Assembly (NCBI GenBank): GCA_945787335.1
Contig: CALZHR010000172.1
Location: 1-42,019, forward strand
Direction: 5' to 3'
From: an uncultured Desulfuromonadales bacterium
Lineage (GTDB): Bacteria; Desulfobacterota; Desulfuromonadia; Desulfuromonadales; Geopsychrobacteraceae
DNA: 42,019 bases
Part shown: positions 1-42,019 of the stretch, in pieces
How the letters are laid out: every line of letters starts with the position of its first letter
Position numbering within the stretch: the first letter of the stretch is position 1
Notes under the pieces: model-generated
The model's input: only the letters and a program-made list of their open reading frames with translations
The model's database searches: none
What the model was told of the DNA's origin: nothing
Made by a program: the position numbers and the translations under genes

Positions 1-350
1 CTAGTCAAAGCTTAACATTTAGCCAGGGACCAGCATCATACGTCAGCTAAAAAATGACAATAAAAAAGCATGCGACCACCCCGCTGGATTGGCGCACCTC
101 CGCTACCCTGAGTTTTAATGACAGATTCCTGCAGCTACATGACCGGAATTGTCAGCTTATAGAATAAAGTTTAGCAATCATTAACGTCAAGGCTTTTAAC
201 CGAAGGGCGCTATCTCCCCTGGATTATCTCAATTTTTCAGTAGCATATGCCCTGAAACTCAGATACAATTGGCGGTCACTAATAAAAAACCGGCCAATGA
301 GCACAATATATGTGTTTGAATCAACCAACGACTGATCATTCAGGATCGAA
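1..350. other. AT-rich intergenic region upstream of the lap-like operon
   Basis: No convincing gene is seen on either strand of this AT-rich leader. It must hold the promoter of the secretion operon, but no strong sigma-70 pair stands out. A weak dyad, ATTGGC at 268-273 and GCCAAT at 293-298, could be an operator or a small hairpin. A Shine-Dalgarno AGGA at 342-345 lies six bases before the ATG at 351. I looked for a GEMM-type c-di-GMP riboswitch because of the downstream genes and did not recognise one. Whether a large adhesin gene lies further upstream cannot be told from this window. Confidence 0.5.
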
Positions 351-2591
351 ATGACAGTAAATCATAAATCTCCGCTTCAACAACAAGCCTCCGATTCTCC
401 GGACCAGGCATCGGCGGCATCTCGACTTTCAGCCCAGCCGCAAGCCGTCGACTTCGATCCGCCGCTGCTCAGCTGTCTTTCTCAACTCTTCACCCTGCTC
501 GAAAAACCGGTCTCGATTGAAACCCTCAAGGCCGGACTGCCGCATGACCGTGGCCCGATCAGCCCGACCGCCTGCATCCGCGCGGCGGAACAGGCCGGCC
601 TGTCGGCTAAAATAGTCCACCGCGCCAGAATCGAAAAAATCTCAGGCCTCACCCTCCCCTGCATTCTGCTGCTGGAAGGGCAGAACGCCTGCGTGTTGCA
701 GAAACTCGACGGACCGACCGCCCAGGTCAGCTTCCCCGAGTCAGGCGAAGGGGCAAAAGAACTCGCTGTTGACGCCCTGCAACAGAGCTATACCGGCTAC
801 GCGATTTTTGCCCAGCTGCGAGGCCGGCTTGACCCGCGCGCCAGCGAGCTGCGCCTGCTTAACACAAAAGAATGGTTCTGGGGGACCATTTTCAAATTCT
901 GGCCGATCTACAAACATGTCCTGATCGCCAGCCTGATGGTCAACGTTCTCGCCATCGCCAGCCCGCTGTTTGTCATGAACGTCTACGACCGGGTGGTGCC
1001 CAACAATGCCATCGATACCCTCTGGGTGCTGGCCATCGGGGTTGCTCTGGCCTACCTGTTCGATTTTATCCTGCGCAACCTGCGCGGCTATTTCGTCGAC
1101 GTCGCCGGCCGCAACGCCGACACCATCATCGCCAGCCGGTTGATGCAACAGCTGATGGGGATCCGCCTCGACCAGAAACCGGACTCGACCGGCTCTCTGG
1201 CCAACAATTTGCGCGAATTCGAATCGCTGCGCGAATTTTTCAGCTCGACCACCATGCTGGCAATCGTCGATCTGCCCTTCGTGGCCATCTTCATTGCCAT
1301 AATCGCCTATATCGCCGGCCCGCTGGCGATTGTCCCGGCGGTTGCCGTACCGATCGTCATCCTGGTCGGGCTGGCCATTCAGATTCCCTTTCAACGGGTC
1401 GTCGAAGCCAGCTACAAGGAGGCAACGCAAAAAAACGCCCTGCTGGTCGAGATCATCAGTGGTCTGGAAGCGATCAAGACCTCGCTGGCCGACGGGCAGC
1501 TGCAGAAGCGCTGGGAGCAGGTGGTCGGCATGAGCGCCCGCTCCTCCTCCCGCGCCCGCGCCCTGGCGACTTTCTCAATCTCTTTTTCCCAGTGGGCGGC
1601 GCAGATGGTCACGGTCGGCGTGATCGTCTGGGGGGTCTACCTGATCGGCGCTGGCGAGTTGACCATGGGCGGGCTGATCGCCTGCAGTATTCTGATCGGC
1701 CGGGCGATGTCACCATTGGGTGCCATTGCCGCCATGCTCACCCGCCTGCAGCAGTCGCGCATGGCGCTGAAATCCCTTGACCTGCTGATGAAACTCCCCG
1801 GTGAGCGCGATCCGAATCAGGATTACATGCGGCACGACAACCTGCCGAACAGTATCCAATTCGAAGATGTCAGTTTTCAATATCCAGCCGCGGAAAAACT
1901 CTCGCTGCACAATATCAATCTGCAGATTTCCGCCGGCGAAAAAGTCGGCGTCATCGGCCGGGTCGGCAGCGGCAAGAGCACCCTCAGCCGGCTGATCGTC
2001 GGTCTCTACGAACCCCAGCAGGGCAAGGTCAAGGTCGGTGAAGTCGATATCCGCCAGCTCGACATTGCCGACCTGCGGCGCAAAATCGGCTATGTCGCCC
2101 AGGACGGCTTCCTGTTTTACGGCAGCGTGCGCGACAACATCGCCCTCGGGCAGCCTTTTGCCGACGACCGTTCGGTGCTCCGCGCGGCAACCACGGCCGG
2201 GGCGATGGAATTTATCCGCACCCATCCGGCCGGTTTCGGCCTGCAGGTCGGAGAGCGGGGGCAGAACCTTTCCGGCGGCCAGCGGCAGTCGGTGGCGATT
2301 GCCCGCACCCTGCTGCAGAACCCCGACATCCTGGTGTTCGACGAGCCGACCAACTCGATGGACAACGCCACCGAAGCGGCCTTCCGCCAGCGGCTGGTGG
2401 ATGAATGCCGGGACAAGACGCTGATCCTGATCACCCACCGCCACAGCATGCTCGACCTGGTCGATCGCCTGATCGTCCTCGACAATGGCCGGGTGGTCGC
2501 CGACGGCCCTAAAGAGCAGGTTCTGGGCGCGCTGAAAAACCAGCAGATCAAGGGGCACCAGCCACAGCCGGCAAAGGATGATAGCGCATGA
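351..2591 (+). CDS. lapB: Type I secretion ABC transporter, LapB-like
   Basis: Inner-membrane ABC exporter that would energise one-step secretion of a large adhesin with the downstream HlyD protein and a TolC-type outer membrane partner. The 746 residues match the LapB/LssB family. They comprise an N-terminal C39-like domain without the active DCGxxC motif (about 35-160), a six-helix membrane domain (about 185-460) and a nucleotide-binding domain. The latter has Walker A G536-T544 with K542, signature LSGGQ 640-644, Walker B ending D664-E665 and switch His 696, so it should hydrolyse ATP. The lost peptidase motif argues against a bacteriocin-processing exporter and for an RTX/adhesin exporter. 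Its stop overlaps the next start by four bases (ATGA), which implies translational coupling. The cargo is not encoded in the window. Confidence 0.9.
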   Translation: MTVNHKSPLQQQASDSPDQASAASRLSAQPQAVDFDPPLLSCLSQLFTLLEKPVSIETLKAGLPHDRGPISPTACIRAAEQAGLSAKIVHRARIEKISGLTLPCILLLEGQNACVLQKLDGPTAQVSFPESGEGAKELAVDALQQSYTGYAIFAQLRGRLDPRASELRLLNTKEWFWGTIFKFWPIYKHVLIASLMVNVLAIASPLFVMNVYDRVVPNNAIDTLWVLAIGVALAYLFDFILRNLRGYFVDVAGRNADTIIASRLMQQLMGIRLDQKPDSTGSLANNLREFESLREFFSSTTMLAIVDLPFVAIFIAIIAYIAGPLAIVPAVAVPIVILVGLAIQIPFQRVVEASYKEATQKNALLVEIISGLEAIKTSLADGQLQKRWEQVVGMSARSSSRARALATFSISFSQWAAQMVTVGVIVWGVYLIGAGELTMGGLIACSILIGRAMSPLGAIAAMLTRLQQSRMALKSLDLLMKLPGERDPNQDYMRHDNLPNSIQFEDVSFQYPAAEKLSLHNINLQISAGEKVGVIGRVGSGKSTLSRLIVGLYEPQQGKVKVGEVDIRQLDIADLRRKIGYVAQDGFLFYGSVRDNIALGQPFADDRSVLRAATTAGAMEFIRTHPAGFGLQVGERGQNLSGGQRQSVAIARTLLQNPDILVFDEPTNSMDNATEAAFRQRLVDECRDKTLILITHRHSMLDLVDRLIVLDNGRVVADGPKEQVLGALKNQQIKGHQPQPAKDDSA

Positions 2592-3964
2592 AACGTCTGC
2601 TGCAGAGCCTCTTCGGCTGGCTGCTCCCCTCCGCACCGGCCAGTCAACCCGGGGTTGACGATGACGACATCCACTTCATGAGCGCCGCCGACGCCGCCAT
2701 CTACCGCACCGGTCACCGCTTTGCCTACCTGCTTTCGCTGGCCACCTGCCTGCTGATCGTCAGCTTTATCCTCTGGGCCAGCCAGGCGGTCATCGACGAA
2801 GTCACCCGCGGCATCGGGCAGGTGATCCCCTCGCAGCGCGTGCAGGTGATCCAGAACCTGGAAGGGGGGATTCTCGAAGAGGTGCTGGTCCAGGAGAACC
2901 AGATCGTCAATAAACACGATGTCCTGGTACGGATCAACAACACCGCGGCCGCCAGCCAGTATCGCGATACCTACAGTCAGGCGCTGGAACAGGAGGCGGC
3001 GATCGCGCGGCTGACCGCGGAAACCACCGATCAGAAGCTGGCCTTTCCCGACAGCCTGAAAGAGAGCCCGCTGATCGTCCAGGCGCAGAAAGATATCTTC
3101 CGGGCGCGGCAGCAGCAGCTGCGCTCGGAGCTGAATATCATTCAGTCGCAGTACGACCAGCGCCGACAGGAGATCGCCGAAATGGAGGGGCGCCGCAAGC
3201 AGCTGGAGCAGAGCCTGGTGCTGGCCCAGAAACAGCTGAACATTGCCAAGCCGCTGCGTGATCAGGGGCTCTACCCCGAGGTCGACTACTTGAAGCTGGA
3301 ACGGGATGTCGTCACCCTGCAAGGGGATATCGACGCCCTTAAGCTCGGCATCCCCCGCGTCCGCCAGGCGGTAGAAGAAACCAGGCGCCGCAGCAACCAG
3401 CGCAAAGCGGAATTCCGCTCGGCCGCCCTGGACGAGTTGAACCGGCGCCGCATCGAGCTCAAGTCGCTGCGCGAGGCGATCGCTGCCGGTCAGGACCGGG
3501 TCACCCGGACCGATGTCCGCTCGCCGGTGCGGGGAACGGTCAAGCAGCTCAACATCAACACCATCGGCGGCGTTATCCAGCCGGGGCAGGCGATTCTTGA
3601 AATCGTCCCGCTGGACGACACCCTGCTGATCGAAGCGCGTATCCGCCCGGCCGATATCGCTTTTTTGCATCCCGGGCAGGCGGCGATGATCAAAATCACC
3701 GCTTATGATTTCTCTATCTACGGCGGGCTAGAAGGGGTCGTCGAGCAGATCAGCGCCGACACCATCCTGGATGAAAAGGGCGAGAGCTACTACAAGGTCA
3801 AGCTGCGCACCAAAGCCAACAGCATCGGCTACCGAGGGGCCGATCTGCCGATCATTCCCGGCATGATGGCCAGCGTCGACATTCTGACCGGCAAGAAAAC
3901 GGTTCTCGATTATTTGCTGAAACCGATCCTCAGAGCGAAGCAGAACGCCTTGCGGGAGCGTTGA
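2588..3964 (+). CDS. lapC: Type I secretion membrane-fusion adaptor, LapC/HlyD-like
   Basis: Periplasmic adaptor that bridges the ABC exporter to an outer membrane channel. It has 458 residues: a short cytoplasmic N-terminus, one membrane anchor at about 47-68, a biotinyl-lipoyl half followed by a long glutamine- and arginine-rich coiled-coil hairpin (about 120-300), then the second lipoyl half and a beta-barrel domain (RSPVRGTVKQL onward). Length and order are normal for the HlyD/LapC family of type I secretion. It starts inside the lapB stop codon and its TGA overlaps the next ATG by one base, so it lies in the middle of a coupled operon. The outer membrane TolC/LapE-like component is not in this operon. 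Confidence 0.9.
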   Translation: MKRLLQSLFGWLLPSAPASQPGVDDDDIHFMSAADAAIYRTGHRFAYLLSLATCLLIVSFILWASQAVIDEVTRGIGQVIPSQRVQVIQNLEGGILEEVLVQENQIVNKHDVLVRINNTAAASQYRDTYSQALEQEAAIARLTAETTDQKLAFPDSLKESPLIVQAQKDIFRARQQQLRSELNIIQSQYDQRRQEIAEMEGRRKQLEQSLVLAQKQLNIAKPLRDQGLYPEVDYLKLERDVVTLQGDIDALKLGIPRVRQAVEETRRRSNQRKAEFRSAALDELNRRRIELKSLREAIAAGQDRVTRTDVRSPVRGTVKQLNINTIGGVIQPGQAILEIVPLDDTLLIEARIRPADIAFLHPGQAAMIKITAYDFSIYGGLEGVVEQISADTILDEKGESYYKVKLRTKANSIGYRGADLPIIPGMMASVDILTGKKTVLDYLLKPILRAKQNALRER

Positions 3965-4683
3965 TGGCCGATCCGCGACGCCATGTTCGACGCCTCATCC
4001 CGCTCTGGGCGGCAGCGGCGCTGCTGTTCCTGCTGCCCGCAGCAGGGCTGACAGCGGAATCGTTTTCACCGGTGCTGGCGGCGCAGAAAAAACTGTCGCT
4101 GTTCGGCAGCGTCGAGTTCCCCGGCTCGTTGCGGGCGCTGAAAAAATGGACCGGCATCATCGCCAAGGCCAGAGCCCAGACCGATAAACTGGCAACCTGC
4201 GACGATCAACAGGCCAGCTGCAAGGCGATCGCTCGCAGCTGGCAGCAGATGCTGGGTCAGGCCCGCACGCTCAAAGGACCGGAGCAGCTCAACTGGGTTA
4301 ACAGGTTCTTTAATCGCTGGCCCTATCGTCTTGATATGGAGATCTACGGCGTTTCCGATTACTGGGCGACTCCGGAAGAGTTCATGCGTTACTCAGGGGA
4401 TTGCGAAGATTACAGCATCGCCAAGTACTTTGCCTTGCGCCAGCTCGGCTACCCGCTGGAGCAGCTGCGCATCGTCGTGTTGCACGACAGCATCCGGAAT
4501 ATCGGGCACGCGGTGCTGGCGGTCTATCGCGAGGATGACGCCTATATTCTGGATAATATGTCGAATCAGGTGCTCTCCCACCGTCGTTACCAGCACTATT
4601 CACCATATTATTCACTCAACGAAAATAACCGCTGGGCGCATGGCCAATTGCCGCGCTCGGCGCAAACAATGACGCAGCCGTAA
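3964..4683 (+). CDS. lapG: LapG-type periplasmic transglutaminase-like cysteine protease
   Basis: Predicted bacterial transglutaminase-like cysteine proteinase (BTLCP, DUF920), the family of LapG, which cuts the N-terminal retention module of a surface adhesin and releases it. The 239-residue protein starts with a signal peptide (about 1-30). It keeps the full triad: C147 in SGDCEDYS, H182 in NIGHAVLAV and D197 in ILDNMSN. The acidic residues around the catalytic Cys, which bind calcium in LapG, are also present. A TTG at 3961 is possible, but the ATG at 3964 overlaps the lapC stop (TGATG) and is the likelier start. In Pseudomonas, LapG is held inactive by LapD at high c-di-GMP; here the adjacent gene encodes a different type of membrane receptor. 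Confidence 0.9.
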   Translation: MADPRRHVRRLIPLWAAAALLFLLPAAGLTAESFSPVLAAQKKLSLFGSVEFPGSLRALKKWTGIIAKARAQTDKLATCDDQQASCKAIARSWQQMLGQARTLKGPEQLNWVNRFFNRWPYRLDMEIYGVSDYWATPEEFMRYSGDCEDYSIAKYFALRQLGYPLEQLRIVVLHDSIRNIGHAVLAVYREDDAYILDNMSNQVLSHRRYQHYSPYYSLNENNRWAHGQLPRSAQTMTQP

Positions 4684-4696
4684 AAGGGGCATTTTC

Positions 4697-6793
4697 ATGC
4701 AGGGACAATCTCGTTCATCCCAGATCTTTGCCGAGCAGTCGCAGCTGACGAACTCCACGCACAGTCAGGCCCGTCGAGGGGTGCTGATCGGCCTGGCATT
4801 TCTGCTCATCGCCGCGCTCTGCGCCGGCTCCTTGGTGCAGTGGAGCCTGCGGCAGAAAGCGGCGGAACTCCACCAGGGGCTGAAGCAGCGGCTCGAGCTG
4901 CAGGCCAGCGGCCGCAGCGAAGTCATCTCGACCTGGCTCTCGGGTCAGGCGACCCAGGCCGACCGCGTCGTTCAATCAGAGCTGTTCCGCCTCTATGCCA
5001 GTGAAGTTGATCTGATCGAAGCCGATCTTTCGCTGCTGCTGACCGCAGCCATTACTCCGGAGGCGCTGCAATCCAAACCCGAACTGCAACAGCTGGCGGC
5101 GCAGCTGCCGATGATGCAGAGTCTGCTGCAGGAGTTTACCCGTTATGCCGGCTTCCTCTCAGGACGCATTATCAACCGCTCCGGGCAATCGTTTATTGCC
5201 ACTGACGCCAACACCTCGGCACTCGACAAGCCTCAACTGCAGCTGGTCCAGCAGGCCCTGCAGGAGAACCGGGTGCAGTATTCCCCCGTCAGATCGAGCG
5301 GCAATGGCCTGATCATGCAGATCTACCTGCCGATTCTGCCACCCTTGGCGGAGGCGGAAAAGGCGCAGCCGGTCGCCGTCCTGCAGCTCAGCAAGCTGGT
5401 GTCCGGAAAGATCAACGAACTGCTGGCCGCCTCGCCACTGTCGGGCAAGGGGGAGAGAATCCGCCTGCTGCAGAAATCAGCCATCGGCCTCGAGGAGCTC
5501 ACCCCCTGGCTACCGGGGGAACTGACCCGGGTCAGTCGGCAATTATCGCTCGACGATCAGCAGCCGCTCCCCTATGCGGAACGGCAGGAACTGACCGGCC
5601 AGAAGGCGGTCTTTTCCATCGGCATCAAGGTTCCGGAACTGAACTGGTGGGTGCTGGTGGAAGCGGATAAAAATTTCGCCCTGGCATCGCTCAAGAGCTC
5701 GCGCCGGGTCGCGATCAGCCTCGCCAGCCTTGTCGTGCTGCTGCTGGGCATCTCCCTGGGCGCCTTCTGGTGGCGGCTGGTCGGCATGCAAAACCGCAAG
5801 CAGGCTGATCGCTTCCGCGCCCTGGCAGAGGAAATCGAAGCGCAGCGCAAACTGCTGGATGGTATCAACAGCAACTTGACCGAGTATATCGGCCTCAAAG
5901 ATAACCGTGGCTTTTACCAGTACGTCAACCCGGCCTTCGCCAGAGCGATCGGCCGTAAGCCCGAGGAGATCATCGGGCTGGATGACGTCGCCCTGTTCGG
6001 CTACGACACCGCCAAGAGACTGGAACACTCCGACGAGATGGTGATCGAAAAGCACCGGCCGGTGTCGATCCGCGAGCAGATCTACCTGCAGTCCCGGCTG
6101 CATCACCTGCAGATTTCCAAGGTGCCGTTCAAAGACCAGCAAGACAAGCTCAACGGCATCATCTCCCTTTACCGTGACATCACCGACCTGGTCGAGGAGC
6201 AGGAGCGCAACCAGCGAGTGGTGCGCCAGTCGATCGAAGCGCTGGCAAAAACCATCGAACTGAAGGACCCCTACCTGGCCGGACACTCGCGGCTGATGAG
6301 CGCTTTTTCCAGTCTGCTGGCCAAAGAGCTCGATGCGCCGCAGGAGGTTGTCGCCACGGTTGAAACCGCCGCCTACCTGTCGCAGATCGGCAAAACCTTT
6401 GTTGATCCGCACCTGCTCAACAAGCCGACCGCGCTGAGCCCTGAGGAGAAGCAGCAGATCGAGCAGCATGTCGAGCACGCCGCAAATGTGCTGCGGGAGA
6501 TCGACTTCGAGCTGCCGATCTTCAACGCCGTCTACCAGATGAACGAACATTCCGACGGCAGCGGCTACCCGCAAGGTCTCAAAGGGGAACAGATCGAGCT
6601 GTCGGCGCGCATCCTCGCGGTCACCAACAGCTTCTGCGCCATGGTCAAGCCGCGCGCTTATCGTCCGGCTCGGCGGATCGAGGAGACGTTCAGGATTTTC
6701 GCCGAAACCAGCAATCGCTACGACGAGCAGGTGCTCAAGGCTCTCGAAACCGTCGCCCGCTCGCACGAAGGGGAGAAGCTGCTCAACCAGTAA
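4697..6793 (+). CDS. Membrane PAS protein with degenerate HD-GYP domain, probable LapD substitute
   Basis: Has 698 residues. A helix at about 29-48 and a second at about 338-358 bracket a large periplasmic domain (about 50-335, Cache-like). A PAS domain (about 385-500) and an HD-GYP domain (about 505-690) follow. The HD-GYP fold is clear (GHS near 535, DGSGYP 620-625, then RILAV), but the active site is broken. The HD pair is S562-Q563 in YLSQIGK, the HH before the GYP loop is M615-N616, and the late metal-binding Asp positions read N644 and C647 in VTNSFCAM. It should therefore not cleave c-di-GMP. It follows lapG by 13 bases with AGGGG at 4685-4689 as ribosome site. By position and topology it is a candidate inside-out receptor that binds c-di-GMP and sequesters LapG, the job done elsewhere by LapD. 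Ligand and partner are inference. Confidence 0.8.
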   Translation: MQGQSRSSQIFAEQSQLTNSTHSQARRGVLIGLAFLLIAALCAGSLVQWSLRQKAAELHQGLKQRLELQASGRSEVISTWLSGQATQADRVVQSELFRLYASEVDLIEADLSLLLTAAITPEALQSKPELQQLAAQLPMMQSLLQEFTRYAGFLSGRIINRSGQSFIATDANTSALDKPQLQLVQQALQENRVQYSPVRSSGNGLIMQIYLPILPPLAEAEKAQPVAVLQLSKLVSGKINELLAASPLSGKGERIRLLQKSAIGLEELTPWLPGELTRVSRQLSLDDQQPLPYAERQELTGQKAVFSIGIKVPELNWWVLVEADKNFALASLKSSRRVAISLASLVVLLLGISLGAFWWRLVGMQNRKQADRFRALAEEIEAQRKLLDGINSNLTEYIGLKDNRGFYQYVNPAFARAIGRKPEEIIGLDDVALFGYDTAKRLEHSDEMVIEKHRPVSIREQIYLQSRLHHLQISKVPFKDQQDKLNGIISLYRDITDLVEEQERNQRVVRQSIEALAKTIELKDPYLAGHSRLMSAFSSLLAKELDAPQEVVATVETAAYLSQIGKTFVDPHLLNKPTALSPEEKQQIEQHVEHAANVLREIDFELPIFNAVYQMNEHSDGSGYPQGLKGEQIELSARILAVTNSFCAMVKPRAYRPARRIEETFRIFAETSNRYDEQVLKALETVARSHEGEKLLNQ

Positions 6794-6810
6794 TCTCCCT
6801 GCCGAACGTC

Positions 6811-6853
6811 AAGAGCCGGATATCCATAACGGATATCCGGCTCTTGAGTTTTT
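6811..6853 (+). terminator. Rho-independent terminator of the lap-like operon
   Basis: A perfect 15-bp inverted repeat, AAGAGCCGGATATCC (6811-6825) and GGATATCCGGCTCTT (6831-6845), has a five-base loop. It is followed by GAGTTTTT. It lies 17 bases after the HD-GYP stop codon and would end the four-gene operon. It also faces the end of the rubrerythrin gene, so it may act in both directions, although the T-run is only on the + side. Confidence 0.85.
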
Positions 6854-6875
6854 CACTTTGTTTCAGCTCTGCGCC

Positions 6876-7385
6876 CTAAGCAACCTTATTGAAGGCGACA
6901 GCCCCGGCGCCGCAGACCGAACAGGGGCCTTCCGGTGCACCTTCGAGGGTGTTGCCGCAGACCTTGCAGACATAGTAATCGACCAGCTCGTTGCTGCCGA
7001 GATTATCAAGCGCCTTCTGATAGAGGTCGGCGTGGACCTTCTCCACCTCGTTGGCGAACTTGAAGCTGCGCAGCGCATCCGCCAGCCCTTCCCCTTCGGC
7101 TTCATCGATCATCTGCGGATACATGTTCATAAACTCGTGGGTTTCCCCGCCGATCGCCATTTTCAGGTTTTCTGTGGTGTCGTTGATCCCTCCCAGCGCC
7201 CGCAGGTGGGCATGCGCATGCACGGTCTCCGCAGCGGCAGCGGCACGGAACAGCTTGGCCACCTGGGCCATCCCTTCCTGATCGGCCTTGGCGGCAAACG
7301 CCAGGTAGGTGCGGTTGGCCTGGGATTCCCCGGCAAAAGCTTCCTGCAGATTCTTTTCGGTTTTGGTTCCTGCGACATCAGACAT
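6876..7385 (-). CDS. rbr: Rubrerythrin
   Basis: Cytoplasmic non-heme iron peroxidase that reduces hydrogen peroxide with electrons from rubredoxin or NADH-linked donors; typical of anaerobes. The 169 residues contain the ferritin-like diiron bundle with its Glu and ExxH-type ligands (ESQANRTY, AETVHAHAH, NEVEKVHADLY). A C-terminal rubredoxin-like knuckle pairs C140/C143 with C155/C158. The length is slightly below the classical 190 residues but complete. The start at 7385 has AGGAGGAT a few bases upstream on the minus strand. It is monocistronic: terminator-like sequence lies beyond its end and 94 bases separate it from aat. Together with the Ni-SOD further on it gives a superoxide-then-peroxide detoxification pair. 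Confidence 0.95.
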   Translation of the reverse strand: MSDVAGTKTEKNLQEAFAGESQANRTYLAFAAKADQEGMAQVAKLFRAAAAAETVHAHAHLRALGGINDTTENLKMAIGGETHEFMNMYPQMIDEAEGEGLADALRSFKFANEVEKVHADLYQKALDNLGSNELVDYYVCKVCGNTLEGAPEGPCSVCGAGAVAFNKVA

Positions 7386-7479
7386 AGTTCATCCTCCTGA
7401 ATCATTAGAGTTCTGAGTGGTGATGGATTTGAATTTAGGGCAACGGGGTTATTTTAACCATTGCGGCGGGCATGTCAAA

Positions 7480-8184
7480 TCAGCCGACCAGCTCGCGGCT
7501 GGCAAAGCGGCTGACCATGGGTCCGTAGGGCGGCACCTCGGCGCTGCGCAGATGTTCGAGAAAATCGCGGCGCGAGATTTCTTCCGCACCCATGCTGAGC
7601 AGGTGATCAGTGGTCTGCTGACAGTCGAGCAGCTCGAACCCGAGCATTTCCAAATGCTGAACCAGGTGAACGAGGGCGACTTTCGAGGCGTTGGTCCGGC
7701 GGCTGAACATCGACTCGCCGAAAAAACAGCGGCCCAGGCAGACGCCGTAGATTCCGCCGACCAGCTGATCCCCCTCCCAGCACTCGACCGAGTGAGCAAA
7801 GCCGAGCCGGTGCAGCTCGAGATAGGCCTGTTGCATCTCCTGGGTGATCCAGGTGCCGCTGCCGTCGCTGGCAGAACGGGTTCGCCGGCACCAATAAACC
7901 ACGCCGCCGAAGTGCTCGTCGAAGGAAATCCGAAAAGGCGATCGGCGCAGCGACTTTTTCAGCGAACGGGAAATATGCAGCTGGGAGGGGAATAAAACAC
8001 AGCGCGGATCGGGCGACCACCAGAGGATCTGCTCCCCCGGGTTGTACCAGGGGAAGATGCCGAGGCTGTAGGCGAGCAGCAAACGCTCGGGGGAGAGATC
8101 GCCGCCGACCGCCAGCAGGCCGAAATCCTCGGCCGCCTCGACCGGCGGAAACCAGAGCTCCTCGTCGAGTTGATAACAGGGCAT
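7480..8184 (-). CDS. aat: Leucyl/phenylalanyl-tRNA--protein transferase
   Basis: Transfers Leu or Phe from aminoacyl-tRNA to the N-terminal Arg or Lys of a protein, making a primary N-degron for ClpS/ClpAP. The 234 residues match the Aat family over the full length, with the hallmark blocks FPPVEAA, LLAVGGDLSPERLL, YSLGIFPWY, WWSPDPRCVL and the GNAT-like core around GGIYGVCLGRCFFGESMFS. It starts nine bases after clpA ends, so the adaptor, unfoldase and tagging enzyme form one operon. The start ATG at 8184 fits the family N-terminus. Confidence 0.95.
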   Translation of the reverse strand: MPCYQLDEELWFPPVEAAEDFGLLAVGGDLSPERLLLAYSLGIFPWYNPGEQILWWSPDPRCVLFPSQLHISRSLKKSLRRSPFRISFDEHFGGVVYWCRRTRSASDGSGTWITQEMQQAYLELHRLGFAHSVECWEGDQLVGGIYGVCLGRCFFGESMFSRRTNASKVALVHLVQHLEMLGFELLDCQQTTDHLLSMGAEEISRRDFLEHLRSAEVPPYGPMVSRFASRELVG

Positions 8185-8193
8185 CGCGGCCGT

Positions 8194-10440
<2,247 letters not shown>

Positions 10441-10455
10441 CTCAGCCACCGTTCC

Positions 10456-10767
10456 TTACGCCTCCTCCAGGGAACAACGCAGTGGAAAGCCGCATTTCCG
10501 AGCCCGCAGTCGTACCTGGTCGGCCTTGGTTTCGGCAATTGCAAAAGGGAAGGTCCCACAGTGGCCAACCCCCTGGAAATGAATGGTCAACATAATCTTT
10601 TCGGCCTCGGTGGCCGACTTGTGGAAAATCTCCCGCAGCACCTCGATGACAAATTCCATCGTGGTATAATCATCGTTATGCATCAGCACCTTGAAGAGCG
10701 GCGGAGTACTGACCTTCTCTTCGGTCCTGCTGAGCGCTTTGGTTTTGTTCCCCGTATCGCTGGCCAT
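10456..10767 (-). CDS. clpS: ClpS adaptor for N-degron substrates
   Basis: Small cytoplasmic adaptor that binds N-terminal Leu, Phe, Tyr or Trp residues and delivers the protein to ClpA. The 103 residues have a flexible N-terminal arm (about 1-24) followed by the ClpS core. HNDDYTTMEFV carries the paired Asp of the pocket and IHFQGVGHCG carries the conserved His. The C-terminus CSLEEA is typical. It is the first gene of clpS-clpA-aat. The ribosome site is weak (AGGG about 13 bases before the ATG). The 87-base gap to the divergent gene at 10855 must hold its promoter. Confidence 0.95.
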   Translation of the reverse strand: MASDTGNKTKALSRTEEKVSTPPLFKVLMHNDDYTTMEFVIEVLREIFHKSATEAEKIMLTIHFQGVGHCGTFPFAIAETKADQVRLRARKCGFPLRCSLEEA

Positions 10768-10854
10768 GTTTCTATTCTACCCTAACAGCTGAAGATTTTT
10801 TTCCGCTCATCCTAGCATAAATGGATGACCTTCGATAGCCCGTCAGGATCAGAT

Positions 10855-11220
10855 ATGGTCAAACCTTACAAGGAGCGCCGCAAAGGGCCAGATTCGTTGC
10901 TTCGTCTTCTCACCTGGACCAACGCTCTGGCGGCGGTCGGCCTGTTTGCTGCCCTCTGCGTTGCCGCGGTTGCCAAGCCGGAAGTCGAAACCTTCTTCGA
11001 TCGTTTCTACAAGGTCAATGTTTACCGCCGCCCTTATTGGGACATGGCGCTGGTCGACTACATCGCCGCGCTGCTGATTTTAAGCGCGCTGACCAGCATC
11101 ATCGGCCTGATCATCAACAGCCGGCGCCGGCGGCGCAAGGAGGATTTCATCCGCAGCACGCTGGTGCTCTGCCTGCTGTTGTCGGTCGCCGGCCTGGGTT
11201 ATTATCTGGTTTATATCTAG
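10855..11220 (+). CDS. Small three-helix membrane protein of unknown function
   Basis: Not recognised. The 121-residue product has a basic N-terminus (VKPYKERRKGPDS), a hydrophobic helix at about 17-40, a short polar loop with YRRPYWDM, a second helix at about 61-84, a basic RRRRRKED loop and a third helix at about 98-120. That arrangement predicts an inner-membrane protein. The ATG at 10855 has AGGA at 10845-10848 and is preferred over an in-frame ATG at 10825, which has no ribosome site. It is divergent from clpS and convergent with the cysteine-cluster gene; neither neighbour suggests a function. Confidence 0.7.
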   Translation: MVKPYKERRKGPDSLLRLLTWTNALAAVGLFAALCVAAVAKPEVETFFDRFYKVNVYRRPYWDMALVDYIAALLILSALTSIIGLIINSRRRRRKEDFIRSTLVLCLLLSVAGLGYYLVYI

Positions 11221-11245
11221 ACATCGACCGGAAACAGCCGGCTCT

Positions 11246-11932
11246 TTAGTAAAGTTCCTGCCAGCTCAATCGCTTGCCGTTCAGCAGTTCCGCTTCCACC
11301 TCGGGATGACCGAGCAGGTAACGCACCAGCCCACTGACCTGGAAACTGCGCCCGTCGAGACCCGCTTTTTCCAGCCCGGCGGCCACCCCGGAGAACAGGC
11401 ACTCATAGAGCTGCTGCTGAAACTGGTGCATGATCACCGCGGACTCCTCGCCGAACACCTGTCCAGACAAGGCCTGCCGGCAGCTCTCGGCGTCGGTCGA
11501 GGTGATGCTGCGGCAGAGCAACGGCCGCACCGGATAGATGCTGCAGCAGCCCTGATCGTCCAGAAAGGCGCAGCCGCGACGCAGGAACATCCGCTCCTCG
11601 TCATCCAGCCCCCGCACCGCCTGCCAGAGATCTTCCAACTTGTCTGCAATCTTACTCCGGGTCTCTTCATCCAACTGCTGCAGGTAATGCACGATCGCCA
11701 GTCCTTCTGGAATCAGGGTCGACACGTTGACTACGCAGCAGCTGCCGCAGCCGGCGCCGCAGTCGATCAGCGAGCGGTCGCCATGCGGATTCCGGTCGAG
11801 AAAAGCTTCCGCTTCCGTTTCGATCTGCCGCAGTTCCGCCAACAGTTTCTCAGGGCCTGATTTTCTACGGCAGAGTTCTTCGACCACTCCGGCCGTCAAC
11901 TTCTGGCACAGATCAAATCTGAACTCACCCAT
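11246..11932 (-). CDS. YkgJ-family cysteine-cluster protein
   Basis: A 228-residue protein with the CxxxCxxCC-type cluster of the YkgJ/CxxCxxCC family (Pfam 'putative zinc- or iron-chelating domain'). CGAGCGSCC lies near residues 58-66, and a second group, CAFLDDQGCCSIYPVRPLLC, follows further on. The cysteines suggest bound metal or an Fe-S centre; the biochemical role of this family is not known to me. The ATG at 11932 is chosen because AGGAGG lies six bases upstream on the minus strand. Longer reading from 12031 has no such site. It is convergent with the small membrane protein gene and divergent from rmuC. Confidence 0.75.
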   Translation of the reverse strand: MGEFRFDLCQKLTAGVVEELCRRKSGPEKLLAELRQIETEAEAFLDRNPHGDRSLIDCGAGCGSCCVVNVSTLIPEGLAIVHYLQQLDEETRSKIADKLEDLWQAVRGLDDEERMFLRRGCAFLDDQGCCSIYPVRPLLCRSITSTDAESCRQALSGQVFGEESAVIMHQFQQQLYECLFSGVAAGLEKAGLDGRSFQVSGLVRYLLGHPEVEAELLNGKRLSWQELY

Positions 11933-12095
11933 TGCCGCCTCCTGCAAAAAGAACCGATACCGTGCTTCTATAACTCTAATTCTAGCGGACTGTCGGCGGC
12001 TGGCAAACCGCGCTCTTGTCGGCATCTGCAAGTTGCGCTATCTTGGTGGAAATTTTCCAGTTATTTCATACATTTTATTCGCAAGGACAAACATT

Positions 12096-13400
12096 TTGAA
12101 CCTCGACTCTCTCCCCCCGGAAAGCTGGCTGATCCTGGCCGGAGTGCTATGCATCGGCCTGCTCTGCGGCTGGCTGCTGGGTCGCCTGCAGGGCGACAAA
12201 ACCCTGCACCAGCAGCAGCACAAAGAACAGGCCGAGCGGGAGAAACTGCTTCAGCAGCTCGCCAGCCTCTCCGCCCAGCTGAGCGGTGAACGCAAGTCCA
12301 GCGCTGAAAAGCTGATGCTGCTCGAAGAACACCGGCAGAAAACCGAGCAGACCTTTCGGGCCCTTTCGGCCGAAGCGCTGGCCGCGAATAATCAGAGTTT
12401 TCTCGATCTGGCGAAGGCGAATCTGGAGAACTACCAGCAGCAGGCCAGGGGGGAGCTGGATAACCGCCAGCAGGCGATCCGCCAGCTGGTCAAGCCGCTG
12501 GAAGACTCGCTGCAGAAGGTCGACGGCAAAATCCAACAGCTCGAGCAGGCCCGGGTCGGCGCCTATTCCCGACTCGACGAGCAGCTCAGGTCGCTGCTGA
12601 CCAGCCAGGCCAACCTGGAGAAAGAGACCGGCAACCTGGTGCGCGCCCTGCGGACCCCGGCGGTGCGCGGCCGCTGGGGGGAGATCCAGCTGCGCAAAGT
12701 GGTCGAGATGGCCGGTATGCTCAACTATTGCGACTTTGTCGAACAGGAGACCGCCGACAGCGGCCGGCTGCGCCCCGACATGACCATCAAGCTGCCGAAC
12801 GGCCGCAACATCGTCGTCGACTCGAAGGCGCCGCTGCAGGCCTACCTGGAGTCGCTCGAGGCCGAATCCGATCCCCAGCGCAAGCTCTGCCTGCAGCGCC
12901 ACGCCCGGCAGATTCGCGATCACCTGCAGAAGCTCGCGGCGAAGAACTACTGGGAGCAGTTCCAGCCGACCCCCGAGTTCGTCGTCCTGTTTCTCCCCGG
13001 CGAAACCTTCTTCTCTGCAGCTCTCGCCGAAGATCCGGGGCTGATCGAGGCCGGGGTCGACCGCAAGGTGCTGCTCGCCACCCCGACCACCCTGATCGCC
13101 CTGCTGCGCGCCGTCGCCTACGGCTGGCGGCAGGAGCAGCTGACCGAAAACGCCGCAGCGATCAGTCGCCTGGGGCGCGACCTCTACGACCGGCTGGCGA
13201 CCCTCGGGCAGCATTTCAGCCAGATGGGCAAGGGGCTGGAAAAGGCGGTCGACAGTTACAACCGGGGGATCGCCTCATTCGACAGCCGGGTGCTGGTCGC
13301 CGCCCGCAAGTTCAAAGAGCTGGGCACCGAGAGCAGCAAGGAGATCGAAGCTCTGGAGGCGATCGACAAGGCCCCACGACCGCCGGAAACCCCAGACTGA
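12096..13400 (+). CDS. rmuC: DNA recombination protein RmuC
   Basis: RmuC-family protein, a membrane-anchored predicted nuclease-like factor that limits recombination at inverted repeats. The chosen TTG at 12096 has AAGGA at 12083-12087 and gives 434 residues: an N-terminal membrane helix (about 11-30), a long glutamine-rich coiled coil (about 35-190) and the conserved RmuC core (about 200-400). Hallmark blocks in the core are LRTPAVRGRWGEIQLRKVVE, RLRPDMTIKLPNGR, VDSKAPLQAYL and EFVVLFLPGE. The open frame extends upstream to 11727, but that part overlaps the opposite-strand cysteine-cluster gene and shows no family similarity. No clear terminator was seen after the stop. Confidence 0.9.
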   Translation: MNLDSLPPESWLILAGVLCIGLLCGWLLGRLQGDKTLHQQQHKEQAEREKLLQQLASLSAQLSGERKSSAEKLMLLEEHRQKTEQTFRALSAEALAANNQSFLDLAKANLENYQQQARGELDNRQQAIRQLVKPLEDSLQKVDGKIQQLEQARVGAYSRLDEQLRSLLTSQANLEKETGNLVRALRTPAVRGRWGEIQLRKVVEMAGMLNYCDFVEQETADSGRLRPDMTIKLPNGRNIVVDSKAPLQAYLESLEAESDPQRKLCLQRHARQIRDHLQKLAAKNYWEQFQPTPEFVVLFLPGETFFSAALAEDPGLIEAGVDRKVLLATPTTLIALLRAVAYGWRQEQLTENAAAISRLGRDLYDRLATLGQHFSQMGKGLEKAVDSYNRGIASFDSRVLVAARKFKELGTESSKEIEALEAIDKAPRPPETPD

Positions 13401-13456
13401 CCATCCCCTCCCCCTCCAGCCCCGCGACCAGAACCTGCTATTGGACACCAGCGGGA

Positions 13457-13499
13457 TTGCGAGCTATGATATTTCCAGATGATAATGATCGTCGCTTTC
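13457..13499 (+). promoter_or_regulatory. Putative sodN promoter with overlapping Fur-like box
   Basis: A possible -35 TTGCGA (13457-13462) and -10 GATAAT (13481-13486) are 18 bases apart, about 90 bases before sodN. The -10 lies within 13481-13499, which matches the classical 19-base Fur consensus (GATAATGATAATCATTATC) at 14 of 19 positions by eye. The left half, GATAATGAT, is perfect. A Fur-family repressor (Fur or the nickel sensor Nur) could therefore control the nickel enzyme. This is a hand alignment only. Confidence 0.45.
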
Positions 13500-13578
13500 C
13501 AGGGAGGGGAAGGATGCGGGACAATGCACCCTTTCACCCAAACAATTCAACGGTTGTGCATCCAGGAAGGAACGACCC

Positions 13579-14034
13579 ATGAAACTGACCCACCATATCA
13601 AACAACTGTTTCCAGCCGGAAACATCGTCAGCGCGCACTGTGACGGCCCCTGCGGCGTCTACGACCCCGCCTCGGCGCGTATCGCCGCCGAAGCGGTCCT
13701 GTCGATGACGAAGAAGATCCTGGCGCTGAACCCCGGTGACGGCAGCCACGCCACGGCCAACAGCCTCTCCCGCTTCATCGCTATCAAGGAAGAGCAGGCC
13801 CATCTTGCAAAAACCGAGCTGCTGGTGCTGTGGACCGACTACTTCAAGCCGAACCATCTGGAGCAGTTCCCCGAGCTGCACGACACCTTCTGGAAGGCGG
13901 CCAAGCTCTGCTCGGCGGTCAAGGTGGAGGTCAGCCAGGAGAAGGCTGAGGAACTGATGGCGGCGATCAAGAAGATTCACGACATGTTCTGGGCCACCAA
14001 GGGGCGTGAAGTCTCCTATTACACTGCCAGCTGA
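13579..14034 (+). CDS. sodN: Nickel superoxide dismutase (precursor)
   Basis: Ni-SOD, which dismutates superoxide with nickel bound by the N-terminal 'hook' of the mature protein. The 151-residue precursor has a 19-residue leader ending in A19, then H20-C21-D22-G23-P24-C25-G26-V27-Y28. This is the HCxxPCxxY hook with His1, Cys2 and Cys6 as nickel ligands. The rest aligns with the family four-helix subunit (ARIAAEAV, VLWTDYFKPNHLEQFPELH, KIHDMFWATK). The usual hook reads HCDLPCGVY; here position 4 is Gly instead of Leu. The leader must be removed to expose His1, and the maturation protease gene lies immediately downstream. GGAAGG lies upstream of the ATG. Confidence 0.93.
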   Translation: MKLTHHIKQLFPAGNIVSAHCDGPCGVYDPASARIAAEAVLSMTKKILALNPGDGSHATANSLSRFIAIKEEQAHLAKTELLVLWTDYFKPNHLEQFPELHDTFWKAAKLCSAVKVEVSQEKAEELMAAIKKIHDMFWATKGREVSYYTAS

Positions 14035-14057
14035 TCGAAGGCGCGAAACGTCTGCGA

Positions 14058-14399
14058 ATGCAAGAGAGTAACGGCAGAGAATTCGCCATGTGGCTGATCG
14101 GGCTCCGGCGGCGCTATCGGGTCGTCGGAGCCTCGATGCAACCGCTGCTCGACCCCGGCGATGAGGTGCTGGTCGACCCGCGCGCCTATCGTCATCAGCC
14201 CCCCCGGATCGGCGAAATCGTTGTCGCCAGGCATCCGGCTCAGGCCAACCTGCAGATCGTCAAGCGGGTGGCAGAGGTCCGGAGCGACGGCCGCTGCCAG
14301 TTGCAGGGCGACAACCCCGACCCGGCCCAAAGCAGCGACAGCATCGTCGCCGCCAGCCTGATTCTGGGCCGCGTCACCAGCCGTTTCGCCCCGGCCTGA
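14058..14399 (+). CDS. sodX: Nickel-type SOD maturation protease
   Basis: Signal-peptidase-like (S24/S26 fold) serine protease that trims the Ni-SOD leader so that the nickel hook can form. The 113 residues include the nucleophile S26 in VVGASMQPLL, the general base K69 in LQIVKRV, the PGDEVLVDP strand and the GDNPD/SxDS box, all typical of this family. There is no transmembrane helix, which fits a cytoplasmic maturase rather than a leader peptidase. The start is uncertain: 14058 has no close ribosome site, and the in-frame ATG at 14088 (103 residues) still keeps S26. It lies 23 bases after sodN and is surely co-transcribed. Confidence 0.9.
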   Translation: MQESNGREFAMWLIGLRRRYRVVGASMQPLLDPGDEVLVDPRAYRHQPPRIGEIVVARHPAQANLQIVKRVAEVRSDGRCQLQGDNPDPAQSSDSIVAASLILGRVTSRFAPA

Positions 14400-14546
14400 G
14401 CCCTAGTCCTCTCCTTTCTTCATTTCGAAACCACCCCGCTCCTCAGCAGAAAAACCCTCAAATGCCCATTGTTCATTAAGACGGCTGTGCTAAACTACGC
14501 CCATTCCTTGTTTATCCCAATCGCTGACCGAGACTGGAGAATTGCC

Positions 14547-15128
14547 ATGAATATCCGCTTGCTGTTAATCCTGCTTCTCGCCGCGCTGCTCATGAGCAGC
14601 TGCGGCTACAACACCCTCCAGCAGAATGAAGAAGCGGTCTTCGCCGCCTGGGGGGATGTCGAAGCGACCTACCAGCGCCGCGCCGACCTGATCCCCAACC
14701 TGGTCGAGACGGTCAAGGCCTACGCCGCCCACGAGCGGGAGACGCTGACCGAGGTGACCAACGCCCGGGCCAAGGTCGGGCAGATGACTATCTCCGCCGA
14801 CAAGCTCGGCGACCCGGCCCTGCTCCAGCAGTTCCAACAGGCGCAGGGGCAACTCTCCAGCGCCCTGTCACGGCTGATGGTGGTGGTCGAACGCTACCCT
14901 GATCTGAAAGCGAATCAGAACTTCCTCGACCTGCAGCATCAGCTGGAAGGGACCGAGAACCGCATCAACGTCGCCCGCCAGCGCTACAACGGCGCGGTAC
15001 AGACCTTCAACAGCTCGATCCGCACCTTCCCGAACAGCCTGACCAACAAGTTCCTGCTGCATCTCGAGCGCAAGGAACCGTTCAAGGCTGAAGCCGGCGC
15101 CGCCCAGGCCCCGAAGGTTTCCTTCTGA
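14547..15128 (+). CDS. lemA: LemA family protein
   Basis: A 193-residue LemA-family protein: a short N-terminal hydrophobic segment ending in a lipobox-like MSSC (C19), then a long alpha-helical domain. Family blocks are [34 protein letters not shown] (about 20-53), the NARAK helix and [20 protein letters not shown]. It is probably an envelope protein exposed outside the inner membrane. Its function is unknown, but it is very often encoded beside TPM-domain proteins, as here. ATG 14547 has GGAGA at 14535-14539 and its stop overlaps the next ATG by one base, so the two are coupled. Confidence 0.92.
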
Positions 15129-15859
15129 TGCGGATATTTTTCGCCGGGGTGCTGCTTCTGCTGTTTTTTTCCAGCGCCCCGGCGGCCCTTGATGTGCCAC
15201 CGGTCACCGGCTACGTCAACGACCGGGCCGGGTTGCTTTCGCAGTCTACGCTGCTGAAGCTGGAACAGTTCCTGCGCGAGTTTGAAAAGAGCGACTCGAC
15301 CCAGATCGTCGTGTTGACCATCCCGACCCTCGATGGCGAGGTGCTCGAAGAATACGCCCTGCGGGTGTTGGAGAGCTGGGGCGTGGGGCAGAAGGAGCAG
15401 GATAACGGCGCGCTGCTGCTGCTGGCCAAGCAGGAACGCAAAATCCGTATCGAGGTCGGCTACGGCCTGGAGGGGCGGCTGACCGACCTGCTGGCCGGCC
15501 GGATCATCGACAATGAGATCAGCCCGCGCCTGAAGCAGGGCGACTTTGACGGCGGCGTGATCTCCGGAGTGGTCGCCATGGCCGAAGCGGTGCGCGGCGA
15601 ATACCAGGGGACCGGCAGCACGAAAAAGAAGAAAAAGCGCTTCGACCCGTTCGGGCTGATCATTCTGTTCTTTTTCTTCGGCCCGCTCCTGGCCCGCCTC
15701 AGCGGCCGACGGAGCAGACGTTCACGCCGTGGCGGCATCTTCATCGGCGGTCCGCCCTTTGGTGGGGGCGGCGGTTACGGCGGCGGGGGTGGATTTGGCG
15801 GCGGCTTCGGTGGTGGGGGCGGCGGCGGAGGAGGCGGTGGTGCTTCCGGAGGCTGGTAA
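15128..15859 (+). CDS. TPM domain protein (YgcG family) with Gly-rich tail
   Basis: A 243-residue secreted or membrane-tethered protein: signal peptide (about 1-21, ending SSAPAA), TPM domain (about 28-150, with DRAGLLSQ, DSTQIVVLTIPTLDG, GALLLLAKQERKIRIEVGYG and LTDLLAGRIID), a basic linker, one membrane helix (about 176-194), and a C-terminal tail from about residue 207 made almost only of Gly with Tyr, Phe and a final Trp. This is the normal YgcG/TPM_phosphatase layout. The domain is thought to be a phosphatase-like or scaffold module facing the periplasm. Coupling with lemA suggests a complex. Confidence 0.88.
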   Translation: MRIFFAGVLLLLFFSSAPAALDVPPVTGYVNDRAGLLSQSTLLKLEQFLREFEKSDSTQIVVLTIPTLDGEVLEEYALRVLESWGVGQKEQDNGALLLLAKQERKIRIEVGYGLEGRLTDLLAGRIIDNEISPRLKQGDFDGGVISGVVAMAEAVRGEYQGTGSTKKKKKRFDPFGLIILFFFFGPLLARLSGRRSRRSRRGGIFIGGPPFGGGGGYGGGGGFGGGFGGGGGGGGGGGASGGW

Positions 15860-15925
15860 GGATGAAACTAAATTTCCCCACGGAAAAAACGCTGCGCGGG
15901 CCAGATAACCGGCATGAGGTCGTAA

Positions 15926-16555
15926 ATGAAACCAGCAAGTGAGTTCTTCACCGCTGAAGAGCAGCAGAAAATCATAGCGGCGGTCAAGGCGGCCGAAGAG
16001 AAAACCAGCGGCGAGATCGTGCCGATGGTGGTCGATTCCTCTTACGACTACCCGCGTGCCGAGCTGATCGGCGCCGGCAGCCTGGCGCTGGCGATCGGTC
16101 TGATGGCCAGCTGGATGTTTGGCGGTGACTCGATCTGGGTCTTCCTGCCGACCTTTGTTCTCTGTTATCTTCTTTTGCAGCAGCTGATCCGCCGGTTTCC
16201 GGATCTCAAGCGCAAGCTGATCCATCCGGATGAACTGACCACCGAAGTCAAAGAGAAGGCGATGGTCAGCTTTCTGGAGCTGGGCCTGCACGAAACCCGC
16301 GACCGGACCGGCATCCTGATCCTGATTTCGCTCTTCGAGCACCGGGTGCAGGTGCTGGCCGACAGCGGCATCAACGAGCAGGTCCCGGAACAGACCTGGG
16401 ACGAGATTGTCGCCATGATCGTCGCCGGAATAAAATCGAACGACGCCGGCACGGCCGTCTGCCGGGCGGTGGAGCGCTGTGGCGAGCTGCTGGCCTCGCA
16501 CCTGCCGGTCAAGAACGACGACAGTGATGAATTGCCGAACCTGATTCTGGAATAA
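15926..16555 (+). CDS. Second TPM domain protein
   Basis: A 209-residue paralogue-like TPM protein without a signal peptide. It begins with the TPM N-terminal motif (EFFTAEEQQKIIAAVKAAEEKTSGEIV, about 6-32), then two membrane helices (about 47-85), and resumes with the second half of the domain (about 95-190, RTGILILISLFEHRVQVLAD). The split of a TPM domain by a helical hairpin is known in this family. GAGG at 15916-15919 precedes the ATG. It lies 66 bases after the first TPM gene, which completes the common LemA-TPM-TPM arrangement. Confidence 0.85.
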   Translation: MKPASEFFTAEEQQKIIAAVKAAEEKTSGEIVPMVVDSSYDYPRAELIGAGSLALAIGLMASWMFGGDSIWVFLPTFVLCYLLLQQLIRRFPDLKRKLIHPDELTTEVKEKAMVSFLELGLHETRDRTGILILISLFEHRVQVLADSGINEQVPEQTWDEIVAMIVAGIKSNDAGTAVCRAVERCGELLASHLPVKNDDSDELPNLILE

Positions 16556-16574
16556 CTCGGAAGGGAATGCTGGA

Positions 16575-17030
16575 ATGAAAACTCACACTCACTTGCGGGC
16601 ATGCCGGACCGTTCTGCTCAGCCTGCTGCTGCTGCTCTTTTCCTGTGCGATCTGCTCTGCACAAAAACAACTCGGCGAAGCCACCCTGGTCCATTTCGAG
16701 ACCGCTTCGGCCGAGCTGAGCGGCAAACAGATCGCCAAGCTGGAAAAGCTGGCGGCGGCGATCAAAGGGCAGGCGATCGAACGGATTCTGGTCGAAGGCT
16801 ACTGCGACCGCCGGCGGATCGTCAACGACTACGCCTACGACACCAACCAGCAGCTCAGCCAGGCGCGCGCCTACAACGTCTCGATCTTCCTGCAGAATCG
16901 GACCGGCCTGCCGGCCAACCTGTTCAGCAGGTTCGGCTACGGCGCCAGCAAGATGGTCGCGGCGAATGACTCGCCCGCCGGCCTGGCGGTCAATCGGCGG
17001 GTTGAGGTCAGGGTGTTTCTCGCCGACTGA
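16575..17030 (+). CDS. OmpA-like C-terminal domain protein
   Basis: A 151-residue exported protein: basic N-terminus, signal peptide (about 1-33, ending ICSA), then one OmpA/MotB C-terminal domain (about 40-151). Recognisable parts are LVHFETASAELSGKQIAKLEKLA, ILVEGYCDRR, the NQQLSQARAYNV helix and the terminal NRRVEVRVFL. This fold binds peptidoglycan non-covalently; the conserved Asp and Arg contacts appear in the GYCD and NRRVEV blocks. No beta-barrel or lipobox is present, so it is probably soluble in the periplasm. It follows the second TPM gene by 19 bases and may belong to the same operon. Confidence 0.85.
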   Translation: MKTHTHLRACRTVLLSLLLLLFSCAICSAQKQLGEATLVHFETASAELSGKQIAKLEKLAAAIKGQAIERILVEGYCDRRRIVNDYAYDTNQQLSQARAYNVSIFLQNRTGLPANLFSRFGYGASKMVAANDSPAGLAVNRRVEVRVFLAD

Positions 17031-17053
17031 TAACGACAGAGCAACCTCATCGC

Positions 17054-17758
17054 CTATTCGACCAGCTCCTTAAGGGTCTCCGCCAGCTCCTGCTGGACCT
17101 GCGCCCAGAGCTCGCCGCCAGCCTGCGGCAGCGACTGATTCACTTCGACCTCGACCCCCAGATACTGTGCTTCCGGCAGCTCCTGCCGCAGCGCCGTCAC
17201 CAGCCCGTCGCTGGTTCCCCGGTACGGAGCGTTGCGGCGGATGCGCAGCTGCGGCAGCGCCACCTGCAGCTGCTGCTGCCAGAGGCTGCAGAGCTCGCTT
17301 TCGCCGGTTCGCGCCGGATCGTAGAGCAGGCCGATATCGACCTGTCGCTCGCGGCCGTCAAGAACCGGGACAAAGCTGTGCAGCGACAGGTGGATGACCG
17401 CGCCGTCTCTGGAAATCTGTTTCTGCAGTTTTTGGCGCATCTGCCGCCGGTAGGGTCCGTAATAACTGGAGAGGATCTGCTCCCGTTCGCTCTTAGGCAG
17501 CCGGCGGGTCAGCTCGGAAAACAGCTTCAAGTGCCCCTCCGAGCGGTTCAGGTCGATCAGCAGCCGGCTGATCTCCGAAACCACCAGCGGCGCGTTCAGC
17601 CGGCGGGCGAAGTCGCGGGCCAGCGGCAGCACGCCGATATCGTAGCCACGGTGGCTCACCAGCAACGCCTCGGCTCCAGCAAACAGCAGCCGGTACTCCG
17701 CCGGCACCCGGTTGCCGCCATGCTCACAGCTGATCAGAAACGCCGGTCGCTCAAGCAT
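17054..17758 (-). CDS. N-formylglutamate amidohydrolase family protein
   Basis: A 234-residue zinc-dependent amidohydrolase of the N-formylglutamate deformylase family (COG3741-like). Visible motifs are LISCEHGGNRVP near the N-terminus, a SHRGYDIG stretch, SRLLIDLNRS, HLSLHSFVPVLDG and LGVEVEVNQ. His and Glu in the SCEHGG and LHSF blocks are probable zinc ligands. No other histidine-degradation genes are nearby, so a role in histidine catabolism is unlikely. It is the last gene of a four-gene overlapping operon and its start lies eight bases inside the GCS2 gene. It probably hydrolyses an amide made, or removed, by the two ligases upstream; this is inference. Confidence 0.87.
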   Translation of the reverse strand: MLERPAFLISCEHGGNRVPAEYRLLFAGAEALLVSHRGYDIGVLPLARDFARRLNAPLVVSEISRLLIDLNRSEGHLKLFSELTRRLPKSEREQILSSYYGPYRRQMRQKLQKQISRDGAVIHLSLHSFVPVLDGRERQVDIGLLYDPARTGESELCSLWQQQLQVALPQLRIRRNAPYRGTSDGLVTALRQELPEAQYLGVEVEVNQSLPQAGGELWAQVQQELAETLKELVE

Positions 17759-18974
17759 CGAACATCCTCCCTGCGGCCAGACAAACGGCCAGCTGCTGAT
17801 AGACCTCGGCCAGCTGCGGCCGGGTCGGCTTCGTCCCCAACGCCCGCAGCAGCCGCCGCGCCAGCGGACCCTTTTCGAGGATCAGCTGCAGCGGCTCACC
17901 GAGCCGACTGCCGAACAGCGTCTCGGCCAGATGTTGCCAGAGCTCGGAAACGGTGGCGCTGCGTCCCGGGAAACCGAACAGATCGAGATAGTCGCTGTCC
18001 GCGATCAGCACCCGCTCCCCCTTGATGACCACCCGGTTGTAGAGGTTGGCCAGCGGCGTCTCGCTGCAGCGCTTCTGCTCGGCCGTCTCGCTCCAGCGCT
18101 GCTCGACCAGCGCCTGCAGCAGGGCGATGATCAGCTCGGCGATGGCGACATCGGCCGCCGGGCACTCCTGCAGGTCGAGCAGGCGGATTTCAATGGTATT
18201 GCGCTCGAAGCGGGCGATCGCCCCGCGCGAGTTGAGCCACTCCTCCTGCAGGATCCCCTCCGGATCCTGGGGCGCGATGGCCCGGTAGATCGGCTGGAGG
18301 ATCTTCTTCTGGTAGGCCTCGGCGGTAAAGGCTCCTTCCGGAATGACCTGCCCGGTAATCTGCGGGATGACCCGCTGATTGCTGCGGTAGACCTGCAGAC
18401 GGGTGTCCAGGACGCCGCTGATGCGACCGTCGACCAGCGGTGAGCTGGCCGCCAGCGCCGGCAGCAGCGGCAGCGCCAGGCGGATCGCGGCGTGCAGCCG
18501 GCCGAACTCCTCATCACCCCAGAACGGCAGGTTGATGTGGGCGCTCTGCAGGTTCGACCAGCCGTGCCCGCGGCAGCCGAAGATCCGGTTGTAGGCAGCG
18601 TAGATCGGCCCGTTGTCGTGCGGCCAGAGGCGGGTCTGGCTGGCCGGATCGAACCAGGGGTGCATCGCCCCCGGCAGCAGCTGACCGCCCGCGTCCGACA
18701 ACAACGCGTTGACCTGCGCCACCCCCTGCTGAAAAATCTCCGTCAGCCCGGCGGTCGAGGCGGCCGGACCGTTGGTCTTCAGCTCCAGCACATGCAGCAC
18801 CAGCTCGTTCGACCAGCGCAGCGGGCCGACCTCCACCTCGTTGGTCAGCTCGCCGGCCTGCGCGGTCAGAATCCGATCGGCGATCGGCAAAACGTCGAGG
18901 CTGTTGGAGTCGACGATCATGTACTCCAGTTCCAGGCCGACCCCCTCGAACAGGTGCAGCGGCGCGCAGCTCAT
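17751..18974 (-). CDS. Glutamate-cysteine ligase-like (GCS2 family) enzyme
   Basis: A 407-residue carboxylate-amine ligase of the GCS2/COG2170 type, which makes ATP-dependent gamma-glutamyl amide bonds. The family signature is at the N-terminus (GVGLELEYMIVD, about 12-23), followed by TNEVEVGPLRWSNELVLHVLELKTNGP with acidic metal ligands. GAMHPWFDP, GWSNLQSAHINLPFWGDEEF and the late RNTIEIRLLDLQECP strand also fit. It need not be true glutathione synthesis: no glutathione synthetase accompanies it, while a RimK-type ligase does. Start and preceding stop overlap (ATGA at 18971-18974). The physiological acceptor is unknown. Confidence 0.88.
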   Translation of the reverse strand: MSCAPLHLFEGVGLELEYMIVDSNSLDVLPIADRILTAQAGELTNEVEVGPLRWSNELVLHVLELKTNGPAASTAGLTEIFQQGVAQVNALLSDAGGQLLPGAMHPWFDPASQTRLWPHDNGPIYAAYNRIFGCRGHGWSNLQSAHINLPFWGDEEFGRLHAAIRLALPLLPALAASSPLVDGRISGVLDTRLQVYRSNQRVIPQITGQVIPEGAFTAEAYQKKILQPIYRAIAPQDPEGILQEEWLNSRGAIARFERNTIEIRLLDLQECPAADVAIAELIIALLQALVEQRWSETAEQKRCSETPLANLYNRVVIKGERVLIADSDYLDLFGFPGRSATVSELWQHLAETLFGSRLGEPLQLILEKGPLARRLLRALGTKPTRPQLAEVYQQLAVCLAAGRMFDA

Positions 18975-20449
18975 GAGCGCCCCCCCTTCTTCGCTTCGAC
19001 CCGACGCATCAGCTCCTGCATGATCCCCAGGTACAGCTTCTCCTTCAACACGGCATCCTCCACCCCGCTGTCGAGACTCGGGTTATCGTTCACCTCGATG
19101 ACAAAAACCTTGCGCCCGACCTGCTTCAGGTCGACCCCGTAGAGGCCGTCGCCGATCAGGTTGGCGGCTTTGAGCGCGGCCCGCAGCACCGGCTTGGGGA
19201 CCTCGTCGAGCGGCAGGGTGTCGGCCTCCCCTTCGGTTTTCTGGCCGTCGGTCTCGCGCTTGAGGATCTGCCAGTGCTGCTTGGCCATGTAGTAGCGGCA
19301 GGCGTAGAGCGGCTGCCGGTTGAAGATGCCGACCCGCCAGTCGAAGTCGGTCGGCATGAACTCCTGGCCGATGATCAGCTCCGATTTCTGCAGCAGCTGC
19401 GCGACCGCCTGCTGAAACTCGCCTTCCGTCTCCGCCTTGACCACCCCTTGCGAAAAGGAGCTGTCCGGCTGCTTGAGGATGCAGGGCAGCCCGAGCTGCG
19501 GCAGCACCTGCCCGAGGTTGCCGCGATGAATCACCAGCGAGCGCGGCGCCGCCACCCCGTGGCGCTCGAGCAGTTCGGCGAGGAACACCTTGTTGGTGCA
19601 TTTGAGGATCGACTCGGGGTCGTCGATCACCACCAGCCCCTCGGCGGCGGCGCGCCTTGCGAAGCGGTAGGTGTGATGGTTGACGTTGGTCGTCTCGCGG
19701 ATGAACAGGGCGTCGAACTCGGCCAGCCGGCCGATGTCCTCCCGCCCGATCAGCTCGGTGCTGAAACCGATCTGCTCCGCGGCCCGGCAGAACTGTTTGA
19801 GAGCCCTGGCGTCGGAGGGCGGATCACTCTCCCGCGGGTTGACCAGGATCGCCAGGTCGTAGCGGGAGTGCGGCTTGCGCGCCAGCCGCTGCCGCCGCCC
19901 CTGGAAATACTCGCGGGCCATCTGCTCGGCGAACTCGCGGTGCTCCGCAAGAATACTGCCGGCCGCCAAGGGCGCCACCGATTGCAGTCCCCAACGCCCC
20001 TCCTTGCGGCCCTGAACGAAGCGCGCCTGCAGAAAGGGCGACTGGAACTGCTTGAACAGCCGCAGGCTGAGCCGGTCGTAGCGCCGTGCCAGGTTGCGGC
20101 CGAAGTAGATGCTGAGGACAAACTCGGTCGAGCGGATCGGCTTAAGCGATTTCTGGATCAGCTCATCGAGCTCTTCGGAGACCAGCCGCACGATGCTCTG
20201 CGACTTCAGATCCTGCAGCGCCCCGACCGTCGGCAGCGGCTTGTGGCCGCGCGCCGCCGCCAGCAGCGAGACGTAGTAGCCGGTGCTCTGGTAGCGGTAG
20301 GAGCGGCAGAGGTTGAACAGGTGCACGCCGCGCAGCGCGACAAAGCGCGGGTCGGTCAGATAGGCGCGGGCGGCGACCAGCTCGACCCCCGGCAGCTGCA
20401 GCGGCCAGGACGCGGGGTCGTCAACGACAACGAGAGACAGTGTTGCCAT
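18971..20449 (-). CDS. RimK-type ATP-grasp ligase with N-terminal RLAN-like domain
   Basis: A 492-residue ATP-grasp enzyme. The N-terminal half (about 1-190) resembles the domain found fused to RimK-like ligases (HLFNLCRSYRYQSTGYYVSLLAAARG). The C-terminal half is a RimK/glutathione-synthetase-type ATP-grasp fold (about 200-480) with KCTNKVFLAELLERHGV, CILKQPDSSFSQGVVK for ATP binding, and VIEVNDNPSLDSGVED carrying the metal-binding Glu and Asn. RimK-type enzymes add Glu or other amino acids to a carboxylate. The gene overlaps the C39-like gene upstream by 29 bases and the GCS2 gene downstream by four, so all are translationally coupled. Confidence 0.88.
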   Translation of the reverse strand: MATLSLVVVDDPASWPLQLPGVELVAARAYLTDPRFVALRGVHLFNLCRSYRYQSTGYYVSLLAAARGHKPLPTVGALQDLKSQSIVRLVSEELDELIQKSLKPIRSTEFVLSIYFGRNLARRYDRLSLRLFKQFQSPFLQARFVQGRKEGRWGLQSVAPLAAGSILAEHREFAEQMAREYFQGRRQRLARKPHSRYDLAILVNPRESDPPSDARALKQFCRAAEQIGFSTELIGREDIGRLAEFDALFIRETTNVNHHTYRFARRAAAEGLVVIDDPESILKCTNKVFLAELLERHGVAAPRSLVIHRGNLGQVLPQLGLPCILKQPDSSFSQGVVKAETEGEFQQAVAQLLQKSELIIGQEFMPTDFDWRVGIFNRQPLYACRYYMAKQHWQILKRETDGQKTEGEADTLPLDEVPKPVLRAALKAANLIGDGLYGVDLKQVGRKVFVIEVNDNPSLDSGVEDAVLKEKLYLGIMQELMRRVEAKKGGRS

Positions 20450-21164
20450 GCAAACGGGACTTTCTTCCGGGACGGATAATCAGCAGGTTGGCATCGTAGG
20501 TCAAAACACCGAGCAGAATCGCATTGATAGCCCGATGAATGTCGACAGCGTAGATCTGGGTTTCGGCAACCGGGTTGGGGAGCAGCGGGTCGGCCACTGA
20601 AATGGTTTTCTGATTGCGATCGTAACCGCAGAGCACGACGAAGTGACCGGTCGGCTCACCGCGGACATCGTCATAATCGCAGTTGTCACCGAACTCGCGG
20701 GGGGTCTGATAGAGGTAGGTTGAGCTCAGGCCGGTAATCAACGGAGCTGACTGAGCCACATACTTGCGCAGCAGCGCCGGGGTCAGGTCGGCAAACTTGA
20801 GCTCGCCGCCCAACTCTAAAAAGCGCAGAAAACCTTCGCTCGCCCTTTGTAGTTTCGGATCGGTCTTGACCAGCATCTGGGCGCGCAGCTTTCCTGCCAG
20901 GTCGGGAAAGCCCGGCTGCAGCCAGGTCGGGTCGAAGATCTGCAGCTTGTAGGTGTAAATGGTCGCCTGGTAGCCGCGCTCCAGGGCATGGCAGGCCAGC
21001 AGCACCGCCAGCGTGCCCCCCTCTTCGAGCATCGGCACCTCGGCAATCACTTGTTCGAGCGGCAGCTGCTCGCCGTAATACTGATAGATTGAATGCAGGC
21101 AGGTCGGTCCGCAGGTGGTGTCGTCGGGTTGAGGCAGAATCCGGTACGGAAGCTGTCGTTCCAT
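20421..21164 (-). CDS. C39/papain-like peptidase of the amidoligase operon
   Basis: A 247-residue soluble protein with a C39-like cysteine peptidase layout. The N-terminal block QPDDTTCGPTCL contains Q12 and the predicted nucleophile C18. H174 in TGHFVVLCGYD and D192 in ISVADPL complete the triad. There is no membrane or ABC domain, so it is a free-standing enzyme. The ATG at 21164 (AAGGG nine bases upstream) is preferred over a GTG at 21191. It leads an operon with RimK-type, GCS2-type and formylglutamate-hydrolase genes. It could cut a peptide that the ligases then modify, or remove their product; the substrate is unknown. Confidence 0.8.
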   Translation of the reverse strand: MERQLPYRILPQPDDTTCGPTCLHSIYQYYGEQLPLEQVIAEVPMLEEGGTLAVLLACHALERGYQATIYTYKLQIFDPTWLQPGFPDLAGKLRAQMLVKTDPKLQRASEGFLRFLELGGELKFADLTPALLRKYVAQSAPLITGLSSTYLYQTPREFGDNCDYDDVRGEPTGHFVVLCGYDRNQKTISVADPLLPNPVAETQIYAVDIHRAINAILLGVLTYDANLLIIRPGRKSRLHGNTVSRCR

Positions 21165-21202
21165 AAGCTGCGCCCTTCGAGACAGACACAACAGGTTATC
21201 TT

Positions 21203-21280
21203 GCGCAATTCCCTCGGAGTCTGCGAACAGCGCAAAACCTGAATTGCGGGGCAGATTCTGCCATAAGTTTAGCGCAATTC
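21203..21280. repeat. Three CGCAATTC motifs upstream of the amidoligase operon
   Basis: Within 78 bases of the operon's upstream region, GCGCAATTC occurs at 21203-21211 and 21272-21280, and its inverse GAATTGCG at 21241-21248. No other function explains them. Repeated, mixed-orientation 8-9-mers ahead of a start codon suggest binding sites for a transcription factor, but chance cannot be excluded. Confidence 0.4.
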
Positions 21281-21321
21281 AAGCGAAATCCGCAGCAGCG
21301 GAAAAATAAATAGCAGAGGGC

Positions 21322-22575
21322 TTATTCGACCCGGCGCAGCGGTTGGTAAAAATCCCGATTGCGCGATCCGGTTGAAGGATTTTTCAACAGCAGCGCGTAG
21401 AGTTTCGTCGCCCGCAGCTGCAGGTCGAGCTGCTGGCGGGAGAGCGCATGCTCGGGCGTTTCGGCACCGTAGAAACGCTTCAATGCGGAATGAACGCGGG
21501 AGAAGTTCTGGATCAGCGGCAGACTGCGCTGCTTGCGGCTGGCGGCCAGAAAACGCGCGCCCTGATCACTGAGCCCGAGCAGCTGCAGGTAGCGGGGACC
21601 GCTGTTCAGCAGGTCGCTGGCGGTGGATTTACTGATTCCGAGATACACCGCGGCCAGCAGGCGCTGGATGCGGGTGCGGGTCAGCTGGCGCGACTTGCAG
21701 CCGGCGATCAGCTCCTCCAGATCAGCGGCCTGCTCCGCCACCCTGAGCAGGCGGTTTTCGATGCCATGCTCGATCAGCCAGTGTTCGCTTAAGGTTTGCG
21801 GCGACCGCAGCAACTGCGCCGTCAGCAGCGCGAAATAGTTGTCCGGGGAAAAGCGCTCGCCGGCCAACAGGGCCGCACGCAGCGGCGCATAGGCGGCCAC
21901 CGGGACCAGCGCCACGACATCCTCCCCAGCGGCCAGTTTCATCCGGATTCCGGTGGCGCTGGCGATGTTGTTCGCGCCGACCCCGGTGTCGTGATAGCCG
22001 GCCCCGACCCGCTGAATGGTCAGCGGCCGCAGCGCGCTGCCGGTCTGCTTGAGTGCCTTGAGATACGCGATGCCGAGGATATTGTTCGGCGCGGCGGCAA
22101 TGTCGGCGTCAGCGCGCTCGGGGAGCAACTCGCTCAGCACCTGCGCCCGCGCCTGCGGGTAGTTGACACCGTTTCGCAGCAGCTGCGCCGTCCGCGCTGC
22201 GAGCTCCCCTTCCCTGCTCATCAGCAGATCGGCGCAGCGCCGCAGCGGATCCAGTTCGCCCGCTTCGCTGCCGAAGCAGAGCGCCTCAATCCCGCCGACG
22301 GCATTCAGCGCCTGCACCGCCCCGCGGGCGAAATCGGGGGCGCTGCTGCAGGCCCAGGGGAGCGGCAGCTCGACGACGACATCCACGCCCGCCGCCAGGG
22401 CCATCTCGGTGCGCAGCCACTTGTCGACCAGCGCCGGTTCGCCGCGCTGCAGGAAGTGCCCGCTCATCACCGCCACCGAAACCTCGGCATCGGCAACTTT
22501 CAGGCTTTCTCGCAAATGATGCAGGTGACCGTTATGAAACGGGTTGTATTCGGTGACCAGGCCGACCGCGCGCAT
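21322..22575 (-). CDS. tmcAL: tRNA(Met) cytidine acetate ligase
   Basis: A 417-residue member of the TmcAL (YlbM) nucleotidyltransferase family, which activates acetate with ATP and acetylates the wobble cytidine of elongator tRNA-Met. The N-terminal nucleotide-binding fold has the HxGH-type box (GLVTEYNPFHNGHLHHL, about 5-21). MSGHFLQRGEPALVDKWLRTEMAL and the ELPLPWACSSAPDFARGAV stretch follow, all hallmarks. RVGAGYHDT and ASATGIR, typical of the family, are also seen. The ATG at 22575 abuts the sfsA stop codon with no gap, so the two are co-transcribed. Confidence 0.92.
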   Translation of the reverse strand: MRAVGLVTEYNPFHNGHLHHLRESLKVADAEVSVAVMSGHFLQRGEPALVDKWLRTEMALAAGVDVVVELPLPWACSSAPDFARGAVQALNAVGGIEALCFGSEAGELDPLRRCADLLMSREGELAARTAQLLRNGVNYPQARAQVLSELLPERADADIAAAPNNILGIAYLKALKQTGSALRPLTIQRVGAGYHDTGVGANNIASATGIRMKLAAGEDVVALVPVAAYAPLRAALLAGERFSPDNYFALLTAQLLRSPQTLSEHWLIEHGIENRLLRVAEQAADLEELIAGCKSRQLTRTRIQRLLAAVYLGISKSTASDLLNSGPRYLQLLGLSDQGARFLAASRKQRSLPLIQNFSRVHSALKRFYGAETPEHALSRQQLDLQLRATKLYALLLKNPSTGSRNRDFYQPLRRVE

Positions 22576-23280
22576 CTAGAGCACCACCGGGATCTGCTCA
22601 TGCACCCGGTTCTCCTTCGGGGTGATCAAAGTTTTGTAGGCCAGCGCCTCGACCCCGCCGGCGACCCCGCCGGCGACCACGTCGCGCAGCAACCGTCCGT
22701 ATTCGGGGTCGATCTCATCGGCGGGAGAGAATTCGTTCGCTTCGCCGCGCTGGACGAGGAAAAAAATCACCGCCCGGTAACCCTGCTGACGTGCATCGAG
22801 CAGCTCGCGCAGATGTTTCTGCCCGCGGGTCGTCACCGCATCGGGAAAGCAGGCGGTCGCCACCCCTCTGATCAGGGTGACGTTTTTCACCTCGACCAAC
22901 ACCTTTTCACTCTCCTTCTCCAGCAGAAAATCGATCCGGCTGCTGCCGATCTTGAATTCCGGCGTCACCGCATAGCCCTTCAGTTCAGCGATCCAATCGT
23001 TGCGCAGCGCCTCTTCGACCAGCCGGTTGGTGCGCTGGGTGTGGGTGTCGACCCAGTATTCGCCGACGCGGATCAGCTCCAGGGTGTATTTCAGCTTGCG
23101 CTTCGGATCCTCAGCTTTTGAGATCAGCACCCGGTGCCCCGGCACCGCGCACTGCTGCATGCTTCCGGTGTTCGGCGTGTGCGCGGCCACCACAGAGCCG
23201 TCCGCCAGTTCGATGTCGGTGAAAAAGCGCTTGTAACGGCGCAAGAGGGTTCCCTCAAACAAGGGGGCGGGAAGTTTCAA
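22576..23280 (-). CDS. sfsA: DNA/RNA nuclease SfsA family protein
   Basis: A 234-residue SfsA-family protein. It has an N-terminal OB-like domain (LFEGTLLRRYKRFFTDIELADG, AAHTPNTGSM) and a C-terminal nuclease-like domain with the family block YAVTPEFKIGSSRIDFLLEKESEKVLVEVKNVTL, whose D, E and K form the usual PD-(D/E)xK site. FPDAVTTRGQKHLREL is also typical. SfsA was first named as a sugar-fermentation stimulator in E. coli; its physiological role is unclear. The start is TTG at 23280, supported by AGGAGG a few bases upstream on the minus strand. It lies directly before tmcAL. Confidence 0.92.
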   Translation of the reverse strand: MKLPAPLFEGTLLRRYKRFFTDIELADGSVVAAHTPNTGSMQQCAVPGHRVLISKAEDPKRKLKYTLELIRVGEYWVDTHTQRTNRLVEEALRNDWIAELKGYAVTPEFKIGSSRIDFLLEKESEKVLVEVKNVTLIRGVATACFPDAVTTRGQKHLRELLDARQQGYRAVIFFLVQRGEANEFSPADEIDPEYGRLLRDVVAGGVAGGVEALAYKTLITPKENRVHEQIPVVL

Positions 23281-23390
23281 GCAGGCCTCCTGAAATTAAT
23301 TTAGCTTGTTATCTTAACGACAGGTGAGCAGGCAAGACAAGAACAGCGGCGAATTTTTGTAAAGAGGAGAATCGCGCGGAGATGAATTCT

Positions 23391-23418
23391 GCCGCCGCAG
23401 AACAAAGCCTGCGGCGGC
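23391..23418 (-). terminator. Hairpin beyond the end of ald
   Basis: GCCGCCGCAG (23391-23400) and CTGCGGCGGC (23409-23418) form a perfect 10-bp stem with an eight-base loop, 18 bases past the alanine dehydrogenase stop. No T-run follows on the minus strand, so it may pause or protect the transcript end rather than terminate by itself. Confidence 0.5.
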
Positions 23419-23435
23419 CGTTTCAAAAAATACTG

Positions 23436-24560
23436 CTAGTTGGCGGCCTTCAGTGCCTCATCGACCGGGACATAGTCCATGTCGAAGGCGTCAGCAACAC
23501 CCTGATAGGTGATCAGCCGATTGACAATATTGATCCCGGCTTTGATTCCCGCATCCTCGCGGGCCACCTTTTGCCAGCCCTGGTTGGCGATCCTCACGGC
23601 ATACGGCAGGGTGGCGTTGGTCAGGGCGATGGTCGAGGTCAGCGGCACGGCGCCCGGCATATTGGCGACGCAGTAATGGACGATGCCGTCGACGTCATAG
23701 ATCGGCTCGCGGTGGGTGGTCGGCCGGGAGGTCTCGAAACAGCCGCCCTGATCGATGGCCACGTCGACCATCACCGCACCCGGCTTCATGGTCTTTAGCA
23801 TCTTGCGGGTCACCAGCTTCGGCGCCTTGGCGCCATGCAGCAGCACCGCGCCGATCACCACGTCGGCTTCCTGGACCAGTTCACGGATGGTCGCCGGCGA
23901 GGACATCATCGGGAAGCAGTTCTTCGGCATCACTTCCGACAGGTGACGCAGCCGGTCGAGGTTCATGTCGAGCAGGTAAACCTTGGCGCCCAGCCCGCAG
24001 GCCATCTGTGCCGCATGGGTGCCGACCACGCCGCCGCCGATTACCAGCACCGTCGCCGGCGGCACCCCGGGGACACCGCCCAGCAGGATGCCGCGGCCCC
24101 CCTGGGCGCGCTCGACATACTTGGCGCCCTGCTGAGCGGCCATCCGACCGGCGACTTCGCTCATCGGGGTCAAAAGCGGCAGGCTGCCGTCCGGCTTCTC
24201 GATGGTCTCATAGGCGATACAGGTCGCCCCGGTTTCCAGCATGGCGCGGGTCAACTGCTCGGAGGCGGCAAAGTGGAAATAGGTGAAGAAGATCTGCCCG
24301 GGGCGGATCAGCGCGTACTCGCTCGGCTGCGGCTCCTTGACGTGCATCAGCATCTCGGCCTTGGCGAAAACCTCTTCGTTGCTGGCGGCGATTTGCGCAC
24401 CGGCCTGGAGATAATCCGGATCGGAAAAACCGCTGCCGACGCCCGCGCCGGCCTCGACCAGAACCTGGTGGCCGCTGTTCTTCATCACCTCGACTCCGGC
24501 TGGAGTCATGCAGACACGATTCTCTTCGGTTTTGATCTCTTTCAGAATGCCAACAATCAT
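23436..24560 (-). CDS. ald: Alanine dehydrogenase
   Basis: NAD-dependent enzyme that interconverts L-alanine and pyruvate plus ammonia. The 374 residues match the family along their length. The N-terminus is [22 protein letters not shown], with the substrate residues in [11 protein letters not shown] and [17 protein letters not shown] (catalytic His). The Rossmann motif is [18 protein letters not shown]. Downstream are [16 protein letters not shown] and [14 protein letters not shown]. The start at 24560 has AAAGGAGT upstream; a longer frame to 24680 encodes a non-conserved hydrophobic stretch and was rejected. It is divergent from an Lrp-family gene, its likely regulator. Confidence 0.95.
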
Positions 24561-24581
24561 CGCTATACTCCTTTGGTTAGA

Positions 24582-24713
24582 ATTGCATCTGAGCTTGCCG
24601 GAAAAGACAACGTAGAACGTTATTAGAGTTGAGCCGAGGATAACAGGGAAAAGGAAAAATAACCTTGCAAAGACCAGCACTGATTGTTAGTTTTTTCGCA
24701 GATAATTTTACTA
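24582..24713. promoter_or_regulatory. ald / lrp divergent promoter region with Lrp box
   Basis: CAGATAATTTTACTA at 24699-24713 agrees with the E. coli Lrp consensus YAGHAWATTWTDCTR at 14 of 15 positions and lies 22 bases before the Lrp-family gene, which suggests autoregulation. For ald, a weak minus-strand promoter can be read (-35 as AGACAA at 24605-24610 on the + strand, -10 as ATTGCA at 24582-24587, spacer 17). The regulator probably senses alanine or another amino acid and controls both genes. Confidence 0.6.
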
Positions 24714-24735
24714 TAAAAGATTATAAGGCAACTTT

Positions 24736-25212
24736 ATGCCACAGGTATCAACAGACGCAATAGATCGACGCATCCTCTCGGCCCTGCAGAATGATGGCCG
24801 CCTGAGCAACGTACAACTGGCGGACAAGGTCGGCCTGTCGGAATCGGCCTGCTTGCGGCGGGTCCGTTTGCTGGAGCAGAGCGGGATCATCGACCGCTAC
24901 GTGATGCTGATCGACCAGGCGGCGATCGGCAAACCGGGTACGGTGTTCGTGCGGGTCACCCTGGAGGGGCAGCAGCAGGAAAAGCTGCAGCTGTTCGAAG
25001 CGGAGATCGACAAGGTCAAAGATGTCCTCGAGTGCTACCTGATGTCGGGAGACACCGACTACCTGCTGCGGGTGATCGTGCGCGATAATGAAGACTACAT
25101 GCGCATCCACAACCGGCTGACCAGCCTGCCCGGCGTGCTGCGGGTCCAGTCCGCCTTCGCCCTGAAGACTGTGCTGAAAAAAACCGCGCTCCCGCTGGAA
25201 CAGCTCAGTTAA
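24736..25212 (+). CDS. Lrp/AsnC family transcriptional regulator
   Basis: A 158-residue leucine-responsive-type regulator. An N-terminal winged helix-turn-helix (about 5-60: DAIDRRILSALQNDGRLSNVQLADKVGLSESACLRRVRLLE) precedes a C-terminal RAM/ligand-binding domain (about 68-145), which contains VRVTLEGQQQEKLQLFE, CYLMSGDTDYLLRVIV and the final strand LRVQSAFALKTVLKKTALPL. Such proteins form octamers and respond to amino acids. Its gene is divergent from ald and carries a near-consensus Lrp box in its promoter region. AAGGC at 24725-24729 is the ribosome site. It probably controls alanine use. Confidence 0.92.
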   Translation: MPQVSTDAIDRRILSALQNDGRLSNVQLADKVGLSESACLRRVRLLEQSGIIDRYVMLIDQAAIGKPGTVFVRVTLEGQQQEKLQLFEAEIDKVKDVLECYLMSGDTDYLLRVIVRDNEDYMRIHNRLTSLPGVLRVQSAFALKTVLKKTALPLEQLS

Positions 25213-25305
25213 ACAAGCCACCCTCCCGTTCGCCCCAGATTGCCAGCCACAACAATCAGGGCTACTCTTATAGCTGACACCGAATCCGCTACAGAGGAGT
25301 CCGTT

Positions 25306-26436
25306 ATGCTTATACGCTTCATCTTCCTGGGCTTGATGACCTTGGCCCTCGTTCAGCCGCTTGCGGCCGAGCCTGTGCTGCTCGGCAACAGTTCCGGGAT
25401 GGCTTTTCAGGTCGAGCAGGTCGCGTCCGACCTCGGCATCCCCTGGGGGCTGGTTTTTGTCGCACCCGGGAAAATCCTTTTCACCGAACGGGCGGGGCAC
25501 GTCCGGCTGCTCGACATAGCCAGCGGCGCCGTCACCACCCTGACCGGCGGCCCGGAGATCAATCCGCGCGGCCAGGGCGGTTTGCTCGATGTCGCCCTGC
25601 CACCGGATTATCAGCCCGGCGGCTGGATCTATTTCACCTACAGCAAAGACCTGCAGCGGCAGCAGGTGACCAGCCTCGCCCGCGCCAGACTCTCCGGCGA
25701 ACAGCTGGCAGACTGGCAGGATCTGCTCGTCACCCGCTCAAGCTCCGACACCAGCCGGCACTTCGGCAGCCGCATCGCCTTCGACAGCGCCGGCCGCCTG
25801 TTCTTCACCGTCGGCGACCGGGGGGTGCGCCCCAACGGCCAGGACCTCTCGACCCATGCCGGCGCCGTGCTGCGGGTGAATCTCGACGGCAGCGTGCCGC
25901 CCGATAACCCCTTCGTCGGACGAAGCGGTGTCCTGGCGGAGATCTGGAGCTACGGCCACCGCAACCCGCAGGGGATCGCCTATGATGAGCAAACTGGGCG
26001 CTTATGGATTATCGAACACGGCCCGCGCGGCGGCGACGAGATCAACCTGGTCGCGCCGGGGCGCAATTACGGCTGGCCGGTGATCTCTTACGGCAAGGAG
26101 TACTGGGGGCCCTTAGCGGTTGGCGAGGGGACGGAAAAGGCGGGCATGGAGAACCCGGTGAAGGTCTACATCCCGTCGATCGCCCCGGCGAGCCTGCTGC
26201 TCTACAGCGGCAAGGCCTTTCCTGGCTGGCGCGGCAATCTGCTCAGCGGGGCGCTGAAGCTGACCCATCTGAACCGGGTGGTGATCGATGAGCAGGGGAA
26301 AGCGGTCGCCGAAGAGCGGCTGCTCGAAGAGTTGGGCGAGCGTATCCGCGCCCTGGCTGAAAGCCCGGAGGGCTGGCTGTATTTATCCACCGACAGCGGG
26401 CGGATTCTCAGGCTGCGGCCGCAGCCAGCGGAGTAA
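25306..26436 (+). CDS. PQQ-dependent aldose sugar dehydrogenase-like protein
   Basis: A 376-residue exported six-bladed beta-propeller of the soluble glucose/sorbosone dehydrogenase family (YliI/Asd-like), which oxidises sugars with PQQ and calcium in the periplasm. A signal peptide covers about 1-21 (ends LAAEP). Family blocks are DLGIPWGLVF, GKILFTERAGHVRLLD, QGGLLDVALPPDY, RHFGSRIAFDSAGRLFFTVGDRG, SYGHRNPQGIAYD, WIIEHGPRGGDEINLV and NYGWPVISYGKEY. The ATG at 25306 is preceded by GAGGAGT. No PQQ synthesis genes are in the window, so the cofactor is unproven. It is convergent with the arginase gene 19 bases away. Confidence 0.87.
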   Translation: MLIRFIFLGLMTLALVQPLAAEPVLLGNSSGMAFQVEQVASDLGIPWGLVFVAPGKILFTERAGHVRLLDIASGAVTTLTGGPEINPRGQGGLLDVALPPDYQPGGWIYFTYSKDLQRQQVTSLARARLSGEQLADWQDLLVTRSSSDTSRHFGSRIAFDSAGRLFFTVGDRGVRPNGQDLSTHAGAVLRVNLDGSVPPDNPFVGRSGVLAEIWSYGHRNPQGIAYDEQTGRLWIIEHGPRGGDEINLVAPGRNYGWPVISYGKEYWGPLAVGEGTEKAGMENPVKVYIPSIAPASLLLYSGKAFPGWRGNLLSGALKLTHLNRVVIDEQGKAVAEERLLEELGERIRALAESPEGWLYLSTDSGRILRLRPQPAE

Positions 26437-26455
26437 GTTGACTTGAAATTGCCGG

Positions 26456-27349
26456 CTAGAGAATGCTCTTGCCGAACAGCGACGCTGCCAGCTGCACGGC
26501 GATCCTGGCGGTGCGGTTTTCGTGGTCGAGGATCGGGTTGATCTCGACGATATCGGCCGAGACCAGCTTGCCGCTGTCGGCGACGATCTCCATCAGCAGC
26601 TGGGCTTCGCGGTAGCTCAAGCCCCCCTGTGATGGGGTCCCCACCCCCGGCGCAGCGTTCGGGTCGAGGCTGTCCATATCCAAGCTCAAATGAATCCGTT
26701 TGCGGTGTTCCAGGCACTGCAGGGCCTCGCGGATCACCGCGCTCATCCCCCGTTCATCCAGCTCGCGCATGGTGTAGACCCGAATCCCGCTTTGCCGCAG
26801 CCAGTCCCGCTCGCCGGCGTCCAGGTCACGGATGCCGATCATGACGATATCCCGCCCTTCCAGCTTGGCCCCGGGGCGGCCGACGTTGATCAGCTCCGGG
26901 AACCCCTCACCGAGCAGGGCGGCGACCGGCATGCCGTGGACATTCCCCGAAGGCGAGGTTTTCGGTGAGTTGGCGTCGCCGTGAGCATCGACCCAGATCA
27001 CCCCGACCGGCTCGCGGTGGGTCACCCCGCCGATGGTCCCGATCGCCAGGGAATGGTCGCCGCCGAGGAACAGCGGAATATCCCCGTCGATCACCGCCTG
27101 GCGGGCCGCGTCGTAGGCCGACTGGCAGACTTTCTGGATCGACGGCAGGAAGTTGCCGCTGCCGGTGCCGAACAGCGCGTCACGCACCGGCACATAGAGG
27201 TTGCCGGCATCGTGCAATTTGTACCCCAGCGCCTTCAACCGCGCCGAGAGGCCGGCGTAGCGGATCGCGCTCGGCCCCATGTCGACGCCGCGCTGATCCT
27301 GGCCGAGATCAATGGGAACGCCGATGATGCGGATTGATTTGTCCGTCAT
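26456..27349 (-). CDS. rocF: Arginase
   Basis: Manganese-dependent ureohydrolase that splits L-arginine into ornithine and urea. The 297 residues have the arginase-type N-terminus ([25 protein letters not shown]) and all metal motifs: LGGDHS with H99, VDAHGDANS near 121-129, and SLDMDSLDP. The N-terminus and length favour arginase over agmatinase. The ATG at 27349 is preferred to the upstream frame to 27373. The gene upstream on the same strand encodes an ornithine cyclodeaminase-like protein, so the pair would convert arginine to ornithine and then to proline. Confidence 0.88.
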
Positions 27350-27380
27350 AGTTCTCACCCCGTCACGCTGCAATTGACTG

Positions 27381-27445
27381 TAGGGGCGGGATATCTCCCG
27401 TCCTTAAAACGCGCCAACCCACGGGCGCTATTCATGGCGCCCCTA
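27381..27445. repeat. REP/MITE-like inverted repeat element between OCD and arginase genes
   Basis: The 65-base stretch is bounded by TAGGGGCG (27381-27388) and its exact inverse CGCCCCTA (27438-27445). Inside it are two hairpins: CGGGA/TCCCG (27387-27391, 27396-27400) and GGGCGC/GCGCCC (27423-27428, 27437-27442). The right end supplies the stop codon of the cyclodeaminase gene. Palindromic elements with TAGGGGCG ends are, from memory, common in intergenic regions of related genomes. It may be a mobile mini-element or a transcript-stabilising structure. Confidence 0.5.
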
Positions 27446-28537
27446 GCTCCGTAAATTATTCCACAAGTTAACGATGAAATCCTGCGCATTGGTCAGGATC
27501 GCCACCGCCTGTGCCGAGCCGCGATTGGCCAATTTATCGGCGCTGAACTCGGTCATATCGACAATGTAGAAAAAGACCGGTCGTACCGTCCCATCCGCCT
27601 GCACATGATAGCTCGGCACCATGTTGCCGAAGGCGATCGAGTGCAGCTGGGTGGCCATGGCGATAACCGTGGTCGCCTTGCGGGCGTGTGCGCGCATCGC
27701 GTCCTGGGCGGCGTAGACGTCGGCGATCACTTCCGGCAGTGGCCCGTCGTCACGAATCGAGCCGGCCAGCACATAAGGGATCTGGCACTTCTCGCAGGCG
27801 TAGATGATGCCGTCGTTCAGCTGCAGTTTGTCGATCGCCTGGCGGATCGAACCGGCCAGGCGGATCTCGTTGATGATATCCAGGTGGTTGTAATGCCCCA
27901 TCGGCTTGAGGTGCTGGGTGTAGATATCCTGCCCGAGACCGGTGCGGAAATAGGCCGCCTCCAGATCGTGGGTCGCCAGGGCGTTGCCGGCCAACAGCGA
28001 GTGGCAGTAGCCGTTTTCGATCAGCCCCTGCATGGCGTCGCGGCTGTCCTTGTCGAAAGCCACCGCCGGGCCGAGCACCCAGGCGATATGGCCATGCTCG
28101 CGATCATGGCGCAGGACCTTGTAAAGCTCATCATAAGAGCGGGAAAAAGGTGTCTCGCGGGTGCCGCGGGTGCGGAAGGCGAACTTGTCGATTTCTGCGC
28201 TGGTCGGAGGTTCGAAGCCGGCGGTATGGACATAGATGCCCTCTTCACCATTTTCGGTGCGGCCGATCACCACCGGATCGCCCTGACTGACCCGGCGCGC
28301 TTCCACCACCTCGAGCTGCTGCCCTTTCAGCACCAGCACCGAATCCATCCGGCTCTGAGGCGCAAGCAGCCACTCACCGCCGCCGAGATGCACATATTCC
28401 GGGTAATTGGAGGTGCCGTGATAATTCTTCGGCACCACGCCGTCCTTGGGAGCAGCTTCGGTCTGCACCACCGGCGCAGCGCACAGCAGCGGCCCGGAAA
28501 AATCAGGCGGGGTGTAGTCGGGGATGATCGCGTCCAT
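27443..28537 (-). CDS. Ornithine cyclodeaminase-like protein, AgrE C-terminal/TIGR00300 type
   Basis: A 364-residue protein of the TIGR00300 (LOR/SDH conserved region) type, found alone or as the C-terminal half of the cyanobacterial arginine-degrading enzyme AgrE/ArgZ, where it makes proline from ornithine. It is not related to mu-crystallin-type ornithine cyclodeaminases. Visible blocks are PDYTPPDFSGPLLCAAPVVQTE, HGTSNYPEYVHLGG, HIAWVLGPAVAFDKDSRDAMQGLI, LLAGNALATHDLEAAY and LAGSIRDDGPLPEVIADVYAAQDAMR. There is no amidinotransferase domain, so arginine must first be opened by another enzyme; arginase lies next in the operon. The ATG at 28537 has AAGGAG upstream on the minus strand. Function is by family, not shown here. 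Confidence 0.75.
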   Translation of the reverse strand: MDAIIPDYTPPDFSGPLLCAAPVVQTEAAPKDGVVPKNYHGTSNYPEYVHLGGGEWLLAPQSRMDSVLVLKGQQLEVVEARRVSQGDPVVIGRTENGEEGIYVHTAGFEPPTSAEIDKFAFRTRGTRETPFSRSYDELYKVLRHDREHGHIAWVLGPAVAFDKDSRDAMQGLIENGYCHSLLAGNALATHDLEAAYFRTGLGQDIYTQHLKPMGHYNHLDIINEIRLAGSIRQAIDKLQLNDGIIYACEKCQIPYVLAGSIRDDGPLPEVIADVYAAQDAMRAHARKATTVIAMATQLHSIAFGNMVPSYHVQADGTVRPVFFYIVDMTEFSADKLANRGSAQAVAILTNAQDFIVNLWNNLRS

Positions 28538-28637
28538 CAGGCGGCTCCTTATGCAACGCACGGTCAGATCGGTAATAAAAACTATAGCAGTTCGTTTCCA
28601 CTCCGAAAGGCTTCGGTCGAAGGAATAGCGCAGGCGC

Positions 28638-29186
28638 TCAATCGTCCCGCTCGTCAGCCTCCTGCTGCATCCCGAGTTGCTGTTTGGGAAGCCGGCCGAT
28701 CGGCTTCTGGATCGCCAGGTTGTTCGGGTAGGCGATCTCCTCGCCATCGTCGGTTTCGATCTGGATGTAGAAGAAGGTCATGTCGCTGATCGTGCCGTTG
28801 ATGCTGTTATCCCCATCGATCAGATGGATGCGGTCTCCGATCCGGTAGGGGAACTGAAAAAAGATGATCACACTCGAGGTGATACTGCTGAGCACCGACC
28901 AGGAGGCGAACAGGCTGATGCCGACCACCGCGAAGAAGGAGGAGGCAAAGATCAGCACGCCGCGGAAATCGATCCCCCAGATGATGGTAATGGCCAGCGC
29001 CAGCAGCGTAAAAAGCCCGGCGCGGAAATATTTCTTGGTGTAGATGATCCGCTTTTCAGCAATGCTGTGCTGCTTGCCATAGGCGGCGATCGCCCGGCCG
29101 GAGAGGGAGATCAGCAACGAATAGATTGCCAGCGACAGGACTGTCAGTCCCGACTGGGTCAGGACCTGTATACTGAAGTATGCCAT
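28638..29186 (-). CDS. Small MscS-family mechanosensitive channel protein
   Basis: A 182-residue member of the MscS family, shorter than E. coli MscS (286). It has transmembrane helices at about 10-30, 52-70 and a pore-lining-like helix at about 76-98 (GVLIFASSFFAVVGISLFASWSVLSSI). The beta domain follows (FFQFPYRIGDRIHLIDGD, GTISDMTFFYIQIETDDGEEIAYPNN, about 108-160). The cytoplasmic alpha-beta cage is missing, and a charged tail ends the protein. Small MscS proteins of this sort gate small solutes or ions under tension. It lies 30 bases downstream of mgtE on the same strand, so it may help ion balance. Confidence 0.82.
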   Translation of the reverse strand: MAYFSIQVLTQSGLTVLSLAIYSLLISLSGRAIAAYGKQHSIAEKRIIYTKKYFRAGLFTLLALAITIIWGIDFRGVLIFASSFFAVVGISLFASWSVLSSITSSVIIFFQFPYRIGDRIHLIDGDNSINGTISDMTFFYIQIETDDGEEIAYPNNLAIQKPIGRLPKQQLGMQQEADERDD

Positions 29187-29216
29187 TTATGCTTTTTCCT
29201 TTACGACGAGACGGTT

Positions 29217-30584
29217 TCAGCTCAGTTTGGGCAGCACCAGGCTGGCAAAGCTGAGGACAAAGAAGAAGCCGCACATGTCGGTCACCGTGGTCAGCAAGGG
29301 GCTGGAGACCAGCGCCGGGTCCATCTTCAGGCGCTTGAGCAGCAGCGGCAGCAACCCACCCAGAGAAACCGCCACCAGGGTGTTGACCGCCAGCGCCCCG
29401 CCGACCACCAGGCCGAGGTAGGGGTTCCCCTTCCAGAGCAGTGCCACCGCACCGAGCAGGGCCCCCAGGACCAACCCATTGATCGCCCCGAGGCTCACCT
29501 CTTTGCCGAGCACCCGCAGCAGCTCCTGCGGCCGCACCAGCCCGAGGGACAGCTCGCGCATACTGACCGCCACCGCCTGGTTGCCGGAGCAGCCGCTCAT
29601 GTCGCTGACCATCGGTAGAAAGACCGCCAGAGTGATCGCCGCCGCCAGGGTGTCCTGGTAGATGGCGATGACACTGGCGGCGATGATATTCAATACGATG
29701 TTCAAGCTCAACCAGGAGAGTCGCCGCCCGGAGCGGTGCAGCAGCGGCATGGTACGAAACTCCTCGCCGCCGATAATTCCGGAGAGGTCGAGATAGTTCT
29801 TGACCGAACGCTTGCGCCGCGCCTCCTCGACCGCTTCCGGCAGGACCACGCCGAGCAACCGCCCGGCGGCATCGACGACCGGCGCGCCGAACAGATCGTG
29901 TTCGGCAAAAAAGTTGCCCAGCTCTTCCAGGTTGGCGGCCACAGGAACGTGGAACGGGTTCTTGATCATCACCTCGGAGAGCTTTTTGCTGCGCAGCGGG
30001 AAGAGCAGATCATGCATCCGCAGCACCCCGTACAGACACTGCTGTTCATCGGTCACGTACAGATACTGCACGTGATAATCGGCATAGGTGTCACGGTTCT
30101 GCTGCAGGTCGTCGAGCAGCTCGCGGATGGTCAGCGTGGCCGGATAACTGAGCACTTCGGAGATCATCATCCCGCCGGCGGTGTCGGCGGGATATTCGAG
30201 GAACTGCCGCGCCTCCTCGGCATCTTCCGGCTTCATCTGGTCGATGATCGCCGTGACGTTCTCATCGTCCATCTCGCCGAGCAGGTCGACGACATGATCG
30301 CTGTCGAGCTCTTCGAGAATCGCTGCCGCCTCCTGCGGCGACAGCTCCTCGATCAGATCCGCGGCCTGGGTTTCAGAGATATCCTCGATCAGATCCGCGG
30401 CATCCTCAGGGGTGAGCAGGCCGAACAGACGGGTCTGCTGTTCGGCATCCAGCCGGGAGATGGCCCGGGCGGTTTCCGTGGGACTGAGCTGATCGAGAAA
30501 GATCACGATCTGCCCGGCATCGCCCGCATTGACGAGATGTTCCAGCGCTTCCCAGGGTTTTTGGCTCAATACGGCATCCATCAT
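29217..30584 (-). CDS. mgtE: Magnesium transporter MgtE
   Basis: A 455-residue Mg2+ channel of the MgtE family. It has an N-terminal superhelical domain of repeated DAADLIEDI/EAAAILEEL helices (about 20-130), a pair of CBS domains (about 135-260), the long plug helix, and a C-terminal membrane domain with five helices (about 285-455). The pore signature is LPMVSDMSGCSGNQAVAVSMREL, matching the conserved PmisGmgGN-type pore motif. Cytoplasmic Mg2+ binding to the N and CBS domains closes the channel. The ATG pair at 30579-30584 has AAGGAA upstream. The leader is short, so no M-box riboswitch fits. It is probably transcribed with the small MscS gene. Confidence 0.95.
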   Translation of the reverse strand: MMDAVLSQKPWEALEHLVNAGDAGQIVIFLDQLSPTETARAISRLDAEQQTRLFGLLTPEDAADLIEDISETQAADLIEELSPQEAAAILEELDSDHVVDLLGEMDDENVTAIIDQMKPEDAEEARQFLEYPADTAGGMMISEVLSYPATLTIRELLDDLQQNRDTYADYHVQYLYVTDEQQCLYGVLRMHDLLFPLRSKKLSEVMIKNPFHVPVAANLEELGNFFAEHDLFGAPVVDAAGRLLGVVLPEAVEEARRKRSVKNYLDLSGIIGGEEFRTMPLLHRSGRRLSWLSLNIVLNIIAASVIAIYQDTLAAAITLAVFLPMVSDMSGCSGNQAVAVSMRELSLGLVRPQELLRVLGKEVSLGAINGLVLGALLGAVALLWKGNPYLGLVVGGALAVNTLVAVSLGGLLPLLLKRLKMDPALVSSPLLTTVTDMCGFFFVLSFASLVLPKLS

Positions 30585-30637
30585 CAGTTCCTTCGGTTGG
30601 CAGATGATTCTATTGCGAGTGTTGAATTCGCTCTGCC

Positions 30638-30665
30638 ATTATCCACGAAAAAACGGGTTTGACAA
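30638..30665 (-). promoter_or_regulatory. Sigma-70-like promoter of mgtE
   Basis: On the minus strand, TTGTCA (-35, 30660-30665) and GATAAT (-10, 30638-30643) are separated by 16 bases. Each matches the consensus at five of six positions. Transcription would start roughly 45 bases before the mgtE ATG. Confidence 0.6.
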
Positions 30666-30707
30666 TGCATGAGAGAGGGGTCGCCGCCTTTCAGCAGCCG
30701 AAATGGC

Positions 30708-30741
30708 CAAGGCCCCTGCCGCGGTCGCGGCAGGGGCCTTG
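30708..30741 (-). terminator. GC-rich terminator hairpin after the ANTAR gene
   Basis: A 15- to 16-bp stem, CAAGGCCCCTGCCGCG and CGCGGCAGGGGCCTTG, spans 30708-30741 with almost no loop. It starts 30 bases past the ANTAR gene stop. The stem is very stable, but a T-run is lacking on the minus strand, so termination efficiency is uncertain. It separates this gene from mgtE. Confidence 0.65.
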
Positions 30742-30770
30742 AGAAAAGAGGTGAATTGATAGAATTGCTT

Positions 30771-31334
30771 TCAGTCTTCCATCAGCAGAATTGCGTCGGC
30801 GACCTCTTTCAGGCTCTTCCGCTTGTCCATCGCCAGTTTCTGCATCCTGCGGTAAGCGTCCGGCTCTGAGAGCCCCTGCTTCATCAGCACCCCCTTGGCC
30901 CGGTCGATCTTCTTGCGGGCATCCAGGGTTTCGCGCAGCTTGTCGACCTCCTGTTGCAGGCTCGACATCTCGACAAATTGGTGGATCGCCGTATCGATGG
31001 TGACCTTGAGCTGCTCCTCGACAAAGGGCTTCATCAGACATTGGCTGATTCCGACCTCCCAGGCTTTTTCCAGACATTCACTCTCGCCGGCGGCTGCCAA
31101 CAAAACAACCGGCCCCGAGGTCTGACTGCCGATTTTTTCAGCAGCCGTCACCCCCTCGACACCGGCCAATGAGAGGTCCAGCACGGTCAGCAACGGTTTT
31201 TCCGAGACGGCCAGCGCGGTGCCGATAGTGGTGTTTTCAGCTTCGACAACCCGGTCGAAGCCACAATCGACGAGGGTTTTCGTGACGAGCTGGCGCAATA
31301 CTGCATCTTCGTCAACGACCAGAGCACACTTCAT
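30771..31334 (-). CDS. Response regulator with ANTAR RNA-binding domain
   Basis: A 187-residue receiver-ANTAR protein (AmiR/NasR type), which when phosphorylated dimerises and binds paired RNA hairpins to prevent transcription termination. The receiver (about 1-120) has the acidic pair in VVDED (8-10), phospho-acceptor D53 and K102 in MKPF. The usual switch Thr/Ser is Ala (A80). ANTAR (about 128-184) shows DARKKIDRAKGVLMKQGLSEPDAYRRMQ and KSLKEVADAILL. The ATG at 31334 has AAGGAGG upstream; the longer frame to 31424 was rejected. No histidine kinase lies in the window. It is divergent from the RND pump. Confidence 0.93.
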   Translation of the reverse strand: MKCALVVDEDAVLRQLVTKTLVDCGFDRVVEAENTTIGTALAVSEKPLLTVLDLSLAGVEGVTAAEKIGSQTSGPVVLLAAAGESECLEKAWEVGISQCLMKPFVEEQLKVTIDTAIHQFVEMSSLQQEVDKLRETLDARKKIDRAKGVLMKQGLSEPDAYRRMQKLAMDKRKSLKEVADAILLMED

Positions 31335-31511
31335 ATTTTTCCTCCTTGAACGGTTCCAGCCGAGTATTCTGCATATCCGATGCCGAAAACTTTCCCGGGC
31401 TTTCGTGATCAACAGGACCGCCAAGGCATTATACCAATTCAGCCAGCTCCGGAGAAAGCCCGGTAGAATCTGATAAAATCAGTCTTTACAAGAGGTTTGA
31501 AAAGGTCCTAA

Positions 31512-31550
31512 ATGAAGAAAGACAATCTCATGGCTGCCATGAGACAATAA
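31512..31550 (+). CDS. Possible 12-residue leader peptide ahead of the RND pump
   Basis: ATG at 31512 opens a frame of 12 codons (MKKDNLMAAMRQ) ending TAA at 31550, with AAAGG at 31501-31505 at a good distance. It is in another frame from the pump genes. The downstream gene starts at a TTG without a clear ribosome site, so a coupling or attenuation role is possible. The ORF also covers the 19-bp palindrome, so its codons may simply reflect the operator. No homologue can be judged at this length. Confidence 0.25.
   Translation: MKKDNLMAAMRQ
31526..31544. promoter_or_regulatory. 19-bp perfect palindrome, candidate operator of the RND pump
   Basis: TCTCATGGC and GCCATGAGA flank a single T, a perfect 9-1-9 dyad 43 bases before the first pump gene. 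With a one-base centre it suits a dimeric DNA-binding repressor (TetR, MarR or similar) better than an RNA hairpin. No such repressor gene is adjacent, so a trans-acting regulator is implied. Confidence 0.55.
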
Positions 31551-31587
31551 CGATTAACGCAACTTACCCTGAATTTAGGCTTGGCCA

Positions 31588-33000
31588 TTGATCAGAAAAA
31601 CATCCACAGCGCTCATTTTGCCACTTCTTTGCGCAGTGCTCATGCTCGCTGGTTGCCAGACCAAACCGGCTCCCGGCGCATTGCCGTTGAAACTGCCCGA
31701 GCTGCCCCTTAAGTGGACAGGCGCCTCTGGCTCTGTCACCCAGCCACCAGAGCCCTGGCTTGAAGATTTCGCCACACCGGAGCTGACCAGCCTGGTCCGC
31801 GAAGCCTTGCGGCAGAATTTCTCTCTGCAGGCCGTCGCGGCCCGGGTCAACGCCGCCCGGGCCCAGGCGAACATCGCCGGGGACGATTTATTACCCGATG
31901 CCGAGCTCGACCTCTCGGCCGGCCGGCGCCAGACCGGCAGCGCCGGAAACCGCAGCGTCAGCAGCAGCTATGACCTCGCAGGCAGCATCAGCTGGCAGGT
32001 CGACCTCTGGCAACGGCTGGCGCACGCCGAACGCGCCGCCATCGCCGAAGCGGCCGCCAGCCTGAGCGACTATCGTGCGGCGCGGCTGTCGCTGGCGGCG
32101 GAGATCTCCCGGCAATGGTTCCTGCTCAACGAAGCCGGGCTGCAGCAACAACTGGCCGAACGCACCGAAAACTCCTACCAGCAGAACCTGCAGGTTATCG
32201 AGCAGCAGTACCGCAGCGGCCTGAGCAGCTCTCTCGATCTGCGCCTGGCGCGCAACAACCTGGCTACGGCACAAAGCACCCGGAGCCTGCGCCAGCGGCA
32301 GTACGACGAGCGCCGGCGGCAACTTGAAATCCTGCTCGGCCGCTACCCGAAAAGTCAGCTGGCGAGTACTTACCAGCTGCCGCAGCTGAACCGCCAGGTT
32401 CCCGCCGGGCTGCCATCCAGCCTGCTGGAACGCCGTCCCGATCTGAAAGCCGCGGCGCAACGACTGAGCGCAGATCAGGAACGCTTATTTGCCGCGGAGA
32501 AGAACCGTCTGCCGAGCTTCCGCTTGACCGCGTCCGGCGGCACCGCCAGCGATCAGCTCTATCGCCTGCTCGACTGGGATTACCTGGTCTGGAGCCTGGC
32601 CGGTTCGCTGACCCAGTCGCTGTTCGACGGCGGCCGCCGCAGCGCGGAGCAGGACTTGAGCCGCGCCCGCCTGGACGAGCAAACCGCGACCTACGCCCAG
32701 ACCGTCCTGACCGCTTTTCGCGAGGTTGAAACCGCCCTGGCAGCGGAGGCATACTTACAGGAGCAGGAAAACGCTCTCAAGTGGGCCACGGAGGAATCGG
32801 CCGCCGCGCTGCTGCTCGCTGAAGACCGCTACCGGCAGGGACTGAACGACATTATTACCCTGCTCGAAGCACAGCGCCGCGCCTTCGTCGCCGAAAGCGG
32901 TCTGCTCACCACCCGGCGGCAGCGGCTGGAAAACCGCGTCGACCTCTACCTGGCCCTGGGCGGCCCCTTTGCATCGCCCGAGCACGAGGAACAGCCATGA
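31588..33000 (+). CDS. RND efflux outer membrane lipoprotein, NodT/OprM-like
   Basis: TolC-type outer membrane channel of a tripartite efflux pump. The 470 residues start with a lipoprotein signal (ILPLLCAVLMLAGC, C22 as lipidated residue) and have the two OEP repeats of the NodT family. FATPELTSLVREALRQNFSLQAVAARVNAARAQ lies in the first and DRYRQGLNDIITLLEAQRRAF in the second. The predicted start is TTG at 31588, the only one before the lipobox; its ribosome site is poor. Its stop overlaps the next gene by four bases (ATGA). Confidence 0.88.
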   Translation: MIRKTSTALILPLLCAVLMLAGCQTKPAPGALPLKLPELPLKWTGASGSVTQPPEPWLEDFATPELTSLVREALRQNFSLQAVAARVNAARAQANIAGDDLLPDAELDLSAGRRQTGSAGNRSVSSSYDLAGSISWQVDLWQRLAHAERAAIAEAAASLSDYRAARLSLAAEISRQWFLLNEAGLQQQLAERTENSYQQNLQVIEQQYRSGLSSSLDLRLARNNLATAQSTRSLRQRQYDERRRQLEILLGRYPKSQLASTYQLPQLNRQVPAGLPSSLLERRPDLKAAAQRLSADQERLFAAEKNRLPSFRLTASGGTASDQLYRLLDWDYLVWSLAGSLTQSLFDGGRRSAEQDLSRARLDEQTATYAQTVLTAFREVETALAAEAYLQEQENALKWATEESAAALLLAEDRYRQGLNDIITLLEAQRRAFVAESGLLTTRRQRLENRVDLYLALGGPFASPEHEEQP

Positions 33001-34202
33001 AACGGATTATCCGCTTTATCCTGCCACTTCTGGTCCTGCTGATCGGCATCGCCATCGCCAGCAGCCTGATCGCCACCGCCCCGAAGACCGAACGCCAGCG
33101 CCCGCGAACGGCCTTGCCGACGGTCGAAGTGCTTGAGCTGCAGCCGCGCAGCTATCAGGTGCAGGTCGCGAGCCGCGGCACCGTTTCACCCCGCACCAGC
33201 ACCACCCTGGTCCCGGAGGTCTCCGGGAAGATCATCTGGGTGGATGATAATTTTCGCGACGGCGGTTTCTTCGCCGCCGGCAACCCGCTGGTAAAAATTG
33301 ATCAGCGCGATTACCAGAATGCCGTCACCATCGCCCGCTCCGAACTGACCCAGCGCAAACTGGATCTGGCCCAGGAGCAGGCGCGCAGTGCCCAGGCCCG
33401 GCTTGACTGGGAGAAGCTGAAGCTGTCTGGCGAACCGACCCCGCTGCTGTTGCGCGCCCCGCAGCTGGAAAACGCCGAGGCCGCCCTGGCCGCCGCTGAA
33501 GCCCGCCTGCAGCAGGCCGAGCTCGACCTGGAACGGACCCTCATCAAAGCCCCTTATGCCGGCAGAATTTTGAAAAAGCGGGTCGATCTCGGCCAGTATG
33601 TTACTCCCGGCACCCCCATCGCCGAAATCTTCGCCAGCGACACCGTCGAGGTGCGGCTGCCGATCAACAGTGAACAGCAGAGTTACCTGCAGCTGCCTGA
33701 AAGTTACCTCGATGACAGCAGCGCTCAGCAGCAGAAAACGCCGGTGCAGTTCCGGGCCAAAGTCGGCCAGGAAGAGCACCTCTGGACCGGGCACCTGGTG
33801 CGCACTGAAGGGGCGATCGATGTCCGCAGCCGGCAGCTGTTCGTTGTGGCGCGGATCGAAGATCCCTACCTGCACCAGGGGAGTCGCCCGCCATTGAAGA
33901 TCGGCCAGTTCCTTGAAGCCAGCATTCAGGGGCAGAGCCTGCCGAATGTCTTCATCATCCCGCGCCAGGCGGTCCGCGGTGAACAGACCGTTCACCTGGT
34001 GGACGCGGAAAACCGCTTGCAGCGCCGCGAGCTGGAGATTCTCTGGCGCGACGAACAGCAGGTGATCGCCAGCGGGCCGTTGAGCGCCGGGGAGCGGCTG
34101 TCGCTCACCGCACTCCCGTTTGCTGCCGAGGGGATCGAAGTGCGCATCGCCGGCGAAACCAGTCCGGGCGCTGCGCCACAACAGCCGGGACAGGAACTTT
34201 AA
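32997..34202 (+). CDS. RND efflux periplasmic adaptor (MFP)
   Basis: A 401-residue membrane-fusion protein linking the RND pump to its outer membrane channel. An uncleaved N-terminal anchor covers about 5-26. A lipoyl domain (SRGTVSPRTSTTLVPEVSGKI), an alpha-helical hairpin (about 105-180, with LTQRKLDLAQEQARSAQARLDWEKLK), the returning lipoyl segment (IKAPYAGRILKKRVDLGQYV), then beta-barrel and membrane-proximal domains follow. It has no lipobox, unlike AcrA, so the anchor is a helix. It overlaps the OMP gene by four bases and ends two bases before the pump gene. Confidence 0.9.
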   Translation: MKRIIRFILPLLVLLIGIAIASSLIATAPKTERQRPRTALPTVEVLELQPRSYQVQVASRGTVSPRTSTTLVPEVSGKIIWVDDNFRDGGFFAAGNPLVKIDQRDYQNAVTIARSELTQRKLDLAQEQARSAQARLDWEKLKLSGEPTPLLLRAPQLENAEAALAAAEARLQQAELDLERTLIKAPYAGRILKKRVDLGQYVTPGTPIAEIFASDTVEVRLPINSEQQSYLQLPESYLDDSSAQQQKTPVQFRAKVGQEEHLWTGHLVRTEGAIDVRSRQLFVVARIEDPYLHQGSRPPLKIGQFLEASIQGQSLPNVFIIPRQAVRGEQTVHLVDAENRLQRRELEILWRDEQQVIASGPLSAGERLSLTALPFAAEGIEVRIAGETSPGAAPQQPGQEL

Positions 34203-34204
34203 TT

Positions 34205-37200
34205 ATGAAAGCCTTGATCGCCTGGTTCGCCCATAACCCGGTGGCCGCTAACCTGTTGATGGTGATCATCATCGCCCTCGGGCTCTGGTCGCTGGTCGAG
34301 CTGATCCCCCTGGAGGTCTTCCCACAGTTTGAGCGGGATACGGTCACCGTCGATCTGCGCTACCGCGGCGCCACCCCGGCGGAGGTCGAAGAAGCGGTGG
34401 TGATCCGTGTCGAAGAGGCGATCGCCGACCTGCAGGGGATCGAGGAGATGATCTCCAACGCCCGCGAGGGTTCGGGCGAAGTGCGCATCGAGGTGCGCAA
34501 AGGCTACGATCCGCGTGAACTGCTCGACGACATCAAGAACCGCGTCGATGCCATCACCACCTTCCCCGATGATGTCGAACGCCCCAATTACCGGGTGCTC
34601 GAATTCCGCCGCGAAGTGCTCTCGGTGGTGGTCAGCGGCGCCCTGTCGGAGCAGGACCTGCGCCGTTTTGGCGAACTGGTGCGCGACGATCTGACCGCCC
34701 TGCCGGAGGTCAGTCTGGCCGATTTGGTGGCGGTTCGTCCTTATGAGCTGGCGGTCGAAATCAGCCAGCAGACCCTGGAGAAGTATGACCTCGGCCTGAA
34801 CGACATCGCCGCGGCGGTGCGGCGCTCTTCAATCGACCTGCCCGCCGGAGCGATTAAAAGCAGCGGCGGAGAGATCCTGCTGCGCACCCGTGGCCAAGCC
34901 TATAGCGCCGAAGATTTCGCCCGCATCCCGATCCGCAGCAACGCCGACGGCACCCGCCTGCTGCTTGGCGACCTGGCCGAAATCCACGACGGCTTCGATG
35001 AAGAGCCACTCTTTGCCCTGTTCAACGGACACCCGGCGGTCCTGATCGAGGTCTACCGCACCGGCGATCAGAACGCCCTGGAGATCGGCCAGGCGGTCAA
35101 AGGGTATGTCGCCGACAAGCAGGCTCAGCTGCCGCCGGGAGTCAGCCTCGATTACTGGCGCGACCGCTCGCGGATCGTCAAACTGCGCCTGAACACCTTG
35201 ACGAACAGCGCCATCCAGGGGGGAATCCTGATCTTTGTGCTGCTGGCACTGTTCCTGCGCTTCTCCATCGCCATCTGGGTCTGTATCGGCATCCCGATCA
35301 GCTTCATGGGCGCCCTGGCGCTGATGCCGGTGCTCGGGGTGACGATCAACATCGTCAGCTTGTTCGCCTTCATCCTGGTGCTGGGAATCGTCGTCGACGA
35401 TGCCATCATCACCGGTGAAAATATCTACTCGCACCTGAAGAAACATGGCGAAACCGTCGACTCGGTGATCCGCGGCGCGCAGGAAGTGGCCGTGCCGGTC
35501 ACCTTCGGCCTGCTGACCACGGTGGCGGCCTTCCTGCCGCTCTTGTTCATGGAAGGACGCCGCGGGCCGATCTTCGCCCAGATCCCGCTGATCGTCATCC
35601 CGGTGCTGATCTTCTCCTGGGTCGAATCGAAACTGATCCTCCCCGCCCACCTGCGCCACGTGCAACTACAGAAAAAGCGGCAGGGACCGCTTTTACGTCT
35701 GCAGCGGCGCATCGCCGACGGCCTGGAAGGATTCATTCAAAGGATCTACCAACCGGTACTCCGCAAGGCGATCGAGCGTCGCCACCTGACCTTCGCGCTG
35801 TTTACCGCCGGAATATTAATTATCGTCAGCTTCGTCATCAGCGGCCGTTATGGATTCACCTTCTTCCCCCGCGTGCAGAGCGAAACCGCCCGCGCCAGCC
35901 TGGTCATGCCGGCCGGCACCGCAGAAGACCAGACCCGACGGCATATCGAGAAGATGGCGGCCGTCGCCCGCGAACTGCAGCAGGAGTACCGTGAGCCGGG
36001 CAGCGAGGGTTCGATCATCAGGAATATACTGGTCAGCATCGGCTGGAGCGGCGGCGGTCGGCCGGGCCTGCGCGGCAACCCGGAGATCGGCCAGGTCACC
36101 CTGGAGCTGATGCCGCCCGAAGAGCGCATTCAGAAGGTGACCACCCAGCAGATCGTCACTGAATGGCGCAAGGGGATCGGCATCATACCCGGGATCAAGG
36201 AGTTGAATTTCCGCGCCGAAATCGGCCGCGGCGGCGACCCGATCGACGTCCAGCTGACCGGCGCCGATTTCGGCAAACTGACTGAGGTGGCCGACGGACT
36301 GAAACTGCGGCTTGCCGAATACCCCGGCCTCTACGACATTCAGGACAGCTTCGACCAGGGGAAAGAAGAGATCCAGCTGCGCTTGCGCCCGGAAGCAGAA
36401 CTGCTCGGCCTGACCTCCAGCGATCTTGGCCGCCAGGTACGTGCCGCCTTCTTCGGCGCCGAAGCGCAGCGGATTCAGCGTGGCCGCGATGATGTCCGGG
36501 TGATGGTGCGCTATCCCAAAGAGGAACGCCGCAGCGCCGCAAGCCTTGAGAGGATGAAGATCCGTACCCCTGAAGGGATCGAAGTTCCCTTCAGCCAGGT
36601 CGCCGATGCACAGATCGGCAGCGGCTTCTCGACCATCCGTCGGGTCGACCGCAACCGGGCCGTCAATGTTTCGGCCGATGCAGAAAAGGGCAAGGTCGAC
36701 ACCAATGCCATTGCCAGGGACCTGCGCAGCTACCTGGACGATCTGCTGAACGATTATCCCGGCGTGCGTTACGCCTTCGAGGGCGAGTTGAAGGAGCAGC
36801 GCGAATCGTTCGGCAGCCTGTTCCTAGGCATTCTGTTTGTGCTCTTTGCAATCTACGCGCTGCTGGCGATCCCGTTCCGCTCCTACCTGCAACCGTTGAT
36901 GGTCATGCTGGTGATCCCTTATTCGGTTGGCGGCGCCATCATCGGCCACATGATCATGGACATGAATCTCAGCTTCATGAGCACCCTGGGAATCCTGGCC
37001 CTCTGCGGTGTCGTGGTCAACGACAGCCTGGTGCTGGTCGATTTCATCAATCGCCGCAGGCGCGAAGGGATGGAGTTGACCGAGGCGGTGCTGACCGCCG
37101 GTGGCGCGCGTTTCCGGCCGATCCTGCTCACCTCACTGACCACCTTCGTCGGCCTGTTGCCGCTGCTCACCGAAACCAGCACCCAGGCCCAGTTCCTGAT

Positions 37201-37360
37201 CCCGATGGCGGTCTCGCTCGGCTTCGGCATCCTCTTCGGCACCCTCTTGAGCCTGTTGCTGGTGCCGGCGAGCTATCTGATTCTGGAGGATTTTATCGGC
37301 CTGTTCCGGAAATCTCGAGTCCGAGAGCCGAAAGTCGAACCAAAGCAACAACCCGCCTGA
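34205..37360 (+). CDS. RND efflux permease
   Basis: Proton-driven inner-membrane pump of the AcrB/ResA-like RND superfamily; with the two genes before it, it forms a complete tripartite exporter. The 1051 residues show the 12-helix layout with two large periplasmic loops. TM1 is at about 10-30 (NPVAANLLMVIIIALGLWS). The TM4 proton-relay Asp pair is in VLGIVVDDAIITGENIYSHL, and the second half repeats the fold with LGILALCGVVVNDSLVLVDFIN. The N-terminus (PLEVFPQFERDTVTVDLRYRGATPAEVEE) resembles the multidrug-type (HAE) branch rather than the heavy-metal CzcA branch. Substrate is not predictable. The hairpin after the stop may terminate the operon. Confidence 0.93.
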   Translation: MKALIAWFAHNPVAANLLMVIIIALGLWSLVELIPLEVFPQFERDTVTVDLRYRGATPAEVEEAVVIRVEEAIADLQGIEEMISNAREGSGEVRIEVRKGYDPRELLDDIKNRVDAITTFPDDVERPNYRVLEFRREVLSVVVSGALSEQDLRRFGELVRDDLTALPEVSLADLVAVRPYELAVEISQQTLEKYDLGLNDIAAAVRRSSIDLPAGAIKSSGGEILLRTRGQAYSAEDFARIPIRSNADGTRLLLGDLAEIHDGFDEEPLFALFNGHPAVLIEVYRTGDQNALEIGQAVKGYVADKQAQLPPGVSLDYWRDRSRIVKLRLNTLTNSAIQGGILIFVLLALFLRFSIAIWVCIGIPISFMGALALMPVLGVTINIVSLFAFILVLGIVVDDAIITGENIYSHLKKHGETVDSVIRGAQEVAVPVTFGLLTTVAAFLPLLFMEGRRGPIFAQIPLIVIPVLIFSWVESKLILPAHLRHVQLQKKRQGPLLRLQRRIADGLEGFIQRIYQPVLRKAIERRHLTFALFTAGILIIVSFVISGRYGFTFFPRVQSETARASLVMPAGTAEDQTRRHIEKMAAVARELQQEYREPGSEGSIIRNILVSIGWSGGGRPGLRGNPEIGQVTLELMPPEERIQKVTTQQIVTEWRKGIGIIPGIKELNFRAEIGRGGDPIDVQLTGADFGKLTEVADGLKLRLAEYPGLYDIQDSFDQGKEEIQLRLRPEAELLGLTSSDLGRQVRAAFFGAEAQRIQRGRDDVRVMVRYPKEERRSAASLERMKIRTPEGIEVPFSQVADAQIGSGFSTIRRVDRNRAVNVSADAEKGKVDTNAIARDLRSYLDDLLNDYPGVRYAFEGELKEQRESFGSLFLGILFVLFAIYALLAIPFRSYLQPLMVMLVIPYSVGGAIIGHMIMDMNLSFMSTLGILALCGVVVNDSLVLVDFINRRRREGMELTEAVLTAGGARFRPILLTSLTTFVGLLPLLTETSTQAQFLIPMAVSLGFGILFGTLLSLLLVPASYLILEDFIGLFRKSRVREPKVEPKQQPA

Positions 37361-37411
37361 CAAAGAGAAGGGGCCGGCTGATGATACGCAGCCGGCCCCC
37401 CTGTGCCTTTG
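37361..37411. terminator. Hairpin between RND operon and LysM gene
   Basis: GGGGCCGGCTG (37370-37380) and CAGCCGGCCCC (37389-37399) form an 11-bp stem with an eight-base loop. CAAAG and CTTTG (37361-37365, 37407-37411) can extend it. It stands nine bases after the pump stop and before the convergent LysM gene end, so it can serve both directions. T-runs are weak. Confidence 0.7.
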
Positions 37412-37429
37412 AGAAGAAAACCGCCCTGC

Positions 37430-37885
37430 CTACTGCAGCGGCGGAATCCGCAGCGACTGCCCCGGATAGATCTTGTTCGGATCTTTTAGCAGCGGTTTGT
37501 TGGCCTCGAAAATCACCATGTACTTGTTGGCGTTACCGTACTCGGTTTTGGCGATTTTCGACAGGGTATCACCGCTTTTAACGGTGTAGAAACGGGCCTC
37601 GGGTTCCGCTTTTTTCACCTGAATCCGGTCCTCGACCTTGGCCACCCCCTTGGTGTTGCCGATCGCCAGCAGGACTTTCTCCTTCTCTTCCTGAGAGGCG
37701 GCGGTGCCGCCCACGGTCGCGACGCCATCTTTGAAAGACACCTCCAGGCCGGCGACATCCAGACCGAGCCCGGCGACGACATCGCTCATTTTTTTGCTGG
37801 CCTGCTGTTCTTTCGCTTCGTCGCGTCCGGAAAACACATCGAATAATTTCTCGCCAGCCTCTTTAACAAAATCGAACAGTGCCAT
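37430..37885 (-). CDS. BON and LysM domain protein (YgaU/LysM family)
   Basis: A 151-residue protein like E. coli YgaU (Kbp). It has an N-terminal helix with FDFVKEAGEKLFDVF (about 3-17), a BON domain (about 35-90, VSFKDGVATVGGTAASQEEKEKVLLAIGNTKGVAKV) and a C-terminal LysM domain (about 97-148, YTVKSGDTLSKIAKTEYGN...IYPGQSLRIP). The related E. coli protein is a cytoplasmic potassium-binding protein; there is no signal peptide here either. AAGGAGAT precedes the ATG at 37885. The next gene upstream on the same strand begins 36 bases away, so they may be co-transcribed. Confidence 0.9.
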   Translation of the reverse strand: MALFDFVKEAGEKLFDVFSGRDEAKEQQASKKMSDVVAGLGLDVAGLEVSFKDGVATVGGTAASQEEKEKVLLAIGNTKGVAKVEDRIQVKKAEPEARFYTVKSGDTLSKIAKTEYGNANKYMVIFEANKPLLKDPNKIYPGQSLRIPPLQ

Positions 37886-37921
37886 GATGCTATCTCCTTG
37901 CGGTTTAACTGCCGAAATGGT

Positions 37922-38119
37922 TTAGCGGAAAAATTTCCCCAACAGCCCCATGCCATGTTTGGCCAGGTCGCTGATATCCACGTCACCGTCGTTGTCGGTG
38001 TCGAGCAGCATGGCCAGAGCGTTGGCGGTGGTTTTCTCGTCCGCGCCGATCTGTCGGCCGATCTGTCTCAACTCCTCGCTGCCAAGGGACTGGCTGATGA
38101 TATCCATGATTCCAGGCAT
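37922..38119 (-). CDS. Small protein with EF-hand/dockerin-like calcium motif
   Basis: A 65-residue protein, MPGIMDIISQSLGSEEL at its start and a calcium-loop-like DTDNDGDVDISDL at about residues 40-52. That loop has Asp at positions 1, 3, 5 and so on, as in EF-hands and dockerin repeats. Its N-terminal half (LRQIGRQIGADEKTTANALAMLL) resembles DUF937-type proteins. The ATG at 38119 has AAAGGAGAT upstream; a longer frame to 38182 lacks a site. The role is unknown; the neighbouring LysM gene encodes a probable ion-binding protein. Confidence 0.7.
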   Translation of the reverse strand: MPGIMDIISQSLGSEELRQIGRQIGADEKTTANALAMLLDTDNDGDVDISDLAKHGMGLLGKFFR

Positions 38120-38200
38120 GCCGGATCTCCTTTGTTTCTGATCAGGATTGCGGTGTGGCGTCAGAATCTGTTCGACAGTCATTCGCTGTCAGGAAAGAAT

Positions 38201-38234
38201 AAAAAAGACGGAGAAACCAGCCTGGGCTTCTCCG
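38201..38234 (-). terminator. Rho-independent terminator of the dodecin gene
   Basis: On the minus strand, CGGAGAA (38228-38234 as TTCTCCG on +) pairs with TTCTCCG (38209-38215 as CGGAGAA on +). The stem is followed by TCTTTTTT at 38201-38208. It starts 27 bases after the dodecin stop codon. Confidence 0.8.
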
Positions 38235-38261
38235 CTTTGTAATAGTTGGGTGTGCCAGACT

Positions 38262-38462
38262 TCAGCCTTCGATGACAAAGGAAATTTTCGCATTCACCCG
38301 ATACTTGACGATTTTTCCGCCGGCGACGATCGCCTGGAAATCCTGCAGATAGATGTTGTTGATGCCGTTGACAGATTTTGCCGCTTCGCGCAGCGCAGCC
38401 TCTGCGGCCCCTTCAATCGTGCTGCCTTCTGAGTGGATTTCTATCACCTTTACAACTGACAT
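38262..38462 (-). CDS. Dodecin family flavin-binding protein
   Basis: A 66-residue dodecin, a 12-subunit hollow sphere that stores or buffers flavins such as FMN or riboflavin in the cytoplasm. It has the family start SVVKVIEIHSEGSTIEGAAEAAL, the helix that follows, the NGINNIYLQDFQAIV strand and the terminal YRVNAKISFVIEG. The ATG at 38462 is supported by GGAGGTGG just upstream; the longer frame to 38666 has no homology. It has its own terminator. Confidence 0.93.
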   Translation of the reverse strand: MSVVKVIEIHSEGSTIEGAAEAALREAAKSVNGINNIYLQDFQAIVAGGKIVKYRVNAKISFVIEG

Positions 38463-38850
38463 AACCACCTCCAATGTGTTTGAGTAATGTCCTCCTTTAC
38501 TCTTATCACCTCTTCGGGGGATGGCAAGCCGCAAGGCTGATTTAAAACGCATGCTAATTCTGCTAGTTACAGAGTTCTCATGAGCAAATTGAGCCACCTG
38601 CACAAGCAGCAGCAACCCGCCTGAAGTGCTTCTAAAGCGCACCGACAGGACAATTGCAAGGGGCATGTTGACGGGCCATGACCCGACCCAGCGGACTATT
38701 CATAAGCTGATATCATTATAATAAAGTAAATTGTGAGCATAGCTTCGACAGGCTATAATAAAGCCAAAAGAAACATGCTTCTTAGATACTTAATTTTCAG
38801 CTTAAACTGCTTTATTGAATAATTTATTGGAGAACACAGGGGAATTTATT
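38463..38850. other. AT-rich intergenic region between dodecin and DUF3135 genes
   Basis: The first part holds the dodecin promoter and leader. A second purine-rich AAAGGAGG on the minus strand near 38495 is not followed by a start that I trust. From about 38690 the base content turns AT-rich and stays so through the next gene. TATAATAAAG occurs twice, at 38717-38726 and 38754-38763; the second is the -10 of the promoter listed next. No gene is seen. Confidence 0.6.
38731..38759 (+). promoter_or_regulatory. Strong sigma-70-like promoter of the DUF3135 gene
   Basis: TTGTGA (-35, 38731-38736) and a perfect TATAAT (-10, 38754-38759) are 17 bases apart. Transcription would start near 38766, leaving a leader of about 85 bases. 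Confidence 0.7.
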
Positions 38851-39186
38851 ATGAAGAACAGTGAATACAAAATAGAACAAATACTTCCACAGCTTGAAGG
38901 TATCTACAAAAAAGACCCGGTAAAATTTGAAAAAATTAGAAAACAGATAATTAGAGATACAATAGATACCTTTCCAAAAGAATTTCAACAGCGTGCTTAT
39001 GGCATACAATTCTCCCTTGACCATGAACTTGGGAAGATCAAGAATCCCGTTGTTCGAATGAACCGCATGGTGGAAATATTCTGGGAAAAAGTTTCTGAAT
39101 TTCAGGCGGTTGTCAACGACCCGACAGGGGTTATCGCCGAACGGGAAAACAAGAAAAAAACCGCGAAGGTCATTCCGCTTTTCTGA
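38851..39186 (+). CDS. DUF3135 family protein in an AT-rich island
   Basis: A 111-residue protein resembling DUF3135: a small helical domain with DPVKFEKIRKQIIRDTI (about 22-38), QRAYGIQFSLDHELGKIKNPVVRMNRMVEIFWEKVSEF (about 48-85) and a basic tail. Its function is unknown. The ATG at 38851 follows AGGGGA (38838-38843); a TTG at 38815 is less likely. Its base composition is far more AT-rich than its neighbours, with A/T-ending codons (AAA, ATA, AGA), which points to recent horizontal acquisition or a separate expression class. A strong promoter and terminator make it a single-gene unit. Confidence 0.75.
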   Translation: MKNSEYKIEQILPQLEGIYKKDPVKFEKIRKQIIRDTIDTFPKEFQQRAYGIQFSLDHELGKIKNPVVRMNRMVEIFWEKVSEFQAVVNDPTGVIAERENKKKTAKVIPLF

Positions 39187-39213
39187 GCGACAGGAAGATG
39201 AGATTTTTTGCGC

Positions 39214-39268
39214 AAAACAAAAGGGGCAGGCGAACGTGCTTTCACGAACCGCCTGCTCCTTTTGTTTT
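39214..39268. terminator. Bidirectional terminator between DUF3135 and DUF4197 genes
   Basis: Nineteen-base arms, AAAACAAAAGGGGCAGGCG (39214-39232) and CGCCTGCTCCTTTTGTTTT (39250-39268), pair with one G-T. The loop contains a smaller CGTG/CACG stem. The arms supply a T-run for each direction, so it should end both the + gene and the convergent - gene. Confidence 0.85.
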
Positions 39269-39313
39269 CAATCGGGCCTGACTTCGCCAGCAGAAGCCGG
39301 GCAAGGCGAAACC

Positions 39314-40081
39314 TTATTTCGCCCCGAACACCTTCTGCAGAATCTCCGTGGTCCGTTTCACCGGGTTCTGGCGGATCGCCGCTTCCTCTTTGGCCAGGTA
39401 GAAGAAAATCCCGTCCATCCCTTTTTCCACCACGTAGGCGTTCAAATCGGCCTTGACATCGGGCACGAAGGGCACCGTCTGGTACTGCCCCATCACCGCG
39501 TCATAAGCCTGGATGGCGCCGACCTGGGCCATACTGTCGGCGACGATCGGCTCCATCGCCGCGGCCAGCTGTGGCGTCATCTTCCCCTGGAAATAACGGG
39601 TCGCGGCGTCCTCCGGCCCGCTGTAGATCTTTTGCACATCGTCGACGCTCATATCTTTGATCGAATCGAAGAACAGCTGCTTGGCTTGCGGCGTCGCCTG
39701 CTCGGCGGCGCGATTGAGCTTCAACTCGAGGTCATCAAGCATCCCGGCCTGGCCGATGGTGCCGAGAATCGAACGCACCTTGGAAAATTTGTCCGGCAGG
39801 GGGATATGGATCTGCGGATCGGCGTTGAAACCGTCCAGTGCGCCCAGCTGACCGACCACCCGCTCGCTGCCGACGCGTAGCGCCTCTTTCAGTCCGGCGC
39901 CGATCTCGCTATCGGTCAGGGCACTCAAACTTGGGCTTTCCGATTGAGCGCTCCCCTGCAGCAGGTCCTTGCCCGCCTTGAACCAGTCGATCCCCAGGCC
40001 GCTTTGCGGCATCAGAACCAGAACGCCCACCAGCGCGGCGATAAATCCCTTGAGGGATTGATTCGCGATAGATTTCAACAT
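39314..40081 (-). CDS. DUF4197 family exported protein
   Basis: A 255-residue protein of the DUF4197 family: signal peptide or anchor at about 8-28 (FIAALVGVLVLMPQSGLG), then an all-helical domain with ALTDSEIGAGLKEALRVGSERVVGQL (about 50-75), IHIPLPDKFSKVRSILGTIGQAGMLDDLELKLNRAAEQ and YFQGKMTPQLAAAMEPIV. The end is GMDGIFFYLAKEEAAIRQNPVKRTTEILQKVFG. Length and motifs are normal for the family, whose function is unknown; it is probably periplasmic. The ATG at 40081 with AGGGAG upstream is preferred over 40117. A TATAAT -10 (minus strand, 40120-40125) lies upstream. Confidence 0.87.
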   Translation of the reverse strand: MLKSIANQSLKGFIAALVGVLVLMPQSGLGIDWFKAGKDLLQGSAQSESPSLSALTDSEIGAGLKEALRVGSERVVGQLGALDGFNADPQIHIPLPDKFSKVRSILGTIGQAGMLDDLELKLNRAAEQATPQAKQLFFDSIKDMSVDDVQKIYSGPEDAATRYFQGKMTPQLAAAMEPIVADSMAQVGAIQAYDAVMGQYQTVPFVPDVKADLNAYVVEKGMDGIFFYLAKEEAAIRQNPVKRTTEILQKVFGAK

Positions 40082-40220
40082 GACTCTGCTCCCTTCATTC
40101 AGCAGCACGGTTTTCATTCATTATAGCCGATTGTACCTGACAACAAGCGGCAGGACAGCAATCTCTGCTATAGTTTTAAAGAGCAGGTTGAGAACTCGCG
40201 CCAAGTAAAGGTCTTCTTGC

Positions 40221-41378
40221 ATGCCGTTTCGCCTCGACTGCCAATCGTCCGCCAACCGCTCCACCAGACTCTGGATTCTCCTGCCGCTGCTCCTGAATTT
40301 ATTGCTGCTCCCCGGCAGCTTAAGCGCGGAGAACGACTTTCTGCCGGAAAAGCGCCGTGAGGCTCCCGAATATCTCGATCCAGAAGAACGGCGTACCGTG
40401 CAGCTTTACCAGAAGGTGCTGCCGGCGGTGGTGACAGTTGTGGCACTGCAGAATAAAACCAATGACCAGAACGAACCGGAGCGCGCCATCGGCAGCGGCG
40501 TGCTGATCGAACCGGACAGCCATATTCTGACCAGCGCCCACCTGGTTGAAAGTGCAACCGACATCCAGGTAAAAACCCAGACCGGCAAATTCCTCCCCGC
40601 CCAGGTGGTTTTCAGCGAAGAAGAGGCGGATATCGCTCTGATCCGCTTTATGGAACCCGCTCCCGGCCTGACTCATGCCAATCTTGGCGATTCTGACCAG
40701 CTGGCGATCGGTCAGAAAGCCTATGCCATCGGCACGCCTTACGGCTTGGAGAACTCCTTTTCGGTGGGATATATCAGCAGTTTTCGCGAATTCGACCGGC
40801 TCTACAACGAGACGATTATCGCTGAATATATTCAGACCGATGCGGCCATCAATACCGGCAGCAGCGGCGGTCCGCTGTTCAACTCGAAAGGCGAAGTGAT
40901 CGGCATCGCCTCGCAGCTGGTCAGCAAGTCCGGCGGCTCCGAAGGGGTCGGGCTGGTGGTGGCGATCAATACCATCAAGCAGCTGCTCGAAGTCCGCACG
41001 CGGGTCTGGCTGGGGCTTGAAGGGGTCTATCTGAAAAGAGCGGCCTTGCGGCGGCTGTTCAACCTTGACCTGCCCGGCGGGCTGCTGATCGAGCGGATCG
41101 TTCCCGGCAGCCCGGCGGATGAGGCCGGACTGCAGGGGGGCAACACTCAGGCAAAGATCGGCGAGCGCAACTTCATGCTCGGTGGCGATATCATTCTCGC
41201 CTATGAGCTAGAGGCCATCTGCGAAGGGAATTGCCTGTTCGAAGCCCACCAGCTGCTGGCGGAGAATGACCTGGTGCCGGTGCGCTACCTGCGTGATGGT
41301 CAGGAAAAACAGGCGGTGATCAATCTGCGACCGATCCGCCGCAACTTCCTAAAAAAGGAACCCTTTCCCACCCCCTGA
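40221..41378 (+). CDS. HtrA/DegP-like trypsin-type serine protease
   Basis: A 385-residue envelope serine protease of the S1C family with one PDZ domain. An N-terminal hydrophobic segment (about 14-34) serves as signal or anchor. The catalytic triad is H107 (TSAHLV), D137 (EADIALI) and S215 (NTGSSGGPLFN; the usual GNSGGP is GSSGGP). The PDZ-like domain covers about 275-375 (GGLLIERIVPGSPADEAGLQGG). It probably degrades or chaperones misfolded periplasmic proteins. ATG 40221 is preceded by AAAGG. TATAGT at 40169-40174 may be its -10. It is divergent from the DUF4197 gene. Confidence 0.9.
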   Translation: MPFRLDCQSSANRSTRLWILLPLLLNLLLLPGSLSAENDFLPEKRREAPEYLDPEERRTVQLYQKVLPAVVTVVALQNKTNDQNEPERAIGSGVLIEPDSHILTSAHLVESATDIQVKTQTGKFLPAQVVFSEEEADIALIRFMEPAPGLTHANLGDSDQLAIGQKAYAIGTPYGLENSFSVGYISSFREFDRLYNETIIAEYIQTDAAINTGSSGGPLFNSKGEVIGIASQLVSKSGGSEGVGLVVAINTIKQLLEVRTRVWLGLEGVYLKRAALRRLFNLDLPGGLLIERIVPGSPADEAGLQGGNTQAKIGERNFMLGGDIILAYELEAICEGNCLFEAHQLLAENDLVPVRYLRDGQEKQAVINLRPIRRNFLKKEPFPTP

Positions 41379-41414
41379 GACAGAACCGGTGATGATCATC
41401 CGATTGAGCGTCAG

Positions 41415-41453
41415 CCGCTCCGCGGAAAAAGCCTCAGCTTTGCCGCGGAGCGG
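41415..41453. terminator. Hairpin between htrA-like gene and mscL
   Basis: CCGCTCCGCGG (41415-41425) and CCGCGGAGCGG (41443-41453) form a perfect 11-bp stem. The loop holds a second small stem (AAAGC/GCTTT). It lies between the two convergent stop codons and could terminate either transcript, though no T-run follows. Confidence 0.65.
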
Positions 41454-41459
41454 GAAAAC

Positions 41460-41900
41460 TCAAGCCAGCGCCGAAGTGCAGTGTTTGCAGCGCTTGGCGG
41501 CAATCGGTACTTCGGAGAGGCACTCCGGACAATCCTTGCTGGTCGGCTCGGCCGGAGCTTCCTCTTCCTCCTTTGCGGTCGCCTTGTTGATCGCCTTGAT
41601 CAGCATGAAAATCGCGAAGGCGACAATCACGAAATCGAGAACGGTATTGATAAAGAGACCGTAATTGATGGTCGCCGCGCCGGCATCCTGGGCGGCTTTG
41701 AGAGAGTCGAACTGGCCATCCCCCAGGTTGATGAACAGGTTGGAGAAATCGACATTCCCCATCAGCTTGCCGATGGGGGGCATGATGATATCCTTGACCG
41801 CCGAGCTGACGATCTTGCCGAAGGCCGCACCAATGATAATCCCCACGGCCATGTCAACCACGTTGCCACGCATTGCAAACTTCTTGAACTCTTCGAACAT
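41460..41900 (-). CDS. mscL: Large-conductance mechanosensitive channel MscL with C-terminal zinc ribbon
   Basis: Homopentameric tension-gated pore that releases solutes on osmotic downshock. The 146 residues show the family N-terminus [35 protein letters not shown] (helix S1 and TM1, about 1-45) and TM2 (about 72-95, [23 protein letters not shown]). An acidic linker and a CxxC-x10-CxxC motif (C124, C127, C138, C141) follow. The motif replaces the usual end of the C-terminal helix bundle and looks like a zinc ribbon. The ATG at 41900 has GGAGG upstream; the longer frame to 41936 is not conserved. Confidence 0.95.
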
Positions 41901-42001
41901 AGCTGCCTCCACGCAGAATAGGGAGAGAGTGGACAAACTAGTGAAATATTAGCCCGGTTTTCGGAGACTTCAAGAGTCCTCATGAAATATTCAGGATATT
42001 T

Positions 42002-42017
42002 GGGGGGGGGGGGGGGG
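42002..42017. repeat. Run of 16 G at the end of the window
   Basis: Sixteen consecutive G precede the last two A. Runs of G this long are rare in bacterial genomes and are a known sequencing or assembly artefact at contig ends. No gene is affected. Confidence 0.8.
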
Positions 42018-42019
42018 AA

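Follow-up and report, generated by a model that had tools for sequence, protein, structure and literature searches.

A widespread, uncharacterised amidoligase cassette with two ligases and a C39-like cysteine enzyme in a Desulfuromonadales bacterium

The window, that is the whole stretch of 42,019 nucleotides analysed here from an uncultured Desulfuromonadales bacterium, has four overlapping genes on the minus strand. They encode a C39-like papain-fold cysteine enzyme (20421..21164, 247 aa from the ATG), an RLAN-RimK ATP-grasp ligase, in which RLAN is fused to a RimK-like part (18971..20449, 492 aa), a GCS2-type ligase with the YbdK/glutamate-cysteine-ligase fold (17751..18974, 407 aa) and an amidohydrolase of the FGase family (PF05013; 17054..17758, 234 aa), which is a facultative fourth gene. 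The four reading frames of the preliminary description were all recovered from the ORFs of the window, with overlaps of exactly 29, 4 and 8 bases. The two short overlaps are seen again in most relatives. These overlaps argue strongly for the predicted joint production of all four gene products. The longest frame of the C39-like gene begins at TTG 21191, and the ATG at 21164 is backed by the aligned starts of relatives. Upstream of the operon lies a HIGH_NTase1-family gene, and a weak terminator-like hairpin in between (21289..21302, minus strand) suggests that the two are separate transcription units, with the hairpin being a consensus match of a kind that is no more frequent than in shuffled sequences. 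Elsewhere in the window, at 14469-16555, a LemA gene is followed by two TPM-domain genes, which is a common bacterial arrangement.

The C39-like enzyme is a member of Pfam family Peptidase_C39_2 (PF13529; 6.9e-10, 40.1 bits against a gathering score of 24) and contains the catalytic triad of the family. C18, H174, D192 and Q12 are invariant in 18 C39-like sequences of the same order. In 64 C39-like sequences from many phyla, C18, H174 and Q12 are invariant and D192 is at least 90% conserved. The triad C18/H174/D192, described before as intact, is thus conserved in both alignments, and Q12 is probably the oxyanion-hole residue. No N-terminal signal peptide is apparent in this enzyme, and the catalytic cysteine lies 18 residues from the start. 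All 64 members match C39_2, and the nearby families in sequence are DUF3335 and GUCD1-type proteins, which are treated together with C39_2 in a published classification (PMC10318531). At an E-value of 0.01, none of the 64 members matched the phytochelatin synthase family (C83, PF05023).

The structural model of the C39-like enzyme (pLDDT 91.6) fits phytochelatin synthase Alr0975 (Z 18.2, rmsd 2.4, 161 residues, 11% identity) and the C39 domain of ComA (Z 18.2, rmsd 1.8, 135 residues) with the same score. What it shares with Alr0975 (C83) and with the C39 domains of ComA and PCAT1, at a Z of about 18 each, is the papain fold and the Cys-His-Asp triad. In contrast to the C39 domains, it is free-standing, its Cys-to-His region is longer, and no ABC transporter is fused to it or conserved nearby. 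Because the model fits phytochelatin synthase and the C39 protease domains equally well, the enzyme may transfer rather than only cut. The earlier name "peptidase" is right for the C39-like fold and the intact catalytic residues, but this tie in fold leaves room for a transferase.

The second protein matches both RLAN (PF14401; 1e-44, 152.3 bits against a gathering score of 25) and RimK (PF08443; 1.5e-8, 34.9 bits against 21) in Pfam. With RLAN placed N-terminal to the RimK ATP-grasp domain and intact metal residues, it belongs to the RLAN-RimK ligases. D440, E452 and N454, which we take to be the metal ligands, are invariant in 21 RLAN-RimK sequences, as is K326. By sequence its relatives are RimK and LysX, and the NCBIfam model for RimK alpha-L-glutamate ligase (TIGR00768) gives 62.2 bits against a cut-off of 143.4. 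To our knowledge, the RLAN domain is absent from RimK.

The third protein is a GCS2 family member (PF04107; 4.6e-27, 95.6 bits against a gathering score of 21) with the conserved metal-binding Glu residues, and G13-x-E15-x-E17, E57, E64 and R264 are invariant in 58 GCS2 sequences. Its model (pLDDT 94.7) matches YbdK (Z 38), plant glutamate-cysteine ligase (Z 34), and PafA and Dop (about 20). It shares the whole-chain fold, the GCS2 Pfam family and the G-x-E-x-E motif with YbdK and the plant-type ligase. In contrast, identity to them is only 13-16%, and the protein falls under every NCBIfam equivalog cut-off of the family, including those for the YbdK subfamily (TIGR02050, 51 versus 176.4 bits) and GshA (TIGR02048, 37 versus 249 bits). 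A lectin, the only result when the PDB was searched with a GCS2 profile, was dismissed as spurious after the fold search. Elsewhere, the host genome contains a separate plant-type GshA-like gene (TIGR01436, 393.7 bits, below the cut-off of 463) and GshB-like ATP-grasp matches. Since there is this separate plant-type GshA, the operon GCS2 is not the glutathione enzyme of the genome, and the operon is independent of the host GshA. Ordinary glutathione synthesis, named earlier as a finding that would count against the interpretation, is not the role of the operon.

The fourth protein belongs to the FGase family (PF05013; 2.3e-29, 103.5 bits against a Pfam gathering score of 28.9), and its closest solved relative is Atu2144 (PDB 2odf, 1.5e-36). 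The earlier annotation as N-formylglutamate amidohydrolase holds at the level of this family, which HutG and Atu2144 share, but not for HutG itself, because the HutG model (TIGR02017) gives only 29 bits against an equivalog cut-off of 278.75. Moreover, the gene is linked to ligases and not to hut genes. It encodes the only FGase of the host genome, which is about 81% complete, so that absences weigh less than presences, and HutH was not found in this genome. Ordinary histidine breakdown, also named earlier as a finding that would count against the interpretation, is an unlikely role of the operon. The NCBIfam models for characterised enzymes (HutG, GshA, YbdK and RimK) thus all score far under their cut-offs, and therefore none of the four proteins should be named as a characterised enzyme.

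The distribution of the genes was determined in 98 relatives from the genus, the family and the order of the host. An RLAN domain was found in 21 of them, and 18 of these 21 keep the gene order C39, RLAN-RimK, GCS2. The operon-type C39, RLAN-RimK and GCS2 genes occur in the identical 18 genomes, and none of the three was found in the other 80. Consistently, profile searches with the operon C39 and GCS2 gave strong matches in exactly those 18 genomes. The sole weak C39 match had an E-value of 7e-4; one weak GCS2 match was the GshA-type protein of the host genome, and the others look alike. Even in the host genus the core is limited to 2 of 10 genomes, so the distribution is patchy. The count of 18 in 98 is not a probability, because the genomes are related, and this point is answered by a wider set.

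In the wider scan, which used one genome per species, the C39-like protein had at least 535 relatives, and the best 80 loci were analysed. Among these 80, 71 have the full core, 6 are ended by a contig edge and 3 are without a core gene despite room, so that all three genes stand together in 71 of 74 assessable loci. Among the matches listed, the core occurs in Thermodesulfobacteriota, Nitrospirota, Planctomycetota, Spirochaetota, Balneolota, Rhodothermota, Bacteroidota, Pseudomonadota, Verrucomicrobiota, Fibrobacterota, Bdellovibrionota and others, more than ten phyla in total. Blastopirellula marina DSM 3645 and Tautonia sociabilis are cultured hosts of the core. Pairwise protein distances correlate with r 0.53 to 0.65, higher than in every shuffle, which is what joint inheritance of the genes would produce. 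Phyla are mixed in the ligase tree, where Balneolota, for instance, group with Marivirga and Spirochaetota, and this tree by itself suggests horizontal spread.

Some loci are arranged differently. In three planctomycete loci (L080, L081 and L119) the C39-like gene is present, in two of them with the ligase, and GCS2 is not nearby despite room. In one of the 71 loci (L116:8989-13085) the C39-like gene faces the FGase-GCS2-RimK genes on the opposite strand. A 9-kb record of plasmid 27 of Legionella adelaidensis (L144) has RLAN-RimK, GCS2 and FGase without an adjoining C39-like gene, and dapF lies upstream.

The FGase gene is less closely tied to the core. In the best 80 of the at least 535 loci, it adjoins the core in 40 and is absent despite room in 26 of 66 assessable ones, and therefore it is not essential everywhere. 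It was found in all 18 operon genomes of the order, with one copy cut by a contig end and another (G058) on a different contig from the core, in trans, and in 27 of the 31 genomes of the phylum that have the operon or its RimK-GCS2 part. Among the 80 operon-free relatives, 6 carry the complete gene and two carry fragments of it, which indicates that FGase also serves elsewhere. Three of seven FGase-subfamily copies apart from the operon adjoin a gene for a di-haem cytochrome c peroxidase of the MauG type (L148, L153 and L154), a position that gave no hint of the substrate.

These results indicate that the conserved co-occurrence expected for such an operon is real, in the all-or-none pattern of the relatives (18 of 98) as well as in 71 of the 74 assessable loci among the best 80 of at least 535. 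The earlier description as a four-gene amidoligase operon is correct in that the amidoligase operon is conserved, but its unit is an obligate three-gene core plus a facultative FGase. The conserved neighbourhood of amidoligases with a peptidase places it among the amidoligase peptide-synthesis clusters. Clusters of amidoligases with peptidases were reportedly predicted as a kind by Iyer et al. in 2009. No description of this operon was found in the open literature searched, and an earlier prediction of the cluster is possible. Since the core is all-or-none in 98 relatives and extends over more than ten phyla, the three genes almost certainly form a real, uncharacterised pathway, and its product is probably a small peptide.

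Conserved partners were also looked for around the core. Apart from C39, RLAN-RimK, GCS2 and the facultative FGase, no further conserved neighbour was found, and the commonest families in the best 80 of the at least 535 loci are generic ones such as response regulators and histidine kinases, in at most 4 of 78 loci. The look for conserved partners in other genomes that was proposed earlier thus leads to these genes and to no further one. No conserved small peptide was found upstream of the C39-like gene, where the sole matches came from a near-identical genome pair, and no conserved exporter or ribosomal precursor was found near core loci. PADLOC gave no match to defence proteins. With no conserved neighbour or upstream peptide, the operon looks self-contained and cytosolic, without a linked ribosomal precursor. 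A large MscS-type channel gene directly follows FGase in one operon genome (L029:8907-11360) and in one operon-free genome (L149:7811-10276); the mechanosensitive channel was considered as a partner and rejected, since it was seen in few loci and did not hold across the wide set.

RLAN-RimK ligases outside the operon fall on other branches of the tree, and the GCS2-paired ligases group together on one side (support 90/80). In four loci (L145:3763-6467, L157:3704-5650, L039:6701-8710 and L158:3729-5760) the RLAN-RimK ligase is paired with a GNAT and not with GCS2. In two genomes (G281 and G074) the GNAT is fused to the ligase, and in another (G247) its gene overlaps the ligase gene. The Azospirillum ligase lies behind a GNAT-DUF3335 fusion; the second half of this fusion is itself a C39-like domain and stands directly upstream of the ligase. 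These systems therefore share the RLAN-RimK ligase with the operon, and in Azospirillum also a C39-like domain, but have a GNAT where the operon has GCS2 and FGase. Because the GNAT is fused to, adjoins or overlaps RLAN-RimK, it occupies the position of the operon's GCS2. The partner would then determine which acyl group comes first (gamma-glutamyl or acetyl), and this group would be extended by RLAN-RimK. A SET-domain gene (L039:8722-9354) stands after one GNAT-RLAN-RimK fusion, and a homologue is also found beside the ligase in L042.

In the best explanation, to which we give about an even chance, the operon is a self-contained cytosolic two-ligase pathway for a short non-ribosomal peptide or amide of the gamma-glutamyl type, with the C39-like enzyme responsible for its turnover or elongation. 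GCS2 would convert a carboxylate, of which the gamma-carboxyl of glutamate is the most likely, into an acyl-phosphate and couple it to an amine. RLAN-RimK would add one or several further amino acids at the carboxyl end. The C39-like enzyme would take up the ligase product through a Cys18 acyl-enzyme, and either hydrolyse it or pass the acyl part to another amine, comparable to phytochelatin synthase with glutathione. FGase, where present, would strip an N-acyl group and so recycle or trim the product. We infer the order of these steps, glutamate as the substrate and the part played by cutting or transfer, and the earlier proposal that the operon builds and removes a gamma-glutamyl amide has the same standing. 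The two ligase folds, GCS2 (YbdK and plant GCL) and RimK/LysX-related, support such a pathway, and the missing conserved precursor, exporter or partner fits a small cytosolic metabolite. On the other side, RimK-type ligases also modify proteins, and the target need not be operon-linked; the modelled GCS2 fold also resembles PafA and Dop, at a lower Z of about 20; and the match to phytochelatin synthase is one of fold only, at 11% identity.

Tagging of a protein or peptide encoded elsewhere is a possible but clearly minor alternative. RLAN-RimK would extend a protein C terminus, GCS2 would add a gamma-linked residue and the C39-like enzyme would mature or untag the target. The ligase is a RimK homologue, and RimK itself acts on ribosomal protein S6. 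In Pseudomonas, a RimK-type ligase for S6 modification is genetically paired with a protease, RimB (PMC12239564), which parallels the pairing found here, but RimB is an aspartic protease and that system lacks a GCS2. The GNAT of the sister systems also comes near the cut-off for RimI (85.2 against 86.4 bits), which acetylates a ribosomal protein. However, there is no conserved substrate gene nearby, a distribution as patchy as 18 of 98 relatives would be unusual if a core protein were modified, and GCS2 is structurally closer to small-molecule ligases than to PafA or Dop.

A more specific form of the two-ligase pathway is speculative and rather improbable: the C39-like enzyme would act as a transpeptidase and build or remodel an oligomer produced by GCS2 and RLAN-RimK, in parallel to glutathione and phytochelatin and beside glutathione, with the GNAT-type RLAN systems as the acetyl-capped counterpart. 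A glutathione-like system for a low-molecular-weight thiol is unlikely. Here GCS2 would make a gamma-Glu dipeptide, RLAN-RimK would add the third residue and the C39-like enzyme would form phytochelatin-like metal-binding oligomers, for which the tie in fold with phytochelatin synthase and the closeness of GCS2 to plant glutamate-cysteine ligase speak. But the host already has its plant-type GshA and GshB-like matches, the commonest neighbours of the best 80 of at least 535 loci include no recurrent metal-resistance family, and by Pfam the C39-like proteins are C39_2 in 64 of 64 cases and never phytochelatin synthase.

Ordinary catabolism, with a HutG-like FGase in an operon for the breakdown or recycling of amino compounds of the N-acyl or gamma-glutamyl kind, is very unlikely: FGase membership and a hydrolase and a peptidase within one operon fit it, but the HutG score of 29 against 278.75 bits, the lack of a HutH match in the 81%-complete genome, and the conservation of two ATP-consuming ligases beside an optional hydrolase do not. 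Maturation of a RiPP or secreted peptide, with leader removal by the C39-like enzyme and modification by the ligases, has the least chance: C39 domains do cut double-glycine leaders and ATP-grasp enzymes modify graspetides (PMC8939145), but no conserved precursor ORF or ABC exporter lies within reach.

The amidoligase cassette is real and widespread, and it is uncharacterised. A three-enzyme unit that the relatives searched have either complete or not at all, and that is found in more than ten phyla, must have a specific function, and it points to a metabolite or modification for which the open literature searched has no name. With genes this few, contiguous and soluble-looking, expression of the cassette in a laboratory host is a way to look for the product. 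A comparison is built in, as the same kind of ligase stands beside GCS2 in one system and beside a GNAT in the other.
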